A DNA stretch of 64,000 nucleotides. Source: Clostridiaceae bacterium (GTDB lineage Bacteria > Bacillota > Clostridia > DSM-8532). Every line of letters begins with the position of its first letter. The first letter of the stretch is position 1. Under the pieces are notes generated by a model, which ran no database searches, had not been told where the DNA came from, and saw nothing but the letters and a program-made list of their open reading frames with translations. The stretch covers positions 1 through 64,000 of the forward strand of contig JAAYAD010000078.1 of the NCBI GenBank assembly GCA_012719545.1. Reading direction: 5' to 3'. Below, piece after piece: positions 1 to 64,000 of the stretch. Both the position numbers and the translations under genes were made by a program.

Positions 1-50
1 GATTTAGAAACAGAATACTTCATGTTATGGCTTAAGCCTTTACATACAAA

Positions 51-85
51 ACTGGCAGACAACCAAATATTGATTATCTGCCAGT
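51..85 (-). terminator. Weak terminator-like hairpin downstream of the polysaccharide genes
   Basis: A 9-bp inverted repeat (ACTGGCAGA / TCTGCCAGT) with a 17-base loop lies about 95 bases past the stop of the minus-strand O-antigen-ligase-like gene. In the minus direction it is followed by TTTTG, a short T-run. It could end the polysaccharide transcript. The long loop and short T-run make this only moderately convincing. Confidence 0.45.
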
Positions 86-179
86 AACATATAGCTATTT
101 CATTTTACTTTGTGTCCTACCCCAACAATTGACGTAGAACCTATATTTTTAGCTCTGCAATTAGCACAAAACATAAAAA

Positions 180-1757
180 TTAATGTACTTTATTATCTAC
201 ATGTGTGCCAGGTATATGGGATTTTCTCCTAAGCCCAAAATAGAGAACTATTGATGCTATAATCCAGAAATATACCACCATGTATGGAACCTCAAATACG
301 TTCTCTATAAGATTATGGGTAAGAACTCCGCACATTCCGGCAAAGCCTGCGGCTGCAATAAGCTTTGTATCAAAATCCTTGCACTGTTTTACCGAACGGA
401 TGGACCAGATAACAAGTATGAGAACCAAGAGTCCAAATGCAAGAAGTCCTACCAATCCCATCTCTACGGCGGTTTTAAGCCAATAATTATCCATGTAGAA
501 GGTGTCGGGAATAAGGTCCTTATTGTTCATGGCAACAGCACCGCCGAAGTGGCCAAGGCCAACACCCAAAAGCTTATTCTGCCTGAATATCTCCATGCCC
601 TTCTGATACCTCATTAAGCGACCGCCCGTCATGCTGCTTATTATATATTGGGGCGAGAGCAAATACGAAATGCGGTTCATAACAGGAGGAACAAGGAGCA
701 ATCCGCTTCCGCCGATGCCCAGAATAAATAGCCAGCGGGGATTAATTGAGATGCAGAAAACAAATGCGGCTATGGCAGCACCCAGCCATGCACCTCTGGA
801 CTGGGTCAGTATCAGGCTTATGCCCATTGCTCCAAATAAGCCAAACAGAATTAATCTCTCCCATTTTCCCAGTTTCCTTTGCAGAACCATGGCAAAACAG
901 AGAGGAATCATTAAAATAAATATGCTTCCCAGTATATTGGGGCTTTCAACAATTGAAAATACACGGGTAGTAGTGTTTCCCTCGGCTGCATCGGTCCAGT
1001 GTGATGGTGTTGGCACCTTCATAATAAACTGGAGAATTCCGTGAAGGCCCATAACACCTCCGCCATATACCAGAAACCTTAAAACAAGATAGGCTTTATC
1101 GTCATCGGTAATAAAGCTGTTCATGATGAAAAACCACAGCACATACTGAACAATAACTCGCAATCCGTCCAGGCCCAGTTTAGGATAGGTGGAATTAATG
1201 AGGAAAAGACAGAAGGTAACACTTATTAGAAGCACCATGGGCGCCCCCACCGGTGTAATCTTCAAAGGCTCTCTTTGATTAAAGAACCATGTCAGAAAAA
1301 CATAAAGGATTGAGGCAAGCAAAAAAGCCTCATCCCAAAGACCGAACCATGAACTGTTGCCAAACACTTTTCGTCCAAACTCGTCTATAAATGCATATAA
1401 AGCCGCCATGGGCACAAAAAGCATTGTTATCAGCCTGTAAGCCTTTGAATCTGAAAGAAGCCTGTAAATAAAGCTTTCCTTCAAATACAATGCCATCCTG
1501 TCACGAAAGAGCGCACTTTTTCTGTTGAGCTTTTCAAGCAAGCGATAAATAAATGATCCGTCAGGGTAATATGGGCGCATTGCAAAAGCACGAAGGATTG
1601 AAGCAACCTTGCTGTCAACAATTACTTTTCCTATCCACTCAAAGGCTCTGGCAACAACGCTGTGGTTTATATATTGGGTTATGAATACATATATAAAGCT
1701 ATGCCTAAACCAGGATTCCAACATTTCAATACCCCGCAACAGATTACTGCTTTTCAT
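180..1757 (-). CDS. O-antigen ligase/polymerase-like integral membrane protein
   Basis: This 525-residue multi-spanning membrane protein probably joins or polymerises polysaccharide units at the outer face of the membrane. The first ~115 residues are amphipathic and basic. About ten hydrophobic helices follow. The segment TQSRGAWLGA and the later GVGLGHFGG...DNYWLKTAVEMGLVG are typical of the O-antigen ligase (Wzy_C, PF04932) family. I chose the ATG at 1757 because GGAG sits four bases upstream, whereas the more upstream in-frame codons have no such site. It overlaps the end of the DUF4330 gene by 14 bp, which suggests translational coupling. It is the last gene of the minus-strand polysaccharide group. 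The substrate cannot be read from the sequence. Confidence 0.8.
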   Translation of the reverse strand: MKSSNLLRGIEMLESWFRHSFIYVFITQYINHSVVARAFEWIGKVIVDSKVASILRAFAMRPYYPDGSFIYRLLEKLNRKSALFRDRMALYLKESFIYRLLSDSKAYRLITMLFVPMAALYAFIDEFGRKVFGNSSWFGLWDEAFLLASILYVFLTWFFNQREPLKITPVGAPMVLLISVTFCLFLINSTYPKLGLDGLRVIVQYVLWFFIMNSFITDDDKAYLVLRFLVYGGGVMGLHGILQFIMKVPTPSHWTDAAEGNTTTRVFSIVESPNILGSIFILMIPLCFAMVLQRKLGKWERLILFGLFGAMGISLILTQSRGAWLGAAIAAFVFCISINPRWLFILGIGGSGLLLVPPVMNRISYLLSPQYIISSMTGGRLMRYQKGMEIFRQNKLLGVGLGHFGGAVAMNNKDLIPDTFYMDNYWLKTAVEMGLVGLLAFGLLVLILVIWSIRSVKQCKDFDTKLIAAAGFAGMCGVLTHNLIENVFEVPYMVVYFWIIASIVLYFGLRRKSHIPGTHVDNKVH

Positions 1758-2244
1758 TAAGCTCCAGAACAACGGCATCAGCGCCCATTGCGTAAATGGT
1801 CTTAACCGTCATTTTTCCGCCCACAGCAACGGCATACTTTCCAATTTTTATATCATCATCATCTAATCTATCGCGTATCTCGATATCAATATATACATCC
1901 TTTAATGATGGATGAGCTGCATCAACAAGCATACCGTCGGCTGTCTGTGTAGTAATCACTGCAGGTTCTTCTCTTACACCAACAATTTTGGCGTTGGTAA
2001 ATCCAATGGTATCATAATAGATGCGTGGATCCTTTGAAAGTGCCGCTGAAAAAGTATCAGGCATTGCCGCGCATTTTACGGTTGCAATGTACAGCTTCTC
2101 GGGAACCTGTCCTGACGCTTGCTTTCTGTTTTGTACAAGCTTATAACCCACTGCCCCCACCACGAGAACAACTGCCAGAACGACTATAAGGTCAAAAATA
2201 TTAATTTTCCCAAATAAACGGCCTTTTTCGTCGATTAATTTCAT
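1744..2244 (-). CDS. DUF4330-family membrane-anchored protein
   Basis: This 166-residue protein has one N-terminal membrane segment at about residues 10-32 (FDLIVVLAVVLVVGAVGY), followed by an extracytoplasmic beta-rich domain. The pattern 'MKLIDEKGRLFGKINIFD' and overall length match DUF4330, a family found in clostridial exopolysaccharide loci with no known activity. The start is the ATG at 2244, preceded by AGGAGG with good spacing. An in-frame ATG 30 bases upstream lies inside the end of the glycosyltransferase gene and has no such site. The gene sits between a GT4 glycosyltransferase and a ligase-like protein, so a role in polysaccharide assembly or export is inferred only from its neighbours. 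Confidence 0.75.
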   Translation of the reverse strand: MKLIDEKGRLFGKINIFDLIVVLAVVLVVGAVGYKLVQNRKQASGQVPEKLYIATVKCAAMPDTFSAALSKDPRIYYDTIGFTNAKIVGVREEPAVITTQTADGMLVDAAHPSLKDVYIDIEIRDRLDDDDIKIGKYAVAVGGKMTVKTIYAMGADAVVLELNEKQ

Positions 2245-2255
2245 CTTTAATCCTC

Positions 2256-3527
2256 CTAAACTGGATTTTTGCATATATTGTTCAAGAGTTCAGCCAAATT
2301 TCCGGTAAGAGTTTTTCTGTCAAAACGGGCTATTTCAGCCTTGTCTGGAATAATATTATTTTCACCCTGAAGCCATGAGGTATACAGGGCCGCAAAGCCT
2401 TTTTCAATTGCCTTTACATCTGCCCAGTCACAGACTATACCGGTTTTGGTCTTGCGAATTATATCCGCGGCCGCTCCCTTTTCAGGAATTACCGCCAATA
2501 TTGGGTTGGACGTCTGAATATATTCAAAGACTTTTCCTGTATAGAAGGCTTCAGAACCCGGTCCTCCCCCTTCTATCAAAAGCATTGCATCGGAGCCTGT
2601 CATATATTTTAAACATTCCTTGTGGTCCATGTAGCCAAACAGCTCCACCGAACCTTGCAGGCCATTTTTGTCGATAAGGTTTTTAAGTACATCGGGCTTA
2701 TAGCTTCCTATAAACCTAATAAGGATTTTATCCTTCTGTACCTGTCCTGAAGAAACCAGATTTCCTATGGCCTCCAGGATTTTATCAGGTTTTCGCCTGC
2801 CATAAAGGGCTCCTGTATAAGTAAGAGTAAAACGGGAATTTTGCTTGTTCTCAGGCTTTATATCCTCAAAATCCTCCGGATCAAACCCGTTGGGTATGAC
2901 AACCATACGTTTTTCAAGATCCAGACCGGGATTCAGTCTTACAAAATTATCCTTCATAACCGGAGTATTTGTAATGAGAGCATCGGCACATGACAAAACC
3001 TGTCTTTCCATGGCCTTTTCCTTCTCCATGCGGGAAGGTCTGTGGGGTTTATCCAGAAGATACGGGTTATTGGTCCACTCATCCCGAAAATCCGCAACCC
3101 AGGGTATATCGGGAAAACGCTTTTTAATTTCAAGCCCCAGAAGGTGGTCACTGTATGGATAAGACGTAGTATAAACAACGTCTATATCCCCTTTTCCTAC
3201 CCTTTCAAGGGCTGTTTTGAGGGCTTTCTTCATCCAGAGCACCTCACCGTCGGGTATCAGAACCTTCCAGGCAATGAATTTCCCTACCTTATTAAGTACC
3301 GAAGGCCATACGGTAAGATCATAGGCCGGGGTCCTGATTATCTCGGTGCCGGGCTTGATTTCTTTCAGAAGAGCTTCATCCCTCAGAGCCATTTTGGTTG
3401 TATCACGGGTAAGAACCACCGGCTCCCATCCAAAAGAAGGCAGGTATTTGGCAAATTTAACGCTTCGCTGAACGCCTGACCCTCCTACGGGCGGAAACTG
3501 GTAGGCCACCATGAGAACCTTTTTCAC
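2256..3527 (-). CDS. GT4-type glycosyltransferase
   Basis: This 423-residue cytoplasmic GT-B fold glycosyltransferase transfers a sugar from an activated nucleotide donor during surface polysaccharide synthesis. The N-terminal acceptor domain begins with a beta strand and the loop FPPVGGSGVQRSVKFA, typical of the Glyco_trans_4 group. The C-terminal donor domain starts near residue 230 (FTLTYTGALYGRRKPDKILEA) and includes the acidic segment EAFYTGKVFEYIQ. The start is GTG at 3527, with GGGGGAGG eight bases upstream. Its GTGA overlaps the TGA of the dehydrogenase gene by four bases, a classic coupled arrangement. Donor and acceptor sugars are unknown. A uronic acid made by the neighbouring dehydrogenase is possible but unproven. 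Confidence 0.85.
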   Translation of the reverse strand: MKKVLMVAYQFPPVGGSGVQRSVKFAKYLPSFGWEPVVLTRDTTKMALRDEALLKEIKPGTEIIRTPAYDLTVWPSVLNKVGKFIAWKVLIPDGEVLWMKKALKTALERVGKGDIDVVYTTSYPYSDHLLGLEIKKRFPDIPWVADFRDEWTNNPYLLDKPHRPSRMEKEKAMERQVLSCADALITNTPVMKDNFVRLNPGLDLEKRMVVIPNGFDPEDFEDIKPENKQNSRFTLTYTGALYGRRKPDKILEAIGNLVSSGQVQKDKILIRFIGSYKPDVLKNLIDKNGLQGSVELFGYMDHKECLKYMTGSDAMLLIEGGGPGSEAFYTGKVFEYIQTSNPILAVIPEKGAAADIIRKTKTGIVCDWADVKAIEKGFAALYTSWLQGENNIIPDKAEIARFDRKTLTGNLAELLNNICKNPV

Positions 3528-4792
3528 CTTTTATGCCTCCCCCAGCCAAGGAGATGATACTCAAGGCCTTCCTTTTCTACTATGGATGCATCCCAGAAAT
3601 TCCTGGTATCCAGTACCCGAGGACATTTCATGGCATTCTTTATTCTGCCAAAGTCCACATTCTTAAACTCGTTGTGATTTACTGCAAGAACAACAAGGTG
3701 GGCACCTTCAGCAGCATCATAGAGATTTCTGTCTTTTGAGCCTTCATAATCCACATGACTATCTACTACAACTGTTTCAAAAATCTTATCTTCCGTCAAT
3801 AGATGGATAAGCTCAATTATTGGACTTTCGCGCATATCGTCCACATCCGGCTTGTAAGTTACGCCAAGGATGCAAACTTTTCTGACACCGTCAACATCAG
3901 AGGTTAAATTCTTTATCTTTTCAAATACATAATGGGGCATCCCATCATTGGTATTGCGGGCGAGATTAATTATCTTTGCCGTTTCGGGCTGGTTGCTGAC
4001 AATAAACCAGGGATCCACAGCTATGCAATGGCCGCCCACTCCCGGACCCGGCATATGGAGATTTACTCTGGGGTGTTTATTGGCAAACCTGATTACGTCC
4101 CAGGCATTAACCCCCATCTTCTCGCACAGCATGGCCAACTCATTGGCAAGAGCAATATTTACATCCCTGTAGGTGTTTTCCATGAGCTTGCACATTTCTG
4201 CTGTTGTGGCATCGGAGGTATAAATCTCTCCCTCAACAAAACTCTTGTACAGATTCTTAACAACCTCAGCGGATTTTTCATTAATACCTCCTACCACGCG
4301 GCTGTTTTCCCTAAGCTCCTTAAGGATCTTTCCTGGCAGAACCCTTTCAGGACAATAAGCAACATATAAGTCCTCTTCAGGATTAAAACCTGCCTCTCTT
4401 AATATTGAGCCCATGAAATCCCTTGTGGTTCCCGGCGGAGAAGTGGATTCAAGAATAACAATATTTCCTTTTTTCAAGTATGGGATGATGACTTTTACTC
4501 CGCTTTCAACATAGCTTAAGTCCGGAGATTTGTCAGGTAAGATAGGAGTAGGAACGCAGATTATAAATGCATCTGCCTCCTCAGGCTTGTCCGAGGCACG
4601 GAGGGTTCCCTGCTTCACAGCTTTTTCTACCATTTCCTCCAAATAAGGCTCTTCTATTATCACCTTGCCCTGATTCAATGCCTCAATAACTTTTTTATTA
4701 ACATCAAAGCCCACAACAGTGTGGCCGCTTGAGGCAAACATGGCTGCCGTGGGAAGGCCTATATATCCAAGCCCGATTACGCATATTTTCAT
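3524..4792 (-). CDS. Nucleotide-sugar dehydrogenase, UDP-N-acetyl-D-mannosamine dehydrogenase type
   Basis: This 422-residue NAD-dependent enzyme oxidises the C6 hydroxyl of a UDP-sugar to the uronic acid in two steps. The N-terminus carries the Rossmann motif GLGYIGLPTA. The catalytic cysteine lies in GPGVGGHCIAVDPWF, whose IAVDPWF tail is more like WecC/ManNAc dehydrogenases than UDP-glucose dehydrogenases. The C-terminal domain begins near residue 305 (VCILGVTYKPDVDDMRESP). I chose the ATG at 4792, because AGGAG lies 11 bases upstream while the GTG four codons earlier overlaps that site. It is the first gene of a minus-strand unit with the GT4, DUF4330 and ligase-like genes. The divergent TagA homologue uses UDP-ManNAc in characterised relatives, which supports a mannosamine-related substrate. 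Confidence 0.88.
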   Translation of the reverse strand: MKICVIGLGYIGLPTAAMFASSGHTVVGFDVNKKVIEALNQGKVIIEEPYLEEMVEKAVKQGTLRASDKPEEADAFIICVPTPILPDKSPDLSYVESGVKVIIPYLKKGNIVILESTSPPGTTRDFMGSILREAGFNPEEDLYVAYCPERVLPGKILKELRENSRVVGGINEKSAEVVKNLYKSFVEGEIYTSDATTAEMCKLMENTYRDVNIALANELAMLCEKMGVNAWDVIRFANKHPRVNLHMPGPGVGGHCIAVDPWFIVSNQPETAKIINLARNTNDGMPHYVFEKIKNLTSDVDGVRKVCILGVTYKPDVDDMRESPIIELIHLLTEDKIFETVVVDSHVDYEGSKDRNLYDAAEGAHLVVLAVNHNEFKNVDFGRIKNAMKCPRVLDTRNFWDASIVEKEGLEYHLLGWGRHKR

Positions 4793-5061
4793 AATTTTTG
4801 ACACTCCTGCTATACTTTAAAAGTACATTTAATATAATTATTCCCTGAAAGGTAAATTGCAAAAGCGTTTATTCCTAAAATTTCGCCATAATTCCCTTCT
4901 GGAAAATAATCACTTAATAAGTGTATCACCACTTCATTTCAAGGTCAACTTAAGGGCAGCAATTATAAGGCATTTATGTAAAGCCTGCCCTTTTCAAAAT
5001 CCCGAGGTTTTAGTATAATCATTTAGCAATACTTACATTAAGATATGCTGGAGTGCTTGAT

Positions 5062-5796
5062 ATGCCTGAGAAAATTGACATACACGGAGTCAAAATTGAT
5101 AATGTTACCATGAAAGAGGCTCTTGATTTTGTAATTGAAGGCCTTAATCAAGAAACAACTTATAAAATTTATACTCCTAATTCCGAAATTATAATGCAGG
5201 CAAACAGGGATCCTGAACTTATGGCTGTGTTAAATGATGCCCACCTTTTGGTTCCTGACGGAGCTGGTGTTGTACTGGCATCCAAAATCCTCGGAAGGAA
5301 TCTTAAGCAAAAGGTTTCCGGCATTGATCTTGTAAAAAACATTCTTAACACAACCCACAGGCGTCCTATCAGCTTCTTTATACTGGGGGGAAAACCCGGG
5401 GTTCCGGAAAAAGCATCAATAAATATACTTTCAGAATATCCAAAGGCAAAGATTGTCGGTTTTCATCACGGCTATTTCAAGGATGACGATGTCTCAGACA
5501 TAATTAAACAGATAAATGACTCAAGGGCTGAAATCCTTTTGGTGGGGCTTGGCGCTCCCAAGCAGGAAAAATGGATTCACAAACATGCCCATGAGCTTAA
5601 TGCAAAGGTTGTCATGGGTGTGGGAGGAACCATTGACGTATTCGCAGGAACAGCAACTCTTGCCCCGGAATTTATGAGAAAATCAGGCTTTGAATGGCTG
5701 TACAGACTAATCAAGCAGCCTTCACGCTATAAAAGAATGATGGACCTTCCGAGATTTATGCTGTTAACCCTTCGAAAAAAGCTGAAAATTAAATAA
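5062..5796 (+). CDS. WecG/TagA/CpsF-family glycosyltransferase (N-acetylmannosaminyltransferase type)
   Basis: This 244-residue GT26 enzyme is probably a membrane-associated transferase of ManNAc or ManNAcA to lipid-linked GlcNAc, the committed step of wall teichoic acid or related glycan synthesis. Thr38 (YTPNSE) and Asp66 (VPDGAG) occupy the positions of the catalytic-site Thr37 and Asp65 of the Thermoanaerobacter italicus TagA. The segments GGKPGVPEKA, VGLGAPKQEKWI and MGVGGTIDVFAG are family signatures. The basic C-terminus (RRLI..RYKRMMDLPRF) fits the membrane-targeting appendage. The start is the ATG at 5062, with GGAG eight bases upstream, rather than the GTG nine bases earlier. It is divergent from the UDP-ManNAc dehydrogenase gene. 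No other teichoic acid genes are in view. Confidence 0.9.
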   Translation: MPEKIDIHGVKIDNVTMKEALDFVIEGLNQETTYKIYTPNSEIIMQANRDPELMAVLNDAHLLVPDGAGVVLASKILGRNLKQKVSGIDLVKNILNTTHRRPISFFILGGKPGVPEKASINILSEYPKAKIVGFHHGYFKDDDVSDIIKQINDSRAEILLVGLGAPKQEKWIHKHAHELNAKVVMGVGGTIDVFAGTATLAPEFMRKSGFEWLYRLIKQPSRYKRMMDLPRFMLLTLRKKLKIK

Positions 5797-5818
5797 ATGT
5801 GATTTTATACCCTGACAT

Positions 5819-7666
5819 TTATCCTTTCATGTAATTCACTGTTTCAATGGCAAGTCCGTAAACTACATCCATTGTTATTTCAACATCACCCTTTAGCCTG
5901 CTTACAAGGTCCTTTGGAAGGATGTTGCTTTCGGTGAGGGTTTTAAGTGCTTCACCTTCTTTAAACTCAACCGATAATGACTTAAGGACTATGCTTGCTG
6001 CTGCTTCGCCGGTAAGCATAACTTTTTCTTCATAGGGCGCCAATGCCCTGCTCAAATTAAGGGTATAATATTCCGGAGCCATTTTAATCAGAGCATTTTT
6101 GATGAGTACAATAAGAACCTCCTGGCTGGCACTGTAGTCCAGCTTGAAATCATTGTTTTCTCCCCCCGCAATCAGGCCGTATTCGGCAAGGATTTTTATA
6201 TAGGGGTATGACCAATGCTCAATGAGCTTTTCCTTAGTTTCAGGAATCAATATATACTCCGAAAAATCTTCAAGATATATGCCACCGCGCTTTAAATACC
6301 TTACCATCTCGTTTATATCCTTGTCAGAAAAATCAAGGATATCTGCAGGAGTAATGTCGTTTATAAAGCTGTAGGCAGCTACAAGCCCGGCAGATTCGCC
6401 AACAGTGATGCGTGTTGAAATGCATCCTGCGCTGGTTGAGGCTAAAGACGCATAGGACGCCTTTGAGCCTGTCATAAGAACGTTGTCAAGATTTGATGGA
6501 ATAATTGATCCAAGAGGAATTGAGTAAACTTTAGGTTTTCCGACTATATATTCTATATTTTTGTCTACAAATTTTCCCGCATCAACAGACTCAGAGCTTA
6601 AGGCAATTTTATCCCTGAAATTTCTGTTTTCCAGTATATCTGATACTGTTAATCTGTATCTTCCCTCAAAATGGCGGTATTCAGGAATAAAGAGGGACTC
6701 AGGGCCACTTTTATATGAGCAGTCCTTAAAGGCTGTCACAACCGTTTTTAAAAAAGCAGTCAGCATTATGGCCTCTTCCTCTGCTTCATCATAGGCAGAA
6801 GCAATATCATTTTCATCTTCCACATCGACGCCAATAACCTGAAGGCCGGTAATAATAAGCTCATTATCGTTCATTATGATGAAGGAAGGAGAAAGTATTT
6901 TTGTTCTCTTTCCCGTTTTTTCGTAGGTAAGTAAAGCTAACTGGAACTCATCAAAGAAGTTGGTGGTCTTCTTGCTTTTTTTCAAAGCCTGGGTATCGAC
7001 CCCGGAAACACGGAAATTAAAATGAAGGGGTGAATATACTCCTTTAAGTCCAATGTCCTCAGAACCTTTAAAATAAGGAGTTCCGCACAATTCAAGGAGT
7101 TTTCCCTCAATAGTAGCATCTATAAAAGTCCTGGCTTTAAAATATTTTTCCCCATCGGGAGAATTAACCAGAATTCCTTTTAGTATACTATCTTCATAAT
7201 CTACACTCATTAGCTGGCTGTTATATATAACTTCCAGATTTTTTTCCTTTTCAGCCAGCTTATTTACCTGATTTTTATATTCTTCGGCGCTGAAGCCAAC
7301 CTCAAAATTACCGAATATCTGATGGTATATTCCCTGATTTAATGAAACCTTTTTGTTGGCAATAGTCCCCCTCTGCGGGTTCATTTTCGAAATCATGGAA
7401 GACGTAATATAGCTTCCAAGGTCATCATCCTCAGTAATAAGCAGGGTTTTAAGCCCTGTTCTGGCACTTGCCAGAGCTGAGGCAATTCCCTCCGGTTCAG
7501 ATCCAATAACTATTGTGGCATACTCATTTTCGTCCATATCAAGGTCTTTTCTTCCCAAAGGGTTTTTTATGGGCTCCCTGGTAAGAATAGGCCTTATGCC
7601 AAACCAAAGTGTTATAAAAATCAACGCTATAACAATTACATTTTTTATCAGACGTTCATTTTTCAT
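5819..7666 (-). CDS. Signal-anchored FAD-dependent oxidoreductase with C-terminal SLH-like segment
   Basis: The protein has 615 residues. A basic N-terminus and hydrophobic helix (about residues 9-27) form a signal anchor or uncleaved signal peptide. From about residue 50 it carries an FAD_oxidored-type (PF12831) Rossmann domain. Its dinucleotide motif reads IVIGSEPEGIASA, so the second glycine of GxGxxG is replaced by Glu. The usual SAGCISTRITVGESAGLVAAY segment binding the flavin is present near residue 410. Residues ~480-530 (HWSYPYIKILAEYGLIAGG...) resemble an S-layer-homology repeat. This suggests a flavoprotein exported to the cell surface, but substrate and topology are not known. The gene converges with the TagA homologue and lies downstream of a terminator. 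Confidence 0.75.
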   Translation of the reverse strand: MKNERLIKNVIVIALIFITLWFGIRPILTREPIKNPLGRKDLDMDENEYATIVIGSEPEGIASALASARTGLKTLLITEDDDLGSYITSSMISKMNPQRGTIANKKVSLNQGIYHQIFGNFEVGFSAEEYKNQVNKLAEKEKNLEVIYNSQLMSVDYEDSILKGILVNSPDGEKYFKARTFIDATIEGKLLELCGTPYFKGSEDIGLKGVYSPLHFNFRVSGVDTQALKKSKKTTNFFDEFQLALLTYEKTGKRTKILSPSFIIMNDNELIITGLQVIGVDVEDENDIASAYDEAEEEAIMLTAFLKTVVTAFKDCSYKSGPESLFIPEYRHFEGRYRLTVSDILENRNFRDKIALSSESVDAGKFVDKNIEYIVGKPKVYSIPLGSIIPSNLDNVLMTGSKASYASLASTSAGCISTRITVGESAGLVAAYSFINDITPADILDFSDKDINEMVRYLKRGGIYLEDFSEYILIPETKEKLIEHWSYPYIKILAEYGLIAGGENNDFKLDYSASQEVLIVLIKNALIKMAPEYYTLNLSRALAPYEEKVMLTGEAAASIVLKSLSVEFKEGEALKTLTESNILPKDLVSRLKGDVEITMDVVYGLAIETVNYMKG

Positions 7667-7770
7667 AATGATCCTTTATGCCTGTCATTGTTTTCATTAT
7701 AAAAGTCAAGCCCCATTTTATAATAATAAAAGAAAAATGGACTTCATAATATTTATCGTAATATTGAAGC

Positions 7771-7814
7771 AAAAAAAAGAGTATATCGGAAAACTTATAG
7801 CCGCCGATATACTC
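7771..7814 (-). terminator. Rho-independent terminator of the small secreted-protein gene
   Basis: A perfect 11-bp stem (GAGTATATCGG / CCGATATACTC) with a 14-base loop is followed, in the minus direction, by eight T residues. It lies about 40 bases beyond the stop codon at 7853. It separates the secreted-protein gene from the FAD-oxidoreductase gene. Confidence 0.9.
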
Positions 7815-7852
7815 CTGATGCTGCAAAATATTAGATTTAAACCGGATACGTA

Positions 7853-8437
7853 TTATTTTATTGTATAGGCACCACGAATGAGAAGGAAGGCGTTTGATTT
7901 AATATTAAGCCCTCTTCCGTCAGATCTTGAGGATATCAGAAGGTGCTGAACCGGAACATTTACTCCGTCATTAAGATCCACTCCCGCAGTTGCATCTGCA
8001 AGAACGCCGTAGGTTCCCTTAATGGCAGTAGCTGTTCCGCTTCTTAAAAGCGCCTCACTGCCTCCTGACAGGATAACTTTCTGACCTGCTTTGGCTTCAA
8101 CAACCTGATATCCGCTTTCAAGGGCATTTACTCTGTTCTTGAGGGTTTCTATTTCCTGTAAAGCTCCTAAAATGAAGGATGTAAGATCTCCCACATCGGT
8201 CTGGAGCTGTGCGATAGCCTTTGAATCAACTGTGCCCGAACCCGAACCGGAAGAGCCGGAGCCAGAAATGAGAGCGCTCAACTGAGCAATTTGCTGATCC
8301 ACATAGCTTTTTGTCACCAAAGGATCGGCTTCGCTGCCCGGTTCTCCTGCGCTTGCTGCTTTTGCTCCTATCAAAGTAACGGTGCATAAAACTGCGCAGA
8401 TTGCTAAAGCCAAACCTTTTTTTCTTTTGAGTATCAT
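7853..8437 (-). CDS. Small secreted protein of unknown function with Gly/Ser linker and coiled coil
   Basis: This 194-residue protein has a clear signal peptide: a basic start (MILKRKKG), a hydrophobic core and a cleavage site after ASA near residue 30. The mature part begins GEPGSEADPLVTKSYVDQQI, a pattern I associate with exported clostridial proteins that follow the signal with 'DPLVTKSYVD'. Next come a GSGSSGSGSGT linker, a short coiled coil (~70-110, LQTDVGDLTSFILGALQEIETLKNRVNAL) and a beta-rich C-terminal domain (~115-194). No catalytic motif is visible. It is monocistronic with its own terminator. The function is unknown; a spore or cell-surface structural role is only a guess. Confidence 0.7.
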   Translation of the reverse strand: MILKRKKGLALAICAVLCTVTLIGAKAASAGEPGSEADPLVTKSYVDQQIAQLSALISGSGSSGSGSGTVDSKAIAQLQTDVGDLTSFILGALQEIETLKNRVNALESGYQVVEAKAGQKVILSGGSEALLRSGTATAIKGTYGVLADATAGVDLNDGVNVPVQHLLISSRSDGRGLNIKSNAFLLIRGAYTIK

Positions 8438-8474
8438 TGTTCTTTCCTCCTTGGTAATGCACCACAGCCAGCTT

Positions 8475-8834
8475 TTACTGCGCGTATGTAGCGTTTAAGC
8501 CAAAGCTTGTCTGCAGTGCGTGATCTACTCGTCTCATTATGTGTTCGTCCAGATGACCTGCCTTTTCACGTAGCCTTCTTTTGTCAATTGTTCGAATCTG
8601 TTCAAGAAGGACTATTGATTTCTTACTCAGCCCGCAGCTCTCCCCTTTTATTTCAATATGGGTTGGGAGGCGGGCCTTGTCCAATTGTGAAGTAATGGCT
8701 GATACGATAACTGTGGGACTGAACTTGTTGCCTATATCATTCTGAATAACCAGTACAGGCCTTATCCCACCTTGTTCTGAGCCAACAACGGGACTCAAGT
8801 CAGCATAATAGATGTCTCCTCTTCTTACCAGCAT
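8475..8834 (-). CDS. MazF/PemK-family mRNA endoribonuclease EndoA, without a visible antitoxin
   Basis: This 119-residue toxin-type endoribonuclease cleaves single-stranded mRNA at short specific sequences. The N-terminal [31 protein letters not shown] and the later [19 protein letters not shown] are hallmarks of the Bacillus EndoA/MazF group, and the length is normal. In relatives the gene lies just after alr, usually with a small ribbon-helix-helix antitoxin gene between them. Here only 187 bases separate endoA from alr. They hold a promoter and leader but no antitoxin reading frame that I can see. The cognate antitoxin may be elsewhere or absent. The start ATG at 8834 follows GGAGTGATTGA. 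Confidence 0.9.
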
Positions 8835-8898
8835 TCAATCACTCCTGCATAAGGTTTAGACCTCCAATAGCTGACCCCATATTAATTTGTTTGATTTT

Positions 8899-8928
8899 AT
8901 TATAAGAATTACCTTCCCTTGCCGTCAA
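8899..8928 (-). promoter_or_regulatory. SigA-type promoter for endoA
   Basis: In the minus direction the sequence shows TTGACG, an 18-base spacer and TATAAT, ending about 65 bases upstream of the endoA start codon. It lies between alr and endoA, so endoA can be transcribed independently of alr. The assignment rests on sequence match alone. Confidence 0.7.
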
Positions 8929-9021
8929 ATTAAGATTAGGTTACGCATCCATAAATATTGTTACACATTTCCTTTGTCTTAATACACAGGTTTGAGCCTG
9001 TTTTTATAAAATTTAAAAATA

Positions 9022-10191
9022 CTATAAAAGATAATTGAGGACATTTACGATTTTTCCGTTTTTATAGTATACCCTCGGAATGCGCTTTCCTATAAGGCAC
9101 ACTATTTCATAGGGAATTGTTCCAATCAGCCCTGCAATATGTTCGGCAGTAATTTCGCTGTCTCCCTGTTTCCCCAAAAGAACCACTTCGTCCCCTATTG
9201 AAATGTCACCTGAGATACCGGTTACGTCTATCATGCACTGGTCCATGCAAATTGATCCAACTACAGGTGCAGGCTGGCCGTTTACAAGAACATGGCTTTT
9301 TCCCGTGAGAAGCCGCAAATAGCCGTCAGCATAGCCAACCGGAATGGTTGCAATCCTTGTGGGACGTTCTGCAACAAACTTTCTGCCATAGCTTACCGCC
9401 GTTCCCTTTTCAACCTGCTTTACCATGGTTATACGGGCTTTTAAGGTCATGGCAGGTTTAAGTTCAATTACACTTCTGTCCACTTCATTGGATGGATAAA
9501 TGCCGTAAAGTATTATTCCCGGCCGCACCAAATCAAGGGTAAATTCGGGATACTGCATGATTGCGGCGCTGTTAGACACATGTTTTATGGGGATTAATAT
9601 TCCTATCCTGTTAAGCTCATTTATTATTGTTTCAAAAAGCTCCATCTGCTTTAAGGTATAGCTTCTGTCCCTTTCATCAGCAGTTGCAAAATGGGTGAAT
9701 ATGCCTTCTACAATAATTCCCGGAAGCTTATTTATTTCAACTACATCCTTAACTGCACTATACCCGGGAAGAAATCCAACCCTGGACATGCCCGTATCTA
9801 TCTTTATGTGAACCCGTGCCTTTGTTTTATGCTTCAGTGCGGCATCAGACAGTATTTTAGCCATTTCATGGCTGAAAACGGTCTGAGTAATGTTATACTG
9901 TATCAGCTCGTCCGCCCTTAAGGGCTCGGTATGGCTTAATACCAGAATAGGAACATCAATGCCTATTTTTCTTAACTGTATTGCCTCATCTATCATTGAT
10001 ACCGCAAGCCTTGTGGCGCCGTTTTCAATAATTGTAGTGACTGTTTCCAAAACACCATGCCCATAAGCATCAGCCTTGACAACTGCCATTATTTCAGTAC
10101 GTTTTCCTACAAGCTTGCGTATTTCTCTCACATTATGGGCTATGTTATCAAGATCTATTTCAGCCCATGCCCGGGTAAATTTATAATCCAC
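9022..10191 (-). CDS. alr: Alanine racemase
   Basis: This 389-residue PLP enzyme interconverts L- and D-alanine for peptidoglycan precursors in the cytoplasm. The PLP lysine is Lys39 in AVVKADAYGHG. The second catalytic base, a tyrosine, lies in AVSYGRKF in the C-terminal beta domain. IFTHFATAD, LVRPGIILYGIYP and SICMDQCMIDVT are further family signatures. The start is GTG at 10191, preceded by AAGGTGATAAC. It follows nnr on the same strand after an 81-base gap and precedes endoA, the usual clostridial and bacillar order. The length is normal. Confidence 0.97.
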   Translation of the reverse strand: MDYKFTRAWAEIDLDNIAHNVREIRKLVGKRTEIMAVVKADAYGHGVLETVTTIIENGATRLAVSMIDEAIQLRKIGIDVPILVLSHTEPLRADELIQYNITQTVFSHEMAKILSDAALKHKTKARVHIKIDTGMSRVGFLPGYSAVKDVVEINKLPGIIVEGIFTHFATADERDRSYTLKQMELFETIINELNRIGILIPIKHVSNSAAIMQYPEFTLDLVRPGIILYGIYPSNEVDRSVIELKPAMTLKARITMVKQVEKGTAVSYGRKFVAERPTRIATIPVGYADGYLRLLTGKSHVLVNGQPAPVVGSICMDQCMIDVTGISGDISIGDEVVLLGKQGDSEITAEHIAGLIGTIPYEIVCLIGKRIPRVYYKNGKIVNVLNYLL

Positions 10192-10272
10192 GTTATCACC
10201 TTGCTATATTATGGTTTGAAAAGACCAATAAAGGTCAGGCGCGCCTTTTTACGCCCCCGACTACCCAAAATC

Positions 10273-11817
10273 CTATTTTAAAATATGTTTAAATGCTGCA
10301 GGAATATTATCCACTATATCGGAAGCCATAAGGCTTGTGGTGCCTTTTTTGCCCGCAGCCAGATCCCCGGAAAGCCCGTGCATGTATACTCCCATGCAGG
10401 AGGCCTCAAAGGGGGCCAATCCCTGGCCTAATAAGGATACAATCATTCCTGCAAGTACATCTCCCGCTCCAGCCGTTGCCATGCCGTTGTTTCCTGTTGG
10501 GTTAATTGCAATCCTTCCGTCGTTGGATGCAATAACGGTTCCGGCTCCCTTTAGGACAACTGTTAATCCGAATTCATCTGCAAATTTACCTGCTACCTCG
10601 AGCCTGTTTTTCTGTACCTCCTCAACTGTAAGCCCCGCAAGCCTTGCCATCTCGGCAGGATGCGGAGTAATTACGGCTTCGCCCCTGATATTTTCAAGGA
10701 GAGTCTTGTCACCGGCAAGAATATTAAGGGCATCGGCATCAAGAACCATTGGCTTTTCACAGCAATCAAACAAGGTCTTAAGAAGATTTAACGTATCATC
10801 ATTGCAGGATAATCCGGGGCCCACAAGAACTGCATCCGCATTCTCAACCAGGTTTTTAAGAAGGCTGCCGTCATTTATATGAATATGTCCATCCTTTTCG
10901 GGCATAAGCTCTATAACCGCCTCAGGTATGAGAGTTGATACTGTACTCCATAAACTTTCGGGAACTGCCAGTTTAAAAAGGCCGGTACCGGTTCTGTAGG
11001 CAGCTGCGGCGCATAAGTATGCTGCTCCCGCCATGCCTTTTGACCCTGCCACAGCAAGTACTTTCCCAAAGGTTCCCTTATGGCTGTTATCGGGCCTTTT
11101 AGGCATTAATGCTTTAATATCGCTCTTTTCAAGAAGCCAGGGCGTATTAAGGTCTTCTGCAAGGGCATAGGGAATTCCTATATCAGCTACTGTAAGCTCA
11201 CCCATGAAGTCGGCTCCCGGATACTGTACCATTCCCACCTTAGGCATGAAAAATGTTACCGTGGCGTCAGCCTTGATGCAGTTACCCCTTACTTCCCCGG
11301 TAAGGGCGTCAACTCCGGAGGCTATATCAATAGACAGTATCAGTCTTGAATTTTCATTAATGGTATCAATTACCCTGTCCAGCATTCCTTCAACATTGCG
11401 GTTAAGGCCTGTTCCCAGAAGCCCGTCAATAACAAGGTCGCTTTCAAGGCAGGAAACTTCAAGGCGTTTTAAAGATTCCTCATCGCACAGAACTGGAATA
11501 CTAAGTCCCATATTAAGAAGGATTTTTGCGTTTATCAGTGCATCTCCTGCAATATCTTCAATGCCGCAGCTGGAATAAACAGAAACGGTATAGCCCATAA
11601 GGAGCAAATGCCTTGCCACCGCAAAAGCATCTCCCCCGTTGTTTCCAGGACCTGCAACAACGGTAATTTTTGCATCCTTTTTATTCTTTATAAGGCCTGA
11701 GGCTTTAGCAACAACCTGCAAAGCCGCATTCTCCATGAGGACTATTCCCGGTATCCCCAATTGATCTATGGCAGTTTTGTCAATCATTTTCATCTGCTGA
11801 GGTGTCAGAAGTTTCAT
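10273..11817 (-). CDS. nnr: Bifunctional NAD(P)H-hydrate repair enzyme (epimerase plus ADP-dependent dehydratase)
   Basis: This 514-residue fusion repairs damaged NAD(P)H. The N-terminal YjeF domain (about 1-215) epimerises NAD(P)HX; its phosphate loop is visible as VAGPGNNGGDAFAVARHL. The C-terminal ribokinase-like domain (about 225-510) dehydrates S-NAD(P)HX with ADP; its anion-hole signature is GNNGMATAGAGDVLAGMI. The start is the ATG at 11817, with GGAGGGG seven bases upstream. The more distal in-frame start lies inside the preceding gene and has no ribosome site. It overlaps the end of the coiled-coil gene by 38 bp, so the two are probably translated from one message. Confidence 0.96.
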   Translation of the reverse strand: MKLLTPQQMKMIDKTAIDQLGIPGIVLMENAALQVVAKASGLIKNKKDAKITVVAGPGNNGGDAFAVARHLLLMGYTVSVYSSCGIEDIAGDALINAKILLNMGLSIPVLCDEESLKRLEVSCLESDLVIDGLLGTGLNRNVEGMLDRVIDTINENSRLILSIDIASGVDALTGEVRGNCIKADATVTFFMPKVGMVQYPGADFMGELTVADIGIPYALAEDLNTPWLLEKSDIKALMPKRPDNSHKGTFGKVLAVAGSKGMAGAAYLCAAAAYRTGTGLFKLAVPESLWSTVSTLIPEAVIELMPEKDGHIHINDGSLLKNLVENADAVLVGPGLSCNDDTLNLLKTLFDCCEKPMVLDADALNILAGDKTLLENIRGEAVITPHPAEMARLAGLTVEEVQKNRLEVAGKFADEFGLTVVLKGAGTVIASNDGRIAINPTGNNGMATAGAGDVLAGMIVSLLGQGLAPFEASCMGVYMHGLSGDLAAGKKGTTSLMASDIVDNIPAAFKHILK

Positions 11818-12484
11818 ACTTGAACCCCTCCAAACCAAATTTCTCTTCCAGAAGCTTTACCTGGTCTGTTCCAATAAGCTCCGTAACCTCTTTTGCATAA
11901 TTCGTCCAATCCATGGAAATAGCTTCAAGCTCATTCTTAAGCTGTGCCTGGCGCTGCTCCAGTTCAATCAGCTCCCTAGCTATTTCCTCAGCTCTGTCCC
12001 TGTTTTTCTTAAGCGTTGCAAATATGTAGCCCATAGAATCATTAAGAAGTTTAAGATTGGCTTCCTTTAATTCCTGCTCCACTTTCTCTATGTCCTCTAA
12101 AACGTCATTCATTCGCTTATTGATTTTTTCAATCTCTTTTTTGCACTCTGCAAGCCTTTTTTTGGCTTCATCATTATCCTTGTCAAAGGCCTCCTGGGTA
12201 AGGCTCATTATTTCACCCATCAGTTTCAGTTTTGCAGGTTCCAGGTTCTCCTGCTCATTTTTCAGCATAGCCTCTCTTTTTATGAGCTCATTCATTTCTT
12301 TTTCGGCCTTTTCTATTTCCGGGCTCATTTTTATAGATACAAACAGCTTTGTCCAGCGCTCGTCCAGAGAAAGGCGGGTAATATTATTCTGCCTTAATAT
12401 TGACACATCAAAATTAACGACATTTTCCTGATTTTGAACTTCCTCGGTCTCGTTCCTTTCCTGCCTTCGCCTGAACAACCACAT
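11780..12484 (-). CDS. Unknown coiled-coil protein encoded ahead of nnr
   Basis: This 234-residue protein has no signal peptide and no membrane segment. After ~50 residues with a basic start (MWLFRRRQERNE), nearly all of residues 55-200 is heptad-like and highly charged (EKAEKEMNELIKREAMLKNEQENLE...). That predicts long coiled coils in a soluble cytoplasmic protein. The C-terminal ~35 residues are less regular (LLEEKFGLEGFKYETSD). I recognise no enzymatic family. It is the first gene of the unit leading into nnr, with GGGGGAATTTGT before its ATG. The function is unknown; a structural or scaffolding role is the most that can be inferred. Confidence 0.75.
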   Translation of the reverse strand: MWLFRRRQERNETEEVQNQENVVNFDVSILRQNNITRLSLDERWTKLFVSIKMSPEIEKAEKEMNELIKREAMLKNEQENLEPAKLKLMGEIMSLTQEAFDKDNDEAKKRLAECKKEIEKINKRMNDVLEDIEKVEQELKEANLKLLNDSMGYIFATLKKNRDRAEEIARELIELEQRQAQLKNELEAISMDWTNYAKEVTELIGTDQVKLLEEKFGLEGFKYETSDTSADEND

Positions 12485-12656
12485 ACAAATTCCCCCAAAG
12501 CAGATGTTTCTTTATTAATTGCTGCATAAATTTTTCTCTTCTAAAACATCCATTATTTTAGTATAACATAAAGGAGGGCAATATTGTTTTAGCCCGCCCT
12601 CAGAAAGCTCCGCTTTCTTTATATGGCATTATCAATACTTTCCCAAGGGGTAAACT

Positions 12657-14291
12657 ATGGAGACAAATCAGGTGGAGAAGATACATATCATCCCGTTGCC
12701 CAAAAGCCTTTGCAAGCGGAGACTTGCTGCAATCATAATATCGGCTTTTATTGCCCTGTTTTTAATTTTCATTCTTTTTTCATTTATGTTAAACAACACC
12801 ACAGTGCATCATGGAGTTAAAATTGACGGAAAAAACGTTGGAGGCTATACAAAAAATGAGCTTTCCAGGTATCTTGCAGATTATTATCAGCAGAACTTCA
12901 GTAATATCGCATTAACAATAAAAAGTCCCAGCTTTACAAGAAATATATCTTTATCTGATCTGGGTATAAAAATCGACATTGAGGATATGGTTCAGAAAGC
13001 ATTTGCGATGGGCCGTACAGGAAATCTGTTTCAGCGTTTGTATGAGGGTCTTCGGCTTATCATAAGCCCTGTTACCATTGAATTATCAGTTGATGTAAGT
13101 TCTGATGCCTTCACAAACTATATAGACAGAATCTGCAATGATGTATTCAGGGAGGTTACACCGCCAAATCTCATTATTCTTGAAGACAAGGTAATACTCT
13201 GCACCGGAGTTTCAGGCCAGGAAGCCGACAGGGAAAAACTTGAGAAAGACATAATAAAAGCTATAAAAGCCATGAAGCCTGCTGAAATAGATATTGCCAT
13301 AAAGGAAAAGCTACCTCCTTCCCTTGATTTTGATACAACCTTCAATACCCTTAACAAGGAACCTGTTGATGCCCAGTTTATTAAGACATCCCGAACCACA
13401 TATGAAATAAAACCCCACGAAATGGGAAGAAGAATTGACCGTGACAAGCTTATGGAAATCTTAAACTACGTGGAAAACCGCCAGACACAGGAATATGAGG
13501 AAATTATTCTTCCCGTTGAGTTTATAAACCCCCAGCTTACAGATGAAGAGCTTAACTCCAGGCTTTTCAGGGATACCCTTGCCTCTTACAGAACCTACTT
13601 TAGAACAGATACCGAAAACAATATTAACAGAAGCATCAATATTGAGCTTGCGGCAAAGAGCATAGACGGCACCATACTTCTTCCCGGCGAGGAGTTCTCC
13701 TTTAACAAGATTGTGGGTCCCAGAACTCCCCAAAAGGGCTACAAAACGGCCCATATTTTTGTTGAGGGCCAAATCCGGGACGGAACCGGCGGAGGAGTCT
13801 GCCAGGTGTCAACAACCCTGTACAATGCAGTCTTAAGATCAAATCTAGAGGTTCTGGAACGCCATAATCATATGTTTACAGTGGGCTATGTACCCCTTGG
13901 ACTTGATGCTGCGGTTTCCTACGGGTATGCCGATCTGGTATTCAGAAACAATACAGGCCATCCCATGATAATTAAGGCCAAAGTATCCAATAATACACTT
14001 GATATAAAAATAGTATCTACAAACGATTATCCCGGACTAAAGGTGAAGCTTGCCACAAAGACCATAAGCAGCACCCCAAGGACGGTTCAGTTCATAGACG
14101 ATCCGTCCCTTCCCGCGGGAACCGCGATAGTTGCCGAAAGCGGCATGGACGGATACATAGTTGACACATACATAAAAGTATATAACGGTGACGTACTTAT
14201 ACGTGAAGAAAAACTTCACAGAAGCGTTTATCAGATGCTTCCCAGAAAAGTAATAAGAGGCACCGGGCGAGTTTCGGAAGTTATTGAGTAA
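12657..14291 (+). CDS. VanW-family exported protein with G5-like C-terminal domain
   Basis: This 544-residue protein has a cytoplasmic N-terminal tail, one membrane helix at about residues 22-44 and a large extracytoplasmic part. Residues ~85-280 fit peptidoglycan-binding-4 type repeats (YoaR-like). Residues ~310-440 are a VanW domain with ELAAKSIDGTILLPGEEFSFN and GGGVCQVSTTLYNAVLRSNLEVLERHNH. Residues ~465-540 look like a G5 domain (VPKxx..G-rich, ending MLPRKVIRGTG). VanW proteins are associated with glycopeptide-resistance loci and cell-wall functions, but their activity is unresolved. The start ATG at 12657 follows AAGGGG by six bases. It is the first gene of a plus-strand string ending at the DUF4153-like gene. 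Confidence 0.87.
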   Translation: METNQVEKIHIIPLPKSLCKRRLAAIIISAFIALFLIFILFSFMLNNTTVHHGVKIDGKNVGGYTKNELSRYLADYYQQNFSNIALTIKSPSFTRNISLSDLGIKIDIEDMVQKAFAMGRTGNLFQRLYEGLRLIISPVTIELSVDVSSDAFTNYIDRICNDVFREVTPPNLIILEDKVILCTGVSGQEADREKLEKDIIKAIKAMKPAEIDIAIKEKLPPSLDFDTTFNTLNKEPVDAQFIKTSRTTYEIKPHEMGRRIDRDKLMEILNYVENRQTQEYEEIILPVEFINPQLTDEELNSRLFRDTLASYRTYFRTDTENNINRSINIELAAKSIDGTILLPGEEFSFNKIVGPRTPQKGYKTAHIFVEGQIRDGTGGGVCQVSTTLYNAVLRSNLEVLERHNHMFTVGYVPLGLDAAVSYGYADLVFRNNTGHPMIIKAKVSNNTLDIKIVSTNDYPGLKVKLATKTISSTPRTVQFIDDPSLPAGTAIVAESGMDGYIVDTYIKVYNGDVLIREEKLHRSVYQMLPRKVIRGTGRVSEVIE

Positions 14292-14321
14292 ATTTATTAG
14301 CTAAAAACAGAGGTTAGATAC

Positions 14322-15290
14322 ATGAGACAATTCACTGTTCAGCCAAGGTACAACCAAAAACGGATAGACACTTTCCTGTTTGAAATGCTTCCCGGCGTTA
14401 ATGCGTCGGTTATATACAAGGCCTTCAGAAAAAGAAGCATAAAGGTTAATCAAAAACGCGTTAAAGAATCGCATCTTTTGGCTTCCGGCGATATTGTGGA
14501 AGTCTACATTCCTGATGAATATCTTAAAACTTCCCCCAATAAAGCAGCCGGAAAACTTCCCAGTGTTGTGTATGAGGATGACTATATAATTGCCGTATCC
14601 AAGCCCCAGGGTATCCCTGTACATAGGGATGAAAACCAGGATCAGATTGTACTTGATGAATGGGTGCAGGATTATGTACGAAAGCGCAATGAAGCAAATT
14701 ACGAAAAGGATTTTCCGGCCCTGTGCCACCGAATAGATCGCAACACGGGAGGCCTTGTTCTCCTTTCTAAGGATGCCAAAACCCTGGACATTATGCAGGA
14801 AAAATTTAAAAATCACGAAATTGCAAAAACATATATTTGTGTGGTTTTAGGCACACCCGAAAAGAAAAGCGGAACCCTTGAAGGCTATTTAAAAAAAGAC
14901 AGCTCAAAGAGCAGGGTTTTTATATACGACCATCCTGTAAAGAATGCCGACAGGATAATTACGCGCTACAGGGTAAAAAAGTACCTTGGAAAATTTTCTC
15001 TTCTTGAAGTAGAGCTGGTTACGGGAAAAACTCATCAGATAAGGGCTCATCTTGCCCATATTGGCTGCCCCTTGCTGGGCGATGGCAAGTATGGCAAAAA
15101 TGAGGTCAACAAAGCCCTGGGGCTTAAGTGGCAGGCCCTTTGGGCAGTAAAAGTCGGTTTTCCCTTCTCATCCCCTTCAGGCCACCTTGAATATCTCAAA
15201 AACAAGACCATAGCATTGCCTGAAATTTCCTGGGAAGAAGGTATAAAAAACCTTGGAATATCAGATGATGAGCATCTAATTCAGGTTTGA
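14322..15290 (+). CDS. RluA-family RNA pseudouridine synthase
   Basis: This 322-residue enzyme converts specific uridines in rRNA or tRNA to pseudouridine. An S4-like RNA-binding domain covers about residues 12-75 (RIDTFLFEMLPGVNASVIYKAFRKRSIKVN). The catalytic domain contains the RluA motif HRIDRNTGGLVLL near residue 140, with the catalytic Asp. It ends with TGKTHQIRAHLAHIGCPLLGDGKYG. The family includes RluC and RluD, and the target cannot be decided from sequence. It starts 30 bases after the VanW gene and overlaps the first, unlikely start of the DarA gene, so these genes are probably co-transcribed. Confidence 0.93.
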   Translation: MRQFTVQPRYNQKRIDTFLFEMLPGVNASVIYKAFRKRSIKVNQKRVKESHLLASGDIVEVYIPDEYLKTSPNKAAGKLPSVVYEDDYIIAVSKPQGIPVHRDENQDQIVLDEWVQDYVRKRNEANYEKDFPALCHRIDRNTGGLVLLSKDAKTLDIMQEKFKNHEIAKTYICVVLGTPEKKSGTLEGYLKKDSSKSRVFIYDHPVKNADRIITRYRVKKYLGKFSLLEVELVTGKTHQIRAHLAHIGCPLLGDGKYGKNEVNKALGLKWQALWAVKVGFPFSSPSGHLEYLKNKTIALPEISWEEGIKNLGISDDEHLIQV

Positions 15291-15358
15291 AAAAGCTGGC
15301 AGCATCCCGTATAATGATATTGAGGCATATTATGCCAATAAAAAAAGGAGGACCACCT

Positions 15359-15688
15359 ATGAAGCTCTTAATAGCAATTGTTAGTGATGAGGACAGCAAC
15401 ATTCTTGCTGATAAACTCAACCGTGAAGGCTTTGGTACCACAAAACTCTGCTCCACTGGCGGATTTTTGAAAAGCGGAAATACCACCTTCTTAATCGCTA
15501 CAGAAGATGACAAAGTAGAGCGGGCCCTCGCAATAATTGCAGACACCTGCAAGTCAAGACGCAGAATGATAGCTCCCGAAAAGCTTCCGGGAAGCTTTGG
15601 CGCATTTAACATGGCTATGCCAATAGAGGTTAACGTAGGTGGGGCAACAGTATTTACTCTGAACATAGAACAATTCATCAAACTGTAA
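15359..15688 (+). CDS. darA: Cyclic-di-AMP receptor, DarA/PstA-type PII-like protein
   Basis: This 109-residue cytoplasmic protein has the ferredoxin-like PII fold and binds cyclic di-AMP in characterised Firmicute relatives (PstA/DarA). The starting strand MKLLIAIVSDEDSNILADKLNREGFGTTKLCSTGGFLKSGNTTFLIA and the later VGGATVFTLNIEQFIKL match the family from end to end. The start is the ATG at 15359, seven bases after AAGGAGG. An in-frame start 72 bases upstream is inside the end of the pseudouridine synthase gene and is rejected. No output partner is known for this family. The next gene, an MFS transporter, begins only 20 bases downstream. Confidence 0.92.
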   Translation: MKLLIAIVSDEDSNILADKLNREGFGTTKLCSTGGFLKSGNTTFLIATEDDKVERALAIIADTCKSRRRMIAPEKLPGSFGAFNMAMPIEVNVGGATVFTLNIEQFIKL

Positions 15689-15707
15689 ACTAGCTGACAG
15701 GTTACTT

Positions 15708-17108
15708 ATGGGGTCAAAATTGACTGAAGAGTTTACACATCCAACAGAAAAAGAACTGGAAACGAATCGTTTACTTGGTATATTTGAAGGCTCATCGGCA
15801 AGAATTATTTTAAACCTTACAAGCGGTGCGTTCCTGGTCGGATTCTTAAAGTACATAGGAGCCAGCGATGCGGTATGTGGCTACATTATTGCGTTGCCTG
15901 TACTTGCCGCTGTCATTCAGTTTCTATCGCCAATAATTTTAGAAAGCCTTTCAAGGCGTATGAAGATAATAAAATTAGGGTCGGCAGTTCATAGATTGTC
16001 ACTGTCGGCTTTAATTGTTATTCCCTTTTTGCCCATTAATACATCGGCAAAGCTATGGATTGCAGGAATAATATTTTTAATTTCACATCTGATTTTGTCA
16101 TTTGTTACCCCGGCAGTATCCACCATGTACGTAAGCTTTGTTCCCCAAAGCATACGCGGCAGGTATTTCGGAATGCGCGAGTCTTATATGCTTGCTTCTG
16201 CAACCATAGTCACCCTGATTCTTGGAAAGGTGCTTGATAATTTTACCGATGCGGGAAACGAAATCATGGGGCATGTTGTTGTCTATGCCACAATATTTTT
16301 ATTTACTGTGATAAACTATTTATCCTATCACTTTATGAAGGAGGTTTCGCTGGATCACAGCAAGGAACGCCTGAAAATCAAAGATATTTTTACGCTTCCG
16401 CTTAAGGACAGAAGATTTATTTACTATTTTGTAATGCTGGTTTTGTGGAACATATCTCTGCAGATTGCATCAGCTTTTTTCAGCGTATATCTTAAATCAG
16501 ACTTAAACATGAACTATACAACCATTACGGTTCTTTCCACCATAAACTCCATACTCTATATAATTTCTGCCAAAAGGTGGGGACGTTTTGCGGACAAGCA
16601 TGGCTGGGCAACCACCACCATGATAACCATAGGCATACTTGGAATCTGTCACGGTATATGGTTTTTCTCATTTAAAGGAAGTCCCATTCTGATTGTTTTG
16701 ATGGTTCTGGCTCATGTGCTTGGCGGCATTGCCTGGAGCGGAATCAACGTATCCATCTTTAATCTTCAGTTTGATTTTACACCTGATGAAAACAGAATGG
16801 TTTACATAGGCTTCAGTGCAGCAATAAGCGGTATAATAGGCTATATTGCAGCTCTGATTGGTTCTAAGCTTGTGAGCCTGTTTGAAACCGATATCATTCC
16901 CATTTTGGGAATTGACTTCAATATAAAGCAGCTTTTATTTTTAAGCTCATCCCTTCTTATGCTGCTGTGTTCCTTTTACATATATTTCTTTATGGGAGTT
17001 AAAAATAACAAGAAAGTATTGAAAATATTTGGGGAATATATTCATAGTAGACTCCAATCCTTAAACCTATTTTTGAACAGGAAAGGACGCGGCTATGAGA
17101 AGGATTGA
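15708..17108 (+). CDS. Major facilitator superfamily transporter of unknown substrate
   Basis: This 466-residue integral membrane protein has about twelve hydrophobic helices. The cytoplasmic loop between helices 2 and 3 contains ESLSRRMKIIKLGS, an MFS motif A variant. The central loop after helix 6 (SLDHSKERLKIKDIFTLPLKDRRF) and the second-half loop SAKRWGRFADKHGW are also typical. No substrate can be read from it. It lies 20 bases after the c-di-AMP receptor gene and overlaps the DUF4153-like gene by 14 bp, so expression is probably coordinated with both. The ribosome site before the ATG (CAGGTTACTT) is weak. Confidence 0.85.
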   Translation: MGSKLTEEFTHPTEKELETNRLLGIFEGSSARIILNLTSGAFLVGFLKYIGASDAVCGYIIALPVLAAVIQFLSPIILESLSRRMKIIKLGSAVHRLSLSALIVIPFLPINTSAKLWIAGIIFLISHLILSFVTPAVSTMYVSFVPQSIRGRYFGMRESYMLASATIVTLILGKVLDNFTDAGNEIMGHVVVYATIFLFTVINYLSYHFMKEVSLDHSKERLKIKDIFTLPLKDRRFIYYFVMLVLWNISLQIASAFFSVYLKSDLNMNYTTITVLSTINSILYIISAKRWGRFADKHGWATTTMITIGILGICHGIWFFSFKGSPILIVLMVLAHVLGGIAWSGINVSIFNLQFDFTPDENRMVYIGFSAAISGIIGYIAALIGSKLVSLFETDIIPILGIDFNIKQLLFLSSSLLMLLCSFYIYFFMGVKNNKKVLKIFGEYIHSRLQSLNLFLNRKGRGYEKD

Positions 17109-18867
17109 AAAGATAGGCAATACTCTTAAAGGTTTGAATGCGGCCGTATCACGCTTCCCTGTGACTGCCGCTTTTTTGCTTGCAATAGCAATATTAAACA
17201 GCATTGATATTGCAGATGATACAAAGGATTATTTCAAGTACATTCTTGTACTTATTGTGGGTTCTGTCCTAGGCGCAGTTTTCCAGGTTATATACGAAAG
17301 ATTCTTCTATAAAAGCTTTGCCAGGTTAATTTTAACGGGCACAGCACTTCTTCTTACCTTTGGTTACTATCTTATAATTGAGCCTCTGCCCAGAGTAACC
17401 GTTGAAGCAGGCATGAGAACTATAGTTGCTCTGTTTGTTCTCTTTATTGCATTTTTGCTTTTACCAGTTGTTAAAAGCAGAATTAGCTTTAATGAAAGCT
17501 TTATGGCAGCTTTTAAGGCGCTGTTTATTGCTTTGTTTTATTCCCTTGTTTTATATGCCGGCGTGAGCATAATAATTGCCGGGATTAATACGCTCCTTTT
17601 CCCGGTTGACAGTGATGCATACGCCCACGCAGCCAATATTATATTTGTCCTATTTGCAACCATTTACTTTCTTGCTCTTATTCCTGTTTATCCAAAGGGT
17701 AAAGAAAACGATGAAGAGGATATCAGAAAGGAAGAAATTGCACATAGTAAGGCTGTTTGCCCAAGATTTCTGGAAGTTCTGATTTCTTACATCATAATTC
17801 CCCTCACAGCAGTTTTCACGGTAATACTTCTTATTTACATCATAATAAATATCGGAGGCAGGTTCTGGACTGACAACCTTTTGGAACCCATGCTGGTTGC
17901 ATATTCAATAGTAGTGATAATTGTATATATACTGTCCAGCAGGCTTAATAACAACTTTGCCATGCTTTTTAAAAAGATTGTCCCCAAGGCTATGATTCCC
18001 ATTGTTGTCTTCCAGACAGTTGCGTCCATACTTAAAATAAGCGATTCCGGCATTACCCATAGCCGCTATTATGCAATATTGTATGGCATTTTTGCAGCTC
18101 TGGCAGGCATTGCTTTCAGCATTCTGCCGGTAGAAAAAAACGGCATTGTTGCCGCCATGCTGATTGTTTTCTCAACCATATCCGTTGTCCCTCCCGTTGA
18201 TGCCTTTACAGTAAGCAGGATAAATCAAATCAACAGGCTTGAGGACGTGCTTATAAAGAACAATATGCTGCAAAACAATCAGGTTACCCCGAATTCCTCT
18301 TTATCTTCCGAAGACAAGCAGAAAATAACGGGAGCAATAAACTATCTTGAAAAAATGGAATACACAAAATACATCTCCTGGCTTCCGGAAGATTACGATT
18401 TTTACAGCACCTTCGGGTTCAGCCGGTATGATTTGCCCGACAAGGACAGAACTTATATTAACCTGGTTCTTGAACAGGGTGCCCCTGTCAATATTGAAGG
18501 ATATGATTATCTCTTCAGAACCAGCATCTTTTTTGCCGGTCAGGAGGGCACCACAGAACAATTGGGCGTCATTGAAAAAGATGGGGTAAAATACACCCTC
18601 AATAAAAAAGTATCCGGCGGGGTATGTGATATATATATTTCTGACCAGGCCGGAAATACCGTTATAAGTGCCTCAACAAAGGAATTCTTTGAAAGGTTTG
18701 AGGATTATTCTTCAATCAGCACCGTTATATCAGTTGAAGAAGCCACCTACAGGGTTGAAAACGGGCGTGCTTCCATTGCCATTGTATTGCAAATCCTTGA
18801 CATGGAGCAGAACTCAGACACCACCTATTACAACGCTGAGGTATATGTACTGGCAGGCATTAAGTAA
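17095..18867 (+). CDS. DUF4153-like multi-spanning membrane protein
   Basis: This 590-residue protein has about twelve predicted membrane segments in residues ~20-380, then a soluble C-terminal domain of ~200 residues that opens KITGAINYLEKMEYTKYISWLPEDYDFYSTFGF. The layout agrees with the DUF4153 family, whose function is unknown. The ATG at 17095 is preceded by AAAGGACGCGGCT and overlaps the MFS gene by 14 bp. Its 3' end overlaps the 3' end of the convergent malY-like gene by eight bases. I see no catalytic motif. Confidence 0.7.
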   Translation: MRRIEKIGNTLKGLNAAVSRFPVTAAFLLAIAILNSIDIADDTKDYFKYILVLIVGSVLGAVFQVIYERFFYKSFARLILTGTALLLTFGYYLIIEPLPRVTVEAGMRTIVALFVLFIAFLLLPVVKSRISFNESFMAAFKALFIALFYSLVLYAGVSIIIAGINTLLFPVDSDAYAHAANIIFVLFATIYFLALIPVYPKGKENDEEDIRKEEIAHSKAVCPRFLEVLISYIIIPLTAVFTVILLIYIIINIGGRFWTDNLLEPMLVAYSIVVIIVYILSSRLNNNFAMLFKKIVPKAMIPIVVFQTVASILKISDSGITHSRYYAILYGIFAALAGIAFSILPVEKNGIVAAMLIVFSTISVVPPVDAFTVSRINQINRLEDVLIKNNMLQNNQVTPNSSLSSEDKQKITGAINYLEKMEYTKYISWLPEDYDFYSTFGFSRYDLPDKDRTYINLVLEQGAPVNIEGYDYLFRTSIFFAGQEGTTEQLGVIEKDGVKYTLNKKVSGGVCDIYISDQAGNTVISASTKEFFERFEDYSSISTVISVEEATYRVENGRASIAIVLQILDMEQNSDTTYYNAEVYVLAGIK

Positions 18868-20029
18868 GTGCCTTATAAAGCTGGTTAAAGGCTTTTTCCA
18901 GCACAGCTCTTGGACAGGCAATATTAACCCGCATAAAGCCCCTGCCCTCCGGGCCAAAGCCTTCTCCATTGCTAAGCCAGAGCTTTGCCTTGTTGACAAT
19001 TAAATTCTCAAGTTCATCATTGTCCATACCAAGGCCGTTGAAATCAAGCCACACAAGATAAGTGCCCTGGGGTTCCACCAGTTTTATCCCAGGCATTTTT
19101 TCATTAAGGAAGCTTCTTATAAAATCCAGGTTTCCTTTTAAGTAGACCAGTAATTCGTCAAGCCATTTGGCTCCATATGTATAGGCAGCCTTGCAGGCAG
19201 CAAGGCCCATGGTATTAAGCTGGCTGTAGCCTGTACGCTTAATTTCCTCCCTGAATTTTCTTCTGATTGCCTCGTTGGCTATAAAAATGTTGGAAACCTG
19301 CAAGCCCGCAAGGTTAAAGGTTTTGCTGGGCGCAGTCATTACAATGGAATTTTCAAGGTATTCTTTCTTAAGTCCTGCAAAGACATGGTGTTTATACCCG
19401 GCATAGGTAAAGTCGGCGTGAATTTCATCGGAAACAACAAGCACACCATGTTTTCTGCATATATCCCCCATCATTATAAGTTCTTCCTTGGTCCATACCC
19501 TTCCCACAGGGTTATGGGGGCTGCAGAGGATAAACATCTTTACATTATTCTCTGCAATTTTGGTCTCAAAGTCATCAAAATCTATGCGGTATGCTCCATT
19601 CTCATAGACAAGAGGGTTGTTTACAAGCTTTCGGTTATTGGCAATAATTGTATCAGAAAAGGGATAGTAAACCGGCCTTTGAATCATTACCGCATCCCCT
19701 TCATTTGTAAGGGCGCGTATGCTGGCTGCTATGGCAAAGACAACTCCCGGGGTTTTTACAAGCCAACCGGGCTCAATGGTAAAGTTAAACCTTTCCTTAA
19801 ACCAATTGTATAATGCTTCAAAATAGTCTTTCTTAACCTCAGTATATCCAAATATACCGTGCTGGCTTGCATTTACAAGAGCATCTATTACTTCGGGGGG
19901 CACCTTAAAATCCATGTCTGCTACCCATAAGGGAATGACATCATGCGGCTTTCCCCTCTCAACTGCAAAATCGTATTTGATAGAATTGGTGTATTTTCTG
20001 TCAATTATCTCGTCAAAATTATAGCTCAT
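18860..20029 (-). CDS. MalY/PatB-type PLP-dependent cystathionine beta-lyase
   Basis: This 389-residue fold-type I PLP enzyme probably cleaves cystathionine (or cysteine-S-conjugates) to homocysteine, pyruvate and ammonia. The start MSYNFDEIIDRKYTNSIKYD..., the segment VIPLWVADMDFKVPPEVIDAL and the PLP lysine in TAPSKTFNLAGLQ are typical of MalY/PatB. LCSPHNPVGRVWTKEEL and VSDEIHADF supply further cofactor contacts. The gene lies 97 bases downstream of a cystathionine gamma-synthase-type gene on the same strand, so together they could run transsulfuration toward methionine. General aminotransferase activity is an alternative seen in this family. Confidence 0.88.
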   Translation of the reverse strand: MSYNFDEIIDRKYTNSIKYDFAVERGKPHDVIPLWVADMDFKVPPEVIDALVNASQHGIFGYTEVKKDYFEALYNWFKERFNFTIEPGWLVKTPGVVFAIAASIRALTNEGDAVMIQRPVYYPFSDTIIANNRKLVNNPLVYENGAYRIDFDDFETKIAENNVKMFILCSPHNPVGRVWTKEELIMMGDICRKHGVLVVSDEIHADFTYAGYKHHVFAGLKKEYLENSIVMTAPSKTFNLAGLQVSNIFIANEAIRRKFREEIKRTGYSQLNTMGLAACKAAYTYGAKWLDELLVYLKGNLDFIRSFLNEKMPGIKLVEPQGTYLVWLDFNGLGMDNDELENLIVNKAKLWLSNGEGFGPEGRGFMRVNIACPRAVLEKAFNQLYKALT

Positions 20030-20081
20030 ACCAAATTCATCTCCATATACGCCTGAACCTGATTTATCTTAACTTTCTAAA

Positions 20082-20119
20082 TTTAGTTCTTACTTTATTG
20101 AGTTAACATTAGAACTAAA
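20082..20119. repeat. Inverted repeat between the two sulfur amino-acid genes
   Basis: A perfect 9-bp inverted repeat (TTTAGTTCT / AGAACTAAA) spaced by 20 bases lies in the 97-base gap between the gamma-synthase-type gene and the malY-like gene. There is no T-run on either side. It is more likely an operator or mRNA processing element than a terminator, but no regulator can be named. Confidence 0.4.
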
Positions 20120-20126
20120 GAATAAT

Positions 20127-21260
20127 CTATTTTAATGACCTGTCCAGATCTGCAATAATATCCTCCACATTTTCGATACCCACTGAAAGACGCAGCAGGC
20201 GTTCATCTATACCCTTCTTCTCCCGTTCTTCCTGAGGTATATCAGCATGGGTCTGAAGCATGGGGTATGTAATCAGTGTTTCCACTCCCCCAAGGCTTTC
20301 AGCATAAAGTACCACTTGTACATTCTCCAGAAGCCGCCTTGCTGTAATTTCGTTGTCCACCTTAAATGAAATCATTGCTCCAAATCCCCTTGCCTGCTTT
20401 TTGCTTATTTCATATCCCGGATGGGTTGGAAGTCCTGCATAATACACCGCTTTTACCTTTGGATGGGTTAAAAGCCAATTGGCAATTCTCATGGCATTTA
20501 CCTGCTGTTTGTCCATTCTTATTGCCAAAGTTTTAATGCCCCTAATCATAAGCCAGCTGTCAAATGGAGACAAACAGGCACCTGTGGTTTTATAGATAAA
20601 TCTGAGCTGCTCGGCTATCTCATTGGTCCGTGCTACCAGCAATCCCCCAAGGGTATCGTTATGGCCCGAAAGATATTTTGTTCCGCTGTGTACTACAATA
20701 TCTGCCCCAAGCAGGAGAGGATTCTGATAATAGGGTGTCAGGAATGTATTGTCCACAATCAAAAGTAAATTGTGTTCCCTTGTTATTTGGGCTACTGCGG
20801 CAATATCGGTTACATCCATCATGGGATTTGTAGGAGTTTCTATAAACACTGCCTTTGTATTGTCTCTGAGGTTATTTTTGATTGCAGTTATATCCGCGGT
20901 ATTGACATAGCTGAAAGAAAGGCCGTTTTTCATGGATATATGGGTAAACAGCCTGTGGGAGCCCCCATATAAATCGTCCGAAGCAATAATATGGTCCCCT
21001 GGCTTAAAAAGCTCCATCATTGCTGTAATTGCAGCCATACCGGAGGAAAAGGCTATGGCATCCACACCACTTTCCAGTTTTGCAACTATTTTCTCAAGCT
21101 GTTCCCTGGTTGGATTCTGCACACGGGAATAATCATAACTGGTGCTTGCTCCAACTCCCGGATGCACAAATGTGGCCGACTGATATATAGGAACCGAAAT
21201 CGCTCCTGTACTATTCGTCCTGTCTTCGCTTCCGTGAACACAGAGTGTCGAGATATCCAT
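20127..21260 (-). CDS. Cys/Met metabolism PLP enzyme (cystathionine gamma-synthase / gamma-lyase type)
   Basis: This 377-residue PLP enzyme is of the transsulfuration family. The PLP lysine is in VVHSGTKYLSGHNDTLGG near residue 195. Other signatures are YDYSRVQNPTREQLEKIVAKLE, AFSSGMAAITAMM and SLGGVETLITYPMLQTHADIP. Family members include cystathionine gamma-synthase, cystathionine beta- and gamma-lyases and methionine gamma-lyase, and they cannot be separated by eye. The short N-terminus (CVHGSEDRTNSTGAISVPIYQSATF) and the adjacent beta-lyase gene favour gamma-synthase. The ~190-base upstream region shows no S-box riboswitch. Confidence 0.9.
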   Translation of the reverse strand: MDISTLCVHGSEDRTNSTGAISVPIYQSATFVHPGVGASTSYDYSRVQNPTREQLEKIVAKLESGVDAIAFSSGMAAITAMMELFKPGDHIIASDDLYGGSHRLFTHISMKNGLSFSYVNTADITAIKNNLRDNTKAVFIETPTNPMMDVTDIAAVAQITREHNLLLIVDNTFLTPYYQNPLLLGADIVVHSGTKYLSGHNDTLGGLLVARTNEIAEQLRFIYKTTGACLSPFDSWLMIRGIKTLAIRMDKQQVNAMRIANWLLTHPKVKAVYYAGLPTHPGYEISKKQARGFGAMISFKVDNEITARRLLENVQVVLYAESLGGVETLITYPMLQTHADIPQEEREKKGIDERLLRLSVGIENVEDIIADLDRSLK

Positions 21261-21453
21261 ATGGTCCCCTCCTGCCGTTCAGTATTAATCTGAATTAATC
21301 TTACAATTATTACTATTCATATAGGTATTGTTATTATTATAGCCACTATATTGACGGTGTCAAGTACTTTTTGGATGTTTTGAGCTTGGATATTGAAAAG
21401 AAAGTTTACTCGTTATAACATAGATTTAAACTTTGATTTATCAGGAGCTTTAT

Positions 21454-22155
21454 ATGGAAAAAAGAGAAACAGGCAGAGCAAGAATATGGGAGTTGGATTT
21501 CTTAAGGGGAATTGCTCTTATTTTAATGATATATTTTCATGTTATCTTTGATCTTTACGAATTCTATAATGTGCCCGTAAGCTATTACAGCGGCATTAAT
21601 TATTACATAGGCAAGACTTCTGCCATTCTTTTCATGCTCCTATCAGGAATCAGTTCATCTTTAAGCAGAAGCAACATTAAAAGGGGCCTGAAAATTTTAG
21701 GAATAGCTCTGGTTATTACACTGGTTTCCCATTTGTACAATCCTGACTTTGGCATTAAGTTCGGTATTCTGCACTTTTTGGGAATATGCATGCTGCTCTA
21801 TCCCCTTTTCTCAAAATTAAATAAGTATTTACTCATTCTTATTGGCACAGGAAAAATTGTTCTTGGCCGATTCATTTCAAATATAAGCGTTGCAAATGAC
21901 TACTTGTTTCCCTTTGGCATATACTCGCCTACCTTTGTATCATCCGACTACTATCCCTTAATTCCATGGCTGGGTGTGTTCCTCTACGGCATTGCCCTCG
22001 GTAAATTTCTTTATTCCAAAAAGCAGAGCATTATTCCTTTTAAAATTAAGGACAATCCCGTAAGCATAATTGGCAGGCATACATTGACTGTATATTTGCT
22101 ACACCAGCCTGTAATTCTTGCAATTTTATGGCTTATATTCTACCTTAAAGGATGA
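21454..22155 (+). CDS. DUF1624/HGSNAT-like membrane acyltransferase
   Basis: This 233-residue integral membrane protein has about seven hydrophobic helices. The N-terminus ELDFLRGIALILMIYFHVIFDL has the Arg-Gly and His pattern of DUF1624 (heparan-alpha-glucosaminide N-acetyltransferase catalytic-like) proteins. The C-terminal IGRHTLTVYLLHQPVI is shared with related membrane acyltransferases. It may transfer acyl groups to an envelope sugar, but the substrate is unknown. I chose the ATG at 21454 because AGGAG precedes it by six bases; the in-frame TTG 21 bases upstream contains that site within its coding stretch. It appears to be a single-gene unit. Confidence 0.78.
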   Translation: MEKRETGRARIWELDFLRGIALILMIYFHVIFDLYEFYNVPVSYYSGINYYIGKTSAILFMLLSGISSSLSRSNIKRGLKILGIALVITLVSHLYNPDFGIKFGILHFLGICMLLYPLFSKLNKYLLILIGTGKIVLGRFISNISVANDYLFPFGIYSPTFVSSDYYPLIPWLGVFLYGIALGKFLYSKKQSIIPFKIKDNPVSIIGRHTLTVYLLHQPVILAILWLIFYLKG

Positions 22156-22282
22156 CATTGCCAATAGAAAGAAAAAGAGATTGCCTGTCCTATAAAAAGA
22201 TATGCCAAATCCCAATTTTGAGGACAGATTTTCCCTAATAGTTTATTTATGCAATTTTACAAAACAAAAAATTCAAAATCTA

Positions 22283-22311
22283 TTGACAAAAGGAATGTTA
22301 GCGCATAAAAT
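22283..22311 (+). promoter_or_regulatory. SigA-type promoter of the liv operon
   Basis: TTGACA, a 17-base spacer and TAAAAT lie about 80 bases ahead of the T-box leader. This is a near-consensus vegetative promoter and is the likely origin of the leader and liv transcript. The rest of the 22156-22744 gap holds only a weak inverted repeat (CTGTCCT at 22185-22191, AGGACAG at 22221-22227) after the DUF1624 gene. Confidence 0.75.
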
Positions 22312-22389
22312 AATTAAAAACAACGAGAATTACATCCTGTAACGCGTTAAAGTGTTATTTGTGCAACAACTTTATACGGCATTAATGCT

Positions 22390-22660
22390 ATGATTGGGAA
22401 AATAGCATAAGACCTATACTACAGAGAACTTATCATTTGCTGAGAGATAAGGTATGGTCTGTGTGAAAAATCACCCATGAGCAGTCAGCTGAAGAACAGC
22501 AATGTTTGTGTAAGCGCGACCGGTTGACACCCGTTACAGTGTAAAACATTTTTGGCCTTTGTCAAAGATGTTCAGAGGTGGCTGCATATTTGGCAGCAAT
22601 AAGAGTGGTACCGCAGAACTGTTAAGTTTTGTCTCTTTCGTGGAGACAAAGCTTTTTTGT
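22390..22660 (+). promoter_or_regulatory. T-box riboswitch controlling the liv operon
   Basis: This is a tRNA-sensing leader that attenuates transcription. The antiterminator T-box AGAGTGGTACCGCAGAA is at 22602-22618, close to the consensus. Upstream are the stem I elements ATTGGGAA, ACAGAGAACTTATC and GCTGAGAGATAAG, and the conserved linker CCCGTTACAG near 22528. In the sequence GAGCAGTCAGCTGAA, the best placed specifier is GTC (22484-22486), a valine codon followed by A, although CTG (Leu) nearby cannot be excluded. A terminator hairpin follows at 22628-22658. The location before branched-chain amino-acid uptake genes fits a valine specifier. The exact fold was not computed. Confidence 0.9.
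22628..22658 (+). terminator. T-box leader terminator
   Basis: An 8-bp stem (TTTGTCTC / GAGACAAA) with a 7-base loop is followed by GCTTTTTT. It starts ten bases after the T-box sequence and would compete with the antiterminator, allowing read-through into livJ only when uncharged tRNA is bound. Confidence 0.9.
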
Positions 22661-22744
22661 TATATAGGGTTTCCGACAAACGGAGGTTCTAAAAAACAAA
22701 TTATGACATATAAAAATTAAAAACCAATAAAAGGAGAGAGTAAC

Positions 22745-23896
22745 ATGAAGAAAGTTCTTAGCCTTACGCTTGTATTAGTACTTATCTCTACACTTTTTGC
22801 AGGCTGTTCAGGAGCTGCAAACTCAAACGAAATCCGTATTGGTATCAACTACGAGTTGACCGGTAAGATTGCTACATATGGTCAGAGCTCTGTAGAAGGT
22901 ATCGAACTTGCTCTTGAGCAGATCAACGCTGCTGGCGGAGTTAACGGAAAATTAATCAAAGCTACAAAGTATGACAACAAGTCCGACAATGCTGAAGCAA
23001 CCACCCTTACCACAAAGCTTATTACAAAGGATAAGGTTATAACAGTATTGGGACCCGCTACTTCCGGTGCTTTCAAGTCAACAATTCCTGTTGCAATTAA
23101 GAATAAGGTTCCCGTTATTTCAGGTTCTGCTACCGCCGATGATGTTACCGTTGATAAAAACGGTGTAAAAGAATACGCTTTCCGTATTTGCTTCAATGAT
23201 TCCTACCAGGGAACCGCTATGGCAAACTTTGCTCTTAACAACCTTTCCAAGAAAAAGGCAGTTGTTATTATGGACAGCTCCAGTGACTATGGTAAAGGTC
23301 TTGCAGAGAACTTCGTTACCACCTTTATTGCTGGCGGCGGCGAAGTAGTTGCTCAGGAAGCATATGTTGCCGGTGACAAGGACTTTAACGCGATCATCAC
23401 AAAGATTAAAGATAAGGACTTTGATGTCATCTTCATTCCTGGTTATTATGAAGAAGCCGGTCTTATCATAAAGCAGGCACGTACCCAGGGTATTGATGTT
23501 CCTATTCTCGGAGCTGACGGCTTTGACTCACCTGTACTCCTTGAGCTTGCAGGTCCTGAGGCACTTAACAATGTTTACTACTCCAACCACTATTCATCCC
23601 TTGATCAGGATCCCAAGGTTGTTAAGTTCATCCAGGACTTTAAGGCTAAATACAATAAAGAACCCGATGCTTTCGCTGCTCTCGGATATGACCTTGCAAT
23701 GTTTGCTGTAGACGCTATCTCCCGTGCTAAGGAACTTACCGGACCTGCAGTTAAGGAAGCTCTTGAAGCAACTGAGAATTTCGAAGGCATTACCGGTTCC
23801 TTCAGCGTTGATGAATTCCACAACCCTGTTAAGGCTATCGTAGTTATCGGTCTTGAAAACGGTGTTCCTGCAACCAGTATTAAAGCAGGTCAATAA
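22745..23896 (+). CDS. livJ: Branched-chain amino-acid ABC transporter substrate-binding lipoprotein
   Basis: This 383-residue extracytoplasmic lipoprotein captures leucine, isoleucine or valine for the LivHMGF transporter. The signal peptide ends in the lipobox LFAGC with Cys21 as lipidation site. The mature protein has the type I periplasmic-binding fold: IRIGINYELTGKIATYGQSSVEGIELALEQINAAGGVNG, then GPATSGAF and PVISGSATADDVT. It starts about 87 bases after the T-box terminator, behind AAGGAGAG. A strong hairpin follows the gene, consistent with higher levels of livJ than of the downstream genes. Confidence 0.95.
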   Translation: MKKVLSLTLVLVLISTLFAGCSGAANSNEIRIGINYELTGKIATYGQSSVEGIELALEQINAAGGVNGKLIKATKYDNKSDNAEATTLTTKLITKDKVITVLGPATSGAFKSTIPVAIKNKVPVISGSATADDVTVDKNGVKEYAFRICFNDSYQGTAMANFALNNLSKKKAVVIMDSSSDYGKGLAENFVTTFIAGGGEVVAQEAYVAGDKDFNAIITKIKDKDFDVIFIPGYYEEAGLIIKQARTQGIDVPILGADGFDSPVLLELAGPEALNNVYYSNHYSSLDQDPKVVKFIQDFKAKYNKEPDAFAALGYDLAMFAVDAISRAKELTGPAVKEALEATENFEGITGSFSVDEFHNPVKAIVVIGLENGVPATSIKAGQ

Positions 23897-23938
23897 TTAT
23901 ATAAAATAACAATTGCATAATATTGTTGATGAATTTAA

Positions 23939-23974
23939 CATATAAGTGGGGACTTTTATGCTCCCACTTATATG
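23939..23974 (+). promoter_or_regulatory. Strong intergenic hairpin after livJ
   Basis: A perfect 12-bp stem (CATATAAGTGGG / CCCACTTATATG) with a 12-base loop lies 42 bases after livJ. No T-run follows, so it is probably an mRNA 3'-end stabiliser or partial attenuator, giving an excess of binding protein over transporter as in other liv-like operons. The function is inferred from position and structure. Confidence 0.7.
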
Positions 23975-24090
23975 CATTTATCAACAAAAAACAGGTACTA
24001 TTTGACAATAAGATATTTTTGTATTCCATAAGACCTCCAACCTGGATTGCTTTTAAATCCTGATTGGCGATTGAAAGAAGGGAAGACACT

Positions 24091-24978
24091 TTGGAACAAT
24101 TCTTACAACAGATAATTAACGGCATATCTTTAGGAAGCATTTATGCTCTTATTGCTCTGGGGTATACCATGGTTTACGGTATTATTAACCTCATCAATTT
24201 TGCTCATGGCGATGTCTATATGATTGGCGCATATATAGGCTATTACTGCATGACCTTTTTAAAATTAGGATTTTTGCCTTCCCTGGTCATTGCAATGGTA
24301 ATATGCACTTTACTAGGCATCGCTATTGAGAAGATTGCCTATAAACCTTTGCGTAATTCTCCAAGAATTGCTGTCCTGATTACTGCAATTGGTGTTTCGC
24401 TGTTCATAGAATACGCCACCATGTTCATTGTAAGCGCCAACGTCCGTTCATATCCCCAGATAACAGAAGGACTTCTGGCTCAGTCATTCAAGGTGGGAAA
24501 CATCACTATTACAGCACAGCAAGTCATTATTCTTGTAGTTACCGTTATACTCATGGTACTTCTTCAGTTCATAGTTAAGAAAACCAGAATAGGAAAGGCA
24601 ATGCGTGCCGTTTCACTGGATAAGGACGCAGCAGAGCTAATGGGCATTAATGTTAATACAACAATCTCCTTCACTTTTGCCTTAGGCTCGGCTTTGGCAG
24701 GTGCCGCAGGTGTCCTTGTCGGATTGTATTACAGTTCCATTAACCCATTCATGGGAGTAATGCCTGGCTTAAAGGCATTCGTTGCAGCTGTTTTCGGCGG
24801 AATCGGAATTATCCCCGGCGCTATGGTCGGAGGCTACTGCATCGGTATGGTTGAAGTACTTGTTTCCGGATACGGAAATTCCAAGTTCAGAGATGCCGTT
24901 GTATTCGCAATTCTGATTCTCATTCTTATAGTTAAGCCTGCAGGATTATTTGGCAAAAACACAAGGGAGAAGGTTTAG
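24091..24978 (+). CDS. livH: Branched-chain amino-acid ABC transporter permease LivH
   Basis: This 295-residue membrane permease forms the transport channel with LivM. The N-terminus EQFLQQIINGISLGSIYALIALGYTMVYGIINLINFAHGDVYMIGA is almost diagnostic of LivH, and about eight hydrophobic helices follow. I chose the TTG at 24091 because this gives the usual family N-terminus and a purine-rich AAGGGAAG lies before it. The in-frame TTG 27 bases upstream has no ribosome site. The next gene, livM, starts three bases after its stop. Confidence 0.94.
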   Translation: MEQFLQQIINGISLGSIYALIALGYTMVYGIINLINFAHGDVYMIGAYIGYYCMTFLKLGFLPSLVIAMVICTLLGIAIEKIAYKPLRNSPRIAVLITAIGVSLFIEYATMFIVSANVRSYPQITEGLLAQSFKVGNITITAQQVIILVVTVILMVLLQFIVKKTRIGKAMRAVSLDKDAAELMGINVNTTISFTFALGSALAGAAGVLVGLYYSSINPFMGVMPGLKAFVAAVFGGIGIIPGAMVGGYCIGMVEVLVSGYGNSKFRDAVVFAILILILIVKPAGLFGKNTREKV

Positions 24979-24981
24979 GCT

Positions 24982-25950
24982 GTGAAAAAGATATTTGAAA
25001 ATGATGGATTGAAAAAGCTAATATTGCTTATACTCATCTTTGGAATAGTTCAATTGCTTATTACAACCGGCATTATAAGCCCTTACTTGCAGGAAACACT
25101 GGTTACTCTCTGTATAAATATAATTCTTGCAGTGAGTCTTAATCTGATTACAGGCTTTACCGGTCAGCTTTCACTTGGACATGCGGGATTCATGTCAATC
25201 GGCGCCTATACCTGCGCTCTAATAACTCTGAACATGCCTACAACTACAGGTTTCATTCTGGGTGTTCTGGCAGGCGCGGTAACCGCCGCATTATTCGGAT
25301 TCCTGGTTGGTCTTCCTACTTTGCGCCTTAAGGGTGACTATCTGGCTATTGCAACCCTTGGTATGGCTGAAATCATCAAGGTTATATTTATAAACCTGGA
25401 CAGCATTACCAATGGTGCAGCAGGCCTTAATAATATTCCTCAGTTTGTTACATGGCCATGGATGTTCCTCTTTACAGCAGGTACGATTTTGATCATAACC
25501 AACCTGTTGAATTCTTCCCACGGCCGAGCCTGTATCTCCATCAGAGAAGATGAGATTGCATCAGAAGCCATGGGTATCAATACCACAAAATACAAAGTGG
25601 CTGCCTTTACAATTGGCGCATTTTTCGCAGGAATTGCAGGTGCACTTTATGCGTCCAATTTCTACTTCATTGAACCCAACCAGTTCGGATTCCTGAAATC
25701 AATAGACGTACTGGTTATAGTAGTTTTCGGCGGTATGGGCAGCATTTCAGGTTCGGTAATAGCGGCCACTGCCTTAGCTGTTATTTCAACCCTTCTTCAG
25801 TCCTTCTCTGAAGTCCGGATGATTCTTTATGCTGTACTTCTTGTAATAATTATGATTTTCCGTCCACAGGGCCTTATGGGTTCAAAAGAATTATCCCTTT
25901 CGGTGTTGGGCAGACTTGGCAATTCCGATTCAAAGAAAGGGAGGGTTTAA
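24982..25950 (+). CDS. livM: Branched-chain amino-acid ABC transporter permease LivM
   Basis: This 322-residue permease is the partner of LivH. The family core NLITGFTGQLSLGHAGFMSIGAYTCAL is present near residue 55. The GLPTLRLKGDYLAIATLGMAEIIK and EDEIASEAMGINTTKYK segments, which include the cytoplasmic coupling loop to the ATPases, are also clear. The start is GTG at 24982, with AGAAGG eight bases upstream. It lies between livH and livG with gaps of three bases on each side, so it is plainly one operon. Confidence 0.95.
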   Translation: MKKIFENDGLKKLILLILIFGIVQLLITTGIISPYLQETLVTLCINIILAVSLNLITGFTGQLSLGHAGFMSIGAYTCALITLNMPTTTGFILGVLAGAVTAALFGFLVGLPTLRLKGDYLAIATLGMAEIIKVIFINLDSITNGAAGLNNIPQFVTWPWMFLFTAGTILIITNLLNSSHGRACISIREDEIASEAMGINTTKYKVAAFTIGAFFAGIAGALYASNFYFIEPNQFGFLKSIDVLVIVVFGGMGSISGSVIAATALAVISTLLQSFSEVRMILYAVLLVIIMIFRPQGLMGSKELSLSVLGRLGNSDSKKGRV

Positions 25951-25953
25951 AAT

Positions 25954-26739
25954 ATGCAGATATTAAAGGTAAATAAGCTGACTAAATCCTTCGGGGGTTT
26001 AACAGCAGTTTCAAATGTAAATATGGAGCTTAATCAGGGTGAACTCGTCGGTTTAATAGGTCCTAACGGAGCAGGAAAAACCACTGTGTTCAACCTTCTT
26101 ACAGGTATTTATGTACCTACTTCCGGTACTATTACCCTTTTTAAGGATGGCAAGGAGAAAAAGCTTAATGGATTGCCCCCCTATACCATCTGCCAGTCAG
26201 GCCTTGCAAGAACCTTCCAGAACATTCGCCTGTTTAAGGATTTAACTGTACTTGATAACGTGCGTATTGCAATGCATTCAAATGTAAAATACGGGCTCTT
26301 TTCAAGTTTCTTGCAGCTTCCTTCCTGTAAAAAGGAAGAAAAAGAACTTATTGAAAAAAGTATGGAGCTATTAAAGATATTCCATCTTGAGCATAAGAAG
26401 GATGAGTTGGCAAAGAACCTTCCTTATGGTGAGCAAAGACATCTTGAAATTATACGCGCCCTTGCCACCGATCCCGTACTGTTGCTTCTCGATGAGCCTG
26501 CGGCAGGCATGAACCCTGCTGAAACAGCACAGCTTACCGAGTCCATAAGCTGGATCAGGGAAAAATACAATCTGACCATTCTTCTCATTGAACACGATAT
26601 GTCTCTGGTTATGAAAATCTGTGAGCGGATCTATGTTTTGGATTATGGCATGGTTATTGCTCATGGTACTCCGGATGAGATAAAAAACAATAAACGTGTT
26701 ATTGAAGCTTACTTGGGGGAGGATATGAGTAATGCTTGA
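25954..26739 (+). CDS. livG: Branched-chain amino-acid ABC transporter ATP-binding protein LivG
   Basis: This 261-residue cytoplasmic ATPase powers the Liv transporter. Walker A is GPNGAGKTT near residue 33. The signature motif is replaced by the LivG-type LPYGEQRHLEI, Walker B is LLLLDEPAAGMNP, and the switch His is in LLIEHDMSLV. The LARTFQNIRLFKDLTVLDNV segment is characteristic of the LivG/LivF clade. A strong GGGAGG site precedes the ATG. It overlaps livF by eight bases. Confidence 0.96.
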   Translation: MQILKVNKLTKSFGGLTAVSNVNMELNQGELVGLIGPNGAGKTTVFNLLTGIYVPTSGTITLFKDGKEKKLNGLPPYTICQSGLARTFQNIRLFKDLTVLDNVRIAMHSNVKYGLFSSFLQLPSCKKEEKELIEKSMELLKIFHLEHKKDELAKNLPYGEQRHLEIIRALATDPVLLLLDEPAAGMNPAETAQLTESISWIREKYNLTILLIEHDMSLVMKICERIYVLDYGMVIAHGTPDEIKNNKRVIEAYLGEDMSNA

Positions 26740-27436
26740 AATTAAGAATTTGGATGTGCATTATGGAGTGATCCATGCCCTTAAAAATATTTCATTAAAG
26801 GTTAATGACGGTGAAATTGTTACTCTCATTGGCGCAAACGGTGCAGGTAAAACAACTACCTTAAGGACAATATCAGGTTTAAAAAAGCCTACAAATGGGG
26901 AAATATTATTAGACGGAGTTAATATAACCGGCACCAACGCGCAGGAACGGGTAAAAATGGGAATCTCTCATGTACCTGAGGGGCGCAGGATTTTTGCTAA
27001 AATGACTGTACTTGAAAATCTTGAACTGGGAGCTTACCTCAGAAAGGATAAGGCAGGAATAGAAAAAGACCTGAAAATGGTTTATGAGCGCTTCCCTATC
27101 CTTGAAAAAAGGAAGAAGCAGGCGGCTGGCACATTGTCAGGCGGTGAGCAGCAGATGCTTGCCATTGGCCGAGCTCTTATGAGCAGACCAAAAATTCTTT
27201 TCCTCGACGAACCCTCAATGGGGCTGGCGCCATTACTGGTTCAGGAAATTTTCAATATAATTAAGGACATAAATCAGTCGGGAACAACAATATTATTAGT
27301 TGAGCAGAATGCGAGCATGGCTCTTCAGATTGCAGACCATGCATACGTGATGGAAACAGGAAGCATAACCCTTTCCGGCACAGGGGCCGAACTGATGCAA
27401 AGTGAGGATATTAAAAAAGCATATTTAGGAGGTTAG
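26732..27436 (+). CDS. livF: Branched-chain amino-acid ABC transporter ATP-binding protein LivF
   Basis: This 234-residue ATPase is the partner of LivG. Walker A is GANGAGKTT, the signature is LSGGEQQMLAIGRAL, Walker B is ILFLDEPSMGLAP and the His loop is replaced by LLVEQNASMAL, as is usual for LivF. It is translated from an ATG that overlaps the livG 3' end by eight bases. The CBS-ACT gene begins four bases after its stop, so that gene is most likely part of the same operon. Confidence 0.96.
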   Translation: MLEIKNLDVHYGVIHALKNISLKVNDGEIVTLIGANGAGKTTTLRTISGLKKPTNGEILLDGVNITGTNAQERVKMGISHVPEGRRIFAKMTVLENLELGAYLRKDKAGIEKDLKMVYERFPILEKRKKQAAGTLSGGEQQMLAIGRALMSRPKILFLDEPSMGLAPLLVQEIFNIIKDINQSGTTILLVEQNASMALQIADHAYVMETGSITLSGTGAELMQSEDIKKAYLGG

Positions 27437-27440
27437 TGTT

Positions 27441-28082
27441 ATGTTTGTCAGAAACAAAATGACCGCAAACCCATTTACAATCTCCGCTGATCAAACAATT
27501 CCCGACGCACAGGAAATTATGATGCAGCACGGTGTACGGCGATTACCTGTTATGAAGAACGGAAAGCTGGTAGGTATAGTTTCCAAAGAAGATATAGTTC
27601 AGGCCTCCCCCTCTAAGGCTACCACCTTCAGTATGGGTGAGATAACTTATCTGCTTGCAAAGACAAAAATAAGCCAGATTATGTCCAAAAATCTCATTAC
27701 CATCTCGCCAAATGCACTTTTAGAGGAAGCTGCCACTTTAATGCGGGACAACGGAGTAAGCTTTTTGCCTGTAGTGGAAAATGACAAACTGGTTGGAATT
27801 ATTACCGAAAGTGATATTTTCGATTCCTTTATAGAGCTTCTTGGATTCCGTGAACACGGTACAAGGCTCACTATCGAGGTTGATGACGCACCTGGCATTA
27901 TGTCCAACCTTACAAGGATAATTGGTGACTACGGCGCCAATATCACTCATGTCGCAGTTTACAGAGGTGCAAATGGAAAGAGCGCTATTGTAATAGGAAT
28001 TAACACTCTTAATACTGCTGATATTGAAAAGGCTATAGAAAACAACGGATTTAAAATATTATACAAGCTTCAGAACAAGTAA
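27441..28082 (+). CDS. CBS-pair plus ACT-domain protein at the end of the liv operon
   Basis: This 213-residue cytoplasmic protein has two CBS motifs (about 1-60: MTANPFTISADQTIPDAQEIMMQHGVRRLPVMKNGKLVGIV; about 75-130: MSKNLITISPNALLEEAATLMRDNGVSFLPVV). A C-terminal ACT domain follows (about 142-213: RLTIEVDDAPGIMSNLTRIIGDYGANITHV). It resembles the AcuB group. CBS pairs usually bind adenine nucleotides and ACT domains often bind amino acids. Its position four bases after livF, behind AGGAGG, suggests it senses energy state and a branched-chain amino acid in connection with uptake. That link is inference. Confidence 0.85.
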   Translation: MFVRNKMTANPFTISADQTIPDAQEIMMQHGVRRLPVMKNGKLVGIVSKEDIVQASPSKATTFSMGEITYLLAKTKISQIMSKNLITISPNALLEEAATLMRDNGVSFLPVVENDKLVGIITESDIFDSFIELLGFREHGTRLTIEVDDAPGIMSNLTRIIGDYGANITHVAVYRGANGKSAIVIGINTLNTADIEKAIENNGFKILYKLQNK

Positions 28083-28102
28083 GTGCAATAAAAAATAAAA
28101 GG

Positions 28103-28127
28103 CGGTTTCCTTAAGAAACCGTTTTTT
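28103..28127 (+). terminator. Terminator of the liv operon
   Basis: A 7-bp stem (CGGTTTC / GAAACCG) with a 5-base loop is followed by TTTTTTATTTT, 20 bases after the CBS-ACT gene. It ends the liv unit. In the remainder of the 28083-28403 gap I see only the promoter-like element near 28364. Confidence 0.9.
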
Positions 28128-28363
28128 ATTTTATGTTTTGAAATGTGTCATCTCCTATTGTACTTTAAGTTCCTTTCATCCTTGCTCAATTGCCTCACTC
28201 CTCTCAAGTTTTTACATTGCAGATTTAAACGTAATGCCCTTTTTAGAGCCTTTACGCCATAAAGCAGAGCAAAACGTTTGGTATAAGGAATAAAGCAAAG
28301 TGCTATTTTCCAGGGATACCAATTTATTCTTCAATGCTCCTGAATATCGAGATATGTCGAAAT

Positions 28364-28373
28364 GTGCTATAAT
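28364..28373 (+). promoter_or_regulatory. Extended -10 promoter candidate for the beta-CASP nuclease gene
   Basis: TGTGCTATAAT lies about 30 bases upstream of the ATG at 28404. It contains TG, one base and TATAAT, an extended -10 element. No convincing -35 box is present at the standard distance. Confidence 0.45.
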
Positions 28374-28403
28374 TAAGAAAAAATATAGCAAAGGTGTCTT
28401 ATT

Positions 28404-30056
28404 ATGAAAATACGTTTTCTGGGTGCAGCTTCATCGGTTACAGGTTCATGCCACTTAATAACAACCGGCAAGTATAAATTTTTGCTGGATTGCGGTCTAT
28501 ATCAGGGAAACGATGATTTGGACGAGCTTAATGCAAGGGAATTTGAATTTGACCCTGCCGAGATTGATTTTATGCTTTTAAGCCATGCCCATATTGACCA
28601 TAGCGGTAGGATTCCCCTTCTTGTAAAACGTGGATTTAAGGGCAGGATTTATTGTACCGATGCCACTGCTGACCTGCTTAAAATAATGCTGACAGACAGT
28701 GCATCCATACAGGAAAAGGAGACAGAATGGAAAAACCGGAAGAATCTTCGGGCAGGAAGACCTGTTGTAGAACCTCTTTACACAGTCAGTGATGCTTCCG
28801 CAGCCCTGAACCATATTACACCCGTACTGTATAATCAGCAGATAGAAATAAATGACGAAGTAAGTGTTGTATTTAACGATGCAGGGCACATTCTTGGTTC
28901 GTCAATCATTGAGATGTTTATAACAGAAAACAATGATGTTTCAAAAATTGTATATTCAGGGGATCTGGGAGTTAAGGGAAAGCCTATTTTGAGAGACCCC
29001 ACTATAATAAAAAAGGCTGATTTTCTTATCATGGAATCAACCTACGGAAACCGGGTACACCAGAAAAACTCCAATGGAATTGAAAAGCTAATTGAAATTA
29101 TTCTTAAAACCATAAGGCGCGGAGGCAATGTTATAATTCCTTCATTTGCTGTTGGACGAACCCAGGAACTTATTTACGAGCTTAACCGCTTTTATGAGGA
29201 GCATGAGGATTACAAGGAACAGCTGAAGGACATTTTCGTTTATATAGACAGCCCAATGGCAACCTCAGCAACAGAGATATTCCGAAGAAACGTACAGGCT
29301 TTTGATGATGAAACTAAGGCATATATTCTTCGAGGCAATCATCCACTTGATTTTAAGAATCTTAAATTTACAAGAACAGTTGAAGAATCCGTAGCCCTTA
29401 ACAATGATCCCACACCAAAGGTCATTATATCTTCCAGCGGCATGTGCGAGGCCGGAAGAATCAAGCACCATTTAAAGCATAACCTTTGGAACCCCAAGTC
29501 AAGCATAGTGTTTGTAGGATATCAGGCAGTGGGTACTTTAGGACGCTCCCTGTTAAACGGGGATAAAAAGGTTACTATTTTCGGCGAGAAAATAAATGTA
29601 GAAGCAGAGATATACAACCTGGAGGGATTCTCCGGACATGCAGACCAAGACGGGCTTCTTGAATGGCTTTCAGGCTTTATAAAAAGGCCGTCTAAAGTAT
29701 TTTTGGTCCATGGTGAGGATGAGGCAAAAAAAGAATTTGCAAGACTTGCTAAGGAAGTTTTGGGTTATGACTTAATAGTTGTGGAAGGAGATACAGAATA
29801 TACTTTATCAAAACATGAAATTGTATCGGTGGATCAAGTCAAAAATGAGCTTCTGTCTCCTGAATACCTGGCTAATGTGAAGAATAAGATATCCTTTATT
29901 CACAGCTACCTTGAGAATATTTTATATAATACGCATCTGGCTTTGGGAAGCAATCTTTCTCCCGACCAGATTGCAAATATAAATAATACGTTACTTGAGC
30001 TTGAAAAGCATACCTTCAGCTTAGGCTCCTCTATGCTTCTTAAATCAGAGGCTTGA
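28404..30056 (+). CDS. Metallo-beta-lactamase-fold, beta-CASP family RNA nuclease
   Basis: This 550-residue cytoplasmic enzyme is of the YSH1/CPSF-like type and probably processes or degrades RNA. The metal-binding motif is SHAHIDHSGRIP near residue 58. Further metal ligands lie in DAGHILGSS and YSGDLGVKG, and the beta-CASP insert is at about 215-370. The RNA-metabolism motifs ISSSGMCEAGRIKHHL and GFSGHADQDGLLEWL, then FLVHGE, are present. About 75 residues after the usual end form an extra helical C-terminal tail. The gene is monocistronic. An AAAGGTG site precedes the ATG. The specific RNA target is unknown. Confidence 0.93.
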   Translation: MKIRFLGAASSVTGSCHLITTGKYKFLLDCGLYQGNDDLDELNAREFEFDPAEIDFMLLSHAHIDHSGRIPLLVKRGFKGRIYCTDATADLLKIMLTDSASIQEKETEWKNRKNLRAGRPVVEPLYTVSDASAALNHITPVLYNQQIEINDEVSVVFNDAGHILGSSIIEMFITENNDVSKIVYSGDLGVKGKPILRDPTIIKKADFLIMESTYGNRVHQKNSNGIEKLIEIILKTIRRGGNVIIPSFAVGRTQELIYELNRFYEEHEDYKEQLKDIFVYIDSPMATSATEIFRRNVQAFDDETKAYILRGNHPLDFKNLKFTRTVEESVALNNDPTPKVIISSSGMCEAGRIKHHLKHNLWNPKSSIVFVGYQAVGTLGRSLLNGDKKVTIFGEKINVEAEIYNLEGFSGHADQDGLLEWLSGFIKRPSKVFLVHGEDEAKKEFARLAKEVLGYDLIVVEGDTEYTLSKHEIVSVDQVKNELLSPEYLANVKNKISFIHSYLENILYNTHLALGSNLSPDQIANINNTLLELEKHTFSLGSSMLLKSEA

Positions 30057-30142
30057 ACTACTGCCTGAGGCAGACCCTTTTAATGTATCTCTTTGATTCC
30101 TTTAATTGAATTCCTTAATTTGAAAAAAGATATCGATAAATA

Positions 30143-30180
30143 AGCCCCCATGCCAAATGTCCTGGGGGCTGTAATTTTTT
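30143..30180 (+). terminator. Terminator of the beta-CASP nuclease gene
   Basis: An 8-bp stem (AGCCCCCA / TGGGGGCT) with a 12-base loop is followed by GTAATTTTTTT. It is 86 bases past the stop codon. The 30057-30408 gap contains this and the opposing V-ATPase terminator, and nothing else that I can recognise. Confidence 0.88.
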
Positions 30181-30334
30181 TATCTTTTGAAGCAATATAA
30201 TTATATTTATTTAACTAAGTTTCTGATCAATTCAAGCTATCTTATAATTTAAGAATAAAAATGTTCAAAAATGCTATACTTTAGGACAAATGAGATAGTG
30301 TTTACGGCTGTTAAATCCGAATACCAATATGAGC

Positions 30335-30358
30335 AAAAAGCACCCTTTATAAGGGTGC
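30335..30358 (-). terminator. Terminator of the V-ATPase operon
   Basis: In the minus direction an 8-bp GC-rich stem (GCACCCTT / AAGGGTGC, 3-base loop) is followed by TTTTT. It lies about 50 bases past the stop of the subunit D gene, the last gene of the operon. Confidence 0.88.
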
Positions 30359-30408
30359 CGCTTTCGATATCGCTAATTATTGTTTTATCAAATACACCAA
30401 GCCTTTAA

Positions 30409-31065
30409 TTACTTGTTTTTATAACTATGGGCCTGCTCCAGCATCATGTCCTTGACCTTCATAAGGCGGGTGAGGTTTCCGCGCTCATTTTCGTCAAGCT
30501 TCATGACAATATATTTTATGGTTTCCTCCATGTTTGGAATCATGACGTATTCCAGAGCATTAACCCTGCGGCGGGTCTTTTCAATTTCATCTGCCATGAG
30601 CTGTGCTGTCTTTTCAAGTTCTGCAAGCCTCAGAAGGTGCGGGAGCACCTCCGACAAAGCAACTATTGCTCCGTCCAGTTCACCGGATGTGTTCGCAAAG
30701 CCGTATGGGAAAATATCTCCTTCGCTCTGCCCCTCGGTTGAGAACTCAAAAACCGGAACCTCGACGCTCATGACATTTCTGGAAGATGCCTTTAAAGTTA
30801 CCTTCTGTTTGGGATAAATAAGGGCTTCCTCAAGATGAGCGTCACTCATTAGAGCGCGTGCCATTACAAACCTGGAATGAACGTCCATCAGCATCTTTTC
30901 GACAATTTCACGTTCCTTCCGGTTTTCCCTTACAACTTCCAGAAACTTTTTCATAAGCTCATCGCGCTTGTCTTTGAGCAGCTTATGTCCCCGCCTGGCG
31001 GTTTTAAGCCTTTTTTTGAGGTTTGTCAACACCATGCGGGTTGGATTGACGTTGAGCCTTGCCAT
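30409..31065 (-). CDS. ntpD: V/A-type ATP synthase subunit D
   Basis: This 218-residue central-stalk subunit couples rotation of the membrane ring to the A3B3 head. The N-terminus [41 protein letters not shown] and the C-terminal [44 protein letters not shown] are diagnostic. Both termini are long helices that form the coiled-coil shaft. It is the last gene of the operon, 24 bases after subunit B, and a terminator follows. Confidence 0.96.
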
Positions 31066-31089
31066 GCTTTAAACTCCTTCTTACCCGCT

Positions 31090-32490
31090 TTATGATCCGC
31101 TTGCAACAGGCTTGGATGCTTTATCGGGATGATATTTTTCAATCAGTTCAGTCTTAATTCTCTTAAGCTCGGCTACAGGAAGTATGGACAACAATTCCCA
31201 GCCAAGGTTCAATGTTTCCTCTATGCTGCGGTCGGTGTCATAGCCCTGAGATACATACCGCTTCTCAAATGCATCAGAGAACTTGGCATAGAGCTTATCA
31301 ACATCTGTCAGAGCAGCTTCACCGAGAATTGCAGCCAATTCCTTGCTTTCCTTACCACGTGCGTAAGCAGCAAACAACTGGTTCATTGTATCGGCGTGGT
31401 CCTCCCTGGTCTTGCCCTTGCCTATACCCTTGTCCTTAAGACGGGACAGTGAAGGCAATACGTCAATGGGAGGTGTAAGACCCTTCTTGTAAAGCTCACG
31501 GCTTAAGATAATCTGACCTTCAGTAATATATCCTGTAAGGTCAGGGATTGGGTGGGTCTTGTCGTCCTCAGGCATGGTAAGTATGGGTATAAGGGTAATG
31601 GAACCCTCCTTGCCTCTTATACGGCCTGCGCGTTCATACAATGTAGCAAGGTCGGTGTAAAGATATCCGGGATAGCCGCGGCGGCCCGGAACTTCTTTAC
31701 GGGCAGCGGATACTTCACGCAATGCCTCGGCGTAGTTTGTTATATCAGTCAAAATTACAAGAACATGCATGTCCTTTTCAAATGCAAGGTATTCAGCAGC
31801 AGTCAGCGCCATACGGGGAGTTGCTATACGCTCAACGGCCGGGTCATTGGCAAGATTCATAAACAGTACGGCACGCTCGATAGCTCCTGTACGTCTGAAG
31901 TCGCTGATAAAGAAGTCGGCCTCTTCAAAGGTAATACCTATGGCAGCAAATACAACCGCGAATTTGCTGTCGGTTCCAAGAACCTTAGCCTGACGTGCTA
32001 TCTGTGCCGCCAGGTCTGCATGGGGCAAACCTGATGCGGAGAATATGGGCAGCTTCTGACCGCGTACCAGGGTATTAAGTCCGTCAATTGCGGATATACC
32101 AGTCTGGATAAACTCATTGGGATAGTCACGTGCTGTGGGGTTCATGGGAAGACCATTTATGTCCAAACGCTTTTCAGGTATTATCGGAGGCCCGTTGTCT
32201 ATGGGTTTTCCAAGGCCGTCAAAGACTCTTCCCAACATATCAAGGGAAACAGGCAGCTCAAGGTTTCGGCCCAGGAAACGAACCTTGCTGTTGGATAAGT
32301 TGATACCAACCGCATTTTCAAACAACTGTACCAGCGCGGTTGTACCGTCAACCTCAAGAACTCTGCAACGCCTTATTTCGCCATTTGCAAGCTCTATCTC
32401 ACCCAACTCATTGTAGGTAACCCCTTCTACATTGCGGACAACCATCAATGGTCCTGCTACTTCAGCTATAGAACGATATTCTTTAAGCAT
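31090..32490 (-). CDS. ntpB: V/A-type ATP synthase subunit B
   Basis: This 466-residue non-catalytic head subunit alternates with subunit [24 protein letters not shown] opens the beta-barrel domain. The nucleotide-fold core contains [28 protein letters not shown] in place of a P-loop, as is normal for B. The segment [62 protein letters not shown] is highly conserved. A clear AGGAG-type site precedes the ATG, and it follows subunit A by 31 bases. Confidence 0.97.
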
Positions 32491-32521
32491 TTCGCTATTT
32501 CTCCTTTCTTAAGACGGGTTA

Positions 32522-34294
32522 CTACCTGCCGTCCTGGCTTGTCAAGGCTTCAATCTGGCTGTTCAGCTCTTCCTCAACCTGAGCAAATACTGTATTCATT
32601 TCTTCATGCGGTACGTACTTAAGTCTCGCTATTTTCTCTCTTACAGGCATTGAGAAGAGAGCATCTATGGACGCACCCTTTTTAACAGCCTCCTGGCCAT
32701 TGTAGTAGAATGCCAGAATTATTTTAAGCATCCAGTACTGCTTATCAAGAGAGCTGTAAGTATCAACTTCATTAAAGGCATTCTGCTGCAGATAGTCTTC
32801 ACGAATGGATCTGGCTGCTTCCAGGGTTACTCTGTCCATTGGAGACAGGGCATCCACACCAACCAGCTGGACAATTTCCTGAAGCTCTGCTTCTTCCTGC
32901 AGAATTCTCATCATATCTGCGCGATACTTGTTCCAATCCCTTGACACATTCTTGCGGTACCATTCTGTTAACCTGTCCTGATAAAGGGAGTAGCTTGTAA
33001 GCCAGTTGATGGCAGGGAAATGACGCCTGTATGAAAGGTTGTAGTCAAGTCCCCAGAATACCTTTACAATTCTCAATGTCGCCTGGGTTACGGGCTCTGA
33101 AAGGTCACCGCCAGGTGGTGAAACAGCACCGATTGCGCTTATGGCACCTGTTCTCTCTTCCGAACCAAGTGTTCTTACCTTTCCTGCACGTTCATAGAAC
33201 TGGGAAAGACGAGAAGACAGATAAGCGGGATAGCCTTCTTCACCAGGCATTTCTTCAAGACGACCGGACATTTCGCGGAGAGCTTCAGCCCAACGGGATG
33301 TGGAGTCCGCCATAAGGGCAACTGTATAACCCATATCCCTGAAATATTCCGCAATTGTTATACCTGTGTATATTGAGGCTTCACGAGCCGCAACAGGCAT
33401 GTCCGAAGTGTTTGCTATAAGAACGGTACGTTTCATAAGAGGATGCCCTGTTTTAGGATCCTTAAGCTCAGGGAATTCTCTTAAAACGTCGGTCATTTCG
33501 TTTCCGCGTTCACCGCAGCCTATATATACAACCAGATCGGCTTCCGCCCACTTGGCAAGCTGGTGCTGTACAACGGTTTTTCCGCTTCCGAAAGGTCCCG
33601 GAATTGCAGCAACACCGCCTGAAGCTATTGGGAAGAGAGTATCAATTACACGCTGTCCAGTAATAAGCGGTTCGGTGGGAGCAAGCTTTTCCTTGTAGGG
33701 GCGTGCCTTTCTTACAGGCCACTTCTGCATAAGGGTAAGCTCATGCACCTTACCGTCATTGCCCTTAACCCTTGCAACTGTTGAATCAACAGTAAACTCA
33801 CCGGATTCTATACTCTCAATTGTTCCTTCAATGCCATAAGGCACCAGAATACGATGCTGGAAAATTTCATTTTCCTGAACAACGCCTATAATGTCTCCGG
33901 CCACTACTTTGTCCCCAGCCTTAACGGTGGGATTAAAGGGCCATTTTTTTGTTCTGTCAAGTGCGTTCAACTGGACTCCCCGGGTGATATTGTTGCCGGT
34001 TAGGAGACGCATTGCATCCAGAGGTCTTTGAATACCGTCAAAAATATTCTCAATAAGTCCGGGGCCAAGCTCCACACTTAAAGGCTCCCGTGTTGAAACT
34101 ACTATTTCGCCGGGGCCAAGTCCTGAAGTTTCCTCGTAAACCTGAATGGATGCTCTGTCCTCGTGTATTTCGAGGATTTCTCCAATCAACTTCTTTTCAG
34201 ATACATGCACCACGTCCAGCATATTGCTGTCCCGCATATTCTCTGCAACAACCAAAGGTCCGGACACCTTAACGATTCTGCCTTGATTCATCAT
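32522..34294 (-). CDS. ntpA: V/A-type ATP synthase catalytic subunit A
   Basis: This 590-residue catalytic subunit hydrolyses or makes ATP. The P-loop is [17 protein letters not shown] near residue 230, followed by [21 protein letters not shown]. The 'non-homologous region' insert expected in V/A-type A subunits lies at about 115-190. [34 protein letters not shown] is also typical. Two adjacent ATG codons occur at 34294 and 34291. AAAGGA is well spaced from the first, so I use that. The length is normal. Confidence 0.98.
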
Positions 34295-34359
34295 CCTTCA
34301 ATTCCTTTCGCAACATCCGAGGTAACCCGAATAAGAATTTCTATGATTAATTATTTATC

Positions 34360-34680
34360 TCAGTCGTTCTGAGACAGAATATCGGCTCCAACAGCCTTTT
34401 CAACACTTTCCTTGACAGCCTTCATTCCAATACCCAGGGAACCCTTTGTTCCCGGAATAAGGATGATTGCTGGAAAGTAACTGCTCCTGTAGCGCGAAAT
34501 TTCTTCACTTATGTGTACAGCTGTGTCCTCAGTTATATAAATCAGGGAATAGCCGTCTTCAACTATTTTTGTCAGAAGCCCGGGCAGCTCCTCTATTGGG
34601 CCTGTGGGAAAAATATCAAACCCAATGGCTTTAAATCCCAGGATACTGTCCTTATCTCCCATGGCCGCAATTTTATGCAT
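34360..34680 (-). CDS. ntpF: V/A-type ATP synthase subunit F
   Basis: This 106-residue small subunit associates with the central stalk subunit D and can regulate ATPase activity. It opens MHKIAAMGDKDSILGFKAIGFDIFP, which is the conserved start of the family. The middle segment YSLIYITEDTAVHISEEI and the end ILIPGTKGSLGIGM complete the match. Its start overlaps the end of subunit C by eight bases, indicating coupled translation. Confidence 0.95.
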   Translation of the reverse strand: MHKIAAMGDKDSILGFKAIGFDIFPTGPIEELPGLLTKIVEDGYSLIYITEDTAVHISEEISRYRSSYFPAIILIPGTKGSLGIGMKAVKESVEKAVGADILSQND

Positions 34681-35683
34681 ACCCTAACCTCAGCCTTTCT
34701 TTTATAATTTCCTGTGAAATCCTGTTCATAAGCCCTGTAACAATTAACCTTGCATTTTTTATCTCGGTTTCTTTATAGAACAAGTAGGCTATAACAGGTT
34801 CTATGCCCAAGGTTACATACTTATAGCCTTTCATAAACCGGATGATGGAATCATCCAGTATTTTTTCTATTTCTGATAACCCTTCAGGACGGGATAAAGC
34901 TTGTGAAAGCTCAGATGCAAGACTCTCAAGGCCATTTGACTTTAATATCTCAAACAGCTTGTCTGTACCCTGGTCTGAAAGCTCGTCAAACTGATTTTCA
35001 GAAATAGTGCCACCGGCTATAAGGGCTTTTTTTACAAAGTCCTTCGGCATAGAAAGTATCTTTGATCTTACAAAAATACGAATATTGGCCGCATCTATAA
35101 GCCTCTTGACAAGTTCAACCAAAAAGGTTTCCCCTGTGGCCTTTGCATCAGCCATCATGCTTTTATATGAAGCCTTGTCAAGAATTAAATCTATAACCTG
35201 GGGATCCCTGGTTTGACTAAAGGAATCCAGGCTTTCCAAAACAGCCTCGCGCAATATATCAGGAAGCTCATTAAGCTTTCTGTCGGTTATATACCCCAAA
35301 AGCCTCTCAGGCTTAATGGTGCCCATTGGAGACAGGCTTTTTGAAATATCTACACCCAGGAATTCAGCCTTTAGAATAAGCTTGGCATTCAGATAATCAT
35401 ACCGCTTCATAAAAAGATGCACCGGCAGCGGATCTGGTATCATTTCAATAAGAAAGTCATATACTTTCTTCTCCTCTGCGGAAAAAAGTGCCTCAAAATT
35501 GTAGTTGTCCCTGTTGTCGGTATGGTCTGTGCCATAGCCAGATTCAATTAAAAGCTTAGCCGCATCAGAAGGATTGGAAAGTTCCAAAAGCCTTTCCATC
35601 CTGCTCTGGCTTAACAGCTTTGATTCTATTGCACGTATACGTGCTACGGCGTAGGCATAATCCTCTTGTCTGATTCTGGCCAT
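34673..35683 (-). CDS. ntpC: V/A-type ATP synthase subunit C
   Basis: This 336-residue subunit belongs to the V0D/AC39 family. It forms the socket that links the central stalk to the K-ring. The protein is almost entirely helical, starting MARIRQEDYAYAVARIRAIESKLLS and continuing with the repeated three-domain pattern (FEALFSAEEKKVYDFLIEMIPDP, RYDYLNAKLILKAEFLG). I chose the ATG at 35683 because AAGGAG lies seven bases upstream; the in-frame start 54 bases earlier lies inside the subunit E gene. It overlaps subunit F by eight bases. Confidence 0.94.
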   Translation of the reverse strand: MARIRQEDYAYAVARIRAIESKLLSQSRMERLLELSNPSDAAKLLIESGYGTDHTDNRDNYNFEALFSAEEKKVYDFLIEMIPDPLPVHLFMKRYDYLNAKLILKAEFLGVDISKSLSPMGTIKPERLLGYITDRKLNELPDILREAVLESLDSFSQTRDPQVIDLILDKASYKSMMADAKATGETFLVELVKRLIDAANIRIFVRSKILSMPKDFVKKALIAGGTISENQFDELSDQGTDKLFEILKSNGLESLASELSQALSRPEGLSEIEKILDDSIIRFMKGYKYVTLGIEPVIAYLFYKETEIKNARLIVTGLMNRISQEIIKERLRLGYA

Positions 35684-35693
35684 AAAGACTCCT

Positions 35694-36311
35694 TCAACGA
35701 TTTTCTCCAAATAATATTCCGGCAACCTCTGATTCAATAGCAGGTCTTGCTATGTTTAAGATTACCTCCAGGGTGCAGTTTATTTCCATGTCACCGTATC
35801 TTAGTATAAAACCGCCTTTTGAATTCAGTTCTTCCTGCGCTACAACTATTTTGGACTTCTTGCCCAACTGGTTCAATTTCTGATTTATTTCACCGGCAAA
35901 GGATGCTCCAAAACGTTCCTTATCCTTCTTGTTTATAACAAGGACTCCTTCGCCTTCCTCAGCGGAATTTACGAGCATATCCTCGAAGAACTTTCTGTAC
36001 TTGTCATTAGGAAGGGAAGAGATACGATCCAGGGCCATGCTGAAAGCCTCTTCAACCATATCCTGGCGATTCTTTAAGGCCTTTTTCTTATTCTCCAGCT
36101 CAGATACGGCAGCAATGCGTTTCTTTATAAGGAGAGCCTCTTCTTTTGCATTTTCGGTCATAATGGTGACCTTTTGAAAAGCTTCCTTCTCAGCATTGCC
36201 TATAATGCTCTGAGCTTCGCGTCTGGCATCTTCCAGAATCTTATCGCAAAGTTCCCTGGCATCGGCTAATATTTTATCCTTAATCTTTTCGATCCCAATT
36301 GTACCATTCAT
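35694..36311 (-). CDS. ntpE: V/A-type ATP synthase subunit E
   Basis: This 205-residue peripheral-stalk subunit pairs with subunit H (G-type). The N-terminal half is a long charged helix (IEKIKDKILADARELCDKILEDARREAQSIIGNAEKEA) that makes a right-handed coiled coil with its partner. The C-terminal globular head, which contacts subunit B, includes GGFILRYGDMEINCTLEVILNIARPAIESEVAGILF. It lies between subunits K and C in the standard order. Confidence 0.94.
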   Translation of the reverse strand: MNGTIGIEKIKDKILADARELCDKILEDARREAQSIIGNAEKEAFQKVTIMTENAKEEALLIKKRIAAVSELENKKKALKNRQDMVEEAFSMALDRISSLPNDKYRKFFEDMLVNSAEEGEGVLVINKKDKERFGASFAGEINQKLNQLGKKSKIVVAQEELNSKGGFILRYGDMEINCTLEVILNIARPAIESEVAGILFGENR

Positions 36312-36336
36312 TATTTAATAAGCCCCTTTATTTTCA

Positions 36337-36819
36337 TTAGACCTGAACATTTCCAACCATGAGAATGGAAACAACGAGAGCCAAAATAGCAAACATTTCA
36401 ACCATCAGCGCGTAAATGATACCATTACCAAGGGCATTTGCTCTTTTTGCAACAAGGTGAATACCTGCGGTAGCAACTTTACCCTGCCAAATAGCAGAAA
36501 CCATACCAACAATTCCGATTGGAAGTCCGCAGAACAACAGTGACAGTCCCTGTTCAAGGGTTGTTACGCCACTAACCTTGCCCAGTATCATAAACGCAAT
36601 AACGAATCCATAAATAGCCTGGGTAGCAGGAAGAGCCTGCAGAATCATGGTAGCGGTAAATCTGCTTGGTTCCTCAGCAACAACTCCTGCAGCAGCCTGT
36701 CCGGCAATACCGCTTCCCTTTGATGAACCCAGAGCTGCCAATAAATATGCTAACGCAGCTCCCAATACGGCATAAGCTTTAGGATTTAAGAAGAGATCGG
36801 CAAATTTTAATTCTGGCAT
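36337..36819 (-). CDS. ntpK: V/A-type ATP synthase proteolipid subunit K with Na+ ligand set
   Basis: This 160-residue membrane ring subunit is made of two fused helical hairpins (four membrane segments). The ion-carrying carboxylate is Glu141 in LMVEMFAILAL; the first hairpin lacks a carboxylate, as in other duplicated K subunits. Leu63, Thr66, Gln67, Gln112 and Glu141 line up, each shifted by two, with the Na+ ligands Leu61, Thr64, Gln65, Gln110 and Glu139 of Enterococcus hirae NtpK. A sodium-translocating ring is therefore likely. GGAGG-type spacing precedes the ATG. The gene lies between subunits I and E. Confidence 0.96.
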   Translation of the reverse strand: MPELKFADLFLNPKAYAVLGAALAYLLAALGSSKGSGIAGQAAAGVVAEEPSRFTATMILQALPATQAIYGFVIAFMILGKVSGVTTLEQGLSLLFCGLPIGIVGMVSAIWQGKVATAGIHLVAKRANALGNGIIYALMVEMFAILALVVSILMVGNVQV

Positions 36820-36857
36820 TTGTGTTTTCCTCCTGATAAAAATTAATTGTAAAAAAT

Positions 36858-38855
36858 TTATTGTGCAATTCCGGTTCCGGAATTTAGCAACTCATTTACC
36901 TGAGATTTGACTACTATATATTTTGTACTTGCCTGCAAAGGCTTAAAAGCTTCTCCCCCGCCCTCAAGGAATTTTCCGTAGAATTCAAGATACTGAAGTC
37001 TGCAGGAATGTACATATGCTCCAAGGGCGTTAAGGGCAAAGTTCAGAACATGGCCAATAACCAGTACAAGGGTCATGACCAGGTATTTGACAACTATAAA
37101 ACCGCCAAAGGACGATGCCAGGCTATTTACTATATCGGCAATAATAGCCGAGGCAAGACCTAAGGCAAGTATTCTTGTATATGAAAGACAATCACTGAAA
37201 AATCCAATTACATCATACAGCTTGGGAAGTCCGCCAAAAATCTTGCCAAAGATATTTTTGGAATTTCTGCCCGCTGTAAGAAGCACCAATGCAACTCCTA
37301 TTGCAAAGACGTAATATCCTGTCTTTACAATGCCGCTTGAGCTTGAGATGGTCACACCGGGCGCAAATGGCAAAAGTGACATTATAAAGCCTGTGAACAT
37401 AATCAATTTAAAGAATACATCACATATGGCATCCACTATCTGCCCGCGCCTGATAAGGTTTAATGCGCTTACAATAAGACCAGTATACATATGAACAATT
37501 CCAATTAAAATGGAATAGCTCATCATAAGCTCAGGCTGTTGGGTAGGTACAATCCATAAAGCAGTTTTTGCAAGTGCAGGTATGCCAAACCAGCTTCCAA
37601 AGAGAGCACCAGCCAAAATAGTTGCCAAGCCGCAGATGAAAATAAGTTTAATGAACTGTTTTGTTGACTCTTCAAGCTTGTATTTTTTCAAAATGAATCC
37701 TGTAACAAGGCATATAATGATTCCATATCCGCCATCACCAAACATAAGGCCAAACAGGAACGCAAAGAACGGCAGAGTTACGGCGCTGGGATCAATCTCC
37801 TTGCAGGATGGAACACCGTACATGCTTACAACCGGTGTAATAGAATCAACAACAGGACCATTTTTGAGAAGTACTGGGAAGTCTTCATCCTCACCCGGTT
37901 CCTCAATCTCTATGGCACAATAGAAATTTTTATCAAGATAATCCTTTACTTTTTGGGAATGCTCTGCAGGAAGCCATCCTTTCAGCATAAAGACTGAACG
38001 GGTGGAAAGCAACAGGCTCTTAGCTTCAATCCTTGTCCGCTCCATTCTGTAGCCGTCATAAACAATCTCCAGCTCCTCCCTTTTTTCAGCAAGCTCTTTT
38101 ATGGCGGCAAGCTTCTTTTCCCGTTCATTGCCAAGGCTCGAGATTCTCATATCAAGAATTTCCTTGGCTTCTTTTGCTGTGCCGTCAATCTCTTTAAATG
38201 TGAATTTATTGAAGCCGTAATTCCTTAAAAGAGCCATGACTTCATTTTCTATTGATTTATGAGCAATTACAGCAATATAGTGGCGCTCTCGATCGCTTGT
38301 GGCCCTTAACATTACTGATTCAGGGCACACTGATGCAAGTTCCTCATCAACAACATCCAGATTTATAGTGGATGAGAGAGTTCCTGTTATAGTAAAGGTA
38401 TATTTTGTACTTGCATCATTCAACGGTATTTCAAGAGCCAGCCATGGTTCAAGGGAATCCGAAAGGTTTGCCAGACGATTTATTTCACTCTTTATTCTGG
38501 CAACCTCATCTTCAAGCTGATTAATGCGGCCGGCACCATCCACTATATCAGCGGAATTTTTCATAACATCATGGTATTCGGTCTCTGATACAATTCTCCT
38601 GGTAGAGAATAGAAGCATTTTCTTGGGTACATAAGAATCCAGAATGCCAAGAGCCCTTTCCAGATCTGCCAGCACAGCATCTATTTTTGCAAGATCATTT
38701 TGAACATTTAGATTAAATGCATTTTCCCTTATGTCGTCAGTGGGTTCTTCCTGATTAATCTCTACCACACCAAGCCTCATAAGCGCGTCCAAAAGTTGTT
38801 TTCGTTCTTTGGAAAGGCCAAGTACGGTAATCTTGTTCATCTTTACAACTGCCAC
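36858..38855 (-). CDS. ntpI: V/A-type ATP synthase subunit I
   Basis: This 665-residue stator subunit is related to the eukaryotic V-ATPase a-subunit and provides the ion half-channels. Residues ~1-330 are cytoplasmic with coiled coils that anchor the peripheral stalks. Residues ~350-640 contain about seven or eight membrane helices. The functional segment VIGHVLNFALNALGAYVHSCRLQYLEFYGKFLEGGGEAFKPL near the end is strongly conserved. The start is GTG at 38855, which overlaps the stop codon of subunit H (TAGTG), so translation is probably coupled. Confidence 0.95.
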   Translation of the reverse strand: MAVVKMNKITVLGLSKERKQLLDALMRLGVVEINQEEPTDDIRENAFNLNVQNDLAKIDAVLADLERALGILDSYVPKKMLLFSTRRIVSETEYHDVMKNSADIVDGAGRINQLEDEVARIKSEINRLANLSDSLEPWLALEIPLNDASTKYTFTITGTLSSTINLDVVDEELASVCPESVMLRATSDRERHYIAVIAHKSIENEVMALLRNYGFNKFTFKEIDGTAKEAKEILDMRISSLGNEREKKLAAIKELAEKREELEIVYDGYRMERTRIEAKSLLLSTRSVFMLKGWLPAEHSQKVKDYLDKNFYCAIEIEEPGEDEDFPVLLKNGPVVDSITPVVSMYGVPSCKEIDPSAVTLPFFAFLFGLMFGDGGYGIIICLVTGFILKKYKLEESTKQFIKLIFICGLATILAGALFGSWFGIPALAKTALWIVPTQQPELMMSYSILIGIVHMYTGLIVSALNLIRRGQIVDAICDVFFKLIMFTGFIMSLLPFAPGVTISSSSGIVKTGYYVFAIGVALVLLTAGRNSKNIFGKIFGGLPKLYDVIGFFSDCLSYTRILALGLASAIIADIVNSLASSFGGFIVVKYLVMTLVLVIGHVLNFALNALGAYVHSCRLQYLEFYGKFLEGGGEAFKPLQASTKYIVVKSQVNELLNSGTGIAQ

Positions 38856-39166
38856 TACTTGTTCACAACCCTTTCCACAATGTAATCAACTGCTGCTTCA
38901 AGCCTTTGGCGAGACATTGCGCGGATTTGTTCTCCGGCTTCGGTTTGTTCATTTTCATGACGTCTGGCCTCTTCAATGCCCTCCTGCCTTGCCTTTTCAA
39001 GCAGGTCTTCAACCATGGACTCGCCTTCCTGTAAAGATTTTTCCATGATTTCACCTGCTTTTTTCCTGGCCTCGGCAATTATTTCGAGAGCTTGTTTTCT
39101 GGCTTCTTCCTCAAGCTTTAAAGCTTGCTGTTCATACTGGATTATTTCCTTAAGAATGTTATCCAT
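38855..39166 (-). CDS. ahaH: V/A-type ATP synthase peripheral-stalk subunit H (G-type)
   Basis: This 103-residue subunit is almost wholly a charged helix (IIQYEQQALKLEEEARKQALEIIAEARKKAGEIMEKSLQEGESMVEDLLEKARQEGIEEARRHE). It forms the peripheral stalk with subunit E. The heptad-like spacing with repeated Ala and Glu is typical of AhaH/NtpF-type stalk proteins. The ATG is preceded by GGGAGG. It starts 17 bases after the stop of the diguanylate cyclase gene on the same strand. Confidence 0.88.
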   Translation of the reverse strand: MDNILKEIIQYEQQALKLEEEARKQALEIIAEARKKAGEIMEKSLQEGESMVEDLLEKARQEGIEEARRHENEQTEAGEQIRAMSRQRLEAAVDYIVERVVNK

Positions 39167-39183
39167 TTAAGCCTCCCTATTGA

Positions 39184-40368
39184 CTAGGTCATTGTAATGC
39201 AGTTTCTGCCATTATTTTTTGATTTATAAAGCGCTTCATCCGCTTTTTTTATAACATCATAGATGTTTTTTAAATTTCCTGTTTTGCGAGCAGCACCAAT
39301 GCTGACTGTAACTTTTATAGTCTCGCTGCTCCTGGATTTTAAATTGTCATTTACGGACTTTTTAACAGATGGGCTTTTATCCCCGACAAAAAATGTCCTT
39401 TTTTCGACTGCTTTCCTCATATTGTCCAAATGGACCCGTATATCATTATAAGACATTCCGGCAAATAGCACAATAAATTCTTCGCCACCATATCGAAAAA
39501 TCTTTGCGCCTCCAGCATTTTCCTTTAGAGTTGAGGCCACCATCTTAAGAACCTCATCACCCACATCATGCCCGTATTTGTCATTTATATGCTTAAAATG
39601 ATCCAAATCCACCATGGCTATGGCATAGTTGTTCTCGTGCTTTAAAATCTCCTGCTCAAACGCTCGCCTGGATAAAACACCTGTCAGGGCATCATAGAAT
39701 GCAAGGGAATATGAAATATCAAGAAGCGCAATAACAACAATTGTAAACATTGCCGTTGTGAAAATCGAAAGAATAATTACCCTGTTGGCAAAATGAAGAG
39801 CGATAAAGGAAGCCAGAAGGACAACCATAAACACAAGATTCATATATCGCTTCTGAAGAATATAGTTTAAAAGAAGGATAAATATGCTTACAACATACAA
39901 GGCCATTGCCGGCGCCTTGATTCGTATAATCCCCATATTGTCTGTCTGTGATGATATGCCGGCTGAGTTTGCGAACACTCTTATAACGATCCAAAGTACC
40001 TGTCCAAAGAGAATTAAAGCCTTATTCCTTCCGTAATAGCTGAAAATGCCCCTTTCACGTGAAAACCCCAGCCATATGGCATTAACCGGGAAAAGTATGC
40101 TTATTAACGTTACAGCATCTGAAAGTTTTTCCGGGGTTTTTGACAATGCAATAAAGAAAACATATGAGAAAAGTATGAAGCATGAGAGAAAAAAAGAATT
40201 GCCGTTCTGGTAGCCAATGCTTAAGGAAAGGGCAAAAAGGGCAAAAACATAGGGCAGAACATTAAACAATGATTGCAATGCAGCACTAAATACATCTGCC
40301 CTGGAAGCGGCTGCCCACGCAGACAAAATTACTATAAAAGGTGCTATAATCAGAACGGTTCTCCGCAT
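39184..40368 (-). CDS. Membrane diguanylate cyclase (GGDEF) leading the V-ATPase operon
   Basis: This 394-residue protein has about eight hydrophobic helices in residues ~1-218, an MASE-like sensory membrane region I cannot name. A C-terminal GGDEF domain follows (about 222-394). It should make c-di-GMP from two GTP at the cytoplasmic face. The active-site loop is RYGGEEF (GGEEF at 294-298), and DLDHFKHINDKYGHDVGDEVL is intact. The inhibitory I-site RxxD is absent: the corresponding residues 285-288 read AGGA. The gene ends only 17 bases before the V-ATPase subunit H start with no terminator between, so it is probably co-transcribed. No c-di-GMP riboswitch is visible upstream. Confidence 0.9.
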   Translation of the reverse strand: MRRTVLIIAPFIVILSAWAAASRADVFSAALQSLFNVLPYVFALFALSLSIGYQNGNSFFLSCFILFSYVFFIALSKTPEKLSDAVTLISILFPVNAIWLGFSRERGIFSYYGRNKALILFGQVLWIVIRVFANSAGISSQTDNMGIIRIKAPAMALYVVSIFILLLNYILQKRYMNLVFMVVLLASFIALHFANRVIILSIFTTAMFTIVVIALLDISYSLAFYDALTGVLSRRAFEQEILKHENNYAIAMVDLDHFKHINDKYGHDVGDEVLKMVASTLKENAGGAKIFRYGGEEFIVLFAGMSYNDIRVHLDNMRKAVEKRTFFVGDKSPSVKKSVNDNLKSRSSETIKVTVSIGAARKTGNLKNIYDVIKKADEALYKSKNNGRNCITMT

Positions 40369-40380
40369 CCCAAACCTCTC

Positions 40381-40394
40381 AAAGGATATCCTTT
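40381..40394. repeat. 14-bp perfect palindrome in the leader of the diguanylate cyclase gene
   Basis: AAAGGATATCCTTT lies 13 bases upstream of the start codon of the GGDEF gene. It could be an operator or a small hairpin near the ribosome site. Chance occurrence in AT-rich sequence is also possible. Confidence 0.35.
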
Positions 40395-40539
40395 ATAATT
40401 AATTTTAAAGTATTTTGTTTTTTTTGCAACACAATGTGTCAATATTCTAAGTCTTTGGAGTTTTTTGTCAGTATTTTATACTGGATTCAAGGCAAAGCCT
40501 TCCTGCCAGCTTGAAGTTTGAAAATCAAAACAAAAAGAA

Positions 40540-40563
40540 AAGGAAGGACTTAAATCCTTCCTT
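40540..40563 (-). terminator. Terminator of the His-rich protein gene
   Basis: A perfect 9-bp stem (AAGGAAGGA / TCCTTCCTT, 6-base loop) begins seven bases after the stop codon. In the minus direction it is followed by TTCTTTTTG. Confidence 0.85.
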
Positions 40564-40569
40564 AGGGCT

Positions 40570-41418
40570 CTATGACCTTTCCGCTCCCGGGAAATCAAAC
40601 TTCTGAGGCGGGAAGAACTGATCAAGCGGGAATTCGATGGTATCGAAAATATCGCAGGGGTTATCCTCATCGGCAGCAACGCATTCCTTGTTGGGATAGC
40701 AGAAGTTGAATGCTGGAATAAGGAGCTGCACAAGTCTTACAAGCTTAATTATTGAGAATAAGCCCAGGGTTACGACTACTCTCCTCTGAGGTCCAATAAA
40801 GGAGCTTACATCGTTTCCGTCGTCATCGCACCCGCAGTGATGATGGTGATGGTGCTTGTCATGCACTTTCTTTATACGAGTATTGAGAACCAAAGGTTCT
40901 GCTACCTCTACCTTTATAATAGGAAGATTGTCCTGTTCTATCAGGGCGCCGCAGCCATCGAGATTTGCATCGGCCTGAACCGGGACTGTTCCCGGGTCAA
41001 CGCTCCTGAAGATCTTGACCTTACCTTCCGAACCAAAGAGTATGGCTGTCTTTGAGAACCAGACATAGCCAATCTTTGGAGATGAATTTACTATGTTACC
41101 TGTTACATCCTTGTAGCAGAATTCAACTGCCAGGCGGATTTTATAACGTACATTAACAGTAAAGAAGCCTCTCTTAAACGGTACATCCTCAAGATCGGCC
41201 AATACTGCTACAACTTCTGCATCTTTTGTTTTTACTTTCACCGCATTATTAATGAGGTCCTGTACATTATCAACGAAATCTACCACTGCATCTTCAATGC
41301 AATCTTTTTCACGGCAATTATCATATACTTTTTCTACATGAACACAAACGGCTTCTCGTAGCTTGCATATGTCTTCGCCACCAATAAGTCCTGGAACAAC
41401 TTGATCTTTACAGCCCAT
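40570..41418 (-). CDS. Unknown Cys/His-rich protein with a natural hexahistidine run
   Basis: This 282-residue protein has no clear signal peptide. The start MGCKDQVVPGLIGGEDICKLREAVCVHVEKVYDNCREKDCIED is Cys-rich. Residues ~60-190 look like a beta-rich domain (GFFTVNVRYKIRLAVEFCYKDVTGN). Near residue 200 is KHHHHHHCGCDDDGND, a likely metal-binding cluster. The C-terminal ~70 residues add a hydrophobic stretch and an acidic tail. I recognise only a general likeness to clostridial spore-associated proteins and assign no function. The ATG at 41418 is preceded by TGGAGG. A CACC-N15-CATATTAT pattern upstream (41461-41487) resembles a late sporulation SigK promoter. Confidence 0.7.
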   Translation of the reverse strand: MGCKDQVVPGLIGGEDICKLREAVCVHVEKVYDNCREKDCIEDAVVDFVDNVQDLINNAVKVKTKDAEVVAVLADLEDVPFKRGFFTVNVRYKIRLAVEFCYKDVTGNIVNSSPKIGYVWFSKTAILFGSEGKVKIFRSVDPGTVPVQADANLDGCGALIEQDNLPIIKVEVAEPLVLNTRIKKVHDKHHHHHHCGCDDDGNDVSSFIGPQRRVVVTLGLFSIIKLVRLVQLLIPAFNFCYPNKECVAADEDNPCDIFDTIEFPLDQFFPPQKFDFPGAERS

Positions 41419-41460
41419 TATATCGGTCCTCCATTTCAGAATATTTGCCTTCACATTGTC

Positions 41461-41487
41461 ATAATATGCCTTTTGGTTGAATTGGTG
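41461..41487 (-). promoter_or_regulatory. SigK-like promoter candidate for the His-rich protein gene
   Basis: In the minus direction CACC, 15 bases and CATATTAT resemble the SigK consensus (mACm, about 16 bases, CATAnnnT). It lies 42 bases upstream of the start codon. Short consensus matches in AT-rich DNA are common, so the claim is weak without expression data. Confidence 0.35.
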
Positions 41488-41578
41488 ACAAGGCGGTCAT
41501 ATTCACCGCGGGACATAAATAGCATTATATTAACGGGCTTAAAATTTTAGCTCTGTTTTTTGAAGGAGTTGTGTAAAA

Positions 41579-42694
41579 GTGCCTTCTAACGACAGCTACA
41601 GATATATTCTAAAAAACAGTATGGGTGTTGTAACCTGTATCTGGCATAAGAACGGGCTATTTATGAGCATGCTGGATGAGAACAACAAATGGGGCTCTCC
41701 CTTTTTGCTGTCTGATAGTGCCACTCCTGACTTTTCGGCATTATTAAATTCCGATGATGTAATAAGCGCATGCTATGTTGACTACTCAGACAGGCTTATG
41801 TTCATAACTGCCTGTGAGGAGAAAAATAAGCCCATAGTTCTTCTGGAAAGCAGGATCAGCGGAAGCTCGCCCTATAATGTAAATCTAATTGAAGCCGATG
41901 GATTCCTCCATGTATTTTATATAGTATCCCATAACAGAAGGCAGCTTTTAACCTATCAGAGAATAGACGGGGCCATATACTCCATGCCCGAGGTACAGGG
42001 AGTAATAATTAGGGATGCCAAAAACTACGCCGTATGTACCGACGGATCAAATATTCATTTATTCTTTGTAACCAACGTCCAGAACGTGAACCTATTGGTC
42101 CACAGAAAAATAAGCGACGGAAAGGTTTCAAAACCTGTGACCACCCCCTTCCCCTATCCGCCCGCCCACAGGCTTCAGGCCGTAGTTTCCAAAAACGGTC
42201 CTGTTTATGTACTTGCATCCTGTGAAGAGGGGCAGGAAAGCACGATAATTTTCAAATTTGATCCAATCCTCAACAAATTCGTTAAAAACCTTGAAGTATA
42301 TAACGCAACAACCGGACAGGGAAGCGACAGCCTGATACTGGTCAACAATAACCCCTTTGTTATCCGAAGCCTTAGAACCGCTTTTATTATTTCGATGGTC
42401 AAGCCTGACCTGAGCGGAATTGCCGATGAATCCAAAGTGGATCTGACAGGACGTGATATACCTCTTAAATGCAAATTCCAGTCCAATCACAAAGAGGATT
42501 ACAACTTTAAATGCGACGTTACTCCCATGCTGTTCGGAAACGGCCTTCGCTTCCCCTTTAATATAAAGACCCTTGCCTCAATAAAGCCAAAGGAAAAAGA
42601 AGAAAGCCCAGAAGCCATGCAGGAGAGAATACGAGAACTTGAGAGCAGGATTGAGTTTTTGGAAAATGCCATAAGAGAAATTCTGAGGCCATAA
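41579..42694 (+). CDS. Unknown beta-rich protein with C-terminal coiled coil
   Basis: This 371-residue protein has neither signal peptide nor membrane helix. Residues ~5-310 contain repeated short strands (LIEADGFLHVFYIVSHNRRQLLTYQRIDG; YAVCTDGSNIHLFFVTNVQNVNLLVHRKISDG; VVSKNGPVYVLASCEEGQESTIIFKFD), suggesting a beta-propeller of six or seven blades. The last ~35 residues (MQERIRELESRIEFLENAIREIL) form a coiled coil, probably for oligomerisation. The start is GTG at 41579, with GAAGGAG ten bases upstream. It is divergent from the His-rich gene. No function is known to me; a spore-coat or surface role would fit the fold and neighbour but is only a guess. Confidence 0.75.
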   Translation: MPSNDSYRYILKNSMGVVTCIWHKNGLFMSMLDENNKWGSPFLLSDSATPDFSALLNSDDVISACYVDYSDRLMFITACEEKNKPIVLLESRISGSSPYNVNLIEADGFLHVFYIVSHNRRQLLTYQRIDGAIYSMPEVQGVIIRDAKNYAVCTDGSNIHLFFVTNVQNVNLLVHRKISDGKVSKPVTTPFPYPPAHRLQAVVSKNGPVYVLASCEEGQESTIIFKFDPILNKFVKNLEVYNATTGQGSDSLILVNNNPFVIRSLRTAFIISMVKPDLSGIADESKVDLTGRDIPLKCKFQSNHKEDYNFKCDVTPMLFGNGLRFPFNIKTLASIKPKEKEESPEAMQERIRELESRIEFLENAIREILRP

Positions 42695-42751
42695 ATGTAA
42701 GATATAAGATACATACCTGCAATGGATACATCTAAAAGAAGGAACCATTAT

Positions 42752-42862
42752 ATGTATAACCCCATCAACGGCCAGGTGAATAGGCTAAACTTCAAAGATA
42801 ACCAAACAATCTTCCCTGATATCCGGATGCTTATAAAAAAGCTAAAGGCTGTTCAAAACTGA
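42752..42862 (+). CDS. Candidate 36-residue small protein
   Basis: The reading frame MYNPINGQVNRLNFKDNQTI... ends in a basic helix (MLIKKLKAVQN). AAGGA lies eight bases before its ATG, after an intergenic gap of 57 bases from the previous plus-strand gene. Its last codons run into the stem of the opposite-strand 6S RNA terminator. No family is recognised. It may be a real small protein translated with the upstream gene or a chance frame. Confidence 0.35.
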   Translation: MYNPINGQVNRLNFKDNQTIFPDIRMLIKKLKAVQN

Positions 42863-42874
42863 ACAGCCTTTAGC
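42835..42874 (-). terminator. Terminator of the 6S RNA gene
   Basis: A perfect 14-bp stem (GCTAAAGGCTGTTC / GAACAGCCTTTAGC) with a 6-base loop is followed by TTTTTTATAAG in the minus direction. It directly follows the closing stem of the non-coding RNA. Confidence 0.93.
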
Positions 42875-43085
42875 CCCAAAATGCCGTTAGCCTATTTTGA
42901 CACCTGGCCTCGCCAGGTGGGTGCCCTGTTGAATATTTCACACTTCCACCGCCGTTGCACAGAGCTTAAAGCTCTATGTCGGAATTAGCTTGTGGCCTGT
43001 GCTACGTACCCAAACTTCAGGCTCCCTTGTCAAACATAGCAGGTTCAAAATTAGGGCAACACGAACATTTCAGGATTAATTTCTG
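42874..43085 (-). ncRNA. ssrS: Probable 6S RNA
   Basis: About 210 bases of non-coding sequence with a strong promoter and terminator. In the minus direction the ends pair: CCUGAAAUG (43066-43074) with CAUUUUGGGG at the 3' end, followed by GUUGCC with GGCUAAC. This gives a long closed rod like 6S RNA. An unpaired middle region around UUUUGAACCUGCUAUG and ACAAGGGAGCC, opposite the segment GUGAAAUAUUCAACAGGGC, could be the open-promoter-like bubble that binds SigA-RNA polymerase. RNase P, tmRNA and SRP RNA signatures are absent. The assignment is from structure and size, not a covariance search. It accounts for most of the 42695-43212 gap. Confidence 0.75.
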
Positions 43086-43090
43086 TCCCT

Positions 43091-43119
43091 ATTATAACAC
43101 AGGGCCAAAAACCGCTCAA
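43091..43119 (-). promoter_or_regulatory. SigA-type promoter of the 6S RNA gene
   Basis: In the minus direction TTGAGC, a 17-base spacer and TATAAT are present. They predict transcription starting near 43084, just before the closing stem of the RNA. Confidence 0.85.
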
Positions 43120-43212
43120 TAGAACTAATTTACAAAGGATGACGATTTTTCTATGCATAAAAAACAAAACATCGTTCAAAGCCTTGCCATTTCTATATCC
43201 TGGTGAAATATG

Positions 43213-43944
43213 CTATAAATTTTGTTTTTCTATAAGATTTTTCCAGTATCTTTTTGGCATGAACTGTCTCTGTAGTTTCAGATTTTTTCTGCTTTCAATG
43301 GCAATAGTATCAAAATATCTCTTCCACAAGGTTTCAAACTCGTCCTGAAAATCTTCCTTTAAGTGTATGGGTTCATCAGTAAACACAACTTCAATGGTAT
43401 TATAAAGGGCACATATCCCCCGTTTTGCGTCATGGATTATCCAGGGCTGGTCAGAAAGCCTTGCTGCGAAATGCTCCGCCAAAAAGGCAATTATATTTCC
43501 GTCAGGCTCAATTTTAGAGTAGTATATACCGTTTTTAAGTTTCCTGAATCTTAATATGCCTAAAAATAAATGGGTTTCTTTTAATACCCTGCTGCTCATG
43601 TCATGAACTTTTAATATATCGGGGTGTTGAAGATATGATAAAACCCGTCTTCCAGTTTTCAATCCTATCTTAATAAAGTTATATATTGCCATGCCCACAT
43701 CGGGACTATCGGAAAGATAGGCCCGGTAAATGGTTTCAAGAGCTTCCCTCCCCATTTTCTCTACAATTGCCTTTTCAACTCTTGCGGATTTCTCAGAGTC
43801 GGACGCTACCTCCATGGCAGGTAACAGGGACAGTTGGTATCCATCCTTTGAAACTATTATATCTTCAGGCTCAGTCTTATTTTTATATGCCTCAAATACG
43901 GCAGTAAGGACTCCTTCAAAAGAGCCGTCCGTCACATAAATCAT
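43213..43944 (-). CDS. DUF4130-family putative DNA metabolism protein (TIGR03915 type)
   Basis: This 243-residue protein matches the 'probable DNA metabolism protein' family. It starts MIYVTDGSFEGVLTAVFEAYKNKTEPEDI and carries the core DVGMAIYNFIKIGLKTGRRVLSYLQHPDI...SRVLKETHLFLGILRFRKLKNGIYYSKIEPDGNI. It ends with RYFDTIAIESRKNLKLQRQFMPKRYWKNLIE. In other bacteria this domain can be fused to a uracil-DNA-glycosylase-like domain, and it usually sits beside the radical-SAM protein that precedes it here. It starts eight bases after that gene's stop, so they form an operon. The biochemical activity is unknown. Confidence 0.88.
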   Translation of the reverse strand: MIYVTDGSFEGVLTAVFEAYKNKTEPEDIIVSKDGYQLSLLPAMEVASDSEKSARVEKAIVEKMGREALETIYRAYLSDSPDVGMAIYNFIKIGLKTGRRVLSYLQHPDILKVHDMSSRVLKETHLFLGILRFRKLKNGIYYSKIEPDGNIIAFLAEHFAARLSDQPWIIHDAKRGICALYNTIEVVFTDEPIHLKEDFQDEFETLWKRYFDTIAIESRKNLKLQRQFMPKRYWKNLIEKQNL

Positions 43945-43952
43945 AATTCACC

Positions 43953-45194
43953 TTACCCAAACATTGAAATCTGACCGACATAAACTTTGGGATCAGTTTT
44001 TTCAGCCAACAATGGGTACAAATCGTCAGTATCCAGGTCAATGCCTCCATAATACTTGCCGTTGCATGTAATGAAATAACGGGCGCGCTTCAATACAACC
44101 CTCATTTTCTTTAAATCCTCGTAATTCAAGGGTGCCAGCCTTCTTGCCCTGACAATCTTCTGGGCCATTTGATATCCGATTCCGGGAACACGCATAAGCA
44201 TTTCCAGAGGTGCCTTGTTGATTTCAACAGGGAACTTGTCAAGATTTCTTAAAGCCCAGTCACATTTGGGGTCCAGATTGATATCAAAGTTTGAATGGGT
44301 CTCATCCAGAAGTTCATTGGCTTCAAAACCGTAAAACCGCAAGAGCCAGTCAGCCTGGTACATTCTATGCTCCCTCAAAAGGGGCGGGCTTGTGTTAAGG
44401 GCAGGCAAATCCTTGTGCTCATTGACAGGAACATATGCCGAATAATACACCCTCTTTAATTTATATCTTTTATAAAGCTCGGACGTAAGGCGCAAAACAG
44501 TAAGGTCATTGTCCCTTGTGGCTCCTATTATCATTTGGGTTGACTGTCCGGCAGGAGCAAAAGTCTGTCTTTTTCTGTATATGGTAAGCTCATTTGCTCC
44601 CTGAATCTGCTCACTTACAAAGGACATGGGCTTTATAATGGACTCATGGCTCTTTTGGGGTGCAAGGAGCTTCAGGCTGGAAACGGTGGGAAGTTCAATA
44701 TTGACACTGATTCGGTCTGCAAGAAGCCCTGCCTCGTGGACAAGCCTTAAGTCGGCTCCAGGAATTGATTTTACATGGATATAGCCGTTAAATCTGTGCT
44801 CATATCTTAGCTTCTTTAACGCGGCAATAATAAGCTCCATGGTGTAATCAGGGCTTTTTACAACTGCAGAACTTAAAAAAAGGCCTTCTATGTAATTTCG
44901 CCTGTAAAATTCAATAGTGAGGTTGCATAGCTCATCGGGAGTAAAGGAAGCGCGCTTTATATCATTGCTGCAGCGATTTACGCAGTATTTGCAGTCGTAT
45001 ATGCAATAATTTGTAAAGAGAACCTTTAATAAAGATATGCAACGACCGTCATCTGCCCAGCTGTGGCAGATGCCAGGCAAAGCGGTATTTCCAACCATTC
45101 CCTTTTTACTTGCCCGGTTGCTTCCGCTTGAGGAGCAGGATACGTCATATTTCGCAGAATCGCCTAATATTGCAAGCTTTTCTATGAGTTCCAT
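43953..45194 (-). CDS. Putative DNA modification/repair radical-SAM protein (TIGR03916 type)
   Basis: This 413-residue radical-SAM enzyme has the cluster motif CIYDCKYC near residue 70 (LLKVLFTNYCIYDCKYCVNRCSND). A helix-hairpin-helix DNA-binding element lies near residue 335 (LMRVPGIGYQMAQKIVRARR). The conserved upstream segment CHSWADDGRCISLLK and the later GATRDNDL also fit the family. The substrate is unknown; DNA base repair or modification is proposed for the family by association with UDG-like domains. The start is the ATG at 45194; a GTG three codons earlier is an alternative and neither has a strong ribosome site. Two LexA-like palindromes lie upstream, which suggests DNA-damage induction. 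Confidence 0.9.
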   Translation of the reverse strand: MELIEKLAILGDSAKYDVSCSSSGSNRASKKGMVGNTALPGICHSWADDGRCISLLKVLFTNYCIYDCKYCVNRCSNDIKRASFTPDELCNLTIEFYRRNYIEGLFLSSAVVKSPDYTMELIIAALKKLRYEHRFNGYIHVKSIPGADLRLVHEAGLLADRISVNIELPTVSSLKLLAPQKSHESIIKPMSFVSEQIQGANELTIYRKRQTFAPAGQSTQMIIGATRDNDLTVLRLTSELYKRYKLKRVYYSAYVPVNEHKDLPALNTSPPLLREHRMYQADWLLRFYGFEANELLDETHSNFDINLDPKCDWALRNLDKFPVEINKAPLEMLMRVPGIGYQMAQKIVRARRLAPLNYEDLKKMRVVLKRARYFITCNGKYYGGIDLDTDDLYPLLAEKTDPKVYVGQISMFG

Positions 45195-45205
45195 ATATAA
45201 CACCC

Positions 45206-45261
45206 AAACATATGTTCTTTTTGTTATTATAGCATATCCTAACGAAAAAAAACATATGTTT
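45206..45261 (-). promoter_or_regulatory. Promoter with two LexA-like operators before the DNA repair pair
   Basis: Two palindromic 12-mers, AAACATATGTTC (45206-45217) and AAACATATGTTT (45250-45261), are centred 44 bp apart, about four helical turns. The first is one base from GAAC-N4-GTTC, the core of the Firmicute LexA (SOS) box. In the minus direction an extended -10, TGCTATAAT, lies between them. One box therefore covers the -35 region and the other covers the leader just before the ATG. The whole block from 45204 to 45263 is itself a near-perfect long inverted repeat. Confidence 0.75.
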
Positions 45262-45283
45262 GGAATATTTTCACTTCATCTGC

Positions 45284-46126
45284 TTACAGGGTCATAAAGC
45301 CTTTGCCGATAATTTCAGAAGTGTTTGTTATTGTAATAAAGGCATTTTTATCGGTTTTTCTTATAAAATTTCTCAGCTCCACAGCCTGTTTTCGTCCCAT
45401 TACGGAAGTAATTATATGTTTCTCTTCATTGGTCCAGGCACCATAAGCAGTATGAATGGTAGCTCCCCGGCCTATATTTTCTATTATGTATTTCTTTATA
45501 GGCTCAGGATTTTCGCTTACAATAACCACCTGCTTCTTAAGGTTGAAGCCTTCAATGACATTGTCGATAATAAGGCCCTTTAAAACCAGACCCAAAACCG
45601 AATACATGCCTATGCGCACGCTGAAAACTAGACCTGCTGCGGTGGCAATAAGTATGTCCGAGGTTAAAAGTGCCTTTCCAATATCAAGATTTGTATACTT
45701 GTTAAGTATTTTTGCTATTATATCAGTTCCGCCTGTGGATGCATTAAGGTTAAATACTATGGCGGATCCTATGCCGGGAAGTCCAATGGCAAAGAACAAT
45801 TCCAGCAAGGTATCGTTTGTCAGGGGATTATTTATGGGGAAAATTACGTCCAAAAGCCATACCATACCCGACAAAGTGAGGCTTGAATATACGGTATTTC
45901 TGGTGAAATCCCATCCTAACAGGGCAAGTCCCAGAATCAGGAACGCAACATTAATTATGAGCATCAGAGCACCTACATTCAGATGTTCAATGTAGTGCTC
46001 CAGAATAATGGAAATTCCGCTTACCCCGCCTGTTGCAAAGTGGTTGGGAATCTTGTAAAAATGGATTCCGCAAGCCACAAGAAGCAAGCCAAGATTAATG
46101 TACAAAAATTTTCTGACCTTTTTCAT
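45284..46126 (-). CDS. YitT-family membrane protein (DUF161 plus DUF2179)
   Basis: This 280-residue protein has five or six membrane helices in residues ~1-170. A cytoplasmic DUF2179 domain (about 220-275) starts ENIGRGATIHTAYGAWTNEEKHIITSVMGRKQAVELRNFIRKTD. The segment FATGGVSGISIILEHY and NLNASTGGTDIIAKILNKYTNLDIG in the membrane part are typical. The family is widespread in Firmicutes and its transport or sensory role is unsettled. It appears to be a single gene; the two LexA-like sites lie downstream of it and serve the next gene. Confidence 0.92.
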   Translation of the reverse strand: MKKVRKFLYINLGLLLVACGIHFYKIPNHFATGGVSGISIILEHYIEHLNVGALMLIINVAFLILGLALLGWDFTRNTVYSSLTLSGMVWLLDVIFPINNPLTNDTLLELFFAIGLPGIGSAIVFNLNASTGGTDIIAKILNKYTNLDIGKALLTSDILIATAAGLVFSVRIGMYSVLGLVLKGLIIDNVIEGFNLKKQVVIVSENPEPIKKYIIENIGRGATIHTAYGAWTNEEKHIITSVMGRKQAVELRNFIRKTDKNAFITITNTSEIIGKGFMTL

Positions 46127-46184
46127 AAAGACGCACCCATAATATCAGGCTGTTTATTTCTAATAGTATTTCAATCTATTACGG

Positions 46185-47216
46185 CTATATGGCATTCATA
46201 ATTCTCCTAAGCACCTGAATTGTCTTTTCAACATGCTCCCTCTTTATATAATAATGGGTCACCAGACGCATTGTGCCTTTATCGGGAGGATTTGCAAGAA
46301 TTCCTTCTTTTTTTAGCTCACATGTTATATATTCCCCGCTTACCGGCTTTTCAATCTGAAAGAATACCATGTTAATGTGCACGTCATCGGTATTAACCGT
46401 GATTCCCGGAATATCCTTCAAAAGCTCAGCCAGATACCTGGCATTTTCATGATCCTCATGAACCCTCTTTGTCATCTTTTCAAGAGCAATTATTCCAGCC
46501 TGTGCCAGTATTCCTACCTGGCGCATTCCGCCTCCAAGAAGCTTTCTCTTCCTTCGTGCCGCATCTATAAAGGCTTTGGTTCCGACAAGCATGGAGCCTA
46601 CAGGAGCGCACAGGCCCTTTGAAAGGCAGAACATGACCGAATCTGCATACCGGGCTATTTCGGAAGCTTCAACCTTAAGGTAGGATGCCGCATTGAATAT
46701 TCTTGCTCCGTCAAGATGAACATGAATATTGTTTTTCCTTCCTATCTCATATAATTCCTTCATATATGAAAGCGGATGGACAACACCTGTTGAATGGGCA
46801 TTTTCGGTACATATAAGTCCTGTTTTGGGTTCATGTATATCCTCACCAAATCTAATGGTTCTATCCAGTAATTTTAAATCAACCATGCCCTTGTTTGACG
46901 GAAGGCACCTTAAATTTGCCCCTGAAATAACTCCGGCTGCCCCGCACTCGTGAACTACAATATGGTTGTCCTCGGCAATTATAACCTCGTCACCGCGGTT
47001 TATAGCTGTAAAAACAGCCAGCTGGTTGCCCATTGTTCCGGTAGGCACAAACATGGCAGCTTCTTTATTCAGTATTTGTGCTGCCATTTCCTCAAGCTTA
47101 TTTACTGTTGGGTCATCCCCGTAAACATCATCCCCCACCTCGGCAACTGCCATGGCTTTTCTCATTTCCTCTGTAGGCCATGTTACGGTATCACTTCTCA
47201 TGTCAATAAATTTCAT
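46185..47216 (-). CDS. ltaE: Low-specificity L-threonine aldolase
   Basis: This 343-residue PLP enzyme cleaves L-threonine or L-allo-threonine to glycine and acetaldehyde. The PLP lysine lies in VMFCLSKGLCAPVGSMLVG near residue 200. MRSDTVTWPTEEMRKAMAVAEVGDDVYGDDPTVNKLEEMAA and HVHLDGARIFNAA are further signatures. GGAGGG precedes the ATG. It lies 44 bases downstream of the HAD phosphatase gene on the same strand. The length is normal for the family. Confidence 0.94.
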   Translation of the reverse strand: MKFIDMRSDTVTWPTEEMRKAMAVAEVGDDVYGDDPTVNKLEEMAAQILNKEAAMFVPTGTMGNQLAVFTAINRGDEVIIAEDNHIVVHECGAAGVISGANLRCLPSNKGMVDLKLLDRTIRFGEDIHEPKTGLICTENAHSTGVVHPLSYMKELYEIGRKNNIHVHLDGARIFNAASYLKVEASEIARYADSVMFCLSKGLCAPVGSMLVGTKAFIDAARRKRKLLGGGMRQVGILAQAGIIALEKMTKRVHEDHENARYLAELLKDIPGITVNTDDVHINMVFFQIEKPVSGEYITCELKKEGILANPPDKGTMRLVTHYYIKREHVEKTIQVLRRIMNAI

Positions 47217-47260
47217 AATTATCCCTCCGTTATGGCTGTTTCACCAGCATCAGCGTTTTT

Positions 47261-47896
47261 TCAAAGGTCATTATATAGCTCGGTAAGGTTTGTATATACT
47301 GGAACCCCGGAAGTTAAGAGGCGGCTTTTGCTGCAATGGCCGTTTGAAACAAGCCTGCAGTCAAATCCCACTTCTTTGGCTACTTCAAAGTCATGAAGAG
47401 TATCCCCTATAAAGAGTACCTCTTTAGGGTCGCAGCCAATAAGATGTTTCAGTTTTTCAGCAAGATGAACCTTGCTTTCCGCCATGTTATTTTCCTGACC
47501 TAAAATGTGGGTGAAGTATTGGGTCAAATTATACTTTTCAACCTGCTCATACAGAATATCTCGGCCGGAAGCCGAAACTATGTGCTGGCTAAGTCCTCTT
47601 TTCCTGAAATTTTCAAGGACTGTTCCGGCGTCCTTATGAAGGTCAATTAAATCTGAGCTGTTAATATAATTGGTTATATATTCATTGCAGATATCTTCAT
47701 AGCTTTCATTTTCAAAGGTAATCCCTGAATCGTAATACATATTGATTGCCGGGAAAACAAGCTTTTCACGGTATTCTTCCACCGAAACCTTTCCCTTGTT
47801 CCTTTTTTCAAGTATCAGACTCACTGCCCTGGTGCATGCTTCCGCATCATTAAGAAGAGTACCGTTCCAATCCCAAACAATATGCCTGTATTTCAT
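47261..47896 (-). CDS. HAD-superfamily hydrolase, phosphoglycolate-phosphatase-like
   Basis: This 211-residue cytoplasmic phosphatase has a helical cap domain between motif I and II. Motif I reads VWDWNGTLLND: the nucleophile Asp is present, but the Asp two residues later, normally the acid/base, is Asn. Motif II is IVSASGRD, motif III is K in AESKVHLAEKL, and motif IV is LFIGDTLHDFEVAK with two acidic residues. The DWNGT variant occurs in a recognised subgroup. The substrate is unknown. It precedes the threonine aldolase gene. Confidence 0.87.
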   Translation of the reverse strand: MKYRHIVWDWNGTLLNDAEACTRAVSLILEKRNKGKVSVEEYREKLVFPAINMYYDSGITFENESYEDICNEYITNYINSSDLIDLHKDAGTVLENFRKRGLSQHIVSASGRDILYEQVEKYNLTQYFTHILGQENNMAESKVHLAEKLKHLIGCDPKEVLFIGDTLHDFEVAKEVGFDCRLVSNGHCSKSRLLTSGVPVYTNLTELYNDL

Positions 47897-48047
47897 ATCA
47901 TCATCCTTTTAAATGTAATGCTCTTTGATTATAGCACTTTTACAGTCAATAAAAAACCGGAGACCTTCTATGTAAAAAAATGGCATCAAATTATTAAGGC
48001 TGGATTAAAAAGCATGGCACAATAAAGACTTTTTACTGCCCTTCTGG

Positions 48048-48053
48048 TATAAT
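48048..48053 (+). promoter_or_regulatory. -10 element candidate for the Usp-like gene
   Basis: TATAAT preceded by CTGG lies about 60 bases upstream of the TTG start at 48114. No good -35 box is at the standard spacing, so this is a weak call. Confidence 0.35.
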
Positions 48054-48113
48054 GTAAATGAAAAAGTATAAAATTTTCATGTAAATGTTTTAATAAATTC
48101 GGAGATGGTTGAT

Positions 48114-48512
48114 TTGAATACATACAGTTCTGTGCTGGTGTGTGTGACACAGCAAAGGTCCTGCGAACGGCTCATCAGAGCAGGAGCCAGGCTTAAGAAT
48201 GATGACGGAACACTTTATGTTATACATGTTACAAAAGAAAACTGGAATTTCGTAGACAATGCAGAGGATGGCGAAGCTTTAGAATATCTCTTTAATCTCA
48301 CAAAATCCTATGGCGCTGATCTTACAATTCTTAACTCAGATAAGATTCCCGAAACAATTTCGCAGTTTGCCCAGCATTATGGAATAGAACTGGTTATTAC
48401 CGGCGAAGGCCCCAGCGGGGAGCAAAGCCCTTTTATTCAGCGCCTGAAATCGCTGTTCAGCGATACCGATACCAAAGTCATGGTTATTCCCTGTGAGGGC
48501 TGTGAGTATTAA
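48114..48512 (+). CDS. Universal-stress-protein-like (KdpD C-terminal type) small protein
   Basis: This 132-residue cytoplasmic protein has a Usp-like alpha/beta fold: YSSVLVCVTQQRSCERLIRAGARLKNDDGTLYVIHV, then TKSYGADLTILNSDKIPETISQFAQHYGIELVITGEGPSG. This resembles the Usp domain in KdpD sensor kinases. The nucleotide-binding GxxG-GS(S/T) near the end is not clearly present. I chose the TTG at 48114, because GGAG lies nine bases upstream. The in-frame ATG at 48105 directly abuts that site and could not use it. It is a single-gene unit between divergent and convergent genes. The ligand is unknown. Confidence 0.75.
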   Translation: MNTYSSVLVCVTQQRSCERLIRAGARLKNDDGTLYVIHVTKENWNFVDNAEDGEALEYLFNLTKSYGADLTILNSDKIPETISQFAQHYGIELVITGEGPSGEQSPFIQRLKSLFSDTDTKVMVIPCEGCEY

Positions 48513-48546
48513 AAATCACAGCCTTCCAGGCACATAATAAAGCATA

Positions 48547-49392
48547 CTATTTTTCGGAATTAAGTATGGAATAGATTTCTCTTTTGGAAATGCCCCTGTC
48601 TTTGGCTGCCAGTTTCATGGCATCCATTCGGCTGTGGCCTTTTTCCATATACATATTTACATGTTCCTCAACTGTCAAATTTGAGAAATCTTTATTTTCC
48701 CGGGCAGGCTCCTTTGAACCTTCAACCACCACAACAAACTCGCCCCTGGGTTCATTTGCTTCAAAATGTGCAAGAACCTCGCTGACAGTTCCTCTTACCG
48801 CTTCCTCATGAAGTTTTGTAAGCTCTCTTAACACGGCGCATTTTCTTTCTCCAAACACTTTCAGTAAGTCAGAGAGCATGTCCTTTATCCTGTGAGGACC
48901 TTCGTAGAATATAAGAGTTCTGTCTTCATACTTAATGCCTTCCAGAAATTTAACCCTCTCTGAGTGCTTCTGGGGCAAAAACCCTTCAAAGGCAAACCTT
49001 CCGGTAGAAAGGCCTGAAAGAATAAGTGCCGTTACAGATGCAGAGCAGCCGGGAACAGCAGTCACCTTAATGCCGTTTTCTATTGCCATTACCACAAGTT
49101 CCTCGCCCGGGTCCGAAATTCCGGGAGTTCCCGCATCGCTTACAAGGGCTATATTGATACCAGACTGAAGTTTTTCTATAAGCTCCTTTAACCGGGATAT
49201 GCGGTTATTGTCATGATAGCTTATCATGGGCTTTTTAATGCCCAGATGGTTCAATAGCTTAATTGTGTGCCTTGTATCCTCAGCGGCAATTAAGTCTACC
49301 TCTCCCAGTATTCTTACTGCCCGATAGGTTATGTCCTCAAGATTTCCTATAGGGGTTGAAACAAGGTACAGAATTCCGTAATTTTCGCTCAT
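48547..49392 (-). CDS. rsmI: 16S rRNA (cytidine1402-2'-O)-methyltransferase
   Basis: This 281-residue SAM-dependent enzyme methylates the 2'-O of C1402 in 16S rRNA. LYLVSTPIGNLEDITYRAVRIL, AAEDTRHTIKLLNHLGI, MISYHDNN and ALVSDAGTPGISDPGEELV are diagnostic, and GCSASVTALILSGL follows. The C-terminal ~60 residues are the usual RsmI helical tail. AAGGAG precedes the ATG. It starts ten bases after the fumarase alpha gene, and the two are likely co-transcribed. Confidence 0.96.
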   Translation of the reverse strand: MSENYGILYLVSTPIGNLEDITYRAVRILGEVDLIAAEDTRHTIKLLNHLGIKKPMISYHDNNRISRLKELIEKLQSGINIALVSDAGTPGISDPGEELVVMAIENGIKVTAVPGCSASVTALILSGLSTGRFAFEGFLPQKHSERVKFLEGIKYEDRTLIFYEGPHRIKDMLSDLLKVFGERKCAVLRELTKLHEEAVRGTVSEVLAHFEANEPRGEFVVVVEGSKEPARENKDFSNLTVEEHVNMYMEKGHSRMDAMKLAAKDRGISKREIYSILNSEK

Positions 49393-49401
49393 ATCTTCTC
49401 C

Positions 49402-50244
49402 TTACAATGACGCTGATCTGTGGCGGAGCACATGGCAGCATACATTTACCGCAACGGGTAAGCCTGCAATATGTGTAGGATAAGTTTCAATATTTACTCC
49501 CAGAGCGGTAATTCGTCCTCCAAGGCCGGCAGGACCTATACCCAGCTTATTTATACTCTCCAGAAGACTTTCCTCTAAAGCTCTGTAAAATGAGTCAGGG
49601 TGTCTTCTGTCTATTGGCCTGAGCAATGCTTTTTTGGCCAGCAGAGCCGCCTTTTCCATGCTTCCGCCAATACCCACGCCCACAACAATTGGCGGGCAGG
49701 GGTTTGCTCCCGCTTCGCTTATGGTATCTATAACAAACTTTTTAACTCCCTCAACTCCGTCAGAAGGCTTAAGCATCTTAAGAGCGCTCATGTTCTCGCT
49801 TCCAAAGCCTTTAGGTGCAACATGGATGGTAAGACCGTCTCCTTCAACTATTTCATAATGTATTACCGCAGGGGTATTATCCCTGGTATTTTCTCTTCTT
49901 AAGGGGTCGGAAACAACCGAATTTCTTAAAAAGCCCTTTTTATATCCGCGCCTGACACCTTCATTTATGGCGGCTTCCAGGCTTCCTCCCACTATTCTGA
50001 CGTTTTGACCCAGTTCAACAAAAACAATGGCCATTCCTGTGTCCTGGCAAATGGCCAGCTGCTCCTTTGAGGCAATATCTGCATTTTCAATAAGGCTGCA
50101 CAGTATATTCCGGCCAATATCGGATTCTTCCTCACCTGATGCCTTCTCAAGAGCTGCCTTAATATCTTCATTGAGATAATAATTTGCTTCAATGCATAAT
50201 CTTTCAACTGTTTCGGAAATTGACTCCACGCTTATTTCACGCAA
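49402..50244 (-). CDS. Class I fumarate hydratase alpha subunit, alone
   Basis: This 280-residue iron-sulfur subunit belongs to the fumarate/tartrate hydratase alpha family. [21 protein letters not shown] holds a cluster cysteine, and others lie in [30 protein letters not shown] and [10 protein letters not shown] at the end. In two-subunit enzymes the beta gene normally follows directly. Here rsmI follows after ten bases, so the partner must be elsewhere if the enzyme is active. I chose the TTG at 50244 because AAGGAG lies nine bases upstream. An earlier GTG overlaps the preceding gene. Confidence 0.9.
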
Positions 50245-50264
50245 TTTTGACCTCTCCTTAAAAA

Positions 50265-51272
50265 TCACTGGTTCTGTATTTCAAAATCTCCGGTTTTAAG
50301 GTCTGCCAGAACCTTAACTTCCACATTGGGGTATTTATTCTTTATGGCATCTATATTGGTTCTTCCATGTCCTATTATCTTGGATACAAGCTCCGGCCTT
50401 GTTCTTATGACAATCTTTCCTGGAATTAACGGCTCTCTTTTTTTAAGTTCCTGCAATATCCTGTTAAGCAAAATCCGTGATTCCACAAGCTCACCAAAAG
50501 CCGGATGATATGGTCCTGCCACAATGGAAGATTCCATATCTTCCGATGAATGAAGGCCAATCCTTAAGACAGTAATTCCTTTTGATTTATATAAAGGTAC
50601 TATTGCCGCACACCAGTCAACTGCTTCTTCAACACTCAATGGCATATAGGAGCCAGATTTGTAAAGCTCTTCAAGCTCAGTATCCTTTAATACCAGAGCC
50701 GGGTAAATTCGTACCATTTCAGGCTTTATACTCACTACTTTGTAAGCGGTATCAAGTGCTTTGGAAAAAGTGTCGCCAGGAAGGCCGAGCATGGTCTGGA
50801 TTCCAAGCTTTATGCCTGAATCTTTTATAATGGCGCAGGCATTTTCCACATCTGCAACAGAATGGCCCCTCTTGCTTTTTTTCAATACCTCCGGGTCAAG
50901 GCTTTGTACCCCCAGTTCAATGGCAGTCACGCCATACTCTTTCAAAATACCAATTATGTGATTATTTATATAATCCGGCCTTGTTGAAAGGCGGATTCCC
51001 TGAACTCTTCCACTGTCTATAAAGGGCTTAACCGTCTCAAGATAGCCAATCATATCGGACTCAGGTATCCCGGTAAAGCTGCCTCCAAAGAAAGCCACTT
51101 CAACCTCTGAGTCCTGGATGGTTGATAAGCTATCCTCTATAAGCTTTTTCACACTGTCAAAAGTGGGTGAAGAAATGGTACCGCTTATTCGTCTCTGGTC
51201 GCAAAATACGCAGGTATTGGGACAACCTTTATGTGGTATAAAAACCGGGATGTTTATATGACGATTTCCCAC
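50265..51272 (-). CDS. Elp3-like radical-SAM protein
   Basis: This 335-residue protein has the cluster motif CPNTCVFCDQRR near residue 17. It then has the Elp3-like core EVAFFGGSFTGIP, RLSTRPDYI, ELGVQSLDPEVLKKSKRGHS and IQTMLGLPGDT. A C-terminal acetyltransferase domain is absent, so it belongs to the shorter bacterial Elp3-like group rather than true Elp3. The substrate is unknown. The start is GTG at 51272, with GAGGAG upstream. It lies between rnc and the fumarase alpha gene, 13 bases after rnc. Confidence 0.9.
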   Translation of the reverse strand: MGNRHINIPVFIPHKGCPNTCVFCDQRRISGTISSPTFDSVKKLIEDSLSTIQDSEVEVAFFGGSFTGIPESDMIGYLETVKPFIDSGRVQGIRLSTRPDYINNHIIGILKEYGVTAIELGVQSLDPEVLKKSKRGHSVADVENACAIIKDSGIKLGIQTMLGLPGDTFSKALDTAYKVVSIKPEMVRIYPALVLKDTELEELYKSGSYMPLSVEEAVDWCAAIVPLYKSKGITVLRIGLHSSEDMESSIVAGPYHPAFGELVESRILLNRILQELKKREPLIPGKIVIRTRPELVSKIIGHGRTNIDAIKNKYPNVEVKVLADLKTGDFEIQNQ

Positions 51273-51285
51273 TTATATAACTCCT

Positions 51286-52005
51286 CTATTTAATCTGGTT
51301 AATTTCTGCCAGGGCCGCCTTGGCTGCCATCTGTTCGGCGTCTTTTTTGGATCTGCCCGTACCAGTTCCTATAGGAACGTCGTTTACAAATACCGATATT
51401 TTAAAGGTTTTTGAATGGTCGGGCCCCACGGCTTCAATGAGTTTATACTGTATCTTAACATCTCCTGACTTCTGAAGCTCTTCCTGCAGGGCTGTTTTGT
51501 AGTCCATAAACAGCATGCCCTTTGTCGCCTTGCTGTAAGTTTCACTTAAAATTCTTTTAACGAAGGCTTCAGCAGCTTTCATTCCTCCGTCGAGGTATAT
51601 GCTTCCTATAATAGCCTCCATGGTATCGGACATAATGGAAGGCCTTGTCTTTCCTCCGTTTGCTTTTTCTCCACGGCCAAGCAGTACAAGATCTCCCAGG
51701 CCTATCTTCATTGCGCATTCGTTAAGCGATGACTCGCATACAATGAGGGCTCTCATTTTGCTCATTTCACCCTCACTAAAGTTAGCTGAATCATTATAAA
51801 GCATCAGGCTCAATATAAAATCCAGTATGGCATCTCCCAAAAACTCAAGTCTTTCATTGTTGCCTGAAATAAAGTCATGATGCTCATTTGAATATGAGCT
51901 GTGAACGAGGGCATTAACAGCGAGCTTTTTGTTCCTGTATTTATATCCAATTCTTGATTCCAGCTCTTCAACAATTCTTAGAATATGTTCGGGTATTTTT
52001 TTCAA
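51286..52005 (-). CDS. rnc: Ribonuclease III
   Basis: This 239-residue double-strand-specific endoribonuclease processes rRNA and structured mRNA. The catalytic signature is NERLEFLGDAILDFILS near residue 43, with the second acidic site at DTMEAIIGSIYLDGG. A dsRNA-binding domain covers about 160-235 (DYKTALQEELQKSGDVKIQYKLIEAVGPDHSKTF...SKKDAEQMAAKAAL). The start is TTG at 52005, nine bases after GGGAGG. It follows the fab genes on the same strand but is separated by a strong terminator and has its own promoter. Confidence 0.96.
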   Translation of the reverse strand: MKKIPEHILRIVEELESRIGYKYRNKKLAVNALVHSSYSNEHHDFISGNNERLEFLGDAILDFILSLMLYNDSANFSEGEMSKMRALIVCESSLNECAMKIGLGDLVLLGRGEKANGGKTRPSIMSDTMEAIIGSIYLDGGMKAAEAFVKRILSETYSKATKGMLFMDYKTALQEELQKSGDVKIQYKLIEAVGPDHSKTFKISVFVNDVPIGTGTGRSKKDAEQMAAKAALAEINQIK

Positions 52006-52042
52006 TGCCTGACGCCTCCCAAAGCCAACATGATTAAATATT

Positions 52043-52072
52043 ATTTTAGCACATTATATTTCCGGCATCCAA
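52043..52072 (-). promoter_or_regulatory. Promoter candidate for rnc
   Basis: In the minus direction TTGGAT, an 18-base spacer ending in TGTGC, and TAAAAT lie about 40 bases before the rnc start. They follow the fab terminator, so rnc, the Elp3-like gene, the fumarase alpha gene and rsmI can form a separate transcript. Confidence 0.5.
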
Positions 52073-52125
52073 TTTATGCCCATAAATAAGGTATACATTA
52101 ATTATATCCATAGTTCATCATATGT

Positions 52126-52152
52126 AAAAAGCAGCTCTTCCGAGCTGCTTTT
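52126..52152 (-). terminator. Terminator of the fab operon after fabF
   Basis: An 11-bp stem (AAAAGCAGCTC / GAGCTGCTTTT, 4-base loop) is followed by T residues in the minus direction. It lies about 40 bases after the fabF stop codon. Confidence 0.9.
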
Positions 52153-52193
52153 ATATTGGCTTTTTTACATTGTTTAAATGAAAGAATAATAAC

Positions 52194-53426
52194 TTATATC
52201 TTCTTAAATACCAGCGCGCCATTGTGTCCGCCAAATCCAAGGGAGTTGGAAATAGCATATTCTATGGATTTTGTGCGGCCTTCGTTTGGAACATAGTCCA
52301 GATCGCATTCGGGATCTGCTTCTTTTAAGTTTATTGTGGGAGGCAGGAAGCTGTCACGGATGGCCAGAGCGGTAATAATTGCCTCAATGCCGCCTGCCGC
52401 ACCCAAAAGATGACCGGTCATTGATTTGGTAGAGCTTACTGCCAATTTTGATGCGTGTTCGCCAAAGACCTTCTTGATGCATTTTGTTTCAAGAGGATCA
52501 TTAAGGGGTGTGCTTGTACCGTGAGCATTTATATAATCTACCTTTTCAGGTCCCACTCCTGCATCTTCCAAAGCAAGCATAAGGCATTTTACGCCGGCTG
52601 CTCCTTCCGGATCGGGAGCGGTAATATGGTATGCGTCACAGGTTGCGCCAAATCCGGCAAGCTCAGCTATAATATTGGCGCCACGCTTTACGGCATGCTC
52701 ATATTCCTCAAGAACCAGTATACCGGCACCTTCACCCATTACAAAACCGTCGCGGTTTTTGTCAAAAGGTCTTGATGCGGTAGCCGGGTCCTCATTTTCA
52801 CTCATAGCCTTCATGGAGCAGAATCCTGCAAATGAAAGAGGAGTTATGGATGCCTCAGCACCGCCTGTTATCATTACATCCGCATATCCGTTCTGGATAA
52901 CGCGCATGGCGTCGCCTATGGAGTGGTTGGCTGTAGCACAGGCTGTTACCACACAGGCGTTGTAGCCTTTAATGCCATACTTGATTGCAACCTGTCCGGA
53001 TGCCATATTTGCAATCATCATGGGTACAAAGAAAGGACTGACTCTCTTTGCTCCCTTTTCAAAAAGTGTACGGCAGTTGTCCTCAAGGGTTTCAATACCG
53101 CCGATGCCTGAACCGATAATAACACCTGCACGATAAGGATCCATGGAAGCAAAGTCAATGCCTGACATTTCAACGGCCTGCTTTGAGGCTGCCACAGCAT
53201 ACTGGGTAAAGAGATCCATTCTTTTTGCTTCTTTTTTATCCATGAATTTAGTAACGTCAAAATCGTCAATCTGTGCTCCAACCTTAGTGGAAAAATCAGT
53301 AGTATCAAATTTGGTAATAGTTTTAATGCCGCTCTTTCCTTGCTTTATTGCATTCCAGAAAGTCTCTATATCGTTTCCCAGAGAGTGTACGACACCTAAA
53401 CCTGTAATAACGACCCTTCTCTTCAT
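52194..53426 (-). CDS. fabF: 3-oxoacyl-ACP synthase II
   Basis: This 410-residue condensing enzyme elongates acyl-ACP with malonyl-ACP. The active-site Cys lies in [15 protein letters not shown]. The two catalytic histidines are in [11 protein letters not shown] and [33 protein letters not shown] and the end [17 protein letters not shown] frame the protein. AAGGAGG precedes the ATG. A terminator/attenuator lies between acpP and this gene, so fabF may depend partly on its own promoter. Confidence 0.97.
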
Positions 53427-53518
53427 TTTTGGCCTCCTTTACTTAGATAAGCCTTATATTTATTAATAAATCCTGTACAATAATTGCTTCAGAATTTATG
53501 TAAATGGATTCGTTGACT

Positions 53519-53550
53519 AAAAAAAGTCCCAACAAAATTGTTGGGACTTT
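53519..53550 (-). terminator. Terminator or attenuator between acpP and fabF
   Basis: An 11-bp stem (AAAGTCCCAAC / GTTGGGACTTT, 6-base loop) is followed by seven T residues in the minus direction, about 20 bases past the acpP stop. It would reduce transcription into fabF and favour a short acpP message. Confidence 0.9.
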
Positions 53551-53568
53551 CTTTATTTCTTTTCTTAA

Positions 53569-53796
53569 TTACTGATGAGCCTTAATATATTCAACGGCAT
53601 CACCGACGGTTGTAATCTTTTCAGCTTCCTTGTCTGGTATTTCCAAATCAAACTCTTCCTCAAGAGCCATGATAAGCTCTACGATATCGAGTGAATCGGC
53701 ACCTAAGTCATCAATGAAAGAAGACTCCATTTTAACATCGCTCTCATCAACGCCCAGTTGTTCAACGATAATTTCCTTTACTTTCTCAAATACCAT
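53569..53796 (-). CDS. acpP: Acyl carrier protein
   Basis: This 75-residue acidic four-helix protein carries the growing acyl chain on 4'-phosphopantetheine. The attachment serine is Ser35 in [34 protein letters not shown] and [19 protein letters not shown] complete the family pattern. The start is the ATG at 53796, after GGGGGTGAATGTT. A longer in-frame start 96 bases upstream would add an unrelated N-terminus and is rejected. It lies between fabG and fabF. Confidence 0.97.
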
Positions 53797-54013
53797 AACA
53801 TTCACCCCCTTCCAGACAGGAATTGAAGTATCCATATGATGATTGCTGTCCAGAAAGCAGTTAACTTGCCATAAACTCTTTTCAAGATGCATTATTAACC
53901 GCGAACTGGCAAATATGCAATATGATTATCGCTCAACAGGCTTAAACGTAACAAATCCGCATCAGAAGCGCCTCCGGCATATAACCATATTATTGCATTC
54001 ACTAGAAATAATA

Positions 54014-54751
54014 TTACATATACAGGCCACCGTCAATATTTATTACCTGACCGGTAATATATCTTGCCTTGTCGGAAGCCAGGAAAACAGCCAGATCAGC
54101 AACATCGGAAGGTGTCCCAAACCTGCCGAGAGGTATGCTTTTCAGGTAATTTTCCTTTATTTCCTCAGGCAAGGCGCCTGTCATCTGGGTTTCAATGAAC
54201 CCGGGTGCAATTACATTGCAGGTAATGCCGCGGGATGCAAACTCCCGTGCAATTGATTTGGTAAAGCCGATAATTCCGGCTTTTGAAGCGGCATAGTTTG
54301 CCTGACCTGCATTGCCCATAAGTCCTACAATGGATGAAATATTTATTATAGTGCCCTTCCGTTTTTTCATCATTATCCGGGCAGCAGCCTTGGTGCACAG
54401 GAAGGTGCTTTTTAAGTTGACATTTATTACCTTGTCCCAATCTTCCTCTTCCATACGGATTAAAAGCTTGTCACAGGTAATACCGGCATTGTTGACCAAA
54501 ACGTCAATTCCGCCAAAGCACTCTATGGTTTTATCAATCAATTCCTGAGCATTGGAAGGAACACTCAAATCCCCAATAAATCCTTCAGCCTTATAGCCCT
54601 TGTTTTTAAACTCACTTACTACATCATTGACACTTGCGCCTGTTCCTGTAAGCATTACTGATGCGCCTGCCTCTAGAAAAGCGCATGCCACAGCATAGCC
54701 AATTCCTCGTGTGGAGCCGGTTACTATAACCGTCTTTCCTGTAAAATCCAT
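54014..54751 (-). CDS. fabG: 3-oxoacyl-ACP reductase
   Basis: This 245-residue NADPH-dependent short-chain dehydrogenase reduces beta-ketoacyl-ACP. The cofactor motif is TGSTRGIGYAVA. The catalytic Ser-Tyr-Lys are in INISSIVGLMGNAGQANYAASKAGIIGFTKS. NNAGIT is the structural motif, and the end DKARYITGQVINIDGGLYM is typical of FabG. It follows fabD by 55 bases and precedes acpP by about 217 bases, a gap that holds no gene I can recognise. Confidence 0.96.
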   Translation of the reverse strand: MDFTGKTVIVTGSTRGIGYAVACAFLEAGASVMLTGTGASVNDVVSEFKNKGYKAEGFIGDLSVPSNAQELIDKTIECFGGIDVLVNNAGITCDKLLIRMEEEDWDKVINVNLKSTFLCTKAAARIMMKKRKGTIINISSIVGLMGNAGQANYAASKAGIIGFTKSIAREFASRGITCNVIAPGFIETQMTGALPEEIKENYLKSIPLGRFGTPSDVADLAVFLASDKARYITGQVINIDGGLYM

Positions 54752-54806
54752 TCTTATTCACCTTGCTTGCCTATATAATCAGGACAAAATCCTGTTTTAG
54801 CATTCA

Positions 54807-55742
54807 TTAGCTTTTAAGAGCCTTCAATGTTTCTTCAAGGGATGCATTGTCTTCAACATTAAGGGCTCTGGCGGTCTTTTCAACTTTTTTGATAAATCCG
54901 CTCAAAACCTTGCCCGGGCCGATTTCAACAAAGGTATCAACCCCTAAATCAATAAGGGTTCTTACGCAGTCCTCCCAAAGGACTGATGAGCTTACCTGCT
55001 TAACCAAAAGTTCCTTAATCTCATTCTCCGATGAAATGAGCTTGCCTGTTACGTTTGTAACAACCGGAATTGTCATTTTATTGACATTTACGCCTTCAAG
55101 CTCCTGTGCAAGCTTTTCACCTGCAGGTTTTAGGAGACTGCAGTGGAAGGGCGCGCTTACATTAAGTAAAATTGCCCTTTTTGCTCCCTTTTCTGTTGCA
55201 AGCCTCATTGCCTCATTTACAGCTTCGGCTTCACCGGCAATTACAATCTGACCGGGACAATTGAAATTGGCAGCTTCTACAACTCCTTTGGCACTTGCCT
55301 TCTGGCAGACTTCCAGAACATCTTCACGGGAAAGCCCCAAAATTGCTGCTGTGCTTCCTTTCCCTGCCGGTACAGCCTCCTGCATGTACTTTCCTCTTTT
55401 TCTGACAAGCTTAACCGCATCCTTAAAGTCCAATGAGCCTGAAAGAACATGGGCTGAATACTCACCCAGGCTTAATCCTGCGGTATAGTCAGGTTTGATT
55501 CCTGCCTCAATAAGCGGCTGAGCGCAGGCTATGCTGGCTGTCAGAATTGCAGGCTGAGTATTTTCTGTAATTTTCAATGTTTCATCGTCGCTCTCAAAGA
55601 GCATTTTTCTCATATCAAAGCCTAATGCATCGGAAGCGTCATCAATAATCTTTCCAGAAGCCTGGCAAGATTCGGAAATCTCCTTGGCCATGCCCACATA
55701 TTGTGCGCCCTGACCAGGGAAAATAAATGCTATTTTGCCCAT
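54807..55742 (-). CDS. fabD: Malonyl-CoA:ACP transacylase
   Basis: This 311-residue enzyme loads malonate onto ACP. It starts MGKIAFIFPGQGAQYVGMAKEI. The nucleophile serine lies in the GLSLGEYSAHV elbow. The catalytic His is in LNVSAPFHCSLLKPAGEKL, and FVEIGPGKVLSGFIKK is near the end. GGAGG precedes the ATG. It lies between fabH and fabG. Confidence 0.97.
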   Translation of the reverse strand: MGKIAFIFPGQGAQYVGMAKEISESCQASGKIIDDASDALGFDMRKMLFESDDETLKITENTQPAILTASIACAQPLIEAGIKPDYTAGLSLGEYSAHVLSGSLDFKDAVKLVRKRGKYMQEAVPAGKGSTAAILGLSREDVLEVCQKASAKGVVEAANFNCPGQIVIAGEAEAVNEAMRLATEKGAKRAILLNVSAPFHCSLLKPAGEKLAQELEGVNVNKMTIPVVTNVTGKLISSENEIKELLVKQVSSSVLWEDCVRTLIDLGVDTFVEIGPGKVLSGFIKKVEKTARALNVEDNASLEETLKALKS

Positions 55743-55772
55743 TATGGCACCTCCAAAAATAAGGGAATTATA

Positions 55773-56762
55773 TCATTTTGACCATGTCAGCAGGGCAGCA
55801 CCATATGTGAGCCCACCGCCGAAGGCAACCATAACAATTTTGTCGCCTTTTTTGAGCAGATTCTTTCTAGAAGCCTCATCCAGACATACAGGAATGCTGG
55901 CGCTGGATATGTTGCCGGTATTCTCAAGATTGGTATAAACCTTATCCATAGGTACATCAAGCCTCTTGGCAGCATTTTGCAGAATACGAATGTTGGCTTG
56001 ATGAGGGAATATATAGCTTATGTCATTGACTGTTAAGCCTGAATTTTCAAGAACCTTAAGTGATGCTTCGCACATGATTTTGGATGCAAAGGTGAAAACC
56101 TCGCTTCCATCCATCCAGATAACCTGCTTCTTGCCTTCATTGCGTTTTTCCGCATCTTCAGGCGAAAAATAGCAGCATGGAATTGTAAGAACTGAACCGG
56201 ATTCACCCATAGCTCCCAGGATTACTGAAGCAATACCTTCTTCGGCCTTTCCTAAAACCACTGCTCCTGCTCCGTCTCCAAACAGAACGCAGGTATTGCG
56301 GTCAGTAAAGTCGGTTACACGGCTTAATGCCTCAGCTGCAATAATAAGTATGTAATTGTATGTTCCGCTGGTAATTAAACCCTGTGCCACCTGCAACGCA
56401 TATACAAAACCTGTGCAGGCCGCGTTCATATCAAATGCTGCCGCATTTTTTGCTTCTATTTCTTTTTGCACACAACATGCCAAAGAAGGGGAAAGATAGT
56501 CAGGAGTAATGGTGGTAGCTATGATGAGATCAATATCCATGGGAGTAAGTCCTGCGTCGGCAATGGCCTTTCTGGAAGCTTCCGCCGCAAGGACTGATAG
56601 TGGGACATCATCCTCAAGGATGCGCCTTTCCTTTATACCGGTTCTTTTTATTATCCATTCGTCAGAAGTTTCAACCATCGATTCTAAGTGCTTGTTAGTT
56701 AGGCGTTTTTCCGGCAGGGCACTGCCGGTGCCAATAACAGCAGCTTTATAAGGCTTTGTCAT
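55773..56762 (-). CDS. fabH: 3-oxoacyl-ACP synthase III
   Basis: This 329-residue enzyme starts fatty-acid synthesis by condensing an acyl-CoA with malonyl-ACP. The catalytic Cys is in DMNAACTGFVYALQVAQGL. The His and Asn are in YIFPHQANIRILQNAAKRL and NLENTGNISSASIPVCLDEA. WIIKRTGIKERRI is the usual N-terminal region. I chose the ATG at 56762, five bases after GGAGG. It overlaps the end of plsX by 17 bp. Confidence 0.97.
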   Translation of the reverse strand: MTKPYKAAVIGTGSALPEKRLTNKHLESMVETSDEWIIKRTGIKERRILEDDVPLSVLAAEASRKAIADAGLTPMDIDLIIATTITPDYLSPSLACCVQKEIEAKNAAAFDMNAACTGFVYALQVAQGLITSGTYNYILIIAAEALSRVTDFTDRNTCVLFGDGAGAVVLGKAEEGIASVILGAMGESGSVLTIPCCYFSPEDAEKRNEGKKQVIWMDGSEVFTFASKIMCEASLKVLENSGLTVNDISYIFPHQANIRILQNAAKRLDVPMDKVYTNLENTGNISSASIPVCLDEASRKNLLKKGDKIVMVAFGGGLTYGAALLTWSK

Positions 56763-57765
56763 ATAGGCCTCCAAAATCCATATTTGAAAAAATATTTCTC
56801 ATCTGTTCCAGTACGGATGTGCATGCAGAACTGCAGGCTTTAAGAATTGTGTTTTTAATTGCTTTTGCTTTTGAATTGCCATGGCATTTATAAACCATTC
56901 CATTAACCCCAAGAATAGGCGTTCCGCCCAACTCCTCAGGGTCAATCTGTTTTTTGAGTTTTTTAAGTTCATGCTTGACCAGAAGATAGCTTATTCTGCC
57001 GGACAAGCTCTTGGAATACATTTTTTTAAGGTAGCTCATAAAATAGCTTCCGGTACCTTCCATAACCTTAAGCATGGCATTGCCGGTAAAGCCGTCACAA
57101 ACCGCGACGTCAGCCTTGCCTTCGGTTAAATCGCGGCCTTCGATATTACCTATAAAATTGAGATTTGAACGTGAAAGAATCTCATAGGCCTGCTTAAGAT
57201 TTTCATCTCCCTTTGTCTCCTCCGTACCTACATTTACAAGGCCGACGCGGGGATTTTCCAAATTGTACATGTATTTCATATATTCAGTACCCATGATGGC
57301 AAACTGCAGATAGTTTAAAGGTTTTATCTTTGTATTCATACCTGCATCAATTATCATGGTCTGTCCTTTTTTAGATGGCACAACAGGTGCCAGTGCAGGT
57401 CTGTTTACCCCCTTCATCCTTCCCGCAATGAGAAGGGACGCTGCCAAAAGGGCTCCGGTACTTCCTGCAGAAATAAAGGCATGGGCTGACTTGTCTTTAA
57501 TCTTGTTCATTCCCACAACCAGAGACGAGTTCTTTTTCTTTCTTACCGCCTCTGTGGGCTTGTCAAAATTGGTAATTTCATCATGAGTCTCAGTTATGAT
57601 AATTTTGGAGTTGTCATAGTTGTAGCCTAGACACTTTTTGATCTTTGAAGGGTCACCCAATAATTCTATCTCAAGTGAATTATTTTCATTTAACGCTTCA
57701 AGACAACCTTTTACTATTTCGTCCGGGGCATTGTCTCCTCCCATGGCATCTACCATTATTCTCAA
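56746..57765 (-). CDS. plsX: Phosphate acyltransferase
   Basis: This 339-residue peripheral membrane enzyme converts acyl-ACP to acyl phosphate for phospholipid synthesis. The N-terminus RIMVDAMGGDNAPDEIVKG, the core HAFISAGSTGALLAASLLIAGRMKGVNRPALAPVVP and IDAGMNTKIKP are diagnostic. DVAVCDGFTGNAMLKVMEGTG and ELGGTPILGVNGMVYKCHGNSKAKAIKN follow. The start is TTG at 57765, nine bases after AAGGAG. It lies just downstream of fapR. Confidence 0.97.
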   Translation of the reverse strand: MRIMVDAMGGDNAPDEIVKGCLEALNENNSLEIELLGDPSKIKKCLGYNYDNSKIIITETHDEITNFDKPTEAVRKKKNSSLVVGMNKIKDKSAHAFISAGSTGALLAASLLIAGRMKGVNRPALAPVVPSKKGQTMIIDAGMNTKIKPLNYLQFAIMGTEYMKYMYNLENPRVGLVNVGTEETKGDENLKQAYEILSRSNLNFIGNIEGRDLTEGKADVAVCDGFTGNAMLKVMEGTGSYFMSYLKKMYSKSLSGRISYLLVKHELKKLKKQIDPEELGGTPILGVNGMVYKCHGNSKAKAIKNTILKACSSACTSVLEQMRNIFSNMDFGGLYDKAL

Positions 57766-57835
57766 GCAAATTCACTCCTTAAATACACCGCTGTCTCTTG
57801 ATAGTTTTTACTTCATTAAATCATTTTATAAAGTA

Positions 57836-58402
57836 TTAGGAACCTATTTCTACAAGCAGAAATTTGCCTCTGAACACTTCAGTCTGCTTATTATATATCA
57901 TTACCCAAACTATATATTTGCCTCCGGGTCTTTTTTGCTTAATTGAAACCTTCGCAATGAGCTTGCTTCCAGCGTAAACCGGATGCTTATACTTGATATT
58001 TGCCACACCCACCAGAGCAACATCGGCATCTATAACAGCTATTGCGATAGATTCAGCCATAGAATAGATATAATGGCCCCGTACTATTTTTGACTGGGAA
58101 AATACCATTTGCTCTGTAGTTTCCAAAACGGATATGGCACTTTCCCCCAGATTAAGTTCAACAATTTCTCCTATTATTTCTCCTGAACTTAAGGATCTAA
58201 CCTTATTGTGATTTTTAGAGGCCATTTCCTTAATACGCTGTCTTAACTCGGGAACACCTAATTCAAGCCGGTCAAGCCTGACTGTTGGCACACTTACCCT
58301 TAGCTGTTCCGCGAGTTCCTCATCTGTAAGGAACGGGTCCTCTTTTAATTTTTCAAGTAGCAAGCTTTGTCTTTCTTTTTTTGCCTTTGGATCTCTGCTC
58401 AA
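57836..58402 (-). CDS. fapR: Transcription factor FapR, malonyl-CoA-responsive regulator of lipid genes
   Basis: This 188-residue repressor of fatty-acid and phospholipid genes is released by malonyl-CoA or malonyl-ACP. An N-terminal DeoR-type helix-turn-helix occupies about residues 10-65 (KKERQSLLLEKLKEDPFLTDEELAEQLRVSVPTVRLDRLELGVPELRQRI). The C-terminal hot-dog-fold effector domain covers about 70-188 (VRSLSSGEIIGEIVELNLGESAISVLETTEQMVFSQSKIVRGHYIYSMAESIAIAVIDAD). The start is TTG at 58402, with GGAG eight bases upstream. It heads the fab operon, and a FapR-type operator lies just upstream. Confidence 0.96.
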   Translation of the reverse strand: MSRDPKAKKERQSLLLEKLKEDPFLTDEELAEQLRVSVPTVRLDRLELGVPELRQRIKEMASKNHNKVRSLSSGEIIGEIVELNLGESAISVLETTEQMVFSQSKIVRGHYIYSMAESIAIAVIDADVALVGVANIKYKHPVYAGSKLIAKVSIKQKRPGGKYIVWVMIYNKQTEVFRGKFLLVEIGS

Positions 58403-58433
58403 GTTAATTACTCCATATATAATATAATTTTAA

Positions 58434-58450
58434 TTATTACCTGATACTAT
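58434..58450 (-). promoter_or_regulatory. FapR operator
   Basis: TTATTACCTGATACTAT differs at two positions from the FapR core TTAGTACCTGATACTAA. It overlaps the expected start of transcription, 12 bases downstream of the -10 box and about 32 bases before the fapR start. This fits repression of the fapR-plsX-fab operon by its own product. Confidence 0.8.
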
Positions 58451-58461
58451 ATCCTGTTGAT

Positions 58462-58490
58462 AGTATATTATATTTTCATATTATATGCAA
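58462..58490 (-). promoter_or_regulatory. SigA-type promoter of the fapR-plsX-fab operon
   Basis: In the minus direction TTGCAT, a 17-base spacer and TATACT lie about 60 bases before the fapR start. The FapR operator immediately follows. Confidence 0.7.
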
Positions 58491-58526
58491 TACTCATCTT
58501 TTTATTTTCGAACCTTTTTAATCGCG

Positions 58527-58562
58527 TAAAAAAGCACTGAATTACTTTTTTCAGTGCTTTTC
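58527..58562 (-). terminator. Bidirectional-looking terminator after the Flp-like gene
   Basis: The stem AAAAGCACTGAA / TTTCAGTGCTTTT has an AT-rich loop and T or A runs on both sides. It lies about 55 bases downstream of the Flp-like gene stop and upstream of the fapR promoter, so it insulates the two units. Confidence 0.82.
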
Positions 58563-58613
58563 GTAAATTATGTAATGCTAATTTGATTGAATAAGCGAAC
58601 TTTACAGTGTATC

Positions 58614-58808
58614 TTATTGAACACTTGAAGGCGAAAGATTCTGAACATTGGTATCCTTAAAGATGCTGTCCATAATATCCTTCGCAAAATTGACAATCTG
58701 CGTTCTGAAAAGAATTGCCAGGCCAACCAAAACAGCAAGTATTATAACTATTTCGACAGTATTTATACCCCGCTGGCTTTTAAGGAACCTTAACAATTTA
58801 TTTTTCAT
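58614..58808 (-). CDS. Small Flp-like (type IVb pilin-type) membrane peptide
   Basis: This 64-residue peptide has a basic N-terminus (MKNKLLRFLKSQRG) and then NTVEIVIILAVLVGLAILF, a single hydrophobic helix. A glycine followed four residues later by Glu (GINTVE) recalls the prepilin processing site of Flp pilins, in which Glu lies at position +5. A short soluble tail ends it. No tad/flp assembly genes lie nearby, so it may be an orphan Flp1-like pilin or simply a small membrane peptide. The ATG at 58808 is seven bases after GGAGG. It has its own terminator. Confidence 0.6.
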   Translation of the reverse strand: MKNKLLRFLKSQRGINTVEIVIILAVLVGLAILFRTQIVNFAKDIMDSIFKDTNVQNLSPSSVQ

Positions 58809-58948
58809 TAACATGCCTCCAATTCCGATAATATTACAATATTATACAATAATTTTATTATCATGAATTGGACATGTCAACCTAATTTTTGGATTTTTAG
58901 TTATAAGATGCTTGCTGTATCAATTCATTGAATTGCCGTCACCATTTT

Positions 58949-59563
58949 CTATTCATTTCTCAATATATTTAAAACTTTTTTGGCTATATCGTGGGAAAAT
59001 CCACGGTGATAAAGAAACCTCAACAGCTTCTGCTGGATTTTTACATCATCCAGATTGTATTTGCCGAACTTCTTTCTGGCTGCCCTCAGGGCTACTTCCT
59101 CATCATTGGTTTCAAACTCGGAAAGAGTCTGTTCAATTATTTCTGCCGAAATTTTTTTACGTTCCAGCTCATAGCGAAGAGCCTTCTTTGATAGGGCCTT
59201 ATCCCTTATCCGCTCTGCAATATATTTCATGGCATAACGGCTGTCATCAATATATCCTATTGCTTTAAGCTCTTCTGCCGCGCAATTTGCCACATCTCTG
59301 TCAAAGCCGGCATCTATAAGCTTTTGTATAATTTCCCCTTCGCTTCTGTCCCTGGCAATAAGAAAACGTACCGCCTTTTCCCTTGCCGCACGTACAAGTA
59401 CATTTTTCTTTATATGCTGAAGTTTCTCCTCACTAATCTCTTCTTCCTCATACAAGTGGCTGCGGATATATTCATCACTTGGTATTGAAAATGCATAGCG
59501 GTTGTCGATAAAAACGCGCATCATTTTCTTATCTTTTGTAGGTTCTATGGATGTTATGGTCAT
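58949..59563 (-). CDS. recX: Regulatory protein RecX
   Basis: This 204-residue modulator of RecA filaments is made of tandem three-helix repeats. ALRFLIARDRSEGEIIQKLIDAGFDRDVANCAAEELKAIGYIDDSRYAMKYIAERIRDKALSKKALRYELERKKIS includes the RecX hallmark YIDDSRYA. A N-terminal strand (ITSIEPTKDKKMMRVFIDNRYAFSIP) precedes the helices, as in Firmicute RecX. I chose the ATG at 59563, with AAAGGTG upstream; a GTG six codons earlier encloses that site. recA is not in the window. Confidence 0.92.
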   Translation of the reverse strand: MTITSIEPTKDKKMMRVFIDNRYAFSIPSDEYIRSHLYEEEEISEEKLQHIKKNVLVRAAREKAVRFLIARDRSEGEIIQKLIDAGFDRDVANCAAEELKAIGYIDDSRYAMKYIAERIRDKALSKKALRYELERKKISAEIIEQTLSEFETNDEEVALRAARKKFGKYNLDDVKIQQKLLRFLYHRGFSHDIAKKVLNILRNE

Positions 59564-59754
59564 AATCTCACCTTTTTTCACATTATTTACGAATATTATA
59601 GCATATTCAGTAAATATCCTGCCTTCTTAACAGAGCAAGCTCTGCAGTTTCTTCTGCGGTTATGCCTTAAGCGGGCAGTCAAAAATATTTTAAATATTTA
59701 TTGCAGCAATAATTTAATTTGGTACACGGATACACTTACCAGAACCCGAAAATA

Positions 59755-59789
59755 AAAACACCCATTCTCATTGCCAGAATGGATGTTTT
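59755..59789 (-). terminator. Terminator of the chemoreceptor gene
   Basis: A 14-base-pair stem with one mismatch (AAAACACCCATTCT / AGAATGGATGTTTT, 7-base loop) is followed by TATTTT in the minus direction. It lies about 30 bases past the stop codon. Confidence 0.85.
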
Positions 59790-59819
59790 CTATATATAAG
59801 GAGGGAAAAAGTCTTTAAA

Positions 59820-61952
59820 CTACTCTATCCTGAAATTCATAATCATCTGTTCAAGTCCGTTTGCCAGCTCACTGATTTGTTTGGCAAGCTGAGCTAATTT
59901 TTCACTGCCGTAAATATGCTCCTGAGAGCTTGATGAAACTTCCTGAGCAGTTGCGGCAAACTCCTCTGAAACAGCAGAAATGCTTTCCATAGCGCTCAAT
60001 GCTTTATCTTTGGAGTCCATCATTTTATCCACGCATTGGTTCATCTGATGCAATAAGCTGATTATTCCGTCCATGCTTTCAAAAATACTGTTGAATGAAC
60101 CGTTGGCTATACGGACTGCCTCGGTCTGTTCATGCACTATATTAATTGCTTCCCTGGCCTGGCTTGCGGTTTGCTTGGTCTTTTTCTGAATATTGCCCAA
60201 AAGTTCCGCAATTGTTCTTGATGCATTTCCGGACTGTTCCGAAAGTTTTTTAACCTCTTCCGCTACAACGGCAAAGCCTCTTCCGGCCTCGCCTGCCCTT
60301 GCCGCCTCAATGGCAGCATTAAGGGACAGAAGATTGGTCTGCTCGGAAATGGAGGATATCAAATTAGTAATCTTTCCTATTTCCTGCATAACTCCGTTGA
60401 GCTCCAGAATGTCGTTTACAACTCTCTGGGTTATGTCGCTGGTCTTTAAGGCTTTTTCATTGAGAATCTCTATATGTCCCTGGATTCCCTGATTCATGGA
60501 TTTTGTTTTATTCAGAGAATCCGATACTTCGTTCATTATGTTTCCGACTTCCTGAATGTCATTTGACAGATTCCCCATCTGCTGGGCACTGCCTGCAATG
60601 TTTTCTGCCTGGTTTGAAGATCCCTCTGCTATTTGCTGTACAGTGGAAGCTATATGCTGGGAGAAGGCATAGGACTGGTCAGCAGATACAGCCACCTGGG
60701 AAGCTCCGTTTATTACCTGCTTTGCAGAATCCCTGACTTTAATCATGAGCTGCCTCATATTGCTGAGCATCTGATTAAAGTTATCAAAGAGCATGGCTAT
60801 CTCATCGCCGTTCTTATCTATTACTCTTATTGTGAGATCTCCCTCTTTTGCCTTTTTCATTGCTTCTACCAGCTTCTTTACAGGTTTTGCAATGGTCCTT
60901 GTAATGAGCCATGCGGCAGCCATGGACATCGCAAAGCAAAGAGCCACAAAGAAAATGACATATGACTGGATACTCCTGGATTCCTTGTAAAGATAACTGT
61001 AAGGTATCTGTGAAACCAGATGCCATCCCGAGGGGCTTAGTTTTTTGGATGACACCATGGTATTATTATAATTGAAGGTTAAATTGGTTTCTGAGGATTG
61101 AATAATCTGTTTTAACAAATCATCGTCAGACAATAATGTTCCGGTTTTGCTTCTGTCAAGGCTTGATGCTATCAAGCCCTCATCAGTTACTATATAAACA
61201 TCTGAACCTTCCGCAATCTTAACATCCCGGTAAGCTTCGGAAAGATATTTTTCATCAACGACTGTTATCATTACACCGATGTGATTTCCAGAGAGCGCAT
61301 CGGTAATATTATTGGCATAAACAATTGCCTGAGTATTATCAAGTTTAAGTGCAAAGGACAATGGAATAAAGTTTTTAGCAGTGTCCCCGCTTTCAACTGC
61401 CATTTTGTAAATCCTGTCCCGTTCCTCCTGGGGCAGTGCATTGGCAGGTCCGTATTTTAATGTCCTGTCCCCGGCAATAATCATGGAACATATGACATTG
61501 GTATCCTTAATAAATTTATTGGTCAAGTAGCGTTCAATGGACTGGATAGTACGGTTCCTGTCCATATCGCTCATATTGTCTATTATAAGCAGATCCTTCT
61601 GAATAAGGTCTGAAAGCGATACTTCCTTATTAACATCAAGATACTTTGAGGTTTGAATATCAAGATAGGTTCCGGTAACTTTAAGAAGCTCGGACGAATA
61701 TGATTCAATCTTGTCCTCAACGGCATTGCTGGACATGCTTATTGAAACATACCCGACCAATGCAAGAGGTATAATTGAGACAAGAAGGAATGATACCATG
61801 AAGCGGACTTGGATTTTAGTTCTTCTAAGGGGAGTCCTCTTTAAAGCTTCGGCCGGGAATTTTTCCTTAACAACATCCTGCTTATTTTTACCAGAACCTG
61901 TTTTCGGCAAACGTCCCTCATTTTTCTTCTTAAATATGCTGAAGATCTTCAT
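59820..61952 (-). CDS. Methyl-accepting chemotaxis protein with extracellular dCache-type sensor
   Basis: This 710-residue chemoreceptor has a basic cytoplasmic N-terminal tail (~45 residues), membrane helix 1 at about 50-70, and a ~260-residue extracellular sensor resembling dCache. Membrane helix 2 is at about 330-352 and HAMP at about 353-405. The signalling domain (about 420-710) has the conserved hairpin tip [42 protein letters not shown]. It signals ligand binding to CheA. It lies 59 bases downstream of a sugar ABC permease gene on the same strand, so it may detect the same sugar or its binding protein. The ligand is unknown. Confidence 0.95.
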
Positions 61953-62011
61953 TAAGGACCCCTCCCTAGAAATATTGAATAAAGCAACAGGCTTAAATCA
62001 GTCTCTATATA

Positions 62012-63187
62012 TTATTTACCCCTTTTTCTTGTCTGTACGTCAAAGAAAACGGCCAAAATAAGTACTGCTCCACGAATTGCATACTGGTAAGAAATATCTA
62101 CGCCCATCAGGTTCATACCGTTTGTAAGTGCTGACATAACCAGAGCACCAACAATAGAACCTGTAACCTTACCAACACCGCCGTTTGCAGATGCGCCGCC
62201 AACGAAGGCTGAAGCAATGGCATCAAGTTCGAACAGAGTACCTGCAGTGGTTGTTGCAGACTGAAGTCTTGATGTGAAGAGTATACCGGATACTGCTGCC
62301 AGCATGCTCATGGAACCAAAGATAATGTAGGTTATTTTTCTTACATTTATACCAGCAAGCTGAGCGGCACTGTCGTTACCACCAACGGCATAAATATGTC
62401 TTCCAAGTGAAGTTCTCTGAGTAATGAAATGATAAATCATAACTACCGCAAGGCAGATTACAACAGTCCAGGAAAGTCCGTTGTAGCTTGCAAGAATCCA
62501 TGTAATGCCTCCTATGATGATGGAAATAAATACAAGCTTAATGACAAACAGAGGCATTGAAAGAACTTCAAACTGATATTTTATCTTGTTCTGTCTGCTT
62601 CTTACAGAGTTAATGATAAAGATTGCTATACCTGCGACACCTATGATAAGGGTAAGAATATGTACATCGCTATCCGGTACTATATCAGGAATAAAGCCAT
62701 TACCTATGGCATTGAAGCCCTTGTTGGGAACAATGATTGTACCTGTCTCCTGAGTTACCAGAAGCAGAAGTCCTCTCCATATAAACATTCCAGCAAGGGA
62801 TACAACGTATGAAGGAATGCCAAGTTTTCCTACCATGAAACCATTCAATAAACCAACCAGAAGACCAAATACCATAACTATTGGTATTACGAGCCACTCA
62901 GAAACTCCGTGCTTGGTCATCAGAATTGCTGCAACGGCTCCGGTGAAACCCGCCAAAAATCCTACCGAAAGGTCAATGTGCTTACAAACAATTATGATGG
63001 TCATACCTACTGCCAATACCATGATGTATCCGGTCTGGTTGAGCAGGGTGCTGATGTTTCTTGCCGATACGAACAATCCATCGGTCATAATTCCGAATGC
63101 AATGATAATTACAGCCAAAGCTATGTACATTCCATATTCACGAATGTTTTTCTTTAACAGATGTCTCAATTCTTCAAATACGGACAT
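62012..63187 (-). CDS. Monosaccharide ABC transporter permease (XylH/GguB/MmsB type)
   Basis: This 391-residue integral membrane protein has about ten helices. GYIMVLAVGMTIIIVCKHIDLSVGFLAGFTGAVAAILM contains the conserved IDLSVG motif of ribose/xylose/galactose-type permeases. Later YAVGGNDSAAQLAGINVRKI includes the loop that contacts the ATPase, and ASAFVGGASANGGVGKVTGSIVGALVMSALTNGMNLMGV follows. The long central insertion (RSRQNKIKYQFEVL...) is typical of XylH/GguB. AGGAGG precedes the ATG. It follows the ATPase gene by 13 bases. The sugar cannot be named. Confidence 0.93.
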   Translation of the reverse strand: MSVFEELRHLLKKNIREYGMYIALAVIIIAFGIMTDGLFVSARNISTLLNQTGYIMVLAVGMTIIIVCKHIDLSVGFLAGFTGAVAAILMTKHGVSEWLVIPIVMVFGLLVGLLNGFMVGKLGIPSYVVSLAGMFIWRGLLLLVTQETGTIIVPNKGFNAIGNGFIPDIVPDSDVHILTLIIGVAGIAIFIINSVRSRQNKIKYQFEVLSMPLFVIKLVFISIIIGGITWILASYNGLSWTVVICLAVVMIYHFITQRTSLGRHIYAVGGNDSAAQLAGINVRKITYIIFGSMSMLAAVSGILFTSRLQSATTTAGTLFELDAIASAFVGGASANGGVGKVTGSIVGALVMSALTNGMNLMGVDISYQYAIRGAVLILAVFFDVQTRKRGK

Positions 63188-63200
63188 TTATCCATCCCTC

Positions 63201-64000
63201 CTAAATTGTTGCCATTTCCATGATTCTATGCTCTGAAGCGTCTTTAGCATCAATTTCCCCGGTTACTCTTCCTTCGGCCATGACATATATTCTGTCACTC
63301 ATACCAATAACCTCTAAAAGATCGGAGGAAATCATAATTATACTCATGCCTTCTTCAACAAGACGGTTCATGATAGTATAAATTTCATATTTTGCACCTA
63401 CGTCAATTCCTCTGGTAGGTTCGTCCAATATCAGGATATTTGGAAACACGAACAAGGATTTGCAAAGAGAAACCTTTTGCTGGTTACCGCCGCTCAAGTT
63501 TCCAACTATCTGCTCTACGGACGGAGCCTTAATGTTCATTGAGCGCTTGTAATCGTTAGCTATTCTTATTTCCTCATTCTCATTTATTACTCCAAACTTG
63601 GATATCTTCTTCAAGTTTGCCAGAGAAATATTCCGTTTTATATCCTGAATAAGTATCAGTCCGTCTCCCTTTCTGTCCTCCGTTACATAGGCAAGGCCAG
63701 CTTCAAGGGCATACCTGGGATGGGTAAAGAACTGCTTTTTGCCGTTTACATAAAGCTCACCATTGATTTTATAACCTCTGGTGTTTCCGAAAATACTCAT
63801 AGCAAGTTCTGTACGTCCTGCTCCCACAAGTCCTGATATACCAACTATTTCGCCTTTGCGGACTTTTAAATTTATATTATGAAGAATCTGACGTCCAACA
63901 TTTGGGTCAAAGACATTCCAATTCTTGATTTCGAGGGTAACATCTCCCATTTTGACATTGCTGCGTTTTGGATATATATTATCAATTTCACGGCCTACCA
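63201..64000 (-). CDS. Sugar ABC transporter ATP-binding protein (XylG/GguA/MmsA type), 5' end outside the window
   Basis: This is the C-terminal part of a double-ATPase protein; the gene runs past the right edge. The visible part begins VGREIDNIYPKRSNVKMGDVTLE, where 'MVGRE' is the linker between the two ATPase halves. The second nucleotide-binding domain carries a Walker A variant (GLVGAGRTEL), the signature LSGGNQQKVSLCKSL and Walker B ILILDEPTRGIDVG. It energises uptake through the permease downstream. About 265 residues are present; the full protein should be near 500. Confidence 0.93.
   Translation of the reverse strand, partial: VGREIDNIYPKRSNVKMGDVTLEIKNWNVFDPNVGRQILHNINLKVRKGEIVGISGLVGAGRTELAMSIFGNTRGYKINGELYVNGKKQFFTHPRYALEAGLAYVTEDRKGDGLILIQDIKRNISLANLKKISKFGVINENEEIRIANDYKRSMNIKAPSVEQIVGNLSGGNQQKVSLCKSLFVFPNILILDEPTRGIDVGAKYEIYTIMNRLVEEGMSIIMISSDLLEVIGMSDRIYVMAEGRVTGEIDAKDASEHRIMEMATI

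Follow-up and report, generated by a model that had tools for sequence, protein, structure and literature searches.

The intergenic region at positions 45195-45283 of the window (the whole 64,000-nucleotide stretch of DNA that was analysed) very probably serves, on computational grounds, as a LexA-repressed promoter of the TIGR03916-TIGR03915 gene pair, which would be derepressed by DNA damage. In the proposed mechanism, LexA dimers would occupy two boxes, the stronger one within a very short leader, at about +3 to +14, and the weaker one on the -35 region, and the two bound boxes would jointly block the binding and escape of RNA polymerase. DNA damage would lead to RecA filaments, LexA self-cleavage and a bicistronic TIGR03916-TIGR03915 mRNA, whose products, a radical SAM enzyme with a DNA-binding HhH motif and a DUF4130 partner, would act in DNA repair. 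LexA binding, the strength of repression, induction and the repair chemistry are the predicted part of this model; what was observed by computation comprises the boxes, how well they agree with the organism's own SOS boxes and are conserved, the operon, and the change of operator type with the host's LexA.

Promoter architecture and the predicted LexA regulon of the organism

The two palindromes flank the sole plausible promoter of the pair (Table 1). Read along the minus strand, the order is AAACATATGTTT (45261-45250), TGCTATAAT (45234-45226), GAACATATGTTT (45217-45206), GGGTG, the ATG at 45194, the TIGR03916 gene and the TIGR03915/DUF4130 gene. Both 12-mers together span 56 bp with their centres 44 bp apart, and each is unique in the 2.95-Mb genome; on the plus strand the proximal box reads AAACATATGTTC. 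The palindrome coordinates, the centre spacing and the intervening extended -10 reported in the earlier note proved exact to the base. The neighbouring gene upstream (45284-46126) runs in the same direction as the pair and stops short of the distal box, which assigns the promoter to the pair. Because of its poor -35, it was missed by a consensus promoter scan, whose counts equalled those in shuffles. The start of the first gene was corrected to the ATG at 45194 from the upstream GTG at 45203 of the open reading frame list, because MELIEKL is the start of the conserved protein, alignments with homologues begin at that methionine and GGAGG directly follows the box in relatives.

Table 1. Predicted regulatory elements and genes of the locus (window coordinates)
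Feature	Position	Strand	Remarks
Proximal LexA box (predicted), GAACATATGTTT	45206-45217	-	Predicted transcript positions +3 to +14 (approximate); adjoins the RBS
Distal, weaker LexA box (predicted), AAACATATGTTT	45250-45261	unassigned	Overlaps the -35 region; kept with substitutions in 8/11 closest relatives
Extended -10 of the pair's promoter, TGCTATAAT	45226-45234	-	Between both boxes; aligned and conserved in relatives
Weak -35 hexamer (predicted), TGTTTT	45249-45254	-	17-bp spacer; within the distal box; inferred from sequence
RBS, GGGTG	45201-45205	-	GGAGG in relatives; precedes the ATG at 45194
TIGR03916 radical SAM protein with HhH (rSAM_link_UDG)	43953-45194	-	660 bits against an NCBIfam cut-off of 343.5
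TIGR03915/DUF4130 partner, second gene of the operon	43213-43944	-	TIGR03915 255.5 against a cut-off of 112.25 bits; PF13566 174 bits

The boxes lie over the promoter or the early transcript, the position of an SOS box, and the geometry that had been held to fit repression (one box in the -35 region, one in the leader) also holds in relatives. The proximal box has the GAAC-N4-GTTY core, and the distal AAACATATGTTT is one base off GAACNNNNGTTY on either strand.

The genome carries one clear copy of lexA (product TIGR00498, 236 bits), and its LexA sequence retains the Ala-Gly cleavage site and the catalytic Ser and Lys. Three boxes are found upstream of this lexA (GAACACTTGTTC twice and GAACATTTGTTT), one upstream of recA (GAACATTTGTTC) and one upstream of dinB (GAACATATGTTC). 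A LexA matrix was built from 100 sites, all taken from the promoters of lexA and recA in this genome or in relatives and none from the studied pair; the motif was present upstream of lexA in 28/29 and of recA in 23/30 of the relatives' regions. The proximal box scored 16.9 bits and the distal box 13.8, ranking first and second in the 64-kb window ahead of a next-best 9.6, although these scores are not fully independent of the GAAC/GTTY core, which the training expression fixes. Set against the median training site (17.5 bits), the proximal box is therefore an ordinary site, and the distal box is weak yet in range. Both palindromes thus top the window and agree with the boxes that this organism has at lexA and recA, which bears out their description as LexA-like. 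The expectation that uvrB would be among the LexA-box promoters failed: no box was found upstream of uvrB in this genome (locus L135), in contrast to many Firmicutes, and the gene was dropped from matrix training.

LexA-like boxes were also seen elsewhere in the genome. The perfect box GAACATATGTTC precedes a gene for an ImmA/IrrE-type (M78) peptidase followed by a large serine recombinase (L115:2456-2467; G000:C81:10455), an arrangement suggestive of a mobile element linked to the SOS response. The same perfect box precedes an open reading frame of about 86 amino acids (L114:2500-2511; G000:C58:20499) for which no Pfam match was found; its surroundings, judged by eye, include possible phage-type genes (a small membrane protein and amidase-like open reading frames). 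A ComM/YifB-like gene of the Mg-chelatase family has GAACATTTGTTT at its start (L117:2419-2430; G000:C62:36918) and is a possible further SOS gene. Finally, a GyrB/ParE-like gene has GAACAAATGTTT about 120 bp ahead of it (L119:2533-2544; G000:C8:9532); parCE is reported to be under SOS control in Bacteroidetes (PMC8565304).

Conservation and replacement of the operator

The proximal box is kept in the same place in all 11 closest relatives, at the Shine-Dalgarno sequence, either directly before it or a few bases away. Eight of them show a recognisable LexA-like box at the distal site, in the forms AAACATATGTTT, AAACATATGTTC, AAACATATATTC, GAACATATTTTC and GAACATATATTC, at 42 to 45 bp upstream and farther in L011. 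This drift in spacing would argue against strict helical phasing of the boxes and for steric occlusion by independently bound dimers. Drifting spacing (42 to 45 bp or more) could also be seen if the proximal box were the sole LexA operator and the distal AAACATATGTTT an AT-rich relic or chance palindrome without regulatory role, as could the deviation of the distal box from GAAC-N4-GTTC on both sides, its absence in L016 and in L018, the locus of the cultured Thermoclostridium caenicola, and its degeneration in L019. We consider a single operator rather unlikely, given that 13.8 bits is inside the range of real lexA and recA sites, that 8/11 relatives retain a LexA-like distal box through different substitutions, and that AAACATATGTTT is the only promoter box in L152 and L203, whose genomes have the canonical motif at lexA. 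Two LexA sites are thus the preferred reading of the promoter.

A single match to the core carries little weight in itself, as the genome contains GAACNNNNGTTY at 55 forward and 60 reverse positions (193 and 181 for a reversed-pattern control), and palindromes might arise by accident in AT-rich intergenic DNA. The probability of such an accident here is negligible in view of the phylogenetic footprint and the control counts. The operator, proposed earlier from this one promoter, recurs upstream of orthologues: among the 80 closest orthologue loci, a Firmicute LexA box was found within 250 bp in 72 and within 150 bp in 69, against a mean of 0.46 loci and a maximum of 3 in first-order Markov simulations of 150 bp. 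Boxes were present in 10/598 upstream regions of other open reading frames in the same loci and in 39/4268 plain tiles. A phylum-wide sample (one genome per species, evenly drawn; 65 genomes over the family cut-off) gave a box in 42/64 within 300 bp and in 39/62 within 150 bp (expectation 0.28). Rates of 69/80 and 39/62, compared with about 1-2% in controls, are the conservation that marks an SOS box. Furthermore, GAAC ranked first among the 256 4-N4-4 palindromes in the close and phylum-wide sets alike; in the close set it had 27 loci against 5 for the runner-up.

The strict box is missing in about a third of phylum-wide orthologues. Among the 18 box-less genomes examined, seven also lack the strict motif at lexA and recA; the remainder mostly have a promoter variant that differs by one or two bases, including the one-base variants GAACATATATTC and AAACATATGTTT, and a few have nothing. 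In four loci of one family (L185, L186, L187 and L188, from genomes G152, G204, G179 and G277) the pair's promoter holds a conserved GAATATATATTC or GAATATGTATTC, and recA of this family has AAACATATGTTC or AAACATTTGTTC, perhaps the result of a drifting LexA motif.

Outside Firmicutes, the gene carries other operators. GAAC-N7-GAAC and CTGT-N8-ACAG are the LexA motifs of alpha- and betaproteobacteria, respectively. The former was found within 200 bp upstream in 12/12 alphaproteobacterial plasmid copies (control tiles 1/339), and a perfect form of the latter, CTGTATAAATATACAG, upstream of the copy in the betaproteobacterium Caballeronia; for E. coli, too, a motif of the CTGT type is quoted (PMC4234289). 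A Parabacteroides copy had none of the three tested LexA motifs. The operator type of the gene follows the host's LexA, and it is difficult to account for different operators at the same gene, in each case the one proper to the lineage, other than by LexA control. Non-LexA regulators can also bind AT-rich palindromes, and the boxes might in principle serve another palindrome-reading repressor, such as a stress or phage regulator. That possibility is highly improbable, because the boxes agree with the organism's lexA, recA and dinB boxes, and the quite different LexA motifs found at the same gene in Proteobacteria would be unexpected under another regulator.

The gene pair and its proteins

The TIGR03915 gene begins 8 bp past the stop codon of the TIGR03916 gene. 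The two genes are adjacent on one strand within about 210 bp in 76/80 close loci, and a further two have gaps of 0.7-1.0 kb (78/80). The TIGR03916 protein has a CxxxCxxC motif with invariant C64, C68 and C71, as well as an HHH_3 match; three further invariant cysteines (C20, C43 and C52) might hold an auxiliary cluster. Its predicted structure, of modest confidence (pLDDT 71), shows a radical SAM barrel like those of HydE, PylB, viperin and LIAS, and this comparison gave no clue to the substrate. A profile search of the PDB with the radical SAM protein returned nothing beyond a match to HhH and a short one to radical SAM.

The partner encoded in the window matches TIGR03915 only, with no C-terminal UDG domain (TIGR03914) of the UdgX type, and the only TIGR03914 match in this genome is below the cut-off and located elsewhere. 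In annotated proteobacterial loci, the partner is called UdgX-family in nearly all, and the two proteobacterial partners tested were fusions of TIGR03915 with a UDG domain of the UdgX type, an arrangement that fits a role in the handling of damaged bases. A sequence search of the PDB with the DUF4130 protein found no match. Its structural model (pLDDT 89.5) gave a best Foldseek E-value of 0.007 and VIA Z-scores of 8.8 and below; the top VIA rows are nearly all of the DHH/DHHA1 superfamily (RecJ, Cdc45 and NrnA), a likeness that is weak but consistent and offers a lead only. Tentatively, and with rather less than even confidence, the pair may be a conserved SOS module whose LexA operator has been repeatedly rewired across phyla and which would encode an unrecognised radical SAM pathway for a specific lesion, with DUF4130 as a remodelled DHH/DHHA1 (RecJ/Cdc45-like) partner docking onto DNA or UdgX.

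Relation to known SOS-regulated genes

COG4277 is presumably the same family as TIGR03916, and the COG1573-COG4277 operon of Bacteroidetes appears to belong to the family of the pair described here. SOS regulation of this UDG operon, which encodes a UDG and an HhH protein, was reported in 2021 (PMC8565304); as cited there, SOS-regulated UDG operons had been reported earlier in Verrucomicrobia and Alphaproteobacteria. It joins a radical SAM gene to a UDG partner, as do the alpha- and betaproteobacterial loci compared here, whereas the Firmicute pair differs in its LexA motif and has DUF4130 alone, without the UdgX domain, as partner. For the C. acetobutylicum orthologue CAC3343-CAC3344, LexA control was predicted in 2013 (PMC3828012). 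The LexA link, which the earlier note took to be undescribed for the family, had thus already been predicted. CAC3343-CAC3344 belongs to another organism, and the accessible part of its description contains neither the two-box architecture nor the cross-phylum operator switch (PMC3828012).

Related enzymes have been placed in the same setting. The spore photoproduct lyase SplB, like the TIGR03916 protein a radical SAM enzyme, acts on DNA and is reported to be SOS-regulated in several species (PMC8565304), and an SOS-themed network has been described in which DUF4130 is grouped with UDGs and radical SAM proteins resembling SplB (PMC3765255). Unlike SplB, the TIGR03916 protein matched no SPL family in family scans, which returned TIGR03916, HHH_3 and Radical_SAM.

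The regulatory link is therefore already known in kind and its novelty is low; what is added here is this genome's member, the two-site promoter, the quantified conservation and the operator switch. The operator evidence links the enzyme pair to the DNA-damage response in Clostridia, Paenibacillaceae and Proteobacteria, and the fact that its operator changes between phyla strongly supports the importance of LexA control for the module.
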